Origin: Chloroflexota bacterium
GTDB taxonomy: Bacteria; Chloroflexota; UBA6077; CF-72
Direction of reading: 5' to 3'
DNA length: 51,528 nt
NCBI GenBank assembly: GCA_019239775.1
Contig: JAFAZN010000197.1
Span: forward strand, 1 to 51,528
Positions 1 to 51,528 of the stretch are shown in pieces. The notes below the pieces were generated by a model. The model saw nothing but the letters and a program-made list of their open reading frames with translations, did no database searches and was not told the DNA's origin. A program made the translations under genes and the position numbers. Positions within the stretch are counted from its first letter, which is position 1. Each line of letters starts with the position of its first letter.

Positions 1-274
1 CACCCTCGCGCAAACCGCGAAATGCGGCGGCGCCTGCCTCCTCCGGCGAAAGGCCGTTGCGCGAATAGAGGTGCGGTGAGACGGCGACGTAGCCATGGTG
101 AGCGAGCTTTCGCACCACCTCCGTCGTCCATTCATCCCATCCAGGCAGGTGGTGAATTACCACCACACCGGGGAACGGGCCCGGACCTTCTGGCCGGGCA
201 ACGTATGCATCGATCTGGTCACCGTTGTGGCCAGCGAACTTCACCGTCTCAGTGGTCATGCCGCGGTACACCAC
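1..274 (-). CDS. Dienelactone hydrolase family protein (N-terminal part, runs off the window)
   Basis: Only the first ~90 residues are present. They read as the start of a dienelactone-hydrolase-type alpha/beta hydrolase: an early beta hairpin ending in AYVARPEGPGPFPGVVVIHH, then a helix and GYVAVSPHLYSRNG. This family cleaves lactone or ester bonds in the cytoplasm; the catalytic Cys/Ser, Asp and His lie beyond the edge. GGAGG at 281-285 (minus strand) is 6 nt before a GTG at 274 and 9 nt before a GTG at 271. The ATG at 259 is 21 nt from it, so a GTG start is preferred. It is the last gene seen in the minus-strand operon and starts 18 nt after the formylglycine-generating enzyme gene. With the monooxygenase two genes upstream it could hydrolyse the ester or lactone that enzyme makes; this is inference. 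Confidence 0.75.
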   Translation of the reverse strand, partial: MVYRGMTTETVKFAGHNGDQIDAYVARPEGPGPFPGVVVIHHLPGWDEWTTEVVRKLAHHGYVAVSPHLYSRNGLSPEEAGAAAFRGLREG

Positions 275-292
275 GCAAAACCTCCCTTGTCG

Positions 293-1309
293 CTATTCGC
301 GAATCACGCATCGGAACCCGATGTGGGACATCGAACTGTCCTCCATCTGAGGTTGACGCGCCGCCGGACGGAACCGAAGACAATAGTTGGGCGCGCACAG
401 ATGCGAGCCACCTTTGATCACCCGACGCGGCATGCGGTCCGCTCGCATGTCCGCCGGATCGTAACTTCGCTCGACTGATTCGACGCGTGGATTGGCGGGC
501 GCACAACATGCGTGCTCCATTTCGTTGCTAGCGTGGTCCGGAGCGTAGTAATCCGTTGTCCACTCCCAGACATTGCCCGCCATGTCGAATAGACCAAATC
601 CATTCGGCGGGAACGAGCCCACCGGTGCGGTTCGCTCCCAGCCATCAGGAGCGGCATTCTTCCAGGGGAACTCACCCTGCCACGTCTTGGCCATGATGCG
701 TCCGTCGGGGTTCATGTCGTCGCCCCAGGTGAACATGGCACCTTCGAGCCCGCCGCGCGCTGCGAATTCCCATTCCGCTTCAGTCGGAATCGCTTTGCCG
801 GCCCAGTCCGCGTAGGCGCACACGTCTTCCCACGCCACGTGCACTACAGGATGCTGCGCTCGATTGCCGACGTGGCTGCCCGGCCCTTCTGGGCGTCGCC
901 ACTCAGCACCCGCAACGTAGCTCCACCATGGCAGCGTTGGACGCTGCAAGGCGGCCTTGAGGTCCACGGGACCTTTGGTCTTGTTGAACACGAGCGAGCC
1001 CGGCACGAGTCGCGAACGATCCACTCCAGGAAAGGCCGCGGGATCGGGCGCGCGCGAAGCCACCGTGGTGTAGCCAGTATCGAGGATGAACTCGCGGAAC
1101 TCGGCCACCGTGACAGGGTGTTCGTCCATCCAGAAACCGTCGACGCTGACGGTCCTGAGGGGGCTTTCCTCGGGGTAGCCGGGCAGCTCCGAGCCTATGG
1201 TGCAGTTGCCGCCTGGGATCCAGACCATGCCTGGCCTGGGTGGCGCGCCAGGTTGGGTTGGGGAGTTTGTAGCCAAGAGTGCCTGGCTAGTGTATCCGGG
1301 TCGCGGCAC
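293..1309 (-). CDS. Formylglycine-generating enzyme (SUMF1/FGE-sulfatase family)
   Basis: The 338-residue protein has the FGE-sulfatase fold signature, beginning at GMVWIPGG (residues 27-34) and ending in RVIKGGSHLCAPNYC and SMSHIGFRCV. The two cysteines in the LCAPNYC segment (C305, C310) match the redox-active pair of true FGE (human C336/C341). That argues for a real sulfatase-activating, Cys-to-formylglycine oxidase rather than one of the many FGE-fold proteins lacking the pair. There is no signal peptide, so it is predicted cytoplasmic. The GTG at 1309 lies 9 nt after the monooxygenase stop without a clear ribosome site; a shorter form could start at ATG 1228 (MVWIPGG). No sulfatase is encoded in the window, so its substrate must be elsewhere or the enzyme has another target. 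Confidence 0.88.
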   Translation of the reverse strand: MPRPGYTSQALLATNSPTQPGAPPRPGMVWIPGGNCTIGSELPGYPEESPLRTVSVDGFWMDEHPVTVAEFREFILDTGYTTVASRAPDPAAFPGVDRSRLVPGSLVFNKTKGPVDLKAALQRPTLPWWSYVAGAEWRRPEGPGSHVGNRAQHPVVHVAWEDVCAYADWAGKAIPTEAEWEFAARGGLEGAMFTWGDDMNPDGRIMAKTWQGEFPWKNAAPDGWERTAPVGSFPPNGFGLFDMAGNVWEWTTDYYAPDHASNEMEHACCAPANPRVESVERSYDPADMRADRMPRRVIKGGSHLCAPNYCLRFRPAARQPQMEDSSMSHIGFRCVIRE

Positions 1310-1318
1310 TGAAGCAGG

Positions 1319-2938
1319 CTAGAACGAAAGGCGAAACCCCTCATAGTTGTTTGCCGCAATCTCGTCACACTTCTGACGGTACGCGCCCACGCCGCCCACG
1401 TAGGGCATGAAGATTCGCGGCTTGCCGGGAATGTTGGCGCCCATGTACCACGAGTTCGCGCGCGGATAGAGCGTCAGATTGGCAACCTCATTCACGTGCT
1501 CCACCCACGCGTCCTCCGCTTCCTGGCTGGGCTCGATGCGCGCATAGCGATGGCCTTCCAGAAAGCGCAGGCAGTCGGTGATCCACTCGACGTGCTGCTC
1601 GATTGAGACAACCATGTTGCTGAGTACTGACGGGCTGCCAGGACCGGTGATCATGAACATGTTAGGGAACCCGGCCGTAGCCACCCCCAGATAGGTGCGC
1701 GGCCCCGCGGTCCACTTGGTCTTCAACGCCAGACCATCGCAGCCGCGAATATCGATTGCTAACAGTGGGCCGGTCATCGCATCGTAGCCCGTCGCGAATA
1801 CGATTGCGTCGAGCGTGTATGTGGCGTTCGTCGTCCGTAAGCCATCCGGAGTGATCTCCTGGATTGGCGCGCTGCGCACGTCCACCAGCGTGACATTCGG
1901 ACGGTTGTACGTCTCGAAATAATCGATATCGACGCACAGCCGCTTGGTGCCGAATGGATAATCGCGCGGCGTGAGCAGTTCCGCGGTGGCCGGGTCGTGC
2001 ACGATCTGGCGGATCTTGTCACGCACGAACTGGGCGACGGTTTCGTTGGCCTCGGGATTGGTCGCCAGGTCCTTGAACGTCCCATTCAGGCTGCCGACGC
2101 CGCCGCGCTGCCAACCGGCCTCGAACACCTGAACGCGCTCCTCGGGCGTGACTTCGAGTGCGGAGCGCTGCGGCGGATCGAGCGGAATGCCCGCGCGCGA
2201 CAGACGCGCTTGTTGGCGCCGCGCTGGATAGGTTGCTTTGACCTGCCGCTGGCGTTCGGAATCGAGCGGCGCGTTGTGCGCGGGCACGCTGTAGTTTGGC
2301 GTTCGCTGAAACACGTACACGTGCTCGGCTTGCTTGGCGATCTGTGGGATGGCCTGAATCGCAGACGAGCCTGTACCAATGACTCCGACGCGGAGTCCGC
2401 TGAAATCGACGCCTTCGTGGGGCCAGAGACCGGTGTGATACCAGCAGCCGTCGAAGCTATCGAGGCCTTTGAAGTCCGGTCGATTTGGGGCGGACAGGCA
2501 GCCGACAGCCATGATGCAGTAGCGCGTGGTGTATTGCTGCCCGTCATCGGTCAGGACGTCCCACCGATTGCTAGATTCGTCGTAGTGCGCGTGCTGTACG
2601 CGGGTGTTGAACTGGATATCGCGTCGCAGGTCGAAGCGGTCGGCGACGTGATTCAGGTAGCGCAAGATTTCAGGCTGCGTCGGATAGCGCTCGGTCCATT
2701 CCCACTCTTGTTCGAGCTCGGGCGAGAAGGAGTAGGAGTAGTCGAGGCTCTCGACGTCGCAGCGTGCGCCCGGGTAACGGTTCCAATACCACGTGCCGCC
2801 GACACCACTGCCCGCCTCGAATACGCGCGCCGCGAGCCCCAACTCACGCAGACGGTGCAGCATGTACATCCCAGAAAGGCCAGCGCCGACGACAATCGCG
2901 TCGAAGCTTGCGAGCGGCGGTGTGGTGGAACCGGGCAA
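1319..2938 (-). CDS. Flavin-containing Baeyer-Villiger monooxygenase
   Basis: This 539-residue enzyme has both Rossmann motifs: GAGLSG for FAD (residues 18-23) and GTGSSA for NADPH (188-193). Between them lie GGTWYWNRYPGARCD (47-61) and the Baeyer-Villiger fingerprint FxGxxxHxxxWP (F162, G164, H168, W172, P173). Family members (cyclohexanone and phenylacetone monooxygenases) insert oxygen next to a ketone to give an ester or lactone. The frame stays open to a TTG at 3007 inside the upstream gene. I chose the TTG at 2938 because AAGGAG lies about 10 nt before it and it follows the upstream stop at 2967. It sits between the YqeC-like gene and FGE in the same operon. The substrate is not readable from sequence. 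Confidence 0.9.
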   Translation of the reverse strand: MPGSTTPPLASFDAIVVGAGLSGMYMLHRLRELGLAARVFEAGSGVGGTWYWNRYPGARCDVESLDYSYSFSPELEQEWEWTERYPTQPEILRYLNHVADRFDLRRDIQFNTRVQHAHYDESSNRWDVLTDDGQQYTTRYCIMAVGCLSAPNRPDFKGLDSFDGCWYHTGLWPHEGVDFSGLRVGVIGTGSSAIQAIPQIAKQAEHVYVFQRTPNYSVPAHNAPLDSERQRQVKATYPARRQQARLSRAGIPLDPPQRSALEVTPEERVQVFEAGWQRGGVGSLNGTFKDLATNPEANETVAQFVRDKIRQIVHDPATAELLTPRDYPFGTKRLCVDIDYFETYNRPNVTLVDVRSAPIQEITPDGLRTTNATYTLDAIVFATGYDAMTGPLLAIDIRGCDGLALKTKWTAGPRTYLGVATAGFPNMFMITGPGSPSVLSNMVVSIEQHVEWITDCLRFLEGHRYARIEPSQEAEDAWVEHVNEVANLTLYPRANSWYMGANIPGKPRIFMPYVGGVGAYRQKCDEIAANNYEGFRLSF

Positions 2939-2966
2939 GGTGAGATCGCTCCTTCGAGTGTTCAGT

Positions 2967-3725
2967 CTAGGCGGAGAAGGATCCTGTGTGCTGCGCGACG
3001 GCGCCAATCACGATCGGCGGACTGCCCGCTGCGCGCAAAGCCTGGGCAATGCACGCCGCGGCGGCGCGGCGCTCGGGGGTGTCTGCTTTGTTCAGCAGGA
3101 CCAACACGCGCGCACCAGGCGGCGCATCACGCAGCGGACCGAGCGGATGCACCAGCACGCGCGCAATCGACTCAGCGCTCAGCGGCTGGCCGAGCACGGC
3201 GCCGCTCAGTTCGGCGACGCGCTGTGGGCGGTGAATGTGCTCGGCGTCCAGTGGCATACCCAGCGCGTCGACGCCGATCACAGCGAGCAGCAATGTGGTG
3301 GAGGAGGGCACCACCGGCTCATGCTCGAGCGGAGCCTTGAACGGCTTGTGTGCCGAGCCATCGGCCTCGATGACGAGGTACGCGAGGTCCGGCTGGTGCG
3401 CAAGATGGTCCGCAGCCTCCGGAGTAATGCCACCGAGCCGCCCATCGGGTTTGAGTTCTGTTCCAACAACTGGCAGACGTCCGCGTTTCAGTGCGGTACG
3501 CACAGCAGTCAGGCTCCGAGTCGAATCCGGCTCGACGACCAGTTCAAGGTCCGCCGTTGGCGCGGGCGCAAAGATGTGCGTGGTGGTGCTCAACACCACT
3601 GCTGCACCACGTGTGTGCAGATCACGTCCGAGGCGATACAGGGTGGTCGTCTTTCCTCCGCCACCCACAATCGTGACGACCTCGCGGTCAGCGATGCCGA
3701 GCGCGCGTACGAGGCCACCACTCAT
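2967..3725 (-). CDS. yqeC: YqeC-like selenium cofactor biosynthesis protein (P-loop protein)
   Basis: The 252-residue protein opens with a P-loop GGGGKTTT (residues 21-28), followed by LSTTTHIFAP, a conserved segment YLVIEADGSAHKPFKAP and a late VLLNKAD motif. This is the layout of the YqeC family, associated with selenium-dependent molybdenum hydroxylases. The exact reaction is not settled. The ATG at 3725 overlaps the stop of the upstream BNR gene as ATGA, so the two are probably translationally coupled. It is odd here: no molybdenum hydroxylase, selD or yqeB homologue is in the window. The only loosely related genes are a MOSC protein (33379) and a SelA-like enzyme (40968). The family call is firm; a role in selenium metabolism in this organism is inference. 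Confidence 0.85.
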   Translation of the reverse strand: MSGGLVRALGIADREVVTIVGGGGKTTTLYRLGRDLHTRGAAVVLSTTTHIFAPAPTADLELVVEPDSTRSLTAVRTALKRGRLPVVGTELKPDGRLGGITPEAADHLAHQPDLAYLVIEADGSAHKPFKAPLEHEPVVPSSTTLLLAVIGVDALGMPLDAEHIHRPQRVAELSGAVLGQPLSAESIARVLVHPLGPLRDAPPGARVLVLLNKADTPERRAAAACIAQALRAAGSPPIVIGAVAQHTGSFSA

Positions 3726-6700
3726 GGGTTAATAGACAAAATGGGCACCTCCAGCGCGCGGGCTGATTGGTTCAACTCTGCCAGGCTCGTCGAGACAATC
3801 TGGTGATACTGCGCAAGCAGTGCGTCCAACCGCGCAGAGAGATTGGCGAACACCTCACGCGACGACTGGGTGGGAGCGCTGTCAGCCGAGCCCACGACTG
3901 CCGCGAGCGCAGCCAGTTTGGCGTTGAGCTGGATCGGGTGAGCGTACGTCAGACCCGGAGCGCGCTGGATAAGCTGCGCATCGACCGCCGATAGCATCGC
4001 GTCCAGTGAATCAACGTCGTCCTGCAGGTCGGCAGCATCCGGTCTGGCGCGCCAGGCCGCGAGCTGCTCGCGCAGAGCAGCGATCCGATTGGCGGTGTCG
4101 TGCGTCTGCGAGAGTCGATCGCGGATCGCCAGCAGGAGATCAAACTGCTGCCGCAGATCCGCATCGGTCGCTTCAATTCGTGGATCTGCGCGCAACTGGA
4201 ATGTTCGGGTGTACTCTTCATCCGCGACCCGAAGGCGGACCGCGTACGTGCCGGGTGGCGCCAGAGGTCCGGTGGCGCCGGCGTCTTCCCAGAAGGTGGC
4301 GCCTGCCACAGAGCTTGGAGGTGGATAGCGCATGCCCCACACCGCGCGGTGGACGCCCGGTTCACCTGAGAGGCTCTGGAGCGTGGCCGCTACACTGCCG
4401 CTGGCATCGAGAATATCAAGAGAGACTTGCGAGGATTCGCGCAGGTAATAGGTGATTGGGACGCCGTCCACCGGGTTGGAGCCGGCATCCAGAAGCGTCT
4501 CGCCGTCAGCACCTGGGGCGTATGTGATGTGAAGAGGCCCGATCAAACGGGAGTTCTTGCCACGTGCCTGTGGCAGGCTGAAGCCGTGAAAGCTGCGGAA
4601 ACGGATGGCGGTGCGCGGCGCGAAAAGGTGCGCCGCGGCGTCATCTGGAACCGCCTCGTGAAGCGGCGTGATGTCGTCCACGATCCAGAACGAGCGGCCG
4701 TGCGTCGCGAGGACCAGGTCACCGTCTTTGACGACGAGGTCGTGGATCGGCGTGACCGGCACGCCAGACTGGAAGGGTTGCCAGCTGTCGCCTGAATTCG
4801 TTGAGACGTAGAGGCCTGTTTCGGTTCCGGCGAACAACACGCCGGGGGCCGCGGGGTCCTCACGGATGACGCGGGTGAAATCGTCCGACCGGATGCCGCT
4901 CGTGATCGGTGCCCACGTTGCGCCGAAGTCCGTCGTGCGAAACAGGTAGGGCGAGAAATCGTCCAGCTTGTAGCGCGTGGCGGCAACATAGGCGGTGGCT
5001 GCGTGGTGTGGAGATGCGTCGATGATGCTGATCAGCGACCATTCGGGCAGCGCCGGTGGAGTGGCGTTTTGCCAGGTTGCGCCAGCGTCTCGCGAGACGT
5101 GCACCAGGCCGTCATCGGAGCCAGCCCAGAGCACGTTCGGATCCAGCGGCGATTCGGCCAACGCAAAAACAGTTGCGTAATACTCGGTGCTGACGTTGTC
5201 CTTGTGGATGGGCCCGCCGGAGGGTTCCAATGTGGCTAGATCAGCACGAGTGAGGTCAGGACTGATCGTTTCCCAGTGCATGCCGCGATCGCGCGATCGA
5301 TGCACGTGCTGCGAGCAGGCATACAGAACGTCCGCGTCGTGCTGCGACGCGAGCAACGGGAAAGTCCACTGGAAGCGGTATTTCAGATCGCCCGCGCCCC
5401 AGCCCATCGGATCATCCGGCCAGACGGAGATGTCCTGGATCTGGCCCGTCCTGTGATCGTAGCGGGTCAGGTGACCACCGAAACTTCCGGCGTAGACCGT
5501 GTTCGGATCAGCTTTTCGAACGGCAACGTACCCACTTTCGCCACCTCCGACTGAGTACCAGTCGGCCGGAGTGATCGCCGCATTGCTGGAGCGAGACGGC
5601 AGGCTCAGCGTGTTGATGTCTTGCTGGGCGCCGTACATGCGGTAGGGGACCTGGTCGTCAGTCACGACGTGATACAACTGCGCCGTTGGCTGGTTGTATT
5701 GCGACGACCAGCTCGCACCGCCGTTGAAGCTGACGCATGCACCGCCGTCGTTGCCCTCGATCACGCGGCGCGTGTCGCGCGGATCGATCCACAGATCGTG
5801 CTGGTCCTCGAACGGCGTCGGTATTGCCTCGAAGAGGCTGCCGCCATCCGTTGACTTCCAGGCCTGCACGTTCAAGCACCAGACGGTCTGAGCATCCCGA
5901 GGATCAGCAAAGACGTGCATGAAATACCACGAGCGCTGCGAGATGCGCGTTTCGGTGGTGGTGCGCACCCACGTCTGGCCGCGATCGTCGGAGCGGAATA
6001 GGCCGCTTCCATCCGCTTCGGCTTCGACGAGCGCCCACACGCGATCTGGATTGGCCGGGGAAACGGCCACGCCCGGCCGACCCCACAATCCCGGCGGGAG
6101 ACCCTGGTTGCGGGTGAGCTCAGTCCAGGAGTTGCCCCCGTCGCTGGAGCGGAAAAGGCCACTACCCGGACCTCCGCTGGAGAGACTGTATGGCGTACGC
6201 CAACCTTCCCACAGCGCCGCATACAGGATGCGCGGATTGGTGACATCAATTGAGAGGTCAATCGCAGCCGTTCGGTCGTCGCGGAACAGAATCCGATCCC
6301 AGTTCTTGCCACCGTCCAGCGTGCGATAAACGCCGCGCTCCGGATTTGGGCCGTAGACGTGCCCGAAGGCCGCTACGTAGGCGATGTCAGGATCGCGCGG
6401 ATCGATCCGGATACGCGCAATGTGCCGCGTCTGGCGCAGACCGACGTTCTGCCAGCTACGGCCGCCGTCAGTCGAGCGATACACGCCGTCGCCGTGTGAC
6501 ACGTTGCCGCGAATGTTGGTCTCGCCCATGCCTGCATACAGCACGTTTGGATCGGACTCGGAAATTGCCAGGGCGCCGACTGCGCCCGTGGCGAAGTACC
6601 CATCGGAGATGCTGGTCCAGAAGCGACCGCCGTCACTGGTTTGCCACACGCCACCGGCGCAGTGGCCGAAGTAGAACATCTGCGGATTTGTGGGATGTCC

Positions 6701-6778
6701 GACAACGGCTGTGACTCGGCCGCCGCGATGAGGCCCAACCAGCCGCGCGCGGAGTGCGCTGTTGAAGTCAAGCTGCAC
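3722..6778 (-). CDS. BNR/Asp-box repeat beta-propeller protein (sialidase/sortilin-like)
   Basis: This 1018-residue protein has about eleven Asp-box motifs (S/T-x-D-x-G-x-x-W) near residues 48, 102, 153, 211, 263, 309, 350, 496, 562, 615 and 659. Together they give one or two beta-propellers of the VPS10/sortilin and Ycf48 type. A C-terminal part (about 770-860) resembles a FlgD-type Ig domain, and the last 130 residues are helical. Proteins of this layout are often called glycosyl hydrolases, but no sialidase Arg triad or catalytic residues were identified, so a binding or scaffold role is as likely. No signal peptide is visible, unusual for this class. The start is a GTG with only a weak GAGG about 12 nt upstream. 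It is first in the minus-strand operon and is coupled to the YqeC-like gene by ATGA. Confidence 0.85.
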   Translation of the reverse strand: MQLDFNSALRARLVGPHRGGRVTAVVGHPTNPQMFYFGHCAGGVWQTSDGGRFWTSISDGYFATGAVGALAISESDPNVLYAGMGETNIRGNVSHGDGVYRSTDGGRSWQNVGLRQTRHIARIRIDPRDPDIAYVAAFGHVYGPNPERGVYRTLDGGKNWDRILFRDDRTAAIDLSIDVTNPRILYAALWEGWRTPYSLSSGGPGSGLFRSSDGGNSWTELTRNQGLPPGLWGRPGVAVSPANPDRVWALVEAEADGSGLFRSDDRGQTWVRTTTETRISQRSWYFMHVFADPRDAQTVWCLNVQAWKSTDGGSLFEAIPTPFEDQHDLWIDPRDTRRVIEGNDGGACVSFNGGASWSSQYNQPTAQLYHVVTDDQVPYRMYGAQQDINTLSLPSRSSNAAITPADWYSVGGGESGYVAVRKADPNTVYAGSFGGHLTRYDHRTGQIQDISVWPDDPMGWGAGDLKYRFQWTFPLLASQHDADVLYACSQHVHRSRDRGMHWETISPDLTRADLATLEPSGGPIHKDNVSTEYYATVFALAESPLDPNVLWAGSDDGLVHVSRDAGATWQNATPPALPEWSLISIIDASPHHAATAYVAATRYKLDDFSPYLFRTTDFGATWAPITSGIRSDDFTRVIREDPAAPGVLFAGTETGLYVSTNSGDSWQPFQSGVPVTPIHDLVVKDGDLVLATHGRSFWIVDDITPLHEAVPDDAAAHLFAPRTAIRFRSFHGFSLPQARGKNSRLIGPLHITYAPGADGETLLDAGSNPVDGVPITYYLRESSQVSLDILDASGSVAATLQSLSGEPGVHRAVWGMRYPPPSSVAGATFWEDAGATGPLAPPGTYAVRLRVADEEYTRTFQLRADPRIEATDADLRQQFDLLLAIRDRLSQTHDTANRIAALREQLAAWRARPDAADLQDDVDSLDAMLSAVDAQLIQRAPGLTYAHPIQLNAKLAALAAVVGSADSAPTQSSREVFANLSARLDALLAQYHQIVSTSLAELNQSARALEVPILSINP

Positions 6779-6825
6779 AGGGCGATTGTGCCTCGAACAC
6801 GACGGGGTGGCCTATCCTGGCGCAT

Positions 6826-8520
6826 ATGGCCATTGCCGAACAGTTCCTCACGGGACGCGTGGTCCTTCCCACTCTGGCCGCATGCTGCCTGGTGCTCGCT
6901 GCCTGTCAGTCGCAGCCACCCGCCGCGGCACCAACCACGGGCGCCCCCGCGGCTCCGACCTCGGCTTCAGGCGCGCCAGCGGCGACCTCGGCAGTGACCG
7001 CGGCCTCAAAGCCTGCGCAGCAGGGCGGCACGCTTACCATCGGCCTCGACCAGGAGCCGCCAACGATGGATCCGGAGGCGTCGCCCTCGGCGATCACCTT
7101 CTTTATCACCTCCTCAGTCGGCGAGACCCTGCTGTATATCGACGAAAATCGCAAGATTCAGCCGTGGTTGGCCCAGTCCTACGAGGTTTCCTCAGACGCA
7201 AAGACCTTTACGTTCCACCTGCGCAATGACGTCACCTTCCAGGACGGAACGCCTTTCAACGCGTCCGCGGTCAAGTGGAACTTCGATCGGGTCGTCGATC
7301 CGAACTACAAAGCCGGCTCCGCGCTCCCGCAGTTGACCGGCTATCAGGGCACCGATACGCCAGACGACTACACGGCCGTCGTCCACTTCAAGGATCCCTT
7401 CGTGCCGTTTCTGATTTACGCGGGGAGTCCATACCTGCCGATGGTCTCGCCGACGGCCGCCCAGAAGCAGGCGGACCAGGTGAACCAGACGCCGGTGATG
7501 AGCGGCCCATACAAGATCGACGAGTGGGTGCCGAAGGATCACGTCACGATCTCGCGTTGGGACGGGTACAAACGAAAGGCGCCCTGGTCCGACCACGATG
7601 GAGCCGGCTACCTCGACCAGGTCATCTGGAAGTTCGTGCCCGAGGCCGGCACCCGTTCGGCAACGGTCGAATCCGGCGAGACCCAGGCGGCGGATATTTT
7701 GACTCCGCAAGACGTGCCGCGGCTCCAATCCGAAGGCATGCAAATCGTGAGCAAGGCGTGGGTTGGCATGCCCGAAATGATGTTCCTCACGACCACGCAG
7801 GCTCCAACGGATGACGTCAACGTGCGGCAGGCGGTGGAGTATGGGATCGATCGCGACGCGCTCGTCTCAACGCTGTACCAGGGCATCGGGCAGAAAGCCA
7901 TCGGACCGCTAACCGCGATCATGCTGGACGACCCTTCGCTGCGGGCGATGTATCCGCACGACATCGCCAAGGCGGGACAGTTGCTCGACCAGTCCGGCTG
8001 GACGGCCGGTGCCGACGGGATTCGCACCAAAAACGGCCAGCGGCTGACGTTTTCGCTGAACGCCATCGACTACGGCAGCGGACCGTTGCAGGACAACGAG
8101 CTCATCCAGGGGCAGCTACGCCAGATTGGCATGGACGTGTCGATCAAGGCGCAGGCCCGCCCGCCGTGGTACGAGGACAACTACCACTGCGCTAACAACG
8201 GAATGGAGCTGTTCCTGCGCTCTGGTGAGCTGGACGTCCTGGACGCTGCGTTCGACTCCACCAATGTTGGTGGGAATTTCAACTGGAGCTGCTTGAAGGA
8301 TCCAGAGGTTGACTCCATGCTGCACCAGGGGCGCCAGGAAACCGATCCTGCGAAACGTCAGCAGCTCTATTTGCAGCTGGAGCAGAAGCTGATGAACCAG
8401 GCAGTGATCGTCCCACTGGTAGATCAGCTCTCCGTCTTTGCCCTGCGGCCCGGTGTGAGCGGGATGAAGTTCACGGGAAACTCCTACCCACTGGTGACGG
8501 ATATCACACTCTCGAAGTAG
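6826..8520 (+). CDS. ABC transporter substrate-binding lipoprotein, family 5 (peptide/oligosaccharide type)
   Basis: This 564-residue protein has a lipoprotein signal ending in LAAC (C27). An Ala/Pro/Thr/Ser linker to about residue 68 follows, then an SBP_bac_5 domain (GGTLTIGLDQEPPTMDP, FTFHLRNDVTFQDGTPFNA). It would bind a dipeptide, oligopeptide or other small solute at the outer face of the membrane. Two permease genes follow after 141 nt that hold no gene or obvious hairpin. The operon has no ATPase gene. The ATG lies 47 nt from the divergent BNR gene, so their promoters overlap. No ligand can be read from the sequence; the downstream amidohydrolase and MetE-like protein hint at a substrate processed by hydrolysis and thiol/methyl chemistry, which is inference. 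Confidence 0.93.
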   Translation: MAIAEQFLTGRVVLPTLAACCLVLAACQSQPPAAAPTTGAPAAPTSASGAPAATSAVTAASKPAQQGGTLTIGLDQEPPTMDPEASPSAITFFITSSVGETLLYIDENRKIQPWLAQSYEVSSDAKTFTFHLRNDVTFQDGTPFNASAVKWNFDRVVDPNYKAGSALPQLTGYQGTDTPDDYTAVVHFKDPFVPFLIYAGSPYLPMVSPTAAQKQADQVNQTPVMSGPYKIDEWVPKDHVTISRWDGYKRKAPWSDHDGAGYLDQVIWKFVPEAGTRSATVESGETQAADILTPQDVPRLQSEGMQIVSKAWVGMPEMMFLTTTQAPTDDVNVRQAVEYGIDRDALVSTLYQGIGQKAIGPLTAIMLDDPSLRAMYPHDIAKAGQLLDQSGWTAGADGIRTKNGQRLTFSLNAIDYGSGPLQDNELIQGQLRQIGMDVSIKAQARPPWYEDNYHCANNGMELFLRSGELDVLDAAFDSTNVGGNFNWSCLKDPEVDSMLHQGRQETDPAKRQQLYLQLEQKLMNQAVIVPLVDQLSVFALRPGVSGMKFTGNSYPLVTDITLSK

Positions 8521-8661
8521 TGGCGCATTCGCCTGTCACGTTCGTCGGGTTCGCCGCAGTGGCGCTCAACCGCGGATGGACCCCGTCCGGGAACTCGGTT
8601 TCTGCGCAGAGCGGGTTCATCGTCCGAAGGAATTGCCTCATGGCGGTCGCAGCATGAGCCG

Positions 8662-9585
8662 ATGAATGCGTACATCGCCAGGCGCGTGGTGCAGACCATT
8701 CCGGTGCTCTTTGGCGTCTCCGTGCTGGTATTTTCAATGCTGGCATTGGTGCCCGGCGATCCGGTGCAGCTCATGCTCAGCGAATTCCAGACCACGCCTG
8801 AGCAAATCAGCAGGCTGCGTTCGCAGCTCCACCTGGACGAACCGCTGCCGGTGCAATTCGGCAGGTTCGTATGGGATGCCGTCCACGGCGATCTCGGAAC
8901 GTCAATCCGGACGAGAAGACCAGTCACCACAGAGATCGCCGACAACTTTCCGAGCACGCTGCAACTTGCAATCGCCGGACTTCTGGTGGCCGGCGTCATC
9001 GGAGTAACGCTCGGCATCATCGCGGCGGCCAGCCATCAAAGCGGAGTCCAGCTCGGCGCGATGCTGCTCGCGCTGATCGGCGTCTCCATGCCGAGTTTCT
9101 GGCTGGGCCTGCTATTGATCTTCGCATTCTCCTTGCAGATTCGACTCTTTCCCGCAACCGGCGGTGGTGACCTGCAACATCTGGTCCTGCCGGCGATTAC
9201 TCTGGGACTCGGCGCCGCGGCGATCCTGGCGCGCCTCACTCGGTCGAGCATGCTGGAGGTGCTTCGGCAGGAATACGTCACCACGGCGCGCGCCAAAGGC
9301 CTCAATGAATGGCTGGTGTTGCTGCGGCACGCCCTCAAAAACGCCCTGATCCCGGTGGTGACCATTTTCGGCCTGCAGTTCGGTCAGTTGCTGGCGGGCA
9401 CGGTCGTAGTGGAGACGGTCTTTGCGCGACCGGGCCTCGGCCGATTGATCATCGACGGCATCCTCAACAAAGATTTCCCGATCGTGCAGGGCGTCGTGCT
9501 TGTCGTCGCGGTCAGCTATGTGCTCGTGAACCTGCTGGTGGACATCCTGTACGCGGTGCTCGACCCGCGCATCCGCTACGCCTGA
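8662..9585 (+). CDS. ABC transporter permease, DppB/OppB type
   Basis: The 307-residue membrane protein has the typical DppB layout: an N-terminal helix (ARRVVQTIPVLFGVSVLVFSM), the PGDPVQ turn, and five more membrane segments. The EAA loop (TTARAKGLNEWLVLLRHALKN), which docks to the ATPase, is near residues 210-230. It ends in ILYAVLDPRIRYA, the usual family terminus. With the next gene it would form the membrane channel for the solute captured by the 6826 binding protein. The ATG at 8662 matches the family N-terminus, although no strong ribosome site precedes it. The stop is 3 nt from the next gene's start, so the permeases are co-translated. Confidence 0.95.
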   Translation: MNAYIARRVVQTIPVLFGVSVLVFSMLALVPGDPVQLMLSEFQTTPEQISRLRSQLHLDEPLPVQFGRFVWDAVHGDLGTSIRTRRPVTTEIADNFPSTLQLAIAGLLVAGVIGVTLGIIAAASHQSGVQLGAMLLALIGVSMPSFWLGLLLIFAFSLQIRLFPATGGGDLQHLVLPAITLGLGAAAILARLTRSSMLEVLRQEYVTTARAKGLNEWLVLLRHALKNALIPVVTIFGLQFGQLLAGTVVVETVFARPGLGRLIIDGILNKDFPIVQGVVLVVAVSYVLVNLLVDILYAVLDPRIRYA

Positions 9586-9588
9586 GCT

Positions 9589-10422
9589 GTGGCGGCAAGC
9601 AACCTCTGCCGACTGCTGCGCGATCGGGGCGCGGTTGCAGCGCTGGTGATCCTGGTGCTGATCATCGCCTCGGCCATGCTGGCTCCGCTCCTCCCGATGG
9701 CCGACCCCATCCAGGTCGACTCACCGCACGCGCTCTATAGTCCGGGCAGCCCTTATCTGTTCGGCAGCGACCAGTACGGCCGCGACGTTTTCAGTCGCGT
9801 GATTTACGGTGGACGGATCTCGCTGCTCGTCGGCCCGATCGCGGTCATCATCGCGCTGGTGCCCGGCGTCGCCGTCGGACTGATCGCCGGCTATTACGGA
9901 CGCTGGGTTGACACCCTGCTGATGCGCATCATCGACGTGATGCTCGCGTTTCCGGGTATTCTGCTCGCGCTTGGCGTGGTGGCTGTGCTCGGGCCGAGTC
10001 TCACCAGCCTGATGATCGCCGTTGGCATCTCGACGATCCCCACCTACGCCAGGCTTACCCGGGCGTCGGTTCTCACAGCTCGCGAGAACCTGTACGTCGA
10101 CGCCGCCCGGGTCGTTGGCGCGCCCGACCTGGAAATTCTGTTGCGGCATATCCTGCCCAACGTCGTGGCGCCAATCATCGTCATCAGCACGCTCGGCGTG
10201 GGCGCCGCCATCCTGGTCGCCGCCACGCTGAGCTTCCTTGGCCTCGGCTCGCAGCCACCCACGCCGGAATGGGGGCGCATGCTGAGCGAAGGCCGCCAGT
10301 ATCTGCGCGAGCAATGGTGGATCGCGACGTTTCCAGGGCTCGCCATCATGCTAACCGTGCTCGCGCTCAATGTTCTGGGTGACGGTCTGCGCGATGTACT
10401 CGATCCAAGGCTGCGCGTGTGA
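9589..10422 (+). CDS. ABC transporter permease, DppC/OppC type
   Basis: The 277-residue protein is a DppC-type inner-membrane permease. It has an N-terminal helix, then HALYSPGSPYLFGSDQYGRDVFSR, the conserved GTDxxGRDxxSR-like segment. The EAA loop (DAARVVGAPDLEILLRHILPN) and the C-terminal GDGLRDVLDPRLRV are also present. It starts at GTG 9589, 3 nt after the DppB stop. No ATPase gene follows, and the next gene is an amidohydrolase 7 nt downstream. This importer must therefore share ATPases encoded elsewhere; the pair at 49327-51386 is a possible donor, which is inference. Confidence 0.95.
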   Translation: MAASNLCRLLRDRGAVAALVILVLIIASAMLAPLLPMADPIQVDSPHALYSPGSPYLFGSDQYGRDVFSRVIYGGRISLLVGPIAVIIALVPGVAVGLIAGYYGRWVDTLLMRIIDVMLAFPGILLALGVVAVLGPSLTSLMIAVGISTIPTYARLTRASVLTARENLYVDAARVVGAPDLEILLRHILPNVVAPIIVISTLGVGAAILVAATLSFLGLGSQPPTPEWGRMLSEGRQYLREQWWIATFPGLAIMLTVLALNVLGDGLRDVLDPRLRV

Positions 10423-10429
10423 GGCCCCG

Positions 10430-11641
10430 ATGCGAACGCTGATCTACCCGGAATGGTTGATCGACGGCACCGGTGGCAGGGCCAAAGAGGCGTACGCGCT
10501 GGCGTTCGAGGAGGGCAGCATAGCAGCGGTTGGTCCAGCGAACGAGATCACCTCATCGCAACAAGACGTTGTGGTCCGTGCACCGGGAATGTCGTTGCTG
10601 CCGGGGTTGATCAACATGCACGCGCATCTTTCACTCGCCAGTGACAATGCGCCGTTCATCGCATATATGAATGCGCACTCGGACGTGGCGCTGGGGCTCC
10701 GCGCTGCACACAATGCGGCAGCTTCCCTCCGCGCCGGAGTGACCGCCATCCGCGACTGCGGATCGCGTGGCCGGAGCGTGCTCGACCTCATCGGTGCACG
10801 GTCGGACGGCTTGCTGAAGATTCCGCGCATTCTGGCCGCCGGCTGCGCCCTGACGATCTCGGGTGGGCATATGCGCCCGTTCGGCGGAGAGGTCGATGGT
10901 GTGGACGGTTGCCAGCAGATGGTGCGTCGTCTTGTGAGTGCTGGGGCCGACTTCATCAAAATGGCAGGCTCCGGTGGTGGCACACCGGGCAGTTTGACCG
11001 ATTATCCGAGTTTTTCGGTTTCTGAGATCGAGGCGACGGTCGAGACAGCTCACGGGCTTGGTCGGCGAGTGACAGTTCACTGCACCGCGACGGCGGCCAT
11101 CCAACGCGCGCTGGCGGCGCGAGTCGACAGCCTGGAACACGGCTACTTCGGTGCACCTGGCAATTTCCAGGCATTCGACCAACGTCTGGCGGATGGCCTG
11201 GCGGAAGCGCGCATTTCGGTTACACCGACCTTGCAGGTGTTTCGCGATATGGCCGAGGTCTTGCCTGCCGGTGCCGAGCGCGATTTCTGGCAAAGCCGCC
11301 GTGAGGTGCTGGTGACCAATGCCGCGCGCCTGCGCCGGGCCGGCGTGCGCTTGACCGCGGGCTCAGATGCCGGCTGGCGTTTTACTCGATTCGACAACTA
11401 CTGGCGCGAGCTGGAGGAGATGCACGGCTGCGGGATGTCGCCGATCGACGTCGTCCACGCCGCCACCGGCGCCGCCGCCGAAGCGATCGGCCGGCAGGAC
11501 GAATTCGGCGCGCTTCGCGCGGGTTTGAGTGCGGATCTGCTGCTCGTCGAAGGCAACGCGGCCGAGAGCATCCGCGCGCTGCAATCCGTGCGAAGCGTGT
11601 ATCTCGAAGGCCATTTAGTCCATCAGGAGGGCATGAGTTGA
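10430..11641 (+). CDS. Metal-dependent amidohydrolase (imidazolonepropionase/Xaa-Pro dipeptidase-like)
   Basis: The 403-residue enzyme has the amidohydrolase metal site. It shows HxH at H64/H66 (NMHAHL), a probable carboxylated lysine K177 in FIKMAGSGGG, H217 (VTVHC), H237 (SLEHGYF) and D313 (GSDAGW). Such enzymes hydrolyse C-N bonds in amides, imides or X-Pro dipeptides in the cytoplasm. The frame is open 60 nt upstream into the permease gene; I chose ATG 10430, which gives the family N-terminus MRTLIYPEWLIDGTG and lies 7 nt after the permease stop. It is followed 1 nt later by the MetE-like gene. Co-transcription with an importer suggests it acts on the imported solute; this is inference. 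Confidence 0.9.
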   Translation: MRTLIYPEWLIDGTGGRAKEAYALAFEEGSIAAVGPANEITSSQQDVVVRAPGMSLLPGLINMHAHLSLASDNAPFIAYMNAHSDVALGLRAAHNAAASLRAGVTAIRDCGSRGRSVLDLIGARSDGLLKIPRILAAGCALTISGGHMRPFGGEVDGVDGCQQMVRRLVSAGADFIKMAGSGGGTPGSLTDYPSFSVSEIEATVETAHGLGRRVTVHCTATAAIQRALAARVDSLEHGYFGAPGNFQAFDQRLADGLAEARISVTPTLQVFRDMAEVLPAGAERDFWQSRREVLVTNAARLRRAGVRLTAGSDAGWRFTRFDNYWRELEEMHGCGMSPIDVVHAATGAAAEAIGRQDEFGALRAGLSADLLLVEGNAAESIRALQSVRSVYLEGHLVHQEGMS

Positions 11642-11642
11642 C

Positions 11643-12782
11643 GTGAAGCGGAGTACCGATCGCATCCTCACGACATTCGCCGGGAGTTTGATCCGGCCTC
11701 CAGAAGTGCTCGCGCTCGGGCCAGAGACGGATGAGACCACCCGCAAGCAAACGCTCCAACGAGCCGTAGCCGATGTTGTGCACAAGCAGGCCGAAGTTGG
11801 AGTCGACGTCGTGAGCGACGGTGAATTCGGTAAATCCAGCTGGTTCACGTATGTCATGGATCGCCTTGGCGGCTTCGAGGTCCGCCCGGCGGAACGTCCG
11901 AAGATCGGTGTTCGGGGCAAGGACGAAGCGCGCTATCCGGACTTCTGGCAAGCGGCGGGTCCGCAGGGAGGTCGGGCGTACCGCCGACACGTGTGCGTCG
12001 CGCCTATCACGTACATCGGCAAGTCGCTCATGCAACGCGACGTCGGCAACTTGCTGAGCGCGCTCGAGGGGGTTCACGTGGAAGGGGCGTTTCTACCGGT
12101 TGTGGCGCCAACCAGTATTTCGGTAGATCACGCCAACGAGTACTACCCGAGCCACGAACGCTATCTTGAGGCTGTCGCCGATGCCTTGCACGAGGAGTAC
12201 CGCACCATCACCGATGCGGGGCTCATCGTGCAGTTGGACGACGCCATCCTGACGCACTGGTTCGACCGCATCACCGACGAAGGTGGCGATTACCGCAAAT
12301 GGGTTGCACAGCAAGTCGAGATCATCAACCACGCGCTGCGCGGGATCCCTCAGGAGCAGGTCCGCTACCACGTCTGCTGGGGATCATGGCCTGGTCCACA
12401 CACCAGCGACGTGCCGCTCCGCACCATTGTGGACCTCATCCTCAACATCAATGCGCAAGGCTTCTCCATTGAGGCGGCCAATCCACGGCACGAGTGGGAA
12501 TGGACGGTATGGCAAGACGTCAAGCTGCCTGACGGCAAGATCCTCATTCCCGGCGTGATCAGCCACGCCATATCCCACGTCGAACACCCGGAGCTCATTG
12601 CGCAGCGCCTCCGACGCTTCGCGAATCTGGTCGGTCAGGAAAACGTCATTGCAAGCAGCGACTGTGGCTTCGCCCAGGGCGCAGGCACGCAGCGCCAGGT
12701 TCCGAGCATTGTGTGGGCCAAGTTGGGTGCGCTGGCCGAAGGGGCACGACTCGCCTCCGAGAGCCGCAGCACACCGGATTGA
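11643..12782 (+). CDS. Cobalamin-independent methionine synthase C-domain-like / epoxyalkane:CoM transferase-like protein
   Basis: This 379-residue TIM-barrel protein matches only the C-terminal catalytic half of MetE. Its zinc ligands are in place: H243 and C245 (YHVCWGSWPGPH) and C341 (SSDCGF), with E277 a probable fourth ligand. Length and the HVCWG..GPH segment resemble epoxyalkane:coenzyme M transferase and its many uncharacterised relatives. The zinc site activates a thiol for attack on an electrophilic carbon, so a thiol alkyl- or methyltransferase is the general expectation. It starts at GTG 11643, 1 nt after the amidohydrolase stop, and closes the operon. The true substrate pair is unknown. 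A methionine synthase role is less likely given the transporter and amidohydrolase context. Confidence 0.82.
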   Translation: MKRSTDRILTTFAGSLIRPPEVLALGPETDETTRKQTLQRAVADVVHKQAEVGVDVVSDGEFGKSSWFTYVMDRLGGFEVRPAERPKIGVRGKDEARYPDFWQAAGPQGGRAYRRHVCVAPITYIGKSLMQRDVGNLLSALEGVHVEGAFLPVVAPTSISVDHANEYYPSHERYLEAVADALHEEYRTITDAGLIVQLDDAILTHWFDRITDEGGDYRKWVAQQVEIINHALRGIPQEQVRYHVCWGSWPGPHTSDVPLRTIVDLILNINAQGFSIEAANPRHEWEWTVWQDVKLPDGKILIPGVISHAISHVEHPELIAQRLRRFANLVGQENVIASSDCGFAQGAGTQRQVPSIVWAKLGALAEGARLASESRSTPD

Positions 12783-12819
12783 AGGAACGTCTTTCTGCAG
12801 CGCACTGACGGACGGCAGG

Positions 12820-14535
12820 TCATGCCATGGCTTGCTGGAACTCCGTGCGGATTTGATCTCCGCCGGCGGCGCGCCAGTCTTTGATCAGCTGGTCCAGCGC
12901 ATCGAGCGGCTGGCGTCCCACAACAATGTCGTTCAGCTTGTCGCTGATGTCACGTGTCAGGGCAGGCAGTTTGGCGGCGTTGGTCGGAGAGTAATACCCA
13001 ATGGTTGGATCCAGTGAAATAGCTGGATAAATTGCGTTCTGGGTGTCATGCATGATCGGCGTCTTCTGGGGTGTCTGCGGCCAGTAGAAGGCGGCGGGCC
13101 CTCGCGTGAGATAGTGGAACGGCACGGTCGCATCCGCTTTGCCACGATCGGTAAGGATCGGGTTGCCATTGGCGTCCGGAGTCCAGTGCTGGTCCTTGAG
13201 GCCGTACGTCTTGAGCAGGTACTCCTGACTGCCAAGTGGAGCGGCGAGCCAGTTCATCACGCGGAGGATCTCCTTGATGCGATCGGGCGGCGCCTGCTTG
13301 ATTACGCTGTATCCCAGCAAGCCGTTGGTTGCCCAGTAGGTTGGTTTGCCCCCATCAACTGCTGGAAACGCCGGCAGTACGCGCGGATTGCCGGGCGGGT
13401 CACGTCGCGCGGCATTTGCCCAGAACAGGTCTGAGGCGACCAACCAGGCATCCATCCGGAACATGAAACGCCGCGCGGCAAACTGATTGCGCGCGCTCAC
13501 GAGGTTGTACTGGAGCGAGTCCGGGTCGAATGCACCCGCGGACCACAAATCACGTGCGTAGCTGACGGCCGCTCGAAACTGATCCGTCTCAACGTAACCC
13601 GTGAGCTTGCCAGTGTTCTGGTCCAGCGCCCACATGTTCGGCGTTCCGAAAATCCCGGTGATCCAACCGTTGGTCATTCCCATGCCGACGTTGTTCTCAA
13701 CGCCGAGCCCGTAGAGACCCTGGTCGGGCCGCGTGAAATGCGTCGCCAACTGCTTGTACTCATCGGCGTTGCGGGGCTGCGAGAGACCTTCCGCGTCGAG
13801 CAAATCCTGTTGGACCCAGTGCGCCCACAGGTACAGCGAGTTAGAACAGGGGATTCCGTAAATAGTGTTGTCGAACACCATTTGTTTCCACGCGATGGTC
13901 GGAATATTCGCAAGATTCGGATAGTCCTTGATCGCATCGCCGCTCAAATATGGCGTGAGGTCCGCCATCTTTGACTTCAAGAACGCCGGCAACTGCGGGA
14001 TCACGACGGTCGGTCCGATATAGATGATGTCCGGCAAATCGTCGCCTGCCAGCACCGTCGGGAGCGTGACCGCGTAATCCGCTTGCGCCACGATGTTCAT
14101 CTTGAGCGTGACGCCCAGCTCTTTGTTGACCGCCTGCCACAGCGCGTTCGAATCCATTGGCGTTGGCATCGGCGTCGTGATCCATGTCACCGCGGAGATC
14201 TCGCCACCGCTGCCGGGCGTGTCCTGAACCGTCTTGATGGGATTGGCGGGGTAGTTGAGGAACGCGGGATCGACCATCCCGTCAGCTGACGCGGGCAGGT
14301 CCGGCTTGATTCCGCTCAGCGGCGCATACGTGGGCAACTGGACGCCCGTCTTTGCGGGCTTGGCGGCAGCGGTGGGAGCAACAGCGGGGGCCTGGGTGGG
14401 CGCCGCTGGCGGGGAAGTTGGTGCTGGCGCCTGCGTCGCGATTGGCGGCGCGCTGACCGAGCAGGCGGAAGCGAGCGCCGCCGTTCCGACGAGCCCAGCT
14501 TGTGTCGCAAACCTCAGAAATGCGCGACGATTCAT
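12820..14535 (-). CDS. Extracellular solute-binding lipoprotein, family 1 type
   Basis: The 571-residue protein has a twin-arginine-like lipoprotein signal (MNRRAFLRFATQAG, lipobox ASAC) and an Ala/Pro/Thr linker to about residue 65. The binding domain is of the LplA/LipO family-1 type used for sugars and oligosaccharides. The frame extends upstream to 14637, but ATG 14535 is the start because it gives the RR signal and has GGAGG 10 nt before it. It lies 52 nt downstream of the SnoaL-like gene on the same strand. No permease genes are near, so it is an orphan binding protein. Its 3' end faces the MetE-like gene across a 37-nt gap. Confidence 0.9.
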   Translation of the reverse strand: MNRRAFLRFATQAGLVGTAALASACSVSAPPIATQAPAPTSPPAAPTQAPAVAPTAAAKPAKTGVQLPTYAPLSGIKPDLPASADGMVDPAFLNYPANPIKTVQDTPGSGGEISAVTWITTPMPTPMDSNALWQAVNKELGVTLKMNIVAQADYAVTLPTVLAGDDLPDIIYIGPTVVIPQLPAFLKSKMADLTPYLSGDAIKDYPNLANIPTIAWKQMVFDNTIYGIPCSNSLYLWAHWVQQDLLDAEGLSQPRNADEYKQLATHFTRPDQGLYGLGVENNVGMGMTNGWITGIFGTPNMWALDQNTGKLTGYVETDQFRAAVSYARDLWSAGAFDPDSLQYNLVSARNQFAARRFMFRMDAWLVASDLFWANAARRDPPGNPRVLPAFPAVDGGKPTYWATNGLLGYSVIKQAPPDRIKEILRVMNWLAAPLGSQEYLLKTYGLKDQHWTPDANGNPILTDRGKADATVPFHYLTRGPAAFYWPQTPQKTPIMHDTQNAIYPAISLDPTIGYYSPTNAAKLPALTRDISDKLNDIVVGRQPLDALDQLIKDWRAAGGDQIRTEFQQAMA

Positions 14536-14587
14536 GACCGCGGCACCTCCCCGAATGAGTGGCGCCATGGTACATCTGCCCGGACTG

Positions 14588-15016
14588 CTACGCCCCCGAT
14601 GTATCGGCGTGTCGATGGACGAGCTGCCAGTGACCATCCGTGCGGCGGAACACTTCGGTGACGCGAATGCGCATCTCGATTGGCTCCTTGTGATCCTTCA
14701 TCCTCACGCTCGCAACCTGGACTCCTGTCCAGAATGCAAGGTCGCCACTGACCTCCTGTTGCAAAATCTCGAAGCGGCTGCGCCCGCCTGATGCGAACGT
14801 TGCCGCGTCAATGCGGTAGCGTGTGGAAACCGCGTCGGCGCCTGAAACGCTGTCGCCGCGCGGGCTGTGGAACGTGGCCTCACCGCTGTGAGGCACGAGC
14901 GCGTCCAGTGGGGCGGGGTCGCCGTTCACATACGCGGCTGCGGCCTCGGATCGTTTGGCGAAGAACTGCTCGAACTCGGCATTGGCGCTCGAAGCGCGGT
15001 GTTGCGTAGTTGTCAT
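14588..15016 (-). CDS. SnoaL/NTF2-like (DUF4440-type) protein
   Basis: The 142-residue protein has the cone-shaped alpha+beta NTF2/SnoaL fold pattern. A helical N-terminus (FEQFFAKRSEAAAAYVNGD) is followed by four beta strands, with RFEILQQEVSGDLAFWTGVQVASV and a final VTEVFRRTDGHWQLVHRHAD typical of the DUF4440/SnoaL_3 group. Members are small dimeric proteins, some enzymes and some ligand binders; the function here cannot be inferred. The ATG is preceded by GGAGG about 9 nt upstream. It stands 123 nt after the SRPBCC gene on the same strand, a gap with nothing recognisable in it. Confidence 0.85.
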   Translation of the reverse strand: MTTTQHRASSANAEFEQFFAKRSEAAAAYVNGDPAPLDALVPHSGEATFHSPRGDSVSGADAVSTRYRIDAATFASGGRSRFEILQQEVSGDLAFWTGVQVASVRMKDHKEPIEMRIRVTEVFRRTDGHWQLVHRHADTSGA

Positions 15017-15139
15017 CGCTGTCTTCCTCCATGAGACTTCGCCGCAAGGCCCGTGCCCAGATGCCTCCCGGCTTCACCCCTTTGGTCTACGCAGAGGCAA
15101 TTACAACAAGGATGGATCCTGGACCTCTTGAACTTGAGC

Positions 15140-15610
15140 CTAAGGTTGGACCTGCGACTGCAGCGAACGCAGCAACACCTGCCACCATTCCGCCTCACGC
15201 TGGAGCAGGGCTTCGAGCGGGAACCCATGCCGTGCCGCGTGCTTGGGTGCAATGGTGTCCCAGCCGGTGTGTTCGACCACAACGCGCGTCTCCGCGCCGG
15301 CGGGTTCAAACCGGACGTGGACTTCGGTCGTCTGTTCGGGCGCGAAGCTGGCGGGGCGCCACTGAAATGCCAGCTGGGCCGGCGGATCCCACAGTGTGAT
15401 CCGACCAACCTCGTACTCGCCGCCACCCGCCTGCCGCTCCACGAGTCTGCCGTTTGGACCCGGCTCGAACGCCATACGGCCTGGACCTGAGTGTGTGAGT
15501 TGAAATAACCCGTTCGGCCGCCACCATTGTCCAATTTCATCCGTGAACGCCGCGAAGGCACGCTCGGGAGTAGCCGCCACGCGCAAGGCCACCAGCACGC
15601 GCGACGCCAC
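15140..15610 (-). CDS. SRPBCC-domain (AHSA1/START-like) protein
   Basis: The 156-residue protein has the SRPBCC hydrophobic-pocket fold, with VALRVAATPERAFAAFTDEIGQWW at the N-terminus, an LAFQWRPASF strand and EVHVRFEPAGAETRVVVEHTGW. This AHSA1-like group is very often encoded next to an ArsR-type regulator, as here: its GTG start is 3 nt after the ArsR stop. It may bind a small hydrophobic ligand. Members of the pair are sometimes called activators of HSP90 ATPase, which is a fold name only. The N-terminal EIGQWWRPN segment is typical of the ArsR-linked subgroup. No catalytic residues can be assigned. Confidence 0.88.
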   Translation of the reverse strand: MASRVLVALRVAATPERAFAAFTDEIGQWWRPNGLFQLTHSGPGRMAFEPGPNGRLVERQAGGGEYEVGRITLWDPPAQLAFQWRPASFAPEQTTEVHVRFEPAGAETRVVVEHTGWDTIAPKHAARHGFPLEALLQREAEWWQVLLRSLQSQVQP

Positions 15611-15613
15611 GCC

Positions 15614-15979
15614 CTAGTGCGCCGCCAGGTGCTTTTTGAAGGCTGAGAGCTGCTCCGCCCACAGCGCCTCCGTCTCATTGAGCCAGTCGCGCAGCTCAGC
15701 AATCGGCCCCGGCCGAAGCGAGTAGATCCGCACACGCGCGTCGAACTCCGGACGATTTTCTGAGGCTTCGGCTCCGGCTCCAACTGCGACCTCCACCAGG
15801 CCGCTCTGTCGCAGCACGCGCAGGTGCCGACTCATCGCCGGCGCAGGCAGGCCGATCGCCCGTGCCAGGTCCCCGGCGCGGCGCGGACCCTCGCGCAGTA
15901 GCTCGATCGTGCGGCGACGGTCCGGGTCGGCCAGCGCCGCCAGCGTGCGGTCTAGAGGTTCGGCGCCAGGCTGCGTCAA
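15614..15979 (-). CDS. ArsR-family winged-helix transcriptional regulator
   Basis: The 121-residue protein has the ArsR winged helix: LAALADPDRRRTIELLREG, then the recognition helix-turn-helix (GDLARAIGLPAPAMSRHLRVLRQSGLVEV). A C-terminal helix (LNETEALWAEQLSAFKKHL) may dimerise. No metal-binding CxC motif is present, so it belongs to the non-metal ArsR group that pairs with SRPBCC proteins. The start is a TTG at 15979 that overlaps the VOC stop as TTGA, implying coupling. A longer reading into the VOC gene gives a non-family Arg-rich N-terminus and was rejected. It most likely represses its own operon by binding the palindrome at 16439-16470; this is inference. Confidence 0.88.
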   Translation of the reverse strand: MTQPGAEPLDRTLAALADPDRRRTIELLREGPRRAGDLARAIGLPAPAMSRHLRVLRQSGLVEVAVGAGAEASENRPEFDARVRIYSLRPGPIAELRDWLNETEALWAEQLSAFKKHLAAH

Positions 15980-16425
15980 ACCCAACCGGTGATCTTCAGG
16001 CCGCTGACCCGTTCGGCCTCCTCGCGCGAGACCTCGCGGATGGTCTGAGCAAAGGTCCAGACGTGCCCTTCGGGATCCATGGCGCGATAGGTCCGCGCGC
16101 CGTAGAACTGGTCCGCCGGCTCCTCCTGGATGACCGCGCCCGCCTGGCGGGCGCGCTCGCAATGGGCGTTGACATCGGACTCGACGTCCACGTGGATGTT
16201 GGCAGTATTGGCGCCACCCACGCTGGCGGGACTCTTGGCCCACGCGGCCCACTCTGCGCCAACCATCACGCGGCCCTTGCCGGCGAGGCTCATCTCGGCG
16301 TGCACATTGGTGGGGTCGTCAGCGGGCGGTTCGATCAACATACTGGTCTCGAAGCCGAATGCCTTCTCGAGCCAGGCCAAAGCCGTCATGGGATCTTTGT
16401 AGAAGACCGCGGGGGTGAAGGACAT
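15976..16425 (-). CDS. VOC-family (glyoxalase/PhnB-like) protein
   Basis: The 149-residue protein has two beta-alpha-beta-beta-beta halves of the vicinal-oxygen-chelate fold: SFTPAVFYKDPMTALAWLEKAFGFE, then HVDVESDVNAHCERARQAGAVI and YRAMDPEGHVWTFAQ. Such proteins are dioxygenases, glyoxalases or antibiotic-binding proteins; the subgroup here resembles PhnB/YdeM-type members of unknown activity. I chose ATG 16425, with GGAG 8 nt upstream, over a TTG at 16443. It is the first gene of the VOC-ArsR-SRPBCC operon and lies directly behind an AT-rich inverted repeat. Confidence 0.88.
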   Translation of the reverse strand: MSFTPAVFYKDPMTALAWLEKAFGFETSMLIEPPADDPTNVHAEMSLAGKGRVMVGAEWAAWAKSPASVGGANTANIHVDVESDVNAHCERARQAGAVIQEEPADQFYGARTYRAMDPEGHVWTFAQTIREVSREEAERVSGLKITGWV

Positions 16426-16438
16426 GCTGCTCACTCCA

Positions 16439-16470
16439 GGCAATATTTTGTGATTTCGACAAATATTGCC
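16439..16470. promoter_or_regulatory. Perfect 10-bp inverted repeat, candidate ArsR operator
   Basis: GGCAATATTT at 16439-16448 is matched exactly by AAATATTGCC at 16461-16470, with 12 nt between. The stretch is strikingly AT-rich against GC-rich surroundings. It lies 14 nt before the VOC start and 60 nt before the divergent metallohydrolase gene. ArsR-family repressors bind AT-rich dyads of this kind in their own promoters. Assignment to the ArsR protein encoded two genes away is inference. Confidence 0.7.
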
Positions 16471-16529
16471 ACATCGAGCAATGGCTTGGCAAGCCGGTGG
16501 GTGCCGCCAGGGAGCCTACCCTGAGTGAC

Positions 16530-19034
16530 ATGCCCGATGACGAGAGCTACCAGCCGCTGGACCTGACGGCGTATCGCAACACGCCGGCCGCTGCGCTGGC
16601 GCAAGACGAACGCGAAGTGGCAGTCGGCCTCCAGCTTTTCCACGGCTTGCCGTTCCGCATTGGCGAAGGTGATGCGGCGTTCGTCGGACTCGGCGAGACT
16701 TTATCGGCGACCCGGGTGTCGATCCCCGTCAGCAAGTCGGTGTACACGGTCGTGTTCGCGCACCGCCTGGTTGGCTCGCGCATTTTCGACGGCGGTCCGC
16801 TTGGCTTGCCGTGTGCGGAGTACGTCTTTCACCTTGCCAACGGCACCCAGCATTCAGTCGTCATCCGCGATCGTTTCGAGGTCGCTGACATCGCGTCCTG
16901 GGGCACCAAACCATTCCTGGCGGTGCCCGACGAAAAAGACCGTTTGCAGCCGCGCTGGCGTGGTTCTTGGGCTGACGCGGGCGTTCGCCAGACGGAGTCC
17001 TTCGAGGCCCACCCGCGCAACTACTTTTTGTGGCGGTGGCGCAATCCAACACCGGATGTTCCGCTCGCGCACATTGAGCTGATCCCCGGTGAGGCGAAAG
17101 TCCTGATAGCGGCAATCACGCTGGGCATGGTCGACGAAGATCCGCTAACGCACTCGGGTGTCGTGCCGGTGCGCATTGAACTGAAGTCAAAGGAGCTGGC
17201 GAGCCGACCGCTGGACGTTGGACCAAATGATGTGCAGGTGGAAGTGGACCGGGGGGTCGCTGGCTACGCGTATCCACTGTCGACCAGGTCGGCGGAGGAG
17301 TTTCTGGCCGACGCCTTTGCAGGTTGGGGCGAAGCGGCCAACACGACCTCCAGTCCGCTGTATGCGGAGGTCGCGGCAGTTCCTTCGGCAACACTCGAGA
17401 TCAAGACGGATCTCGACACGATTGACACCATCAACTGGAGCGACGTTCTCAACAACACGTCGGTCGAGACCGAGCGCGTCTCTGTCGCCATCGTGGAGGA
17501 GGCACGCAACTGGGTGGAGACCATTGTCGTCGACGATGCAACGGGCGAACCGGTGCCCTGTCGCGTGCACTTCCGATCGGTTGAGGGCGTGCCCTATCAG
17601 CCGCACGGACATCATGCACACGTCGCGTCCAATCAGGACAGCTGGCACCGCGACGTGGGCGGCGACCTCCGCCTCGGACAGCTCACCTACGCGTACATCG
17701 ATGGTCGCTGCCAGGGGTGGCTGCCACGCGGCGACGTGATCGTGGATGTTGCGCGCGGGTTCGAATACACGCCACTGCGACAGCGCATTCGCATCGAACC
17801 AGGGCAACGGCGCCTCGAGCTTCGCCTGCGGCGCTGGACGAACATGAACGCGGAGGGCTGGTTCAGCGGTGATACCCACGTTCACTTCCTTTCGACGCAG
17901 GGCAGCCTCCGCGAAGCCCAAGCGGAGGACCTGAACGTGGTGAACTTGCTGCAATCGCAGTGGGGCAGCCTGTTCACCAACACCGAAGACTTCATCGGCG
18001 AGCCTGTCACCTCGCGCGATCGCCGAACGGTTGTCTGGACGAATCAGGAAAACCGGCAGCACCTGCTGGGGCACATGATCCTGCTCGGACTGCGCGAGCC
18101 GGTCTATCCCTGGTGCTCGGACGGTCCCAGCGAAGCCGCACTCGGCAGCACGCTCGATACCACGCTGGCGGCGTGGGCAGATGCTTGCCACGCGCAAGAG
18201 GGCACGGTCATCCTGCCGCACTTTCCGCTCCCGAACGGCGAACCAGCAGCACTGGTCGCCACCGGTCGGGTTGACGCGGTGGAGATGATCATACACGCGC
18301 CGTTCAATCACCTGGAGTACTATCGCTATCTCAACAGCGGTTACCGTCTGCCACTGGTTGGCGGCACGGATAAGATGTCGAGCGGAGTGGCCGTTGGCCA
18401 GTATCGCACTTACGTACATCTCGCTGAAGGCGAAGAATTCACCTACGCTAACTGGTGTCGCAACCTGCGGCTGGGGCGCACATTTCTCAGCGGTGGGCCG
18501 CTGCTGGAGTTGTCTATCAACGGTGCGCAGATTGGCGACACGGTCCGCTTACCGGCCGGTGGTGGTACGGTCAGTGTGGTCGCTACGGCACGTTCGATTC
18601 TGCCAATCCACTCGCTGCAAGTCGTTCAGAACGGGGAGATCGTGGCGCAGACCGACGACTCTGCGGGCACCGCGGAGCTGTCAATTCGCGCGGAGGTGAA
18701 CGTCGACCGCAACAGCTGGTTGTGCGCACGCGTCGGTGGACCCGATTATGCACCGATCGCGCATTTCGATACGTGGTCGCGAGGTATATTTGCGCATACT
18801 TCGCCAATCTATGTCGCGGTTGGCGACGAGTGGTCGATGGCCGATCCGGGTGGACTCGAGTACCTGTTGACGCTGGTTGAAGGTGGACTTGCGTACGTGC
18901 GGGGTCTGGCGCCACGGCGGTCGGCCGACCGCGTCCTGCATCACCATGGTGAGGCGGACCACCAGGCCTTCCTGGAGCGCCCGTTCCTCGAGGCTCAGGC
19001 GGCGCTGCAGGCACGGCTCGGCGGCAGGCGATAA
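16530..19034 (+). CDS. CehA/McbA-family metallohydrolase (PHP-type)
   Basis: The 834-residue protein has an N-terminal half of beta-rich sandwich character followed by a PHP-like metal hydrolase domain. That domain opens with GDTHVHF (H450, H452) and continues with DLNVVNLLQSQWG, VILPHFPLPNGEP and VGGTDKMSSGVAVG. Named relatives CehA and McbA hydrolyse the carbamate ester of N-methylcarbamates such as carbaryl; most family members are uncharacterised. It has no signal peptide. The frame is open to 16497, but ATG 16530 removes a non-family leader. The gene stands alone on the plus strand, divergent from the VOC-ArsR-SRPBCC operon, and may share the 16439-16470 regulatory site. Confidence 0.85.
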   Translation: MPDDESYQPLDLTAYRNTPAAALAQDEREVAVGLQLFHGLPFRIGEGDAAFVGLGETLSATRVSIPVSKSVYTVVFAHRLVGSRIFDGGPLGLPCAEYVFHLANGTQHSVVIRDRFEVADIASWGTKPFLAVPDEKDRLQPRWRGSWADAGVRQTESFEAHPRNYFLWRWRNPTPDVPLAHIELIPGEAKVLIAAITLGMVDEDPLTHSGVVPVRIELKSKELASRPLDVGPNDVQVEVDRGVAGYAYPLSTRSAEEFLADAFAGWGEAANTTSSPLYAEVAAVPSATLEIKTDLDTIDTINWSDVLNNTSVETERVSVAIVEEARNWVETIVVDDATGEPVPCRVHFRSVEGVPYQPHGHHAHVASNQDSWHRDVGGDLRLGQLTYAYIDGRCQGWLPRGDVIVDVARGFEYTPLRQRIRIEPGQRRLELRLRRWTNMNAEGWFSGDTHVHFLSTQGSLREAQAEDLNVVNLLQSQWGSLFTNTEDFIGEPVTSRDRRTVVWTNQENRQHLLGHMILLGLREPVYPWCSDGPSEAALGSTLDTTLAAWADACHAQEGTVILPHFPLPNGEPAALVATGRVDAVEMIIHAPFNHLEYYRYLNSGYRLPLVGGTDKMSSGVAVGQYRTYVHLAEGEEFTYANWCRNLRLGRTFLSGGPLLELSINGAQIGDTVRLPAGGGTVSVVATARSILPIHSLQVVQNGEIVAQTDDSAGTAELSIRAEVNVDRNSWLCARVGGPDYAPIAHFDTWSRGIFAHTSPIYVAVGDEWSMADPGGLEYLLTLVEGGLAYVRGLAPRRSADRVLHHHGEADHQAFLERPFLEAQAALQARLGGRR

Positions 19035-19046
19035 CACCGTGACGCG

Positions 19047-19976
19047 TCATGTGGCGGCGAAGCCCTCCCGCCAGCTGGGGTGGGCGGGCCGCCATGCGAG
19101 CTCGCGCTTTGCTTTGGCGTTCGAGGCGCCGCGAAGCTGGGTCATCATGACCACGCCGGCCTCGCCGGCGAAGAGACGACCGACGAACCGCGGCACGCGC
19201 ATCGGCGGCTTGGCCCCGAGGAGTTGCGCCAGCCCTGGCAGCCACTCCGCCACGCTTGCCGGACTGTCGTCGACAACGTTGTAGATGCCACGCTGGCCGT
19301 GCTCGATCGCTGCCACGGTCGCCTCGGCGGCATCTGCGACATGGATGAACGACCACACGCCGCCACCGTCACCCACCAGCGGGAACTTGTGCTTGCGCAC
19401 CAGTTCGAACTGCTCTCCGTCGCGTGCGAGCGAGGTGCCTGGACCGTAGAACCAGCCATAGCGCAGCACAATCGCATCCGTCCATTGGGCGCCGAGGACC
19501 GCCTCCTCGAGGTGGCGCATCGCCGCGACGGACTCGCGCATCTCTCGAGCGGGCGAGGTGTCAAATGCGTCTTCTTCGCGCTTGATCGCACCGCCCGTGC
19601 GCGCGTATACGACGCAGTTACTCTGGGCCACGAACTGCCTGACGCCCACCGCCTGGCCGGCCGAGAGCAGATAATCCGTGCCCTGGGTGCGCAGACGGTT
19701 GGTCAACGCGAAATCGCGATCGAAGTGTCGCGTATCAAGCGATCCGATCGCGGTCAGCTGGTGGACGATCACATCCGGCCGTACTTGAGCAACCGCCGCT
19801 GCCACTTGACCCCGATCCAGGGCGTCCGCCACCACCGGCTCCGCGCCGAGCTCGCGCACGAGCGCACGCTTCGACTCGCTGCGCGTTATCCCGCTCACTT
19901 CGTGACCCGCGGCCACCAGGCGCGGCACCAGTTGCCTTCCAATTACGCCGGTTGCACCGGCTACAAGCACTCTCAT
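19047..19976 (-). CDS. NAD(P)-dependent epimerase/dehydratase family (extended SDR) protein
   Basis: The 309-residue protein begins with the Rossmann motif GATGVIG (residues 7-13) after MRVLVA. Further extended-SDR features are DVIVHQLTAIGS, VRQFVAQSNCVVYART, AIVLRYGWFYGPGTS and FIHVADAAEATVAAIEHG. The usual YxxxK catalytic pair is not obvious, so it may be an atypical oxidoreductase. ATG 19976 is fixed by AAGGAG 6 nt upstream; the frame's extension to 20012 is not needed. It is transcribed away from the ester-cyclase-like gene across a 106-nt gap holding a 21-bp palindrome. The substrate is unknown. Confidence 0.88.
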   Translation of the reverse strand: MRVLVAGATGVIGRQLVPRLVAAGHEVSGITRSESKRALVRELGAEPVVADALDRGQVAAAVAQVRPDVIVHQLTAIGSLDTRHFDRDFALTNRLRTQGTDYLLSAGQAVGVRQFVAQSNCVVYARTGGAIKREEDAFDTSPAREMRESVAAMRHLEEAVLGAQWTDAIVLRYGWFYGPGTSLARDGEQFELVRKHKFPLVGDGGGVWSFIHVADAAEATVAAIEHGQRGIYNVVDDSPASVAEWLPGLAQLLGAKPPMRVPRFVGRLFAGEAGVVMMTQLRGASNAKAKRELAWRPAHPSWREGFAAT

Positions 19977-20038
19977 GATGAACTCCTTGTTCTGGGCTCG
20001 CTCGTTTTTCACGCACCAGACGTGGTAGCTGCGCCGGC

Positions 20039-20059
20039 TGTGACACCTTGGGTGTCACA
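20039..20059. promoter_or_regulatory. 21-bp palindrome in a divergent promoter
   Basis: TGTGACACC (20039-20047) and GGTGTCACA (20051-20059) form a perfect 9-bp dyad with a 3-nt centre. It lies in the 106-nt space between the SDR gene (minus) and the ester-cyclase-like gene (plus), 23 nt before the latter's ATG. The loop is too short and there is no T-run for a terminator, so a protein-binding operator is more likely. No regulator gene is adjacent. Confidence 0.65.
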
Positions 20060-20082
20060 AGCCTGGCAGCGATATCGTCTTC

Positions 20083-20523
20083 ATGGTCATGCCAACAGCC
20101 GAGACAGAACGGAACAAAGCGCTCGCCAGGCGCTTTTGCGACGGTATGAACACGAACGACCCGCGGATCATCTCCGCGACCATCGACGAGCTCGTCGCCG
20201 CGGACGCGCAGATCCGCACGCCCTTGCCGATTGACGCCACGGGAGCAGAGGCACTCAAGCAGGTGTTCTTGAGGCTCCACGGTGCCTACCCCGATCTTCA
20301 CGTGGCGATCGAAGACTTGATCGCAGAGGGTGACAGAGTGGTCTCGCGCAACCTGGTGACTGGGACTCACCGCGGCAACTACATGGGCGTTGCGCCCACC
20401 GGCAACGCTGTCACCTACAACGAAATTTTCATCTTCCGCTTCCGCGACGGCCAAATCGTAGAGACATGGGGTGTCGTTGATGTGCTGGCGCAAATGCGAC
20501 AGATAGGTGCAATTCGCACCTAA
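20083..20523 (+). CDS. SnoaL-like ester cyclase family protein
   Basis: The 146-residue protein has the SnoaL-like fold: NKALARRFCDGMNTNDPRII, a central AYPDLHVAIEDLIAEGDRVVSRN and a final NEIFIFRFRDGQIVETWGVVD. The TGTHRGNYMGVAPTGNAVTY stretch is the classic SnoaL/ester cyclase signature. Named members close polyketide rings by aldol chemistry; most genomic members have no known substrate. ATG 20083 or the in-frame ATG 20089 could start it; neither has a clear ribosome site. It is monocistronic, preceded by the 20039-20059 palindrome and followed by short repeats before the convergent HyuA-like gene. Confidence 0.87.
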   Translation: MVMPTAETERNKALARRFCDGMNTNDPRIISATIDELVAADAQIRTPLPIDATGAEALKQVFLRLHGAYPDLHVAIEDLIAEGDRVVSRNLVTGTHRGNYMGVAPTGNAVTYNEIFIFRFRDGQIVETWGVVDVLAQMRQIGAIRT

Positions 20524-20550
20524 GGTCCGCGGACCGTCACCGCTGGGGCG

Positions 20551-20616
20551 TTACGGAGTGCTATCTCCTGACGGAGTGATTGCAGCGTACGGAGTGATGC
20601 CGCCTCACGGATGTGG
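20551..20616. repeat. Four-unit 18-nt tandem repeat (acggagtg family)
   Basis: The core acggagtg begins at 20553, 20571 and 20589, and a variant acggatgtg at 20607, so the period is exactly 18 nt while the bases between cores vary. The array fills most of the 108-nt convergent gap between the ester-cyclase-like and HyuA-like genes. A 12-bp palindrome GGTCCGCGGACC directly after the ester cyclase stop (20524-20535) shares the gap. The core matches the larger array at 40498-40910. Confidence 0.75.
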
Positions 20617-20631
20617 TGGTCGCCGAACGGG

Positions 20632-22692
20632 TTAGGGCGCTCGCAGTGTCATGACCAAGTGGCCGAAGCGGTTGACCGTGACGGTGTCGCCTGGCTCCAC
20701 GATCGTGGTAGCCGCAGGCTCTTCAATGACGGCGGGCCCATGAATGACGTTCCCGCCGAGCAGCGCGGAGCGCTCGAACACCTCCGCATGCTGCTCGCCC
20801 TGCCGCGCAAACACCACCTTACGACTCCCCTTGCGCGCCGAGGCAGGTGGCGCCTCATGCCCAGGCGTAATCGACGGCAGTCGCGGTTTCGTCAGCAAGC
20901 CGATCGCCGAAACGCGCAAGCTGACGACGTCAGCGGATTCGTCCGGCGCACTGTGGCTGTAGCGCAACTGATGCGCATCGTCGAAGAGTCGTTTGAGCGT
21001 ATCCCGATCACGTTCACTGCCGACGTCCGCCGGCACGCGGACGGCCACAGCGTGCTCCTGGCCGACGTAGCGCATGTCGCATGCGCGCTCAAATACGACG
21101 CGATCGGCGCCAACCCCGGAGGTTTCCAGCGCGGCACGTCCCTCACGCTCCAGCTGCTGGAATTCTTTTTCCAGCTCCGCCATGTCGATATCGTCCAGAC
21201 GTGCGAACAACGTTTGCACGTAGTCGCGCCGCAAATCGGCCATCAGCATGCCCAGTGCGGAAAAGAGGCCGGGCGCCTGCGGGATGATCACGGTGCCGAT
21301 TTGCAATTCGCGAGCAACTGCCGCCGCATGCAGTGGTCCGCCGCCGCCGTACGCGAACAGCGTGAAGTCGCGCGGATCCAGTCCACGTTGCAGCGTAACC
21401 TGGCGCACGGCGTTGGCCATTGCTGAGGTCGCGACTTCGAGCATGCCAGAGGCGGCTCGCTCCAGGTCAACCTGGAGCGGCTCGGCGAGACGCGTCTGCA
21501 AGGCATGTTCGGCGGCTGCGCGGTCGAGGCGCATTTCGCCCCCCATGAACGCCTCCGGCGAAAGCCGACCTAACAGGACGTTCGCGTCGGTAACAGTAGG
21601 CTCCAGCCCGCCGCGGCCATAACAAGCTGGGCCAGGCTCCGCGCCTGCGCTGCGCGGACCAACGTGGAGCGCTGCGCCTTCGTCGAGCCACGCCAGGCTA
21701 CCGCCTCCGGTCCCGACCTCCACGATGTCGAGGACCGGGATGCGAATCGCGAGTCCCTCGTTGTAGCCGCCGATGAAGTAGTCCGGCGACAGGCTCGGCT
21801 CGGCGCGGCGGATGACGCAGGCCTTGGCGGTCGTGCCTCCCATGTCGAAGGCGATGGCCGCCTCGATGCTGAGCGCTTCACAGACTGCCATCGTGCCGAC
21901 GACGCCACCGGCCGGGCCGGATTCCATCATCTGAATGCACTGGCGGCGAGCCATCTCCACCTCAGACAGCCCGCCATTGGATTGCATAATCAGCAAATTG
22001 CCGGTGAAGCCGTCGGACTCCAGGCGGTGCTCCAGGTCCGTGAGATACATCGAGACCAGCGGACCCACGTACGCGTTGGCTGCGACGGTCGAGGTTCGCT
22101 CGTATTCTCGATATTCGCGCGAAAGCTCGTGGGACGCGGTGACGAACCAGGCTTGGCTGTGTCCGACTTCCTGCAGGATTTCTTTGGCGCGCAGCTCGTG
22201 GGCGGGGGCACGATACGAGTGCAAAAAGAGAATGGCGACTGCCTGGAAGCCTTCCTCATTCAGTATCCGGGCCACTTCGCGGACTCTCGCCTCGTCCAGC
22301 GGCGTACGGACTGAGCCATCGGCCAGAACGCGCTCCGGGATTTCGAAGATGTCCTCGCGTGGGATCAGTGGGCGATGTTTCTTGAAGCGCGGGTTAAAAG
22401 ATTCGGGCCGATTGATGCGGCCGATTTCGTAGACATCGCGGAAGCCCTGCGTGGTGAGGAGCGCGGTGCGTGCGCCGGAGCGCTCGATGATGGCGTTGAT
22501 CACGACTGTCGAACCATGGATGAGGACGCCGGTCTCATCCAGCTCGATTTGCGATTTGTGGAGTGCGTCCATCACGCCGCGAGCGAGCTCGGCCGGAGTT
22601 GACAGCGCTTTGGCGAGGGTCACTGAATTAGAGACTTCGTCAAAGCCAACGACATCGGTGAAAGTCCCGCCGATATCAACAGCTACTCGCAC
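20632..22692 (-). CDS. Hydantoinase/oxoprolinase family protein, HyuA (alpha) type
   Basis: The 686-residue protein starts RVAVDIGGTFTDVVGFDE and carries the second ATP-site motif AIAFDMGGTTAKACVI and the late YGGGGPLHAAAVARELQ. It is a full-length N-methylhydantoinase A/acetone carboxylase beta-type subunit. The family couples ATP hydrolysis to opening of cyclic amides or to carboxylation, normally with a HyuB partner. No hyuB gene is in the window, which is unusual. It starts at GTG 22692 with GGAGG 6 nt upstream. Upstream on the same strand, past a 246-nt repeat-filled gap, lies an FAH-family gene. Confidence 0.92.
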   Translation of the reverse strand: MRVAVDIGGTFTDVVGFDEVSNSVTLAKALSTPAELARGVMDALHKSQIELDETGVLIHGSTVVINAIIERSGARTALLTTQGFRDVYEIGRINRPESFNPRFKKHRPLIPREDIFEIPERVLADGSVRTPLDEARVREVARILNEEGFQAVAILFLHSYRAPAHELRAKEILQEVGHSQAWFVTASHELSREYREYERTSTVAANAYVGPLVSMYLTDLEHRLESDGFTGNLLIMQSNGGLSEVEMARRQCIQMMESGPAGGVVGTMAVCEALSIEAAIAFDMGGTTAKACVIRRAEPSLSPDYFIGGYNEGLAIRIPVLDIVEVGTGGGSLAWLDEGAALHVGPRSAGAEPGPACYGRGGLEPTVTDANVLLGRLSPEAFMGGEMRLDRAAAEHALQTRLAEPLQVDLERAASGMLEVATSAMANAVRQVTLQRGLDPRDFTLFAYGGGGPLHAAAVARELQIGTVIIPQAPGLFSALGMLMADLRRDYVQTLFARLDDIDMAELEKEFQQLEREGRAALETSGVGADRVVFERACDMRYVGQEHAVAVRVPADVGSERDRDTLKRLFDDAHQLRYSHSAPDESADVVSLRVSAIGLLTKPRLPSITPGHEAPPASARKGSRKVVFARQGEQHAEVFERSALLGGNVIHGPAVIEEPAATTIVEPGDTVTVNRFGHLVMTLRAP

Positions 22693-22720
22693 CCCCTGCC
22701 TCCACTACAGCGTACGCGGC

Positions 22721-22938
22721 GCTCCGCAGTTTGCGCTTCCGCGAGGGTACCGCTCCGCGAGGGTACCGCTCCGCGAGGGTGCCGCTCCGCGCGGGTGCCG
22801 CTCCGCGTGATGGCGCTCTGCATGATGGGCGCGGCAGCCCAAAGGGTTGGAACTCCGGGAGTGTGGCACTCCGTGACGTGGGCTTCTGGGAGGTGGCACA
22901 CGCTGACGTGGCCCTCGCGGAGATGGAGCTCTGCGTGG
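22721..22938. repeat. Degenerate 16-nt tandem repeats (gctccgcg / cactccgtg family)
   Basis: GCTCCGCGAGGG-type units recur with starts at 22752, 22768, 22784 and 22800 (exact 16-nt steps). More decayed units continue on either side (22721, 22735, 22815, then aactccgg, cactccgtgacg and cttctgggagg forms to 22938). This fills nearly all of the 246-nt gap between the FAH-family gene and HyuA. Read on the minus strand the core becomes cacggagtg, linking it to the 20551 and 40498 arrays. A promoter for HyuA would have to lie inside the array. Confidence 0.7.
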
Positions 22939-23877
22939 TCACACGATGCGGTTACACAACACACCGATTGCGGGCGACGACAGTTCGACGGTGTCGCCGA
23001 CCTTCAGGAACAGGTCTTTGGGCCGCGAGCCGTCGGGGGCGCGTTTCGTTTGGTCCGCGGCGGTGCCGACCGACGTTCCACCAGCAATAACATCGCCGGG
23101 AACGAACGTGAAGTCACGCGATAAATACTCCAGTACCTCGCCGAAATTGAAAATCATCTCGCGCGTGTTGTAGCTCTGTCGCTCGTTGCCGTTGATGCGC
23201 AGCTTCACGTCCACGTTTTGCGGATCAAGCTCCCCCACCACGATGCACGGTCCCATTGACGTGGAGCGATCGAAGTTCTTCGCGAGGTTGTAGCTCATGG
23301 GTCGCGAGCTGGGTCCCATACCGTCGCGAATGCTCCAGTCGTTGAGCAGGGTCACGCCCCAAACGCAGTCGCGCAGTTGACTGGCTGATGCATCTTTGAT
23401 GCGTTTGCCGATGATGATGGCGGCCTCGCCCTCGTAATCGAAATACTCCGTGCGCTTCGGATAGGGGATCTCGTCGTCGGGCCCGGCCACTTCGTCGGGA
23501 ACCTTCCAGAAACCCCACTGGCCGTTGGCACGGGTGCGCTGGGTAACGCTCTCGAGCGTGACCTCGCCCTCACCGGGGCGACCGGCCTCCATGCCCAGCA
23601 GGTGGGCGGCGTAGTTGCCACCAACACAGGCGATGCGCCGTCGAGGCCAGGGCGCATGGAGCTTCGTCTGAGCCAGAGGGACGAGCAGCCCACCGCCAGC
23701 GCCACCCGCGATTACGCGCTCAATCGCCCGCTGCGCCTCGTCAAGGGCAGGCTGACCGGCGGCGATGAATGCCTCGAGCTGGGATGGAAGTCGATCGGAC
23801 GCACGGTTCAGGTCGACGACGGCGTCGTCGTGCAGCGCGCCGACCCGTTGCTGATCGCCGAAGACCACGATTCTCAT
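22939..23877 (-). CDS. Fumarylacetoacetate hydrolase (FAH) family protein
   Basis: The 312-residue protein has a FAH catalytic domain. The metal ligands are E149 and E151 in YFDYEGE and a later Asp (D180, LLNDWSIRD); the GGNYAAH segment is near residue 86 and GDVIAGGTSVGTA is near the end. Members cleave C-C bonds of fumarylacetoacetate or acylpyruvates, or act as 2-hydroxyhepta-2,4-diene-1,7-dioate isomerases in aromatic catabolism. ATG 23877 follows a poor ribosome site. It is divergent from the MetE-like gene at 23962 and upstream of HyuA. The substrate is not determined by sequence. Confidence 0.92.
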   Translation of the reverse strand: MRIVVFGDQQRVGALHDDAVVDLNRASDRLPSQLEAFIAAGQPALDEAQRAIERVIAGGAGGGLLVPLAQTKLHAPWPRRRIACVGGNYAAHLLGMEAGRPGEGEVTLESVTQRTRANGQWGFWKVPDEVAGPDDEIPYPKRTEYFDYEGEAAIIIGKRIKDASASQLRDCVWGVTLLNDWSIRDGMGPSSRPMSYNLAKNFDRSTSMGPCIVVGELDPQNVDVKLRINGNERQSYNTREMIFNFGEVLEYLSRDFTFVPGDVIAGGTSVGTAADQTKRAPDGSRPKDLFLKVGDTVELSSPAIGVLCNRIV

Positions 23878-23961
23878 CTCGCGATTATGCCCGCCGCGGA
23901 TGTTGCAGCACTGCAGCAGATGCGAGCAGGCGCTCTACACTCGTAGCGAGGCTGAAAGCTG

Positions 23962-25008
23962 ATGCATGCTGTGGACGCGCCACTGACGACCACGGTCGTG
24001 GGTAGCTATCCCCAACCGGACTGGCTGGTTGATCGTGCGCTCCTGGCCGAACATGGCGTGCCGCGCGTGCGCGCCGAGGACGTCTGGCGGGTTCCCGAGC
24101 CGTACCTGGAGCAGGCCCAGGACGACGCCACGCTGCTGGCCATCCGGGCGCTGGAGCGCGCGGGCGTGGAGGTGATCACCGACGGCGAAATCCGCCGCGA
24201 GAGTTATTCGAACCGCTTCGCAACCGCAGTCGAGGGTATCGACCTCCAGCAGCCCGGCGCGCTTCAGCGCGGGAACCGGCCAACCATGGTTCCCCGCGTG
24301 ATTGGACCAATCCAGCGCAGGCGTCCAGTGGAGGTGCGCGATCTCCAGTTCCTCCGCTCCAACACAGACAGGCCGGTCAAGATCACGCTGCCGGAGCCGT
24401 TCACGATGGCCCAGCAAGCACAGGACGAGTACTACCACGACGATCGCGCCCTTGCACTCGCATACGCGGCGGCGGTCAATGCGGAGGTGCACGATCTGTT
24501 TGCCGCCGGTGCCGACGTCGTCCAGTTGGATGAACCGTGGTTCCGCAATGCTCCTGAGAAGGCACGCGTGTTTGGCGTCGCAGTGGTGAACCGCGCCCTG
24601 CAAGGCGCAACGGGCACCACCGCGGTGCATCTCTGCTTCGGTTACGCGGCGCTGGTGCCAAAGCCTCGCGACAGCCTCAATCGCTATGCGTTCCTCGAAC
24701 AGCTCGCAGAATGCAGCGCGGACCAGATTTCGATCGAAGCTGCCCAGCCGCGCCTGGACCTGGCGCAACTTCGGCCGCTGGTGGAGTCGGGCAAGCGCAT
24801 CATGGTCGGTGTACTGGATCTCGGCGACCCACGGGTTGAGACTCCGGAAGAGGTGGCGGAGCGCCTCCGCGCCGCGCTGGAGTATGTGCCGGCGGAGCAA
24901 CTGATCGTTGCGCCGGACTGCGGCATGAAATACCTGCCCGCCGACACTGCGTTCAACAAGCTGCGTGCAATGGTGGAAGGCGCACGACTCGTGCGCGAGG
25001 GAATGTGA
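23962..25008 (+). CDS. MetE C-domain-like zinc methyltransferase (core-MetE type)
   Basis: This 348-residue TIM barrel corresponds to the catalytic half of cobalamin-independent methionine synthase. It has VVGSYPQPDW at the start and zinc ligands H223 and C225 (VHLCFGY), E259 (SIEAAQ) and C320 (APDCGM). QLDEPWF near residue 188 matches the folate/thiol-side motif of the family. The N-terminal half of MetE is absent. Known short homologues include folate-independent methionine synthases and thiol methyltransferases, so methionine synthesis is possible but unproven. It is the second such paralogue in the window after 11643 and is monocistronic, ending 9 nt from the convergent IclR gene. Confidence 0.85.
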   Translation: MHAVDAPLTTTVVGSYPQPDWLVDRALLAEHGVPRVRAEDVWRVPEPYLEQAQDDATLLAIRALERAGVEVITDGEIRRESYSNRFATAVEGIDLQQPGALQRGNRPTMVPRVIGPIQRRRPVEVRDLQFLRSNTDRPVKITLPEPFTMAQQAQDEYYHDDRALALAYAAAVNAEVHDLFAAGADVVQLDEPWFRNAPEKARVFGVAVVNRALQGATGTTAVHLCFGYAALVPKPRDSLNRYAFLEQLAECSADQISIEAAQPRLDLAQLRPLVESGKRIMVGVLDLGDPRVETPEEVAERLRAALEYVPAEQLIVAPDCGMKYLPADTAFNKLRAMVEGARLVREGM

Positions 25009-25017
25009 CCGCACTAA

Positions 25018-25782
25018 CTAAGGAGTCAGGCACTGCACGCCGCCCATCTCGCGTGTGATGGCGGCGGCGACTTCGGCGACCTCACTGTCATGGTGTTTGT
25101 CGCTGGAGGTGGTCACTAACGTGCCGAGCACCGCCAGGGTTGCGCAGATGCCAGTGGCATCGAAGATCGGCGCGGCAATGCCGCCAATACCGGTTTCTTC
25201 AGATATATAGGTAGCGATGCCGCTCGAACGTGCAGCCCTAACGAGGGTGCGCGCCTGCGCACGCGCGCGCGCGGACAGAGCACCGAGCAACGCATCAACA
25301 CTGGACTGGTCCGGCATGAATGCCAGAAAGACGATTGCCTGAGCCGAGAGAACTGAGAGCCTGCTGCCCACGCGTACGCTGACCACGCCCGAGGAAGTTG
25401 GATCCTCCTCGACGTGCATCACGACCGGTCCGGCGGTGCCCCACAGGCTGAGCACGCTTGTCAGATGGGTGCTCGCGCTGAGCGCGCGCATGTGCGGCAC
25501 GGCACGTTCGATCACACGGCGGCGACCGATCGCCAGCGCACCGAGCTGCGCCAGCAACCGCCCGGGCGAGTACGTGCCGCTGCCCGAGCCGCGCTCCAGG
25601 AGGCCAACGCCCAGCATCGACGAGAAGTAGCGCTGGACCGTGGTGCGCTTGAGTCCCAGGCGCGCCGCGGCTTCGGCCGCGGACAGCTCGATGGTGCGCT
25701 GGTCGAATAGATCCAGGATCAGCGCGACACGTTCGACGGCCTGGATGTCGCGAGTGGCCGAATCGTCCGCGGCGATGCGCAG
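25018..25782 (-). CDS. IclR-family transcriptional regulator (no canonical start codon)
   Basis: About 254 residues: an N-terminal winged helix (IQAVERVALILDLF, then LSAAEAAARLGLKRTTVQRYF) and a C-terminal IclR effector domain (GGIAAPIFDATGICATLAVLG). It probably controls the divergent operon at 25877 by binding the palindrome at 25832-25856. The coding frame is open from an in-frame TAG just upstream, but no ATG, GTG or TTG occurs before the ATG at 25617, which lies inside the HTH. The likeliest start is CTG 25782 (LRIAADDS), or there is a sequence error. The 9-nt gap to the 23962 gene's end is convergent. Confidence 0.82.
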   Translation of the reverse strand: MRIAADDSATRDIQAVERVALILDLFDQRTIELSAAEAAARLGLKRTTVQRYFSSMLGVGLLERGSGSGTYSPGRLLAQLGALAIGRRRVIERAVPHMRALSASTHLTSVLSLWGTAGPVVMHVEEDPTSSGVVSVRVGSRLSVLSAQAIVFLAFMPDQSSVDALLGALSARARAQARTLVRAARSSGIATYISEETGIGGIAAPIFDATGICATLAVLGTLVTTSSDKHHDSEVAEVAAAITREMGGVQCLTP

Positions 25783-25831
25783 AGTGTAGCGCCGGTGGCT
25801 TGACCTCGGCTGAAGACCCGCCTACAGTTGC

Positions 25832-25856
25832 CTATACGAACAGCTAGTTCGCATAG
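25832..25856. promoter_or_regulatory. Near-perfect palindrome, candidate IclR operator
   Basis: CTATACGAAC (25832-25841) and GTTCGCATAG (25847-25856) pair at nine of ten positions around a 5-nt centre. The site lies 20 nt before the MFS ATG and in the only space between the divergent IclR and MFS genes. A weak promoter can be drawn across it (TTGCCT at 25828 with CATAGA-like -10 about 17-18 nt on), which would place the palindrome on the spacer. IclR proteins bind such dyads; the pairing with this regulator is inference. Confidence 0.75.
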
Positions 25857-25876
25857 AGGACAGGGAGGGGCACCCG

Positions 25877-27209
25877 ATGTCGATCGCTCTGGGGGACACT
25901 CGCTCTACTCCACTCGCCGCGGACGCGCGCGACTTCATCGCTCGCCGCCAGCGGGCCATCACCAGCGCCTGGGCTGGCTTTGCGCTCGACTCCTACTCGA
26001 TCTACTTGCCGAACACCGCGCTGCTGCCAGCGATGGGCTACTTCCAGGCGAACCTGAGTCCGGCTGAGTCGTCGTTGTTCGTTGGCATGACCTTCGCCGC
26101 GACGCTGCTGGGTAGACCGGTCGGTGCCATCCTGTTCGGGAGCCTGGCCGACCGACTCGGTCGCCAGCGCATCGGAGCGATCACCATTTACGGTTTCGGT
26201 ACGGTCACGCTGCTGATCGGACTGCTGCCCGGGGCGGAGCTTGTTGGGGCCACGCTCGTCCGCACTGCTGATTGGACTCCGCTTCCTCGACGGAATCTTC
26301 CTGGGCGGCGAATACACGGCCGCGACCCCGATGGCCATTGAATACGCGCCCGCCGCGCGTCGCGGTTTGATCGGCGGCCTGGTGCAGTGCTCAGCCAGCG
26401 GCGGTCCGTTCGTGATCGCGGTCATCACGTCGGTTCTTGCGCTGTTCGTGCCGGTCGGCGATGTGCATTCGCCATATGTGCAGTGGGGCTGGCGCATTCC
26501 GTTTTTCATCGGCGCTGTGCTGGCGTATCTCGTGGCGCATTTCCTGCGGCGGCGCGTGGAGGACTCCGAAACCTTCAAAGCCGCACCGCGCTCGAAGAGT
26601 CCGATTCGCGACATGCTGAAAGGCGAATCCGGCAAGGCATTCGTGCAGGTCTGGGTCATCATGACGGGAGTGTTCTTCGCCTCGAACATGCTCGGCAGCG
26701 TCCTGCCGCAATTGTTGCTGGGCAATCCCGGTTTCACTGCCGCCGATCTCTTTCATACACAGTTGATCAACGCAATTCCAGGTGTCGCTACGTACATTGT
26801 TTTCGGCTGGCTCAGCGATTACATCGGTCGCAAACGTGCGCTGTTGGCCGCTGGCGGGCTGACATTTGTACTCGCGCCAGTCACCCTCGGCTTGGTTGCG
26901 AGCAATAGCGTGCAGGGTTGGGTCAACCTCACGCTGCTCTCAGCATTGACCAACGTGGCTATCGTCGGTCCATTCGGCGTGTTGCCGTCCTACATCAACG
27001 AGCGATTCGCGACGGCCGTGCGATCCTCCGGCTGGGGAGTGGGCTACAGTACTGCGGTGGTGGTACCGGCGTTCTTCGCCTATTACCAGTTGGGACTGGC
27101 ACAGTTCGTTCCATTCCAGGTGACCGCGAGCATCCTTGCAGCATTTGGCGGATTGATCGTGATGTTCGGCACCTCGCTCGGACCTGAAACACGTGGAAAG
27201 GCGCTATGA
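25877..27209 (+). pseudogene. MFS transporter (sugar/aromatic acid:H+ symporter type), interrupted by a frameshift
   Basis: Two overlapping frames together make one MFS protein of about 440 residues. The first (25877 to about 26270) has the N-terminal helices and the loop 2-3 signature GSLADRLGRQRIG. The second (from about 26250 to 27209) resumes at LLIGLRFLDGIFLGGEYTAATP and has the loop 8-9 signature GWLSDYIGRKRAL and the last helices. The break falls between a GGGG run near 26250 and about 26270. Either a single-base indel has killed the gene or it is an assembly/sequencing error; both halves otherwise look under selection. It begins the catabolic operon behind the IclR operator, with GGGAGG before its ATG, and its stop overlaps the next ATG as ATGA. 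Confidence 0.85.
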
Positions 27210-28189
27210 AGATTCCCTGCTACGCCGAGTTGCTGCAGCGGACTGATGCGCCGCCTGGCTCGTCCTGGGGCCTCTTTGGACCAAACAACCAGCTTGGTAC
27301 GCTCAACTTCCTCACGCCGGAGCGCGCGATTCACGCCGCGAGTCTGGTCCGCACCGGCCGCGTCTTCAATCTGGACTACCCCATCAATGCGTTTGTGCCG
27401 AGCGTGTCCGGCACGCGGCCGGCAGCATCGCATCACATCTTTTCCAACAATCCGAACCACCGGGATGACTGGCTGGATTCGTTCTACCTCCAGTCCACGT
27501 CGCAGGTGGATGGCTTGCGCCACATCCGCCACCCCGTACATGGCTTTTATGGCGGCATCTCAGACGAACGCGTCGACATCGGCGTACCCGACCTCGGCAT
27601 GCAGCTCATGGCGGAAAAGGGCATCGTTGGGCGCGGCGTACTGCTCGACGCGGTGCGGTACTTCGCGCAGACGGGTGAACCGCTGAGCCCATGGACGAAT
27701 CGCCGCATCACGGTTGACGACCTCGAAGGAATAGCCGCGCGCGCCCGGACCGCGATCGAGCCTGGCGACATTCTGCTGCTGTACACGGGCTGGTCGGAGG
27801 CGTGGCTGTCGGCGACAGCGGATGTCCGCGCCGCGCGCAAGGGCAGTCCCGGCATCGGCCAATCACACGAGATGCTTGGCTGGCTCTGGGACCACCACAT
27901 CTCGGTGTTCGCGTCCGATAACGGTGGGCTCGAGGCGTTCCCGGTCGATCCCAATTCCGGCTTTGTGATCCCGGACGAGCCGCCGCCGCCCCGCGGGCCG
28001 TCGCATAACGGTATGCTGCATCGGCAGCTCATTGCGCTTCTGGGCATGGTGATCGGCGAACTGTGGAAGCTCGATGAACTCGCCGCGGCCTGTGCTGCGG
28101 ACGGCGTTTACGAATTCATGCTCACGGCCAAGCCACTGAACGTGATTGGCGGCGTCGGCTCGCCGCCGAACGCCCTCGCCATCAAATGA
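27206..28189 (+). CDS. Cyclase family protein (kynurenine-formamidase-like metal hydrolase)
   Basis: The 327-residue protein belongs to the cyclase family (PF04199). It has WGLFGPNNQLGTLNFLTPE near residue 21, the metal-site segment SQVDGLRHI (D102, H106) in place of the HxGTHxD motif of kynurenine formamidase, and GDILLLYTGW. The longer members with a xxDGLRH motif are metal-dependent amide or lactone hydrolases with few known substrates. Its ATG overlaps the MFS stop, so it is translationally coupled to a transporter. The role is probably hydrolysis of the imported compound; this is inference. Confidence 0.88.
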   Translation: MKIPCYAELLQRTDAPPGSSWGLFGPNNQLGTLNFLTPERAIHAASLVRTGRVFNLDYPINAFVPSVSGTRPAASHHIFSNNPNHRDDWLDSFYLQSTSQVDGLRHIRHPVHGFYGGISDERVDIGVPDLGMQLMAEKGIVGRGVLLDAVRYFAQTGEPLSPWTNRRITVDDLEGIAARARTAIEPGDILLLYTGWSEAWLSATADVRAARKGSPGIGQSHEMLGWLWDHHISVFASDNGGLEAFPVDPNSGFVIPDEPPPPRGPSHNGMLHRQLIALLGMVIGELWKLDELAAACAADGVYEFMLTAKPLNVIGGVGSPPNALAIK

Positions 28190-28216
28190 GCTGTCGACAA
28201 GGAGGATTTACCTACT

Positions 28217-29137
28217 ATGGTGCTTGATCGAAGCGACGTTCGCTCGTCGCTGGCCAGCTATGGTGCGAGCCCGCGCCCGACGGCGACGGATTTTGTGCCA
28301 TGTGAATACGTACGTTTCTATGACACCGAGCCGCAAGAATCCTCGGCGTCGGCCAGGACGTGGTATGCGCGCGGCCAGAATTTCGTGCTGGCGTACAGCG
28401 AGGTGGTGTCGACTGCCGAATGGGTTCGCACCGCTCAACCTGACGAGTACACCGTGTTCGTCCCCGATCGAGATGGACCTTCACTCGAGATCACCGTCGA
28501 CGGGAGTACCTCCCAACTCGGGCCGTACTCCATTGCCTTTGTGCCACCGGGTGAGAGTCGCATCCGCGCGAGCGGGGCAGGGCGCGTGGTTCGGCTGTTC
28601 AGCGTGCGCGCCGAAGACCTGGTGCGCAAGTGCTCGAACGCCGCGTCCTACACACAGCCGCACCCAAACGTTGCCCTCCTGGAGCCATGGCCGGATCCGG
28701 TCGGCGGGTTCAAGCTGCGCACCTACAGTCTGGATGTGCCAAAGGATCCAACGCGGTTCGGCACGATTTTCCGCTCCTCCAACATCATGGTGAACTACGG
28801 CGACGGATCGGTTGGTCCGCGCGATACCAAGCGCATGTCGCCACACAGCCACGATGATTTCGAACAGTGCTCGCTGGTGCTGCAGGGCGAGTACGTGCAC
28901 CACATCCGGTTTCCGTGGACCGCCAACCTGGAGAAATGGATTGACGACGATCATACCCAGATCGGCTCGCCATCGATTGCGATCATTCCTCCGCCGAGCA
29001 TTCACACCTCGCAGGCGATTGGCAGCGGGCGGAATCAGCTGATCGACATTTTCAGCCCACCGCGCTTTGATCTCTCGGAGAAAGAGGGTTGGGTGCTGAA
29101 CGCGGCTGACTACCCGATGCCGGGCGGGCGACGATGA
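28217..29137 (+). CDS. Bicupin-type protein
   Basis: The 306-residue protein shows two cupin-like beta barrels. The second has the metal-site segment PHSHDDFEQCSLVLQGEYVHH (H210, H212, then a Glu and a C-terminal IHTSQAIGSGRN histidine). The first barrel lacks the metal histidines (VFVPDRDGPSLEITVDG), suggesting one active site. Cupins of this length include dioxygenases, isomerases such as KduI/IolB types, and binding proteins; I cannot choose. AAGGAGG precedes the ATG by 11 nt after a 27-nt gap from the cyclase, and its stop overlaps the next ATG as ATGA. Confidence 0.82.
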   Translation: MVLDRSDVRSSLASYGASPRPTATDFVPCEYVRFYDTEPQESSASARTWYARGQNFVLAYSEVVSTAEWVRTAQPDEYTVFVPDRDGPSLEITVDGSTSQLGPYSIAFVPPGESRIRASGAGRVVRLFSVRAEDLVRKCSNAASYTQPHPNVALLEPWPDPVGGFKLRTYSLDVPKDPTRFGTIFRSSNIMVNYGDGSVGPRDTKRMSPHSHDDFEQCSLVLQGEYVHHIRFPWTANLEKWIDDDHTQIGSPSIAIIPPPSIHTSQAIGSGRNQLIDIFSPPRFDLSEKEGWVLNAADYPMPGGRR

Positions 29138-30021
29138 CGACCTCGGGTGACGATCTGATCAGAGACGCGGTGGACCTCCACTACCACTCGGGGCCATCGC
29201 CGTTCCCACGCCGACTCGACCCGGTGGAGTCGGCAAAGCATTACGACGAACACGGCTTCAAAGCCGTCGTATACAAGTCGCATCACCACAACACCGTCAT
29301 GGACGTCCTGTCCATCAAAGGATCGGTACTGGACCAGCTCCGCCTGAAGGTGTTTGGCGGGATTGCGTTGAACGGGCTGGTCGGGGGATTGAATCCGCGC
29401 GCTGTGGAGCTGAGCTTGCGGATGGGCGGCAAGATTGTGTGGTTTCCGACGATCTCGTCGCCCGCGCATATCGAGCATACGCATGGCGGCACCACCGGGT
29501 TTCCTACTGCGACGATGCAGCTCATGCCGGAAGCGCCGAATTCAGTCTTTGGCGATGATGGGAAGCTAAAGCCCGCCGTATACGACATCATCCAGATCAT
29601 CAAGGAAGAAGACGCGATTTTGGCCTCAGGGCACATGTCGCCGCCGGAGATCTTCGCCGTCTTTGGCGCCGCACGTGAAGCTGGAGTCCAGAAGCTCCTC
29701 GTGCTGCACCCGGATTTCGTGATCAACCTGAGCCAGGAGCAAGCGTGCGAGCTTGCGCGCATGGGCGCGTTTATCGAGCACGCCATCAACATGTACTACC
29801 GCGAGCGACCCGAATGGCCGATTGGCAAGTTGGTCAACTGGATCAAGGTGGTTGGGCCAGAGCACACTACGCTGGGCTCGGATACAGGTCAAGCGACCTC
29901 GCCGTTGCCCGCGGAAGTCTTCAGTCGCATAGCACACCAGCTCGTGGAAAACGGCGTGTCCGAGCGCGACCTGCGACGGATTATGAGTGAGAATCCAGGA
30001 AGTCTCGTGGGCGTTATTTAA
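29134..30021 (+). CDS. DUF6282-like PHP/amidohydrolase-fold protein
   Basis: The 295-residue protein begins with an HxH metal motif (DLHYHSG, H16/H18) and continues with YKSHHHNT, GGIALNGLVGGLNP, FPTISSPAHIEH, LASGHMSP and a C-terminal LGSDTGQATSP. This order of His and Asp residues is that of metal-dependent TIM-barrel hydrolases; it resembles DUF6282 proteins, whose reaction is unknown. It is fully coupled to the cupin gene by ATGA. Its own 3' end overlaps the end of the convergent binding-protein gene by 4 nt. It completes the four-gene cassette started by the MFS transporter. Confidence 0.8.
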   Translation: MTTSGDDLIRDAVDLHYHSGPSPFPRRLDPVESAKHYDEHGFKAVVYKSHHHNTVMDVLSIKGSVLDQLRLKVFGGIALNGLVGGLNPRAVELSLRMGGKIVWFPTISSPAHIEHTHGGTTGFPTATMQLMPEAPNSVFGDDGKLKPAVYDIIQIIKEEDAILASGHMSPPEIFAVFGAAREAGVQKLLVLHPDFVINLSQEQACELARMGAFIEHAINMYYRERPEWPIGKLVNWIKVVGPEHTTLGSDTGQATSPLPAEVFSRIAHQLVENGVSERDLRRIMSENPGSLVGVI

Positions 30022-31724
30022 GTGGCGTGTTGGATGCCCGCGTAACTGTCCCACAGGTTTAGCCATGATCGGTTGGTGAAGGCTCCTACCTTTGGGCCTA
30101 TTGCGAAATAGGTGGGGACCTCCACCAATGGGAGGCTGACCCACAGTGTGTCGTAGGCATAGTGCATCAACTGTCGCCACTCTTGTTTCGCCTTGGCGTC
30201 ATCCAGCTCGGCGATGGCCGCCTGGTACATGGCGTCAGCTTTCGGATCGTTGCTGGTGCCGTTGACTCCGGTGGTCGTAAGCAGGTTGGCGGAGTGATAG
30301 ACGTTGTTGAAGAAGCTGGTGTTGACCCAGGGCCAGATGACGCCAGCATTCTTGTCAGTCGCCGCCTTTGGCCGCTGCGACCAGATGGCGTTGTACACGG
30401 GCGTATCGACCACCTGGATGTCGACATTAACGCCCACCGCCTGCCAGTAGCCTTGCAGGATCTGCATCAGGTCTGCCGCGAGCGCGTTGGTATACAGGGT
30501 GATGACCTGGGGGTTGAACTTGTCGGGAAACCCCGCGTCTGAGAGCAGCTGCTTGGCCTTATCGGGATCGTACGGATCGGTCTTGAAGGTATCGTCCCAA
30601 CCCCAGGTTTGCTCGCTGAAGAACCAGAAGCCACCCGGCTTTGCGAGACCCTTGTAGTACGTATCCGAGATCTCCTGTCGGTTGATGGCGTACGACATCG
30701 CCTGGCGGACGCGGATGTCAGATGTTGGTCCTTGCGTCAGCCACGTTCCGGGGAATTGAATATTTGCAAGTGTCGGCAAGCCTACTTCCTGCAGGCGGAA
30801 GCCCTTGTTCTCGAGTTCGAGCAACCGGTCCGTTGAGAGGTTGCCGATGATGTCCACGTCTCCGCGCTCGAGTTGGGCGACGCGCGTAGCTTCCTCTGGC
30901 ACCAGGCTCTCGGTGATGTGTGCCCACTGCGGCTTGGCGGGCCCCCAATAGTCCGTGTTCGCTTCGAAGTCCATACTGGTCTTGGGCACGTAGCTCGCGA
31001 ACTTATATGGTCCCGTCCCGATGGGTTTCGCGCGGAATCCGTCCTGCCCCACACTCTCGAAATACGTCTTGGGCAGAATCAACGTCTCGACGAATGGGAC
31101 TTTCAGCGGCCATTCGGGTTTCTGCGCTTTGAATACGACGGTGTAGTCGTCCGTCGCGGTGATCGACTCGTTATTTTTGAGGATGTATGGCGACCACGGA
31201 TTGGTCGATTCTTTGGAACCGAAGTGTTGGAGTGAAAACACCACGTCAGCCGCGGTCATTGGATCGCCGTTGTGGAACTTGACGCCTTTGCGAATGTTGA
31301 ACGTCCAGGTGAGACCGTCCGCGCTGAGGCTGTAATTTTCGGCTGCGTCACCCACCACGTTGCCTTGTTGATCGAACGTGAGCAGTGAGTCGTACAGCGC
31401 CCAGCCCCATTGCGACGTGATGACAATGGGATCCATCGACTCATTGCCGAAATCAGCGCTGGCGTACCGCAGTGTGCCGCTTGGCGCGCCGGCGCTGCTG
31501 GAGACAGCGGTGCTGGTGGGCGCGGGTGCGGGTTGCGTCGGAGCGGCCGCGGTCGTCGGCGCGCTCGTTGGTTTCGGCGCGGCCACAGGAACGGCGGTCG
31601 CGGTGGGTGCCGGTGGGCTCGTTGGCGCGGCCGGTGCTGCCGCCGGACCGCACGCCGTCAGCAGGCCGACTGTACCCAGCCCAATTGCGCTTGCCTGCCA
31701 TAAGAAGGTCCGCCGGCTAGTCAT
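30018..31724 (-). CDS. ABC transporter substrate-binding lipoprotein, family 5, Tat-type signal
   Basis: The 568-residue protein starts SRRTFLWQ, close to the twin-arginine consensus, and has lipobox LTAC (C25). A long Ala/Pro/Thr linker runs to about residue 85, followed by an SBP_bac_5 domain (LTWTFNIRKGVKFHNGDPMTAADVVF). GGAGG lies 7 nt before ATG 31724. The start overlaps the end of the YtcJ-type amidohydrolase gene by 8 nt, so the two are translationally coupled. No permease or ATPase genes follow. A Tat signal on this family suggests export in folded form, possibly with a cofactor or metal; that is inference. Confidence 0.93.
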   Translation of the reverse strand: MTSRRTFLWQASAIGLGTVGLLTACGPAAAPAAPTSPPAPTATAVPVAAPKPTSAPTTAAAPTQPAPAPTSTAVSSSAGAPSGTLRYASADFGNESMDPIVITSQWGWALYDSLLTFDQQGNVVGDAAENYSLSADGLTWTFNIRKGVKFHNGDPMTAADVVFSLQHFGSKESTNPWSPYILKNNESITATDDYTVVFKAQKPEWPLKVPFVETLILPKTYFESVGQDGFRAKPIGTGPYKFASYVPKTSMDFEANTDYWGPAKPQWAHITESLVPEEATRVAQLERGDVDIIGNLSTDRLLELENKGFRLQEVGLPTLANIQFPGTWLTQGPTSDIRVRQAMSYAINRQEISDTYYKGLAKPGGFWFFSEQTWGWDDTFKTDPYDPDKAKQLLSDAGFPDKFNPQVITLYTNALAADLMQILQGYWQAVGVNVDIQVVDTPVYNAIWSQRPKAATDKNAGVIWPWVNTSFFNNVYHSANLLTTTGVNGTSNDPKADAMYQAAIAELDDAKAKQEWRQLMHYAYDTLWVSLPLVEVPTYFAIGPKVGAFTNRSWLNLWDSYAGIQHAT

Positions 31725-33321
31725 TTTTACTCCTCCACACGCGCGTGCCTGCCACGTAGGTTGCGAGGACCGGAATCTGGCTGAGCTGCATCGGCTCAAC
31801 CGTCAGCGGATCGTCGCCCAATACCACGAAATCGGCGTAATAACCTGCCGCCAGCTTGCCTTTGACGTGCTCCTCGCCGGTCGCGAATGCCGCGCCAGTC
31901 GTATAGAGCGCGAGCGCTTCGCGAGCCGTGATGCGCTGGTTCTCGCCGAGCGTGCCTCCGTCCCATGCCGCGCGGGTGACACAGCTTTGCATGCCCAGCA
32001 GCGGCTCGAACGGACCGCAACCAAAGTCGGAGGCGGCGGCCACCGGCACGCCCGAGTCGAGGAATGAGCGGTGCGCGAACATTCGGCTCAGCCGTTGCTC
32101 GCCGTACCACTTCCGCAGATTGTTGCCGTGATAGTGCACGTAACTGGCAAATGGCGTGGTAACGGCTCCGACTCGCTTGAGCCGCTGGAGAATTGAGTCA
32201 GTGACGATCGAGCAATGCTCAACACGCGGACGCAACATCGGCCACATCTCAGGCCCAATTTGTTCGAGCAGGTCCAGCAAGAGTGAGATCGCGCGGTCGC
32301 CGTTCGCGTGTACGCACGGTCGCTGGCCGTCGCGGGCCAGCATGCCAACGAGGTCGTGCAAGTCGCGCGTGGACATGGCTTGAATGCCATGGTCGTCGGT
32401 GGTGCCCTCGAACGGTTGCTCCAGCAGACACGTGCGGCCACCGATTGCGCCGTCGAGCACGGCCTTGACGCCGGTGACGCGTAGGAACTCGCCATCGAGC
32501 CACCGATTGTCGCGACGCACCGCTTCATAGCTCTCATGCCGAACCAGCATGCTCACGCGCACGTTGAGCAGGCCGCGGCGACGGCCTTCTTCGAAAAGCG
32601 TGAGGTCCTCCGGACCGGTGGACGCATCGCGGACCGAGGTCAGCCCTGAAGCGGCGAACAGGGTGGCTGCCCGCTCGAGGCCGGCCAGCCGGTCGTCGAG
32701 TGTATTGGCCGGCACGATGCCCTTGCCGCCAGCCCCGGGCGAACGCACGAACTCAACCAGCGCCCGCTCGTACAAGACGCCATTGAGCCGACCGGCGCCA
32801 TCTCGACCGTACGCCCCACCTTCCGGTGATTGACTGCTGTCGTCCAGTCCGCCCAACGCCAGCGCCTGGGAATTGACGACGCCCCAGTGGCCGGCGACCT
32901 GGCGCACCAGGACAGGATGATCCGGCGCCACCTCATCCAGTTCGAAGCGTGTGAGCGGGCGATCTTCCGCCATCTTGCCGTCGTCGTAGCGACTGCCGAT
33001 GATCCACTGTCCTGGGCCCGTCGTCACCGCGCGATCGCGAATGCGACGCCCCACTTCTGCCAGCGATTGAACGTTGGGATATGAAAGGTCCACCTGCATC
33101 AACTGGTCGGCGGTTGACGCCAGGTGCAGGTGCGCATCGTGGAAGCCTGGCACGACGACTGCCCGGCCAAAGTCGAGAACCTCCGCGCTCGGGTGCTGGT
33201 CTCGCAAGTCGGCGAGCCGGCCGGTGCTGACCACGCGGCCGTCGGTCATGGCGAAGGCCTCGGGCGCAGTTTCGGCCATGGTGATGATGCGACCCGCCGT
33301 CACGATTGCTGTTTCGGCCAT
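31717..33321 (-). CDS. YtcJ-type amidohydrolase (Amidohydro_3)
   Basis: The 534-residue enzyme has the Amidohydro_3 layout. HxH is at H64/H66 (FHDAHLHL), followed by SRYDDGKMAEDRPLTRFELDEVAPDHPV, VKAVLDGAIGGRTCLL, PCVHANGDRAISLLL, RVEHCSIV and VAAASDFGCGPFEPL. It resembles N-substituted formamide deformylase and the large uncharacterised YtcJ group, which hydrolyse amide bonds with bound metal. The frame is open to 33594; ATG 33321 gives the family start. Its stop overlaps the binding-protein ATG, so the imported ligand may be its substrate. It is divergent from the MOSC gene with 57 nt between. Confidence 0.9.
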   Translation of the reverse strand: MAETAIVTAGRIITMAETAPEAFAMTDGRVVSTGRLADLRDQHPSAEVLDFGRAVVVPGFHDAHLHLASTADQLMQVDLSYPNVQSLAEVGRRIRDRAVTTGPGQWIIGSRYDDGKMAEDRPLTRFELDEVAPDHPVLVRQVAGHWGVVNSQALALGGLDDSSQSPEGGAYGRDGAGRLNGVLYERALVEFVRSPGAGGKGIVPANTLDDRLAGLERAATLFAASGLTSVRDASTGPEDLTLFEEGRRRGLLNVRVSMLVRHESYEAVRRDNRWLDGEFLRVTGVKAVLDGAIGGRTCLLEQPFEGTTDDHGIQAMSTRDLHDLVGMLARDGQRPCVHANGDRAISLLLDLLEQIGPEMWPMLRPRVEHCSIVTDSILQRLKRVGAVTTPFASYVHYHGNNLRKWYGEQRLSRMFAHRSFLDSGVPVAAASDFGCGPFEPLLGMQSCVTRAAWDGGTLGENQRITAREALALYTTGAAFATGEEHVKGKLAAGYYADFVVLGDDPLTVEPMQLSQIPVLATYVAGTRVWRSKND

Positions 33322-33378
33322 CGTCTTCTCTGACCCATTTTTTAGAACCCCCGTTGGGGCGGGCACAATAGAGGGATC

Positions 33379-33921
33379 ATGCCGGCGGTCGTCGTAGCGG
33401 TCAGTTGCAGTCCGAGCCACACCATGAGCAAGGCCAATCAGGGATACATTCGACTTGTCGTGGGAATAGGCGTTGAGGGTGATGCACATGCTGGCGCCAC
33501 CGTCAAGCATCGGTCGCGCGTTGCGCGGAACCCGGCGCAGCCGAATCTGCGACAGGTCCACCTGGTCCACGCGGAGCTGTTGACCGAGCTGCAAGCAGGC
33601 GGCTACTCCGTGGTGCCCGGGCGCATGGGTGAAAACATTACGACCTCGGGCATCGACCTGTTAGGTCTTGCCACAGGCACCCGGCTGCACATCGGCGAGG
33701 AGGCAGTCGTGGAGGTGACTGGATTGCGCAACCCTTGCCACCAGCTGGACCGCCTTCAACCAGGCTTGATGGCGGCGGTCCTGGACAAAGATGCACCCGG
33801 CAATTTGATTCGCAAAGCCGGCATCATGGCGGTGGTGCTGGTGGGTGGCGACATCTATCCCGGGGATGCGATTCGAGCTGAGCTACCGCCCGAGCCGCAC
33901 CGCCCGCTGGAATGCGTCTAA
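33379..33921 (+). CDS. MOSC-domain protein
   Basis: The 180-residue protein is a stand-alone MOSC domain with the conserved cysteine C120 in GLRNPC and the segments GVEGDAHAG, LLTELQAGGYSVVPGRMGENI and GNLIRKAGIMAVVLVGG. MOSC domains move sulfur for the molybdenum cofactor or, in YiiM-type members, reduce N-hydroxylated compounds with Moco. The ATG is preceded by GAGGG. It is monocistronic and divergent from the YtcJ-type gene. Together with the YqeC-like protein it hints that the organism uses molybdenum enzymes, none of which lies in the window. Confidence 0.9.
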   Translation: MPAVVVAVSCSPSHTMSKANQGYIRLVVGIGVEGDAHAGATVKHRSRVARNPAQPNLRQVHLVHAELLTELQAGGYSVVPGRMGENITTSGIDLLGLATGTRLHIGEEAVVEVTGLRNPCHQLDRLQPGLMAAVLDKDAPGNLIRKAGIMAVVLVGGDIYPGDAIRAELPPEPHRPLECV

Positions 33922-33925
33922 CCAG

Positions 33926-33995
33926 GTCACCCTGCAAAAGACGGTTGTAAGACGAAGAACTTCACCCGAAGAGGTGGGTCACTGCAGAAGTGGCT
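33926..33995. repeat. Faint relatives of the acggagtg tandem repeats
   Basis: The 85-nt convergent gap between the MOSC and LVIVD genes contains gtcaccctgc, aacttcacccgaagaggtgg and gtcactgcagaagtgg, spaced at uneven intervals. They look like strongly decayed units of the family best seen at 40498-40910, on the same cac..gtg plan. The similarity is weak and could be chance in short GC-rich DNA. Confidence 0.35.
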
Positions 33996-34006
33996 TAGTT
34001 GGCTAG

Positions 34007-35194
34007 CTAGGGGCGAAACTCCAGGATGTGCAGACCGCCGACGGCGTCGGTCATGTACACCAACCCGCGTTTATCGACGAACACGTCGGCGGAGGCAAGC
34101 GGCCGGTCGTTCTGCGCAGGAGGCACGAACGCCGCGATCTCTTCCGGCCGAAATGGATTGGCAATGCTGAACAAGCGCAAGCCTGCATTCTGATAGGTCA
34201 CGAAGATCGTTTCCGAGCTTTGAAACGTGCCTTCGCGGTTCTCGTGCAGGTTGTGCGGACCGAACTTCCCGGGAAGCCGGCAATAGTCGCGGTCCGACGG
34301 CACAGGGAACGTTGCAATCGAGATTGGATTGGTTTTCTCGCGGACGTCGAAAACCCAGGTGTATTTGGTACCGTCGGCGCAATTTTCCAGGACCGCCTCG
34401 TCGGCGTCGATCAACAAATTGCGGTCAGGCAGTGGCAGCGCCGAATGAGTCCCACCGCCGAACGGCGGCGACCAGTTCCGATGCGCCAACAACTGAGGAT
34501 GTGCTGGGTCATGGACGTCCACAATGGTGAGTCCACCGTCACGCCACGAACCGTAGGCAATGCCATCCGCTACCACCGCGTGGTGAAGCGCGACACGTCC
34601 GCTCTTCCAACCAGGCGACTCTCCGCCGGCGCGCCACATGCCTGGTATCCACCATCGCCCAGCCTCAACAGGGTGCGTCGGATCGTTCATGTCGATGATC
34701 AGCAGGATGTGGTCGGTGTAGCCCTCCAGCAGCGCCGAGCCATAGGCGTAGCGACCACCGTCGTACCACAGCCGGTGGATGCCGAGCCCCTCCACCTCCA
34801 GGTACCCGATCTGTCGCGGTTCGGCGGGCTTGGAAATGTCATACACGCGCATACCCGCCATGAAGTCTTCGCCGCGTTTCCCGAAGCTGCTGGTGCTCCA
34901 GCCCTCCATCGACCGCGCGTAGTAGGCCTCCATGCTGCCGTATATCGAGAACAGATTTGCAGAGTCGACGACCAGCAGCAGGTTGTCGTGCACCTGCAGG
35001 TGGATGTTCAAGGTGGCTGGCGCGGTCGGAACAAAGCCTGCCGGCTTGGGCTCACGCGGATTCGAGACGTCGATGACGCTGAACCCACCGTAGCGGGCCT
35101 GCCCGATGTAGGCATGCTCGTGGTAGACCATGATCTGGATGCCATGCGGGCGTCCACCCTGGTCGGAGTAGCCCAGAGGCTCTAGTGTTGTCAC
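34007..35194 (-). CDS. LVIVD-repeat beta-propeller protein
   Basis: The 395-residue protein is made of LVIVD-type repeats: GGFSVIDVSNPREPKPAGF, GMRVYDISKPAEPRQIGYL, LLIIDMNDPTHPVEAGRWW, GLTIVDVHDPAHPQLLAH and AGLRLFSIANPFRPEEIAAF. These form a beta-propeller usually found in surface or secreted proteins, but no signal peptide is seen here. The function is unknown. The frame is open back to 35338 within the divergent enolase gene. I placed the start at GTG 35194 because it is the first start outside that gene; an ATG at 35251 would overlap it by 48 nt. Neither has a ribosome site. Confidence 0.82.
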   Translation of the reverse strand: MTTLEPLGYSDQGGRPHGIQIMVYHEHAYIGQARYGGFSVIDVSNPREPKPAGFVPTAPATLNIHLQVHDNLLLVVDSANLFSIYGSMEAYYARSMEGWSTSSFGKRGEDFMAGMRVYDISKPAEPRQIGYLEVEGLGIHRLWYDGGRYAYGSALLEGYTDHILLIIDMNDPTHPVEAGRWWIPGMWRAGGESPGWKSGRVALHHAVVADGIAYGSWRDGGLTIVDVHDPAHPQLLAHRNWSPPFGGGTHSALPLPDRNLLIDADEAVLENCADGTKYTWVFDVREKTNPISIATFPVPSDRDYCRLPGKFGPHNLHENREGTFQSSETIFVTYQNAGLRLFSIANPFRPEEIAAFVPPAQNDRPLASADVFVDKRGLVYMTDAVGGLHILEFRP

Positions 35195-35209
35195 ATCATA
35201 ATTATGATG
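35194..35209. promoter_or_regulatory. Perfect 16-bp palindrome spanning two divergent start codons
   Basis: CATCATAATTATGATG reads identically on both strands. It covers the LVIVD GTG (35194) and the enolase ATG (35204). It is the only AT-rich sequence between the two genes, so a shared regulator site or two back-to-back leaderless starts are possible. Neither gene has a Shine-Dalgarno sequence here. Confidence 0.6.
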
Positions 35210-36256
35210 AAGATCACGGGTTGCCTCACCGACGTCGTTCGCGTCGGGCATGACGAGTCGATCACCGGCATCCACATTGTTCTCAGGCTGCAGACCGATG
35301 CCGGCGTCGAGGGCATCAGCTACATCAGCCGACTTCACGACGCGGCGCCCGCCGCACTCAAGGTCCTTCAGATCTACGCCGAGCGCATCATCGGCATGGA
35401 CCCACTCGCGCCGGAGGCGATCGAGGATCGTCTGCTCCTCCGCGGACGACCCCTACCCTGGTTTGAAGCACGTGCAGCCAGCGCCATCGACGTTGCCCTG
35501 TGGGACATCCGCGGCAAAGCCGCTGGGCAGCCGGTGTACAAGCTCCTGGGCGGCTTCCGCGATCGCGTCCCGTGCTACGCGAGCTGGAGGGTCGAACCCT
35601 CGGCGGATCTCGACAAGGTTGCGCAGAGCGCGCAACGCCACGTGGCGAACGGCTTTACCGCGATGAAATGCCATCTCGGTCCGCTGAGCTTGCCACGTGT
35701 GGTCGAGCACATGCGGGTCCTTCGCGAAGCGGTCGGTGACAACGTCGACATCATGGTCGACGTCAATCAGCTGTGGAGCGTCAAGCAAGCGATCACCTTC
35801 ACCCGCGCCCTGGCGCCATATCACCCGTATTGGCTGGAAGATGCCACGTCGAATGTCGACTTTGGTGGGCTGCGGCAGGTCAGCGAGGCGCTGGACATCC
35901 CAACATGCGCGGGTGAGACCTACTTCACTATCGCATCGTTCCGACCGCTGATCGAAGGCCGCTGCGTCGACATTGTTATGGTGGACCAGGACCTGGGGTT
36001 GTCCGGCGCATTGAAGGTAGCGCACATGGCCGAGATTTACGGCCTCAAGGTGGTTCCGCACCTGGCGACAGAGATCCTGGCGCACCTCATCGCAGGGATA
36101 TCGAATGGGCTCACCGTCGAGTATTACCCGTGGGCGATGCCGCTCTTTCGCGAGGTGCCGCCGGTGGAAAATGGGATGCTCGTGTTGTCAGATCGGCCAG
36201 GTCTGGGCCTGGAACTGGACCCCGATGCACTCAGCAAGTACCGTTGCGACATATGA
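35204..36256 (+). CDS. Mandelate racemase/muconate-lactonizing enzyme family protein (enolase superfamily)
   Basis: The 350-residue enzyme carries the metal-site acids of the family: D186 (VDVNQ), E212 (WLEDA) and E238 (CAGET), plus the D261/H286 dyad (MVDQDLG, VVPHLAT). All but H286 lie a constant nine residues before their positions in mandelate racemase. In the KxK motif the first lysine is kept (K155) but the second is His157 (AMKCHLG), so a different general base is likely on that face. The family racemises or dehydrates carboxylate sugars and related acids. It starts at ATG 35204 or 35207, inside the palindrome, and is coupled by ATGA to the alpha/beta hydrolase. Confidence 0.9.
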   Translation: MMKITGCLTDVVRVGHDESITGIHIVLRLQTDAGVEGISYISRLHDAAPAALKVLQIYAERIIGMDPLAPEAIEDRLLLRGRPLPWFEARAASAIDVALWDIRGKAAGQPVYKLLGGFRDRVPCYASWRVEPSADLDKVAQSAQRHVANGFTAMKCHLGPLSLPRVVEHMRVLREAVGDNVDIMVDVNQLWSVKQAITFTRALAPYHPYWLEDATSNVDFGGLRQVSEALDIPTCAGETYFTIASFRPLIEGRCVDIVMVDQDLGLSGALKVAHMAEIYGLKVVPHLATEILAHLIAGISNGLTVEYYPWAMPLFREVPPVENGMLVLSDRPGLGLELDPDALSKYRCDI

Positions 36257-37098
36257 GTACTCCGTCCAGCCAGCGCACGACCGTCAACGGCTTTGCCATG
36301 CACTCCTGGGAGTGGCCAGGCAGCGGTCCAACCATTCTGTGCCTGCATCCGTCAGGCAATTACGGTCGTATCTGGGAATGGGTGGCGGAGCGACTGAGCC
36401 CCGACTACCGCGTCATCGCCATCGACCAGCGCGGCCACGGACGGAGCGAGCAGCCCGCGGCTGGCAACGCGACCGTCGACTACGCCGCTGATGTCGAAGC
36501 GTTCTGTCAGGCGGCCGGCCTGGACCGTGTCGTGGTGGCGGGGCATTCGCTGGGTGCGCGAAGTGGGATGGTGTTCGCGGCGGAGCATCCCGAGCGGGTG
36601 CTGGCGCTCGCGTTGGTCGGTGGACCGCACTTCGGTACGATTGTTCCCGGCGAAGACCTCGAGTACTGGCGCGGACAGGCCGACAAGATGCGCCAGCGAC
36701 AGCGTCGCTATGCCTCGGCGGCGGAAGCGCGCGAAGTCATTCAAACGCAGTACCCCTTCTACACCGCCGCCATGGTCGACCACACGCTCGAACACAATAC
36801 CAACCGGCTGGCCGATGGGAGTGTGGAATGGCAATTTGCGCCGGAGTGGGTGGCGGACGGTCTGTTGCATGCAACAGACGACTTGCGTTCGTATGCCGCG
36901 AAGATCAAATGTCCCGTGCTGATCCTGCGCGCAGAGAACAGCTGGGAGCTCACGCCGCAGCGGATGCCGCAAGTGGAGGCGGTTTTCCCCGCCGCGCGGA
37001 TTGTGACGATTGAGGGTGTACGCCAGAACCTGGAGCTGGAAGCGCCTGAGAAGGTGGCAGACAATATTCGCGCGTTCCTGGCCGAGGTGAGCGACTAG
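36253..37098 (+). CDS. Alpha/beta hydrolase with altered catalytic His position
   Basis: The 281-residue protein is a classical alpha/beta hydrolase. It has an oxyanion-hole segment LHPSGNYGRIW, the DQRGHGRSEQP loop and the nucleophile elbow GHSLGA (S99). The region where the catalytic His should sit (usually GxGHN) reads GVRQNL (residues 255-260), so the His is replaced by Gln258; the acid after VLILRAENSWEL is also unclear. It may be a catalytically altered member, or Gln may reflect a sequence change of one base. The ATG overlaps the enolase stop as ATGA. The longer frame from 36130 lies inside the enolase gene and is rejected. Confidence 0.87.
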   Translation: MSTPSSQRTTVNGFAMHSWEWPGSGPTILCLHPSGNYGRIWEWVAERLSPDYRVIAIDQRGHGRSEQPAAGNATVDYAADVEAFCQAAGLDRVVVAGHSLGARSGMVFAAEHPERVLALALVGGPHFGTIVPGEDLEYWRGQADKMRQRQRRYASAAEAREVIQTQYPFYTAAMVDHTLEHNTNRLADGSVEWQFAPEWVADGLLHATDDLRSYAAKIKCPVLILRAENSWELTPQRMPQVEAVFPAARIVTIEGVRQNLELEAPEKVADNIRAFLAEVSD

Positions 37099-37134
37099 CG
37101 TCGCCGACGCGCTGGCCTGATCCAGCGACAACTC

Positions 37135-38112
37135 GTGCGGATTGCGTTTTTCGGAGTCTCTCACTGGCATGCGCCGCTGTACTATCGGCCGGCGGCGGCG
37201 CTGGCGCAGCACCTTATCGAGGGGGTTGCAGATCCTGATCCCGGCGTGGCGGAGCGCGTCGGCAGCGAGCTCGGTGTGACAGCTTACACGCACCCCGAAC
37301 AGCTACTGGAACAACGTCCTGATTTCGCATTTGCCTTCGCCCCGCATGCCGCCATGCCCGCGCTCGGCAACCTGCTTGTCGATGCAGGCGTGCCATTCAT
37401 CATTGAAAAACCGGCAGGCCTCACCGCGGATGACGTCTCACACTTGTCGAATCGAGCGCAGGCCCGTGGCCTGCACGTTGGCACCGGCTTCAACTTCCGC
37501 GTGAGCGATTGGTTCAAGCGCCTTCGCGATCTAACCGCCAACGATCCAGCCACAGTCGCGCGATTCGCCTTCATCAGCGGTCCACCGGCGCGCTATCGCC
37601 AGCTTGGCTGTGCCTGGATGCTCGATCCCGCGCGCTCTGGCGGCGGCTGCACCATCAACCTGGCCCCACACTTGATCGACCTCTTCCGGATCTTCACCGC
37701 ATCCGAGCCAACCGTGCACTCTGCGCTCATGACCAATGCCAGCTGGGGCGAACCCGTGGAAGACTACTCCGCAATTGCGCTGCGCTCCGCCACTGCCGGT
37801 GGCATGGTGGAAACTGGCTACGGCTTCCCAGGCGAGCTGGGACGCTTTGATCAACTCTTCAGCTTGCGCACCGCGCACGCCTACGTCGTAATGCGGAGTG
37901 ACGACGTCATCGAGATCACTGATGCGAACACGTTTCAAGTGGAAGTCCTGCACACACCGACTGGCAACTTTCGCTGGTATCCAGCGTTCGTTGCCGAGTC
38001 GCTCGAGCGATTCGAACGAGGATTGCCGCCCGTGGCGAACCTCGACGACCTGCTCGCGGCGATGCGCGTGATCGACGCGGCATACACCGCTAGCGGGTGG
38101 CGCAAACCGTAG
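37135..38112 (+). CDS. Gfo/Idh/MocA-family oxidoreductase
   Basis: The 325-residue protein has a Rossmann NAD(P)-binding N-terminus (MRIAFFGVSHWH, without the usual GxGxxG) and an EKP motif (IIEKPAG) that carries the family lysine. The C-terminal domain has SGGGCTINLAPHLIDLFRIF. Substrates are usually sugars, inositols or their acids. It starts at GTG 37135, 36 nt after the hydrolase stop, so it may be read from the enolase operon. It is the first of four family members in 8.4 kb. Confidence 0.9.
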   Translation: MRIAFFGVSHWHAPLYYRPAAALAQHLIEGVADPDPGVAERVGSELGVTAYTHPEQLLEQRPDFAFAFAPHAAMPALGNLLVDAGVPFIIEKPAGLTADDVSHLSNRAQARGLHVGTGFNFRVSDWFKRLRDLTANDPATVARFAFISGPPARYRQLGCAWMLDPARSGGGCTINLAPHLIDLFRIFTASEPTVHSALMTNASWGEPVEDYSAIALRSATAGGMVETGYGFPGELGRFDQLFSLRTAHAYVVMRSDDVIEITDANTFQVEVLHTPTGNFRWYPAFVAESLERFERGLPPVANLDDLLAAMRVIDAAYTASGWRKP

Positions 38113-38178
38113 TTGCTCGGGGTTCCCTCCTCGAAAAGGCAGTTGACCTGGTGATGCCAGACGGTATCCTCGGTACGC

Positions 38179-40482
38179 GTGAGTCTCGTAGCGGGCGCCG
38201 TGGCGTCGGGCGCCGATCTTGTTGTCGAACACCACGCGTTCAACTGGCACGCCCATCTGCCGCAGCTGCGCGATCCGGGCCTGGCCAGCCTGCGCAGGGC
38301 GGCTCGAGCAGCCATCCTGATTCCAGCGTTGTTTGCGGCCTGTTCGTGGCTCGTGCCGCAGGCGCAGCTGATCACGTTTGCGACTTTCGGCGCCTTCGCA
38401 CTGATGGTCCTTGGCGACTTCGGTGGCTCATCGCGACACCGCGCAGCGGCCTACGCGGTAAGCACGCTCGCAGGTTGTGTGATCATCGTTGGGGCTTCGC
38501 TTGCTGCCGGAACCCCCTGGACGGCGGCGGTGGCCGTCGGCATCGGCGCGTTCATCATTCAGTTTGTTGCCATCTTCGGCGGGTACACCACTGCCGCGCA
38601 ATTGCCGCTGGTCCTGTGCCTGGTGCTGGCGGTAGCCATTCCGGCGCCTGTTGATCAGATCCCGCTCCGAATTGTCGGTTGGCTGATCGGAGGCGCCGTT
38701 GCGCTGCTCGGCGGCGTGTTTGCGTGGCCGCGACACGAACATACCGCGCTGCATCGCCTCGCGGCTGCGAGCTGCCAGCGCATGGGCGACCTGGTCACGG
38801 CTGTCTATGCCGTGTCGCCTGCCGAACGGGATGTGGAGGATCGTCGCCAACAAGCAACGAAAGCGCTCGACGAGCTGCGGCAGGCATACCGCGTGACACC
38901 GCACCGGCCGGCGAGTCCAACACGTCACGACCGCGCATTCGCGGAGCTCGTCGACGAGCTGGGGCGCGCTATGAAGCTTATGCCGGCGATTCCGCCGGCA
39001 GCCGGCGAATCCAGCGCCCGACTCCGCACCGCCAGCCAAAATCTCACAGAGGCCATCGTGGACGTGCTCCAATCCAGCGGGCGCGTGTTGGAGCGAGAGC
39101 GCCCTGCGCCGAACCTGGCGCAGTTGATACAGGTTCGGGAGGAGCACCGCCAGGCGCTCGACGAATGGGCCGCCGAACAGCTCCGATCCGGCACTCCAGC
39201 GCAGGCGGTTCTGGCGCGCCTGGACGTCGTGCGTCCGCTGAAGACCATCGCGTTCATTGCGCTCGCCATTGGAACCAATGCCACCCTGGCCGCCGGCCTC
39301 GAACTGGATCCGCGCGACGTGCGCGCGCTTCCAGTCGGATTCGAAACGGCAGCTGGAGTGGCAGCCGGAGCGCGGCGCGCCGCCGATACCTTCCACACCC
39401 ATCTGCGGCTGTCCTCCATCTGGTTCCGCAATTGCTTGCGCGCCGCCGTCGGCTTGAGCATCGCCGTCTTGCTGGTGGACCTCGTTGGACTGGACCACGC
39501 CTTCTGGGCGGTGCTGGGCACGTTGTCTGTGCTTCGCTCCAACGCGCTTGCGACCGGACGTACGGCTCTGGCGGCTGTCGTCGGAACCGCACTTGGGATT
39601 CTGCCGGCGGGCCTCCTGCTCATTCCATTAGGAACACAGCCCGCGGTGTTGTGGACGGTGTTTCCGTTCACCGTATTTGTCGCGGCCTACGCTCCGAGCG
39701 TAATTGGTTTCGTTGTCGGCCAGGCCGCATTCACCTTGCTGGTGGTGGTGTTGTTCAACTTGATCCAGCCCGTTGGATGGACGCTTAGTCTGGTCCGCCT
39801 GCAGGACGTGGTGATTGGCGCGGCAGTCAGTCTGGTGATCGGTGCCTTGTTCTGGCCGCGCGGTGCACGCGGGCAGCTTCGCACTGCGCTTGGCTCGCTG
39901 TACCGTCGCAATGCGGCGTATCTGCGGACCGCCTTCGACTTCCTCCTGGATCGATGTTCCGAGGAGGACTGTCTGGCCGCGCGCCACCTGGCCATTGATG
40001 AGTCGGCCCGCGCAGGCGAAGTCTTCGACCAGTTTCTCAACGACCGGTCGGCGAAAGTCTTGCCGCCAGGGACCTGGGGCACACTGCAAGCGGGCGGAAG
40101 TCACCTTCTGCTGGTTGGCGATTCGCTCGAGCGGCTTGCCGCGCACGGCTATCGGGTGCTGGCGTGCGCCGACGCGGCGCACGAGCTTTCACGTGCCGCC
40201 GCGGCTGTCGTGGACGAGCTGGAGTGCATGGGCCAGAGCCTGGAGCGCGGGGTTGCAACGCCACCTTCGCCCGGCGCAGCGGTGCCCGCCGCGTCTTTGG
40301 AGCAAGCCACAACCGAGTGTCTGGGCAACTGGGGCGGTAGCTCCGATGCCACCCTGCAGCGCTCGGCACTGGGCCTGGTCTGGGCGACGGACTGGATTCA
40401 ATCCCTGCGCATGGCGCTGGACCACTTGAGTGCACCATCCACAGCAGCAGTGCGCCTGGCAGGCCTTGCCTGGTGGCACTGA
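38179..40482 (+). CDS. FUSC-family membrane transporter (aromatic acid exporter type)
   Basis: The 767-residue protein has two membrane modules of about five helices each. The first is at residues 35-185 (AARAAILIPALFAACSWLVP to LIGGAVALLGGVFAW); the second is at about 415-560 (FRNCLRAAVGLSIAVLLVDLVG to VVIGAAVSLVIGALFWP). Cytoplasmic regions lie between and after. This duplicated plan is that of FUSC/YccS-type proteins, which include exporters of aromatic carboxylates and fusaric acid. It starts at GTG 38179, 66 nt after the Gfo/Idh/MocA gene, and ends before the large repeat array. No membrane-fusion partner gene is nearby, so the export mode is uncertain. Confidence 0.9.
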   Translation: MSLVAGAVASGADLVVEHHAFNWHAHLPQLRDPGLASLRRAARAAILIPALFAACSWLVPQAQLITFATFGAFALMVLGDFGGSSRHRAAAYAVSTLAGCVIIVGASLAAGTPWTAAVAVGIGAFIIQFVAIFGGYTTAAQLPLVLCLVLAVAIPAPVDQIPLRIVGWLIGGAVALLGGVFAWPRHEHTALHRLAAASCQRMGDLVTAVYAVSPAERDVEDRRQQATKALDELRQAYRVTPHRPASPTRHDRAFAELVDELGRAMKLMPAIPPAAGESSARLRTASQNLTEAIVDVLQSSGRVLERERPAPNLAQLIQVREEHRQALDEWAAEQLRSGTPAQAVLARLDVVRPLKTIAFIALAIGTNATLAAGLELDPRDVRALPVGFETAAGVAAGARRAADTFHTHLRLSSIWFRNCLRAAVGLSIAVLLVDLVGLDHAFWAVLGTLSVLRSNALATGRTALAAVVGTALGILPAGLLLIPLGTQPAVLWTVFPFTVFVAAYAPSVIGFVVGQAAFTLLVVVLFNLIQPVGWTLSLVRLQDVVIGAAVSLVIGALFWPRGARGQLRTALGSLYRRNAAYLRTAFDFLLDRCSEEDCLAARHLAIDESARAGEVFDQFLNDRSAKVLPPGTWGTLQAGGSHLLLVGDSLERLAAHGYRVLACADAAHELSRAAAAVVDELECMGQSLERGVATPPSPGAAVPAASLEQATTECLGNWGGSSDATLQRSALGLVWATDWIQSLRMALDHLSAPSTAAVRLAGLAWWH

Positions 40483-40497
40483 CAACGCCCAACGCCC

Positions 40498-40910
40498 TCA
40501 CGGAGGTGATGAACCTCACCGAGTGATATCCCCCGAGGTGATGAACCACCGGAGTATGTCCCCACGGAGGTGAAGTCCCCACGGAGGTGAAGTCCCCACG
40601 GAGGTGAAGTCCCCACGGAGGTGATGTCCCCACGGAGGTGAAGTCCCCACGGAGGTGTAGTCCCCCCGAGGTGATGATCCGACGGAGTGATGTCCCTCCG
40701 AGGTGATGAACCACCGGGGGTGAAGTCCTCACGGAGGTGATGATCCCCGGAGTGAAGTCCTCGCGGAGTGATGTCCCTCCGAGGTGACGAACCACCGGGG
40801 ATGAAGTCCTCACGGAGTGAAGTCCTCACGGAGTGATGTCCTCTCGGAGTGATGTCCCACGGAGGTGATCAACCTCAGGGAGTGATAACCCCGTGGAGTG
40901 ATGTCCCTGC
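40498..40910. repeat. 25-unit tandem array, 14-19-nt units (acggaggtgaagtcccc family)
   Basis: Unit cores (acggaggtg, acggagtg and variants) begin at 40500, 40518, 40532, 40548, 40564, 40581, 40598, 40615, 40632, 40649, 40665, 40682, 40697, 40713, 40731, 40746, 40763, 40778, 40793, 40812, 40828, 40844, 40859, 40877 and 40893. The block 40564-40615 has near-identical 17-nt units. A larger unit is duplicated 81 nt apart (40682 and 40763). Many cores form a small dyad cac-gga(g)-gtg. It fills most of the 485-nt convergent gap between the FUSC and SelA-like genes. It is not a CRISPR: there are no constant repeats with unique spacers. Confidence 0.9.
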
Positions 40911-40913
40911 GCG

Positions 40914-40940
40914 CCTGGAGGAAGAAAGCTGATCTCCAGG
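40914..40940. terminator. Weak hairpin after the repeat array
   Basis: CCTGGAG (40914-40920) and CTCCAGG (40934-40940) can pair as a 7-bp stem with a 13-nt loop, about 28 nt before the end of the SelA-like gene. There is no T-run on either side. It could help end transcription from both directions, but evidence is limited to the dyad. The rest of 40483-40967 apart from this and the array shows nothing recognisable. Confidence 0.3.
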
Positions 40941-40967
40941 AGTCCAATGCAGGCAGCGGCTCGGGCG

Positions 40968-42080
40968 TTAGGGCCTCAGCAACTGCTGCAGAGCGCGCAG
41001 GACGATGTGCTCCTCGTCGGGCTCCACCGTCTGCGGATTCAGGGCTATCGCGTCATCGCCAATCACGCCTACCGCAATTCGTGGGTTCGCATCCCACAGT
41101 GCCGCCACCAACTCCGCCCGAGACAACGCAGCACCAGGTCCGAGTCGCACAATCGCGCGTGCGTGCGGCTGTCCTGCCTCACTCGGATAGCCGCGTTCCG
41201 CCGTCACTCCAGGCAGACCTTGCAAACCATGAAGCCAACGCTGGACCATTGCCTCGTATCCGGCGAGGAGCGCCTGCTCATCCTGCTCCAGCGACCATTC
41301 AACGGCCGCCAGAATGCCGAATAGCTCTTCTTTGCCGACTTTCATCGGCCGCCCCAGGCTGTGATTCGGCGGACCGTTGGCGATACACGCTTCGACGAGC
41401 GAACGTCGACCCAGCACCAGACCCGTCGACTGCGGTCCGCGCAGGCCTTTGCCGCCCGAGAAGATGGCCGCGTCGGCACCCAGCTCGCGCGTGAAATGCC
41501 AGAGGTTCGCAATCGGCGGAATCTGCGCAGCCGCATCGACGAGCACCGGAACGGCGCGGGCGTGCGCAATTGCGATCACGTCCTCCAGCGGTAAGGCTCC
41601 AGCCGCGAAGTGCAGTCCGGCGAAGTACAGCACGCATGCCGTCGCCGGCGAGAAGGCATCCTCCAGGTCTTTCAATTCCGCGCCGATCTCCACGACGTGC
41701 GCACCGGTCTGGAACGCTGCCTGGTCGTAGCCGTTCCGCTGCGAAGCGTAGATGATGACCTCTGGTCGTGGACTCAGGTGCGGTAGGCGGTGGATCAGCT
41801 GGGGGTCGCAGCCCGCGATACAACCGGCGATCGTAATCGCGATACCCGCGGCAGCGCCGCTCGAAACGTAGCACGCATCATTGTGAGTGAGGCTTGCAAT
41901 CCGGTCTCCGACACGTTGTTGCAGCTCCACCAGGTCCACGAACGCCGAGGCGCCGGCGAGCATTGCATCGAGCACCACCGGTGGCATGCGCGATCCACCC
42001 AGGCGTGTCAATGTCGCCGCGGCGTTGACGACTGGGCGCACGCCAAGATCCAGGTACCCGTACCCGGGGGTTTCCGCCAT
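40968..42080 (-). CDS. SelA-like PLP-dependent enzyme (selenocysteine synthase / DgaE family)
   Basis: The 370-residue protein has a PLP fold of the SelA family: VRPVVNAAATLTRLGGSRMP at the start, a VDAAAQIPP segment (D182) for the cofactor ring, and the PLP lysine K211 in FSGGKGLRGPQSTG. It is shorter than true SelA (about 460 residues) and lacks the extra N-terminal domain. It therefore fits the SelA-like aminotransferase/ammonia-lyase group such as D-glucosaminate-6-phosphate ammonia-lyase. The ATG has no strong ribosome site. It faces the Gfo/Idh/MocA gene at 42132 divergently, 51 nt apart, and both could act on amino or acid sugars; this is inference. Confidence 0.88.
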   Translation of the reverse strand: MAETPGYGYLDLGVRPVVNAAATLTRLGGSRMPPVVLDAMLAGASAFVDLVELQQRVGDRIASLTHNDACYVSSGAAAGIAITIAGCIAGCDPQLIHRLPHLSPRPEVIIYASQRNGYDQAAFQTGAHVVEIGAELKDLEDAFSPATACVLYFAGLHFAAGALPLEDVIAIAHARAVPVLVDAAAQIPPIANLWHFTRELGADAAIFSGGKGLRGPQSTGLVLGRRSLVEACIANGPPNHSLGRPMKVGKEELFGILAAVEWSLEQDEQALLAGYEAMVQRWLHGLQGLPGVTAERGYPSEAGQPHARAIVRLGPGAALSRAELVAALWDANPRIAVGVIGDDAIALNPQTVEPDEEHIVLRALQQLLRP

Positions 42081-42131
42081 CAGGGCTTAGCCTACAACAG
42101 ACCGGCGGCCCGTTCGGGTAACGTGTAGCGC

Positions 42132-43079
42132 GTGCGTATTGGCATGCTTGGCACACGCCACGGCCACGCCGCGGGCAAGTGGCTGGCGCTTTGCGCAAAT
42201 CCCCAGGTTGAACCGGTGGGCATTTTTGATCCAGACCCACTTGGCGTGGAGCGGTTCTCGCATGCGCGCTGGTTGCACTCGGCGGACGACCTGCTGCAGG
42301 ACCCGTCAGTCACGGCAATTGCAGTCGAGGCGCGCAACCACCAGAGCCTGCCGCTGGCACAGGCAGCCGTCGACGCGGGAAAACACCTGTGGTTCGACAA
42401 ACCGGCCGGCGATGATTGGCCCAGCTTTCAGAAGCTGATGCAGGCCGCGGCCGAACGCAAGGTGCACGTGCAGATGGGGTACATGTTCCGCTACAGCCCG
42501 GGGTTCGTTCGCATTGCGGAGCTGGCCCGCTCAGGCGCACTTGGGGAGGTGTTCAGCATTCGTGCGCACATGTCGACGTACGTGGACCTCAACGAGCGGC
42601 GTCAGCAGAGCCGCCACCTGGGCGGCATTCTTTACGACCTCGGTGGCCACGTGCTGGACCAAATCGTGTGGCTGCTCGGCCGGCCTTCTGGCATCCACAC
42701 GACATTGCAGAACGTTGCCACTCCGGAGATTCCTGCGTACGCCGACAATACAGCTGCGGTCCTGGAGTTCGATCGCGCGATTGCAATTGTGGATATCGCG
42801 GCGATGGAGCCGACGCCGACGGCGCGCCGGTTCGAGGTCTATGGCACGGTTGGCAGTGCGATTCTGGAGCCCTTTGACCCTGTGCGCACGCTGCGCATTG
42901 CGGCAAACGGGTCCGCGCAGGTTGTGGACCTGGACCCAGTGGACCGCCAGATGTTGTACGAGTTGGAGCTTGCCGCGTTCCTGGAGGTCATTCAAGGGAC
43001 GCGCGCACCAGACAGATCGCCAGAACACGAATTACTCGTGCAGGAGACGTTACTGCGCACCACCGGGCGACTACCGTAG
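42132..43079 (+). CDS. Gfo/Idh/MocA-family oxidoreductase
   Basis: The 315-residue protein has a Rossmann start (MRIGMLGTRHGHAAG), a DKP motif (WFDKPAG) in place of EKP, and the C-terminal GGILYDLGGHVLDQIVWLLG with the conserved Asp and His. It would oxidise or reduce a sugar or cyclitol with NAD(P). It begins at GTG 42132 with no clear ribosome site, divergent from the SelA-like gene. The convergent gap after it carries the 43085-43205 repeats. Confidence 0.9.
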   Translation: MRIGMLGTRHGHAAGKWLALCANPQVEPVGIFDPDPLGVERFSHARWLHSADDLLQDPSVTAIAVEARNHQSLPLAQAAVDAGKHLWFDKPAGDDWPSFQKLMQAAAERKVHVQMGYMFRYSPGFVRIAELARSGALGEVFSIRAHMSTYVDLNERRQQSRHLGGILYDLGGHVLDQIVWLLGRPSGIHTTLQNVATPEIPAYADNTAAVLEFDRAIAIVDIAAMEPTPTARRFEVYGTVGSAILEPFDPVRTLRIAANGSAQVVDLDPVDRQMLYELELAAFLEVIQGTRAPDRSPEHELLVQETLLRTTGRLP

Positions 43080-43084
43080 GGACT

Positions 43085-43205
43085 TTCTTCCGCACAGGCC
43101 ACGCTAATTACGGGACGACCCCTCTGCGCAGAAGCACTTCCGTGAAGAACCACTCCGTGGATGGGGAAGAGGCACTCCGTTAGGAATTACTGCGTGGAGG
43201 GACAA
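43085..43205. repeat. Degenerate cactccgtg tandem repeats
   Basis: Units cttcttccgcac, cacttccgtgaag, cactccgtggatg, cactccgttagg and tactgcgtggagg follow each other at roughly 15-22-nt spacing through the convergent gap between two Gfo/Idh/MocA genes. On the minus strand the core reads cacggagtg, the same family as 20551 and 40498 but in opposite orientation. The array is clearly decayed. Confidence 0.65.
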
Positions 43206-43221
43206 ACAGGGTCGCCTCTTG

Positions 43222-44394
43222 TCAGGGTGAACCAGGTGTGTGCCAAGACATCGCTTCGCCGCGGACGATGCGTGCGCGGCGTTCGTAGGTGCCTGGCCAT
43301 TCCACCGGCAGGTCGCCGTCCTCGACCATCAATCGGAGCGGATTGACCTTGGTCTTGAGCGGCAGATAGACGCGCTGTTTCTTCCGAGCGGACTCATACA
43401 GCGCCATCATGATCTCCTGGACCGCGCGGCCGCGTTCACCACGGCTGATCGGCTGGGTGATGCGACCTTCCACCCAATCAACGGCTTCCTGGCACTGGTG
43501 GGCCCATGCGTCATACCAGGGCGCCTCAACGGAGACCCATCCGTTCGTATCGCGGCCAATGTAGCGCACCGTGCCGATTTCGGTGTTGTAGCGCGCGGAT
43601 GGACCTTCCGGCATGTACATCGGCGCATCAGATGGAATCTGGTCATCCGGTGGATGCCTGGTGTCGAACTCCATGATGCCGTCGCTGCCGATCACCCGAC
43701 AGCCCTGGCCAAGTCCGCTGACAAGGTTGCCTTGAATGAGAATTGTGGCGCCGTTCCCGAGACCGACCAGTCCCAGGCACGCATCTTCCGCTGGCAAACC
43801 GCGTTCAACTCCATCGGTGGTCCGTTCGACCGCGCCTATCACCCATTCGGCCGGCGGCTCGTCCAGGAGAAACAATGCCAGGCGGATGTTGTGTGAATTC
43901 GTGTTGAGCAAGTTGCCGCCGTCATCCATTTGAACCTGGAGCACTTTGCCGATGGCGCCTTTGCGGATCAGCTCCCGCGCTGCCAGCCACGCTGCATGGT
44001 GTGGCCGCTGATACGCGATCACCAGTTTGACGCCGTTGCGCTCGCACGCGGTGAGCATCGCGTCGGCCTCGCCGAGGTCCACCGCCATGGGTTTCTGGCA
44101 CAGGATGGCCTTCGGGCGACGTGCCGCCGCCGCGATCACCATTTCGGCGTGTTGCTGATGCCACGAGCAGACGTCGACAAAGTCGGGTTTTTCCGTGTCC
44201 AGCATCTGGCGAAAGTCGGCGTAGCGTTTGTCTTCTGGAATACCGAAGAATTCGCCGAACTCACGCCGCGCATCGGGGTGGGTGTCAGCCAGAGCGCCCA
44301 GCTCGACAGGGTTGCCTGGAACGCCCTGCCAGGCGCGGGCATGCACTCGAGCGATCGTCCCACAGGCGATAATCGCGGTGCGATAGCGCGCCAT
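43222..44394 (-). CDS. Gfo/Idh/MocA-family oxidoreductase
   Basis: The 390-residue protein starts with a Rossmann segment (RTAIIACGTIARVHARAWQG) and has a QKP motif (LCQKPMAVD) at the position of EKP. NSHNIRLALFLLDEPPAEWV is the probable active-site helix. Its C-terminal domain is longer than in the 37135 and 42132 proteins, as in glucose-6-P or dehydroshikimate-like subgroups. ATG 44394 is 3 nt after the stop of the upstream member (44398-45480), so the two are one operon. The substrate is unknown. Confidence 0.9.
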   Translation of the reverse strand: MARYRTAIIACGTIARVHARAWQGVPGNPVELGALADTHPDARREFGEFFGIPEDKRYADFRQMLDTEKPDFVDVCSWHQQHAEMVIAAAARRPKAILCQKPMAVDLGEADAMLTACERNGVKLVIAYQRPHHAAWLAARELIRKGAIGKVLQVQMDDGGNLLNTNSHNIRLALFLLDEPPAEWVIGAVERTTDGVERGLPAEDACLGLVGLGNGATILIQGNLVSGLGQGCRVIGSDGIMEFDTRHPPDDQIPSDAPMYMPEGPSARYNTEIGTVRYIGRDTNGWVSVEAPWYDAWAHQCQEAVDWVEGRITQPISRGERGRAVQEIMMALYESARKKQRVYLPLKTKVNPLRLMVEDGDLPVEWPGTYERRARIVRGEAMSWHTPGSP

Positions 44395-44397
44395 CAG

Positions 44398-45480
44398 TCA
44401 GTGAGTTTCCAGTGGCAGGTTAATGGTCTGACCTGTGGCGTTGGAGCGGTAGGCGGCCTGCACGATTTCCACCGCGCGCATGCCGTCCTCAGCAGTTTGA
44501 CGCGTCGGCGCCTCGTTGAGGATGCCGCGGCTGTAATCCTCCCAGAGATGCGTGAACCCGAATGTCGAATCGGTTTCAACCAGCGGGATTTCGTGCAATT
44601 CGGTATCGCTATACATACGTGGCGCAATAATTTGGAGGCCCTTTCGACTTAATTCGAGGTAACCGTCGCGCGCGTGGAACGCGATCGAGTGATCCAGAGG
44701 TCCGTGCGCGATGCCAAACGTGCAGGTCATCTCGCCAGCGACGCCGTTGGCAAACTTCAGCAGCACAACGGCATGGTCTTCAGCGGTCATGTCGACAACT
44801 TTGCGATCGCCGAAGAGGCAGCTGACTCGTGTCACATCTCCCAGCAGCCAGCGAAGCACGTACATGGGGTGCACCGCCTGTGACATCAGGACGCCACCAC
44901 CCCCGCGGGGAGTAGCTAACCACGTCTGAACCGTCGGCGGAGCCTCGAAACCGGTGGTCTGAGCCAGGAAGACCTCGCCAATCGCGTCCTGGCGCAGCAG
45001 CTCGCTCATTTTCTCGACGCCCAGGCTGTAGACGCGGTTGTGTACGGGAAGGAGTTTTTTGCCTGCCCGCGCGGCGGCTGCCAGCATCCGATCGCATTCG
45101 GGCAATGTCGGCGCCAGCGGCTTTTCACAGACGACGTGCTTGCCAGCGTCGAGCGCCTCACTCACGTATTGCTCGTGCAGGTCGTGCGGCAGCAGGATGC
45201 CGACGCACTGCACCTCCGGATCCTTCAGCAGTTCCTGCCAGCTTGCGAACACGCGTTTCACGCTGGCTGCTTCGGCCCGTTCGCGCGCGAGCTCGGTATT
45301 CAGATCGTAGACGCCAACGACCTGCGCTTCTTTCACGGCGGAGAGCGCCTGCAAATGCACCCGGCCGATGCGACCCATGCCTACCAACGCGACGCGTAGT
45401 GGCGGCGAGTCGGCCCGGGGCAAGCGAGTGCAGTGTACCGGGATTGGCCCGGGCACCGTCGCTTGCCGTCGCGTGAGCAT
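44398..45480 (-). CDS. Gfo/Idh/MocA-family oxidoreductase
   Basis: About 360 residues: VALVGMGRIGRVHLQAL is the nucleotide-binding motif, EKP is present (VVCEKPLAPT), and GGGGVLMSQAVHPMYVLRWLLGD carries the active-site His. A GTG at 45501 is an alternative start; ATG 45480 leaves a 28-residue leader before the Rossmann fold, and a later TTG is possible, so the start is uncertain. The divergent binding-protein gene begins within 12 nt of it, so at least one of the two starts is probably placed too far out. It leads the two-gene operon with the 43222 member. Confidence 0.88.
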   Translation of the reverse strand: MLTRRQATVPGPIPVHCTRLPRADSPPLRVALVGMGRIGRVHLQALSAVKEAQVVGVYDLNTELARERAEAASVKRVFASWQELLKDPEVQCVGILLPHDLHEQYVSEALDAGKHVVCEKPLAPTLPECDRMLAAAARAGKKLLPVHNRVYSLGVEKMSELLRQDAIGEVFLAQTTGFEAPPTVQTWLATPRGGGGVLMSQAVHPMYVLRWLLGDVTRVSCLFGDRKVVDMTAEDHAVVLLKFANGVAGEMTCTFGIAHGPLDHSIAFHARDGYLELSRKGLQIIAPRMYSDTELHEIPLVETDSTFGFTHLWEDYSRGILNEAPTRQTAEDGMRAVEIVQAAYRSNATGQTINLPLETH

Positions 45481-45491
45481 TGCTGATATCA

Positions 45492-47318
45492 ATGGCTCCA
45501 CTTGGGACCAAAGGGGGTTTAAAGAAGCAGGTGTCTGCGATCAGACCTCGTTTTAAGCACTCGCTGTTGAGGGTTGGGGTCCTGGCGTTGGTCCTGGCCC
45601 AGACCTTAGGCACGACAGTGCAAGCCGCGCCCGCTGATCAACAGCAAGTGGCTCGCAAGGACATTCTCGTCATTCCAACGAACGTCCAAGTCCCGGCTCC
45701 GGATATCTGGAACCCGTACATCCCCGGCACGTTCATCTTGCAGGGGATGAACCAGAACCTCATGGAGCCCCTGTTCATGTTGAACTATGAGACGGGCAAC
45801 ATCGACGGTTGGTTGGCTTCGGGCTACACGGCCAGTCCCGACCAGACCACGTGGACGGTGACCCTCAAGCCAGGGACGGAGTGGAGTGACGGTCAGCCGT
45901 TGACCTCCGACGACGTCGTGTTCACCATCAACATGCTGATTACGCACGCACCGCTGCTGAACTTCTCGATCCCGATCAAGAACGAGGTCCAGTCAGTCGT
46001 CGCTATCGACGACCGTACGGTCCAATTCACGCTGAATAAGGCCGACCCGTTCTTCCTCGTATCGAACCTGGCCGGCACCACCTCGCAAGCGATCGTTCCC
46101 GTGCCCCGGCATGTCTGGGAGAACGTCGACCCGGTGACGTTCAAGAACTCGTGGAACAACGGAAAGGGTGCGATCTTCAGCGGCCCGTACGTCGTCAAGA
46201 GCTTCTCGTCGACGGAATGGGACTACAAGCGCAATGACAACTGGTGGGGCGCCAAGTCGGGCGCGTTCCCGCTGCCTGCGCCGCTGGAGATCCACCGCCC
46301 GTGGATCGGCGACAGTGCGACCGCCGAACAGGCGCTGGTGAACAATGACGCCGACAGCGGCAGCTCGATCAGTGGCCTGACCCCAAGCACGCAGGCCGCG
46401 ATGATCGCGCAGAATCCGAAAATCCAGCCTTACAGCGGTGACCTGGGCTGGGTGGATCCGTGTCCGCGCATGCTCACGCTGAACACGACGATCGCGCCAT
46501 GGGACAACAAGGTCATGCGCCATGCGCTGTCCAACGGTCTCAACCGACGGCAGATTGTGGATGTCGTCTACGAAGGCGCCGGCGGCGACAGCGCGGTCTC
46601 GAATTTCATCTTCCCCACGTACAAGGCCTTGCAGCCGTACCGCGATGCTGCCAAGGACATCCTCGACCCCACAGTCGCCTACAACCCGGACCTCGCGCAC
46701 CAGTTGATCGAGAGCCAGGGTTACACGATGGGTAGTGACGGCCATTACGTCGGCCCGGATGGCAACACGCTATCTCTCGACGTGGTCGGCCCTCCGTTCA
46801 TGGAGCCGTGGGGCCGTATGGTCGTGCAGCAGCTACAGGCCATCGGCGTTGACGCCAATCTGCGGCTCATCGAGTGGGGCATCTTCCGTGACCAGACAGG
46901 GCGGGGCCAATTCACGGGCGCTGTTGACTGGGATGGCTGCGGTAGCGTGGTCGAGCCGTGGTTCGGTATGAACCGCTACAACAAGACATACGTCAATCCC
47001 ATCGGCGTGGCGGGCACCGAAAACGTCGACAACACCAACAACGCGGGGCGATGGTCGAACGACCAGTACTCAGCGCTGATGGACCAGATGGGGAGCCTGC
47101 CGCTCGGCGACCCGCGAGTGATGGACCTGTACATGCAGGCGGTCCAGATCTGGGCTGACGAGCTGCCCGACATCCCGTTGGTGCAGACGCCCACGCTGCT
47201 GACGTTCAACTCGACCTACTGGACCGGCTGGCCAGTAGCGAGCAACAACTATGTGCAGCCGCCTGACTGGTGGGAGCACTTCCTGAAGGTGCTGATCACG
47301 ATTAAACCCGCGCAATGA
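45492..47318 (+). CDS. ABC transporter substrate-binding protein, family 5, with Sec signal peptide (no lipobox)
   Basis: About 608 residues: a positively charged N-region, a hydrophobic core LLRVGVLALVLAQTLGTTV and AQA-like cleavage near VQAAPA, then an SBP_bac_5 domain (TWTVTLKPGTEWSDGQPLTSDDVVF). No lipobox Cys is present, unlike the three other family-5/1 binding proteins in the window. If the host has one membrane, this protein could be released or held by the permeases. ATG 45492 and GTG 45531 are both possible; the latter gives a tighter signal peptide. It starts a full importer operon; a strong hairpin follows it. Confidence 0.9.
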   Translation: MAPLGTKGGLKKQVSAIRPRFKHSLLRVGVLALVLAQTLGTTVQAAPADQQQVARKDILVIPTNVQVPAPDIWNPYIPGTFILQGMNQNLMEPLFMLNYETGNIDGWLASGYTASPDQTTWTVTLKPGTEWSDGQPLTSDDVVFTINMLITHAPLLNFSIPIKNEVQSVVAIDDRTVQFTLNKADPFFLVSNLAGTTSQAIVPVPRHVWENVDPVTFKNSWNNGKGAIFSGPYVVKSFSSTEWDYKRNDNWWGAKSGAFPLPAPLEIHRPWIGDSATAEQALVNNDADSGSSISGLTPSTQAAMIAQNPKIQPYSGDLGWVDPCPRMLTLNTTIAPWDNKVMRHALSNGLNRRQIVDVVYEGAGGDSAVSNFIFPTYKALQPYRDAAKDILDPTVAYNPDLAHQLIESQGYTMGSDGHYVGPDGNTLSLDVVGPPFMEPWGRMVVQQLQAIGVDANLRLIEWGIFRDQTGRGQFTGAVDWDGCGSVVEPWFGMNRYNKTYVNPIGVAGTENVDNTNNAGRWSNDQYSALMDQMGSLPLGDPRVMDLYMQAVQIWADELPDIPLVQTPTLLTFNSTYWTGWPVASNNYVQPPDWWEHFLKVLITIKPAQ

Positions 47319-47331
47319 AAGGTCCCTCCGA

Positions 47332-47364
47332 GGGTCAAAGAGGGCCTGCGGCCCCCTTTGACCC
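47332..47364 (+). terminator. Strong intercistronic hairpin after the binding-protein gene
   Basis: Arms 47332-47346 (GGGTCAAAGAGGGCC) and 47350-47364 (GGCCCCCTTTGACCC) pair over 15 positions with one A-C mismatch and a 3-nt loop. There is no T-run after it. In ABC operons such stems after the binding-protein gene protect its mRNA or partly stop transcription, giving more binding protein than permease; that role here is inference. Confidence 0.8.
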
Positions 47365-47384
47365 CCGCGAGTGGGAATGAGTTC

Positions 47385-48407
47385 ATGAGAGGTCTGGACC
47401 TCAGTTATTTTCTGCGGCGCATCGGCATGTTCTTCCTGGTCGTCTTTGTCGCCGCGACATTCAACTTCTTTATTCCGCGCCTGGCGCCAGGTAACCCGAT
47501 CGGAGCGATCACGTCGCGCATGGCGAGTGCGAGCACGGGTGTCGAAAACGGTAAAGAAATGTTTGACGCCTACCGCGCGCGCTTCGGACTCGATCAACCG
47601 ATGTACGTGCAGTACGCGAAGTACATGTGGAATATGCTCCACCTGGACTTCGGCCAATCGCTGTCCGCCTACCCCGCGGACGTGATAGATATCATTCGGC
47701 CGGCCATCGGCTGGTCGATGGGCCTGATCGGCCTGAGCGTGCTTATCACGTTCGGGTTCGGCGTCACCATCGGTGCGCTGCTGGCGTGGAAGGGCACTCC
47801 AGGAGTCGTCAGGGCAGTCCTGCCGATCACCATGATCGGGGGTGTGCTGCCGTATTACCTCTTGGGCATGCTGTTGCTCTACGCTTTTGCGTTTACGTTC
47901 CGCATCTTTCCCATTAGTGGGGCCTTTGACAGCAGCATTCCGAGCTCCTGGAATTGGCCGTACATCGCCTCGGTGCTGAGTCACGCAGTGCTGCCGGCAC
48001 TGTCGATCGTTCTCACCAGCATCGGTGGATTCGCCCTGACCATGCGCGGACTCATGGTCAATACCATTGGCGAAGACTACATGCTGCTGGCAGATGCCAA
48101 AGGCCTGCCGAAGTGGCGCATTCTCTGGTGGTACGCGGTGCGCAATGCGATCCCGCCGCAACTGACGCACCTGGCGATTGCCCTGGGCTATGTGGTGTCA
48201 GGAGCGATCCTGGTGGAGATTGTCTTTTCCTACCCGGGCCTCGGTTATCAACTCTGGCAATCGATCGTCAATAGTGATTACACCGTCATCCAGGCTATCA
48301 CGCTTGTCCTCGCAGTATCGGTTGGATTCAGCGTGCTCATCATCGACCTGATCTACCCCCGCCTGGACCCGCGGGTCACGTACGCGAAAGAAAGTTCGGG
48401 CTCTTAA
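47385..48407 (+). CDS. ABC transporter permease, DppB/OppB type
   Basis: The 340-residue membrane protein has the DppB plan: YFLRRIGMFFLVVFVAATFNFFIPRLAPGNP, then a longer periplasmic loop and five more helices. The EAA loop (LLADAKGLPKWRILWWYAVRNAIPPQ) and the C-terminus YPRLDPRVTYA are typical. I chose ATG 47385; the frame opens at 47358 with a non-family leader. Its stop is 5 nt from the next permease start. It works with the 45492 binding protein. Confidence 0.95.
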   Translation: MRGLDLSYFLRRIGMFFLVVFVAATFNFFIPRLAPGNPIGAITSRMASASTGVENGKEMFDAYRARFGLDQPMYVQYAKYMWNMLHLDFGQSLSAYPADVIDIIRPAIGWSMGLIGLSVLITFGFGVTIGALLAWKGTPGVVRAVLPITMIGGVLPYYLLGMLLLYAFAFTFRIFPISGAFDSSIPSSWNWPYIASVLSHAVLPALSIVLTSIGGFALTMRGLMVNTIGEDYMLLADAKGLPKWRILWWYAVRNAIPPQLTHLAIALGYVVSGAILVEIVFSYPGLGYQLWQSIVNSDYTVIQAITLVLAVSVGFSVLIIDLIYPRLDPRVTYAKESSGS

Positions 48408-48412
48408 GAATA

Positions 48413-49327
48413 ATGCGCGCCGCGACCTTGAGCCGAACCGGATCAGTCAGCTCTTTGTCGATGCTTCAGGGCGCGCTCCGCAGGGCGCTGGCCTTCTTCA
48501 AAGCGAACCGCCTGTTTACGGCCGGCGTGCTCCTGCTGTTGGTGCTGTACCTGTTCGGGATGATCGGGCTGCAGTTCGCGGTGCCAAAGGGAGCTGACAT
48601 GGGGGCCGTCCCGCTCAACCTCGCTCCGTCGTCCCAGCACCCGCTAGGGACCGATGGGCTGGGTCGTGACATGTTCACGGTCATGGTGACTGGCATCCCG
48701 AACATGTTCAAAATCGGCTTCCTGGCGGGAGCCGTGGGCGTTCTCATCGGTGCACTTATCGGTCTGTTCGCGGGCTACTACCGCGGCATCGCGGATGCTA
48801 TCTTCAGCAGCTTCGCCGACGTGATGCTGGTCATCCCGGCGCTCGCCATCCTGATCACCGTCTCCGCCTACGTTCGGGTGGTCACTGTGGAGCTCATGGC
48901 GATCATTGTTGGGCTGCTTTCCTGGCCACTTTCGGCCCGGGTGATACGTGCGCAGACGCTGAGCCTGCGCGAGCGCCTGTTCGTGCAGGTCGCCAAACTC
49001 TCGGGTCAGAACGACTTCGAGATTATCACCCTGCAGATCCTGCCAAACCTGACGGCCTACCTGGCGGCGTCGTTCGTGGGCGCGGTCAGTGGCGGTATTC
49101 TGGCATCGGTCGGCCTGGAGGTCCTGGGGCTCGGACCCCAAAACGTCCCGACGATCGGCCGCACGCTTTTCTACGCGTTCAAGTACGCCGCTCTATTCAA
49201 AGGCATGTGGTGGTGGTGGGGTCCACCGGTGGTCACGCTGGCCGTCATCTTCACCGGCCTGTTCTGGATCAGCCTCTCGCTGGACAAGTACGCGAACCCG
49301 CGGCTCAAGGGCTCCGCGCGCGGCTAG
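48413..49327 (+). CDS. ABC transporter permease, DppC/OppC type
   Basis: The 304-residue protein is the DppC partner: N-terminal helix (LFTAGVLLLLVLYLFGMIGL), the conserved GTDGLGRDMFTVMV segment and the EAA loop (VQVAKLSGQNDFEIITLQILPN). It ends DKYANPRLKG. It begins 5 nt after the DppB stop, and its own stop overlaps the ATPase GTG by one base (TAGTG). Its membrane helices are close to the family pattern with no truncation. Confidence 0.95.
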   Translation: MRAATLSRTGSVSSLSMLQGALRRALAFFKANRLFTAGVLLLLVLYLFGMIGLQFAVPKGADMGAVPLNLAPSSQHPLGTDGLGRDMFTVMVTGIPNMFKIGFLAGAVGVLIGALIGLFAGYYRGIADAIFSSFADVMLVIPALAILITVSAYVRVVTVELMAIIVGLLSWPLSARVIRAQTLSLRERLFVQVAKLSGQNDFEIITLQILPNLTAYLAASFVGAVSGGILASVGLEVLGLGPQNVPTIGRTLFYAFKYAALFKGMWWWWGPPVVTLAVIFTGLFWISLSLDKYANPRLKGSARG

Positions 49328-50340
49328 TGTCCCTGTTGGTTATCGATCCCAAGCGCGACCCTGAACGCACCGCGGCAGTCCTGGACGTGCGCGACCTGCG
49401 CGTCAGCTATCAGACTGCGGCTGGACCTGTGAAAGCCGTAAACGGCGTGAGCTTCTCCCTCCAGCCGGGTGAACGTTTTGGACTGGTAGGCGAGTCCGGC
49501 TCGGGGAAGACCACCACTGCGCTGAGCTTGCTGCGGCTGCTCCAGGAGTCGGCGGTGATCGACGGTGGCGAGGTGCTGCTTGATGGAGTCGATCTGCTGC
49601 GTCTCTCCGAAGAAGAAATGCGCATGGCGCGCTTTGCCGACATTGCTCTCATTCCGCAGGGCGCCATGAACTCGCTCAATCCGATGATGAAGGTGGGCGA
49701 GCAGCTGCGCGACACCATCCGCGCCCATCGCAGAGTGATGGACTCCGGAACCTCGGTGGACGGTCGAATACGAGACGTCCTCCGCTCAGTTGAGCTGGAC
49801 CCGCGTGTCGTCGACAGTTATCCGCACGAGCTGAGCGGCGGCATGAAGCAGCGCGTGTGCATCGCGATGGCTATTTTGCTGAATCCCAAAGTCATCATCG
49901 CCGACGAACCGACGAGCGCGCTGGATGTGGTCGTCCAACGCCAGGTGATGGAAACGCTGCGTATCGTCCAGCAAGACCTGGGTGCCTCGGTGATCCTGGT
50001 TGGCCACGACATGGGGCTCATGGCCCAGTTCGTCAACCGTGTTGGCGTCATGTACGGTGGCAAGCTGGTGGAGGTTGGGCCGGTGCGCGGAATCTTCAAA
50101 GATCCACAACATCCGTATACCCAGTTGCTCATCAAGAGCTTGCCCAACCTGCAATCAAAAGAGGACTTTCGCGGGATTCCCGGACTCACTCCGTCGTTGC
50201 TCGCGCCGCCGCCTGGATGCATGTTCCATCCTCGCTGTCCGCAGGCGATGCCGCGATGCTCGGTTGAAGTGCCACTCCTGCTCGAGGTCCAGCCGGACCG
50301 CGCTGTGGCTTGTCACCTGTACGACGAGGCCCAGCGGTGA
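49327..50340 (+). CDS. ABC transporter ATP-binding protein, DppD/OppD type
   Basis: The 337-residue ATPase has Walker A GESGSGKTT (about 55-63), the Q-loop IALIPQGAMNSLNP, signature LSGGMKQRV and Walker B VIIADEPTSALD with the switch His (GHDMG). The C-terminal oligopeptide domain has the paired-Cys segment CMFHPRCPQAMPRC and CHLY. It starts at GTG 49327, overlapping the permease stop by one base; the longer frame to 49207 is inside the permease gene. With the next gene it powers the importer at 45492-49327. Confidence 0.95.
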   Translation: MSLLVIDPKRDPERTAAVLDVRDLRVSYQTAAGPVKAVNGVSFSLQPGERFGLVGESGSGKTTTALSLLRLLQESAVIDGGEVLLDGVDLLRLSEEEMRMARFADIALIPQGAMNSLNPMMKVGEQLRDTIRAHRRVMDSGTSVDGRIRDVLRSVELDPRVVDSYPHELSGGMKQRVCIAMAILLNPKVIIADEPTSALDVVVQRQVMETLRIVQQDLGASVILVGHDMGLMAQFVNRVGVMYGGKLVEVGPVRGIFKDPQHPYTQLLIKSLPNLQSKEDFRGIPGLTPSLLAPPPGCMFHPRCPQAMPRCSVEVPLLLEVQPDRAVACHLYDEAQR

Positions 50341-51386
50341 GCGGACTGCTGGAGGCCCAGAACGTCACACGTGTGTTCGGTTCGGGCCTGCTCTCCAGGG
50401 GACAAACGCTTGCGGTCGACGACGTTTCGCTGCGAATTGACGAGGACAATCCCTCCATCACCGCGATTGCTGGTGAGAGCGGCAGTGGCAAGACCACCCT
50501 GGCTCGATTGTTGCTCGGAGTTATCCAGCCAACCGCGGGAAGCATCCTGTATCGCGGGCAGTCGCTCAAGTCAATGGACGCGAGCGCGCGGAAAAAATTC
50601 CGTCGCGAGGTTCAGGCGATTTTTCAGGATCCGTATGAGACGTACAACCCGGTGTACAAGGTCGACCAGACCCTCACCACACCGCTCCGCAAGTTCGGAC
50701 TGGCGCGGACACGGGCGGAGGCGCAGCAGCGCATGGAGGAGAGCCTGCGATTGGCCGGACTCCGACCGGAGGACACGCTCGGCCGTTATCCGCATCAATT
50801 AAGCGGCGGACAGCGACAGCGGATTATGGTCGCTCGGGCGCTGCTGCTTCACCCGCGCGTGATTCTGGCGGACGAGCCGGTCTCGATGGTGGACGCGTCA
50901 TTGCGGGCGACCATTCTGGAGAGTCTGGTCAAGCTCAACCGCGAGTTTGGCATTTCGCTCATTTACATTACGCATGATCTGACCACCGCCTACCAGGTCA
51001 GCCAGAACATTTACGTCCTGTACCGTGGGTCCGTGGCGGAGGTTGGCAGCGTTGAGCAGGTCATTCGCCAGCCCAAACACCCGTACACGCGTTTGCTGGT
51101 GGGCTCGGTGCCGCTGCCGGATCCGGACCTCCGCTGGGGTGGCGAGACGAACCTGGAAACAAGAGGCGCCGCTAGCGCTCAGAAAGAGACGCAGGGTTGC
51201 AAATACGCCAATCGGTGTCCATTTGCGATGCCGGAGTGTCGCGAGGCGCCGCCGCCGCTCTATCGCACCGACGACGATCGCGCAGTTGCCTGCTACCTCT
51301 ATAAAGACGCCCCGCCTATCAGCGGCAAGGAGATGGCTGAATCGCTGGCCGTTACCCGAGGGTCCACCCTGGCCCCGAACAACTAG
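50337..51386 (+). CDS. ABC transporter ATP-binding protein, DppF/OppF type
   Basis: The 349-residue ATPase has Walker A GESGSGKTTLARLL, signature LSGGQRQRI, Walker B VILADEPVSMVD and switch ITHDL. The C-terminal domain has CKYANRCPFAMPEC and VACYLY, the cysteine pattern seen in Opp/Dpp ATPases that may bind an iron-sulfur cluster. It starts at GTG 50337 and overlaps the DppD stop as GTGA. It completes a five-gene importer. The gene ends 142 nt before the window edge. Confidence 0.95.
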   Translation: MSGLLEAQNVTRVFGSGLLSRGQTLAVDDVSLRIDEDNPSITAIAGESGSGKTTLARLLLGVIQPTAGSILYRGQSLKSMDASARKKFRREVQAIFQDPYETYNPVYKVDQTLTTPLRKFGLARTRAEAQQRMEESLRLAGLRPEDTLGRYPHQLSGGQRQRIMVARALLLHPRVILADEPVSMVDASLRATILESLVKLNREFGISLIYITHDLTTAYQVSQNIYVLYRGSVAEVGSVEQVIRQPKHPYTRLLVGSVPLPDPDLRWGGETNLETRGAASAQKETQGCKYANRCPFAMPECREAPPPLYRTDDDRAVACYLYKDAPPISGKEMAESLAVTRGSTLAPNN

Positions 51387-51399
51387 AACACTGTTCTGG

Positions 51400-51422
51400 T
51401 TCTCTTCCTAAGAGAAAATTTT
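51400..51422 (+). terminator. Candidate intrinsic terminator after the importer operon
   Basis: TTCTCTT (51400-51406) and AAGAGAA (51410-51416) pair over seven positions with a 3-nt loop, followed by AATTTT (51417-51422). The stem is AT-rich and short. A 13-bp palindrome AGAACACTGTTCT (51385-51397) overlaps the stop codon just before it. The rest of the window to 51528 shows no clear gene, although ATG 51519 could begin one beyond the edge. Confidence 0.5.
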
Positions 51423-51528
51423 GTCGCCGCTGCGTAGAGCACCAGAAGCGTTCGCCCCGTGAGGCACACGGTGTTGGAGGACTGAACCAGAAAGGATCTT
51501 TTGATAGACGTCTCACAATGTGGGGTTC

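Follow-up and report, generated by a model that had tools for sequence, protein, structure and literature searches.

We identified, in the intergenic DNA of a Chloroflexota genome, a family of imperfect tandem-repeat arrays that our searches of other genomes did not recover. A 9-bp core of the repeat unit is better kept than the remaining tail, and arrays at different loci share long stretches, including an ordered block of approximately 85 bp. Our best explanation, which we hold with about as much doubt as belief, is a lineage-private satellite spread by the copying of multi-unit segments between gaps, with the core as a predicted protein recognition site. By this account, slippage or unequal recombination would make and erase units locally, while segment copying, or conversion between arrays, would seed and homogenise the gaps. 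Promoterless gaps would tolerate arrays best, so that convergent gaps fill. As the least certain step, a DNA-binding protein, belonging either to the copying machinery or to the host chromosome, may read the core and keep it constant while tail and spacing drift. The family offers a concrete setting in which to ask by what route a 17-bp unit can spread chromosome-wide without visible transposon ends, and it raises the question of whether a protein holds the core constant.

The array between the FUSC-family and SelA-like genes

The array was detected in a 51,528-nucleotide stretch of DNA (hereafter the window). The features concerned are as follows.

38179..40482, + strand: FUSC-family gene (Pfam PF13515, E 7.1e-21)
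40483..40967, no strand: convergent intergenic gap of 485 nt holding the array (ORFs, sequence)
40499..40910, + strand: tandem array (TRF, weight matrix, model R1)
40564..40648, + strand: most regular stretch of the array (sequence: five consecutive 17-mers)
40968..42080, − strand: SelA-like PLP-dependent enzyme, aminotransferase class V (Pfam PF00266, E 5.2e-08)
20553..20624, + strand: short array of 4 units, also of this family and also between convergent genes (weight matrix; model R1)

The end of the FUSC-family gene lies 17 nt from the start of the array, and the SelA-like gene, homologues of whose protein carry the name L-seryl-tRNA(Ser) seleniumtransferase in one source, ends on the other side. 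The array consists of approximately 25 degenerate units of 14–19 nt arranged head to tail, each with the core CACGGAG(G)TG and a looser tail. Tandem-repeat detection, which the first-pass annotation had proposed, recovered it at periods of 17 and 81 in three TRF calls: 40499–40869 (period 17, 22.8 copies), 40558–40868 (period 17, 18.9 copies) and 40499–40885 (higher-order period of 81 bp, 4.7 copies). The weight matrix placed 22 unit starts, the first at 40500, and its final unit stops at 40909; two wide intervals between starts (32 and 49 nt) correspond to approximately three further degenerate units, and the annotation's count of about 25 units in a convergent FUSC/SelA-like gap of 485 nt is therefore right. 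Its near-perfect stretch of 17-nt units also stands, at 40564–40648, where four of the five 17-mers are identical and the fifth carries a single change.

Chance is ruled out as the origin of the array. With one mismatch or fewer, ACGGAGTGAT occurred 15 times in the window, compared with 2.89 ± 1.62 times in 100 shuffles, none of which reached 15. Across the 975,522 bases of sampled sequence, the weight matrix called 107 array pieces of three or more units, against 2 in the reversed and complemented controls.

Related arrays had been proposed elsewhere in the window. The array at 20553–20624 was confirmed as one (model R1, E 0.0018 and 0.034), while membership was not established for the repeat at 22738–22807. 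In the latter, which lies upstream of a hydantoinase gene, a 16-nt unit recurs regularly (4.4 copies, 96% match). The head of this unit shares only 7 of the 9 letters of the family core, the two outer pairs being altered such that pairing is kept, and the weight matrix made no call there; the repeat is a candidate member at most.

Dispersed arrays, their unit and their position among genes

The draft genome sampled comprises 7.2 Mb in 507 contigs. Searched with up to three mismatches, the unit occurred 242 times in it, compared with 18 times for the reversed pattern, and BLAST of the array against its own genome, in which 40 of 144 candidates were scored, gave at least 64 matches with E no higher than 10. 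We then examined 80 regions together with the window, 975,522 bases in total, 60 of the 80 regions having been chosen for their hits. The weight matrix identified 76 arrays of four or more units in this sequence, one array being counted twice, once on each strand. These total 20,203 bases, with a median of 240 nt and a maximum of 703 nt, and they bear out the suggestion that the window's repeats are part of a genome-wide family. The doubly counted array (L044:680–1064) is read on both strands because its units contain both GTGATGTCAC and GTGACATCAC. The remaining 20 regions (242,377 bases), whose choice did not rest on hits, yielded 2 such arrays with the same matrix, one of them on a contig already known to bear arrays. 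A sequence-only model built from 35 array pieces gave at least 127 genomic matches from 89 scored candidates out of 2014, some of the matches on contigs outside the sampled sequence, so that 76 is not the full array count. Free of any motif, TRF detected 68 arrays of period 14–20 and four or more copies in the same, mostly hit-chosen, regions: 67 in gaps and 1 in a gene. The same genome also contains, at L095:6153–6443, an 81-bp unit in 3.6 copies (90% match), in the displayed part of which the family core is absent.

The family unit is composed of a 9-bp core, CACGGAGTG or close variants, followed by a looser tail. A head agreeing with CACGGAGTG in at least 7 of its 9 letters was present in 52 of the 67 TRF arrays in gaps, three of these having both outer letters changed, including the window repeat at 22738–22807. 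Among the other 15, variants such as CACGGACGTG, CACGGAAGTG or ACGGGAGTG were carried by 14, and one (L081:35–96) had neither core nor variant. Within TRF arrays, identity was 0.919 for the core and 0.832 for the tail, the latter value being lowered by alignment trouble in the tail's variable length, and the core was the higher in 44 of 52 arrays (Wilcoxon p 2.5e-8). For arrays called by a matrix that requires core and tail letters equally, identity was 0.905 for the core (seven positions) and 0.778 for the tail (five positions), and the core was the higher in 58 of 64, a difference that holds for A/T and G/C positions separately. This comparison leaves out two head positions: the A before the core C, with an identity of 0.871, and the G/GG position, whose identity of 0.785 puts it level with the tail in variability. 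Unit spacing by the weight matrix was mostly 15–19 nt within a mixture of 14–20 nt.

A conserved core with a loose tail and spacing fits a recognised core with a loose spacer, and such an uneven unit could also be expected from neutral repeats with biased mutation. A purely neutral minisatellite, produced by slippage and recombination only, read by nothing and persisting where it does least harm, is in our judgement unlikely but deserves serious weight: the strong degeneracy of the units and their restriction to one genome are what it would predict, whereas a core better kept than the tail in most arrays argues against it.

Gene calls around the arrays were made with a home-made codon-usage caller. 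None of the 76 arrays was centred in a gene call; 19 lay in convergent, 17 in tandem and 8 in divergent gaps, and the remaining 32 had no neighbour on one side. When only gaps of at least 30 nt are considered, arrays were present in 18 of 71 convergent gaps, compared with 17 of 236 in tandem and 8 of 122 in divergent position (25 of 358 when the latter two classes are pooled; Fisher p 2.5e-5 for convergent against the rest). Of the 120 gene ends that flank arrays, 72 were 3′ ends. Counting by gene position, as proposed in the first-pass annotation, thus shows that convergent gaps are favoured. A similar lean was nevertheless seen for unrelated dispersed repeats of this genome, which occurred in 11 of 48 convergent gaps as against 20 of 199 in tandem and 10 of 108 in divergent position, so that the lean of the arrays may mean only promoter avoidance. 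This shared lean is also in keeping with a neutral minisatellite, as is the indifference to strand in tandem gaps, where 9 arrays had the strand of the genes and 8 the opposite one.

The preference for convergent gaps and 3′ ends, together with a conserved core at free spacing, could alternatively point to arrays of binding sites that serve the host, in which a chromosome-organising, insulating or topoisomerase-loading protein acts at gene ends and selection keeps the sites. We regard this as improbable, since 53 of the 71 convergent gaps in the same regions had no array, unrelated repeats lean in a similar way and the family was not found in congeners.

Two of the other dispersed intergenic repeats can be described. 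One is a partly palindromic family of approximately 130 bp (...CCTAGG...GGCCGA...), whose 14 grouped gaps all lack a called array (L071:12859–13108, L085:1415–1950, L100:17468–17934 and others). The other (GGGGGG...GGAAGGAGCGACCGCGCGCAGCGCGACGAGCGAC...) forms a group of 6 gaps, with sites at L054:5421–5630, L060:5260–5545, L065:2374–2760, L081:2844–3243 and elsewhere.

An origin of the arrays in faulty assembly or binning, or in decayed coding sequence, is very improbable. In its favour, the genome is a draft in many contigs with 5.09% contamination, 32 of the 76 arrays have no gene call on one side within the sampled stretch, 22 lie no more than 60 nt from the end of such a stretch, and some contig-edge arrays, including those with the three longest shared stretches, may be the two ends of one locus. 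In contrast, the regions chosen for arrays had a G+C of 0.641 and the remaining ones 0.639, 44 of the 76 arrays, that of the window included, sit between two gene calls, and the mixed unit spacing of 14–20 nt counts against coding sequence; the first-pass annotation, too, had set a coding repeat aside. Many arrays are situated at the ends of contigs, so families of this sort may fragment short-read assemblies and go under-reported.

Shared segments and the search in other genomes

Units differed by 4.09 edits within arrays and 5.50 between them, indicating that arrays turn over locally. With flanks of 150 nt included, 52 pairs of arrays shared stretches of 88% identity or more. In addition, special units in a fixed order form the block of approximately 85 bp, which recurs inside arrays. 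In the sampled sequence, 21 copies of this block scored 25–30 of a possible 30 and none scored 22–24; background scores ended at 21, as they did in the reversed control. Of these 21, 19 had a called array no more than 150 nt away, and every one of the 19 lay on the strand of that array; the other 2 had no called array within this distance. With 98 of 2288 candidates scored, a block model made from the 21 copies detected at least 28 in the whole genome at E values of 1.6e-14 or below, the next match being the window's own array (E 2.2e-6). The shared stretches and the ordered block suggest that segments longer than one unit are copied or converted between loci. A neutral origin is the less probable for this order being kept in 28 strong copies and for the dozens of unlinked gaps reached, which call for a copying route; conservation of the block could, at the same time, reflect recent copying rather than constraint. 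A more elaborate and doubtful possibility is a bacterial satellite system in which a putative dedicated protein would bind CACGGAGTG arrays at dozens of gene ends, most strongly at the 85-bp block, and so fold or insulate the chromosome.

The satellite is likely to be private to this genome, as far as our search extended. None of 15 further genomes of the order and none of 399 further genomes of the phylum contained a two-unit pattern, and models R1 and R2 gave nothing convincing in 60 and 40 relatives, respectively, both congeners included. BLAST with another array of the family (E up to 0.1) returned single short matches in 11 of 60 other genomes, the best at E 0.001 over 37 bp, and model R1 gave two weak matches in 60 relatives (E 0.006 and 0.007) and one among 15 sampled loci of relatives (E 0.037); we took these as chance matches. 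For BLAST and both models alike, the number of candidates scored per genome was limited. In two genomes of the order, single units with up to three mismatches were more numerous than the reversed pattern used as control (103 vs 36 and 68 vs 20); the two-unit pattern and model R1 found nothing in either. A milder excess was seen in many other genomes, which makes the reversed control a poor baseline. Among named genome contigs, a set that may omit records near the source genome, three exact matches were detected, two in apparent coding sequence and one in another repeat, and we read them as unrelated. Neither the unit pair nor the block had any match among viral contigs.

Inspection by eye downstream of the FUSC relatives of the congeners (n=2; 40% identical, synteny not established) revealed no array. 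Named relatives of the SelA-like protein point to Chloroflexota as the likely phylum; the nearest relative among the best 120 of 4886 was 82% identical, and thus no close sister came to light. Absence from sister genomes had been named in advance as a result that would tell against the array; the failure to find the family in two congeners argues against its conservation, not against its reality. The sampled sequence of these congeners (94,201 and 229,932 bases) contained other tandem repeats instead, and in one of them (G001) short repeats of AACGCGA and GTTGCGC heptamers were observed at L166:10036–10087 and L167:7469–7541. No published description of the unit was recognised in the literature, covered mostly at the level of titles and the openings of abstracts.

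Folding, transposon ends and resemblance to known repeats

Compared with dinucleotide shuffles, 60 arrays had mean fold z values of 0.17 and 0.24 on the two strands, whereas ordinary array-free gaps (60 of 181) had a mean of −1.06. The window array folds well on its + (unit) strand, with z −3.0, and three more of the 60 reached −3.6, −2.1 and −2.0. A hairpin unit with GGAG/CTCC arms was rejected, pairing within arrays being no higher than for permuted arms (z −1.89). The GNA-loop rule for DNA mini-hairpins is the background to a second candidate, CAC-GGA-GTG, whose pairs showed 9 compensated changes against 5.3 ± 1.9, 6 against 3.1 ± 1.5, and 0; these are suggestive at two pairs but too weak for a claim, and the four DNA oligomers of this test folded no better than shuffles. 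A 6-bp helix in the block was likewise rejected: it was paired in 92.0% of cells, above all slid versions (20.8–64.8%), but shuffles reached 91.7% and no double-sided changes were detected. A ribosome-binding-site decoy was considered for GGAGGTGAT, which resembles the complement of the 16S 3′ end, and was set aside because T is commoner than G there in 15–18-nt units.

An element acting as RNA, that is, a hairpin-based bidirectional terminator or stabiliser of convergent transcripts, would suit the gene-end position, the few good folds on the unit strand and the well-paired block helix. It is nonetheless highly improbable, considering the fold values close to those of shuffles, the absence of convincing covariation, the lack of any terminator-like site reported inside the 485-nt gap in a scan of 35000–46000, and the absence of an Rfam match at the gathering threshold in the whole window; this last result also accords with the initial description of the family as unfamiliar. 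Since the arrays fold like shuffles and show no convincing covariation, both a REP and a structured RNA are unlikely.

Returning to a satellite spread by segment copying, we searched the flanks for traces of transposition. The longest inverted flank match averaged 5.39 against 5.29 ± 0.17 when permuted (57 arrays), and the direct match, at 5.46 against 5.21 ± 0.13, was slightly raised for arrays whose borders are fuzzy. Array gaps occurred in 2 of the 8 largest groups of similar gaps; in the larger of these, it is the block that makes them alike. For the family as a whole we found neither a binding protein nor a copying enzyme, and its arrays showed no common flank, inverted end or target duplication. 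The one alike pair of flanks (L035:400–470 and L061:7566–7635) belongs to two arrays and has approximately 70 nt in common resembling the start of a signal-peptide gene; perhaps a gene was duplicated along with its array.

Tandem repeats in the intergenic DNA of one bacterial lineage are also represented by the cyanobacterial STRR; the units of LTRR and STRR differ in length from those of the array family, and MIRU units are much longer. A CRISPR, which the first-pass annotation had discounted together with REP, has near-identical repeats with unique spacers of uniform length; in the array, degenerate units abut without unique spacers. REP and BIME sequences, for their part, go with a RAYT transposase. 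According to the parts of the published accounts available to us, the LTRR repeats of Nostoc sp. PCC 7120 are likewise intergenic tandem repeats of one lineage, with another unit and in another phylum, the likeness being one of description (PMC2408588), and the mycobacterial MIRU minisatellites are likewise dispersed, intergenic and of one lineage (PMC3635867). REP and BIME sequences resemble the family in being short, extragenic, present in many copies and discussed as protein-binding sites, as far as the consulted portions of the sources describe them; REPs are palindromic and BIMEs alternate in orientation, whereas the array units run head to tail with no supported stem-loop (PMC3733652, PMC2817692).

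The closest known case, judged from the part of its description at hand, is probably BrickBuilt of Porphyromonas gingivalis, a minisatellite-bearing MITE with 19 intergenic elements, imperfect 23-nt units with a conserved and a variable half, and a leader and tail with inverted ends (PMC4596501). Both it and the array family have imperfect tandem units without spacers, intergenic and dispersed in one species (for the arrays, 0 of 76 gene-centred and none found elsewhere), conserved and variable unit halves, and arrays of up to approximately 23 copies. The family differs in its unit of 15–19 nt and its approximately 76 arrays, and no leader or tail with inverted ends was found for it; it is therefore not filed as a member of BrickBuilt, a further trait of which is promoter activity in both directions. 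Relative to BrickBuilt, as far as that partial description reaches, the internal ordered block is a feature of the array family.
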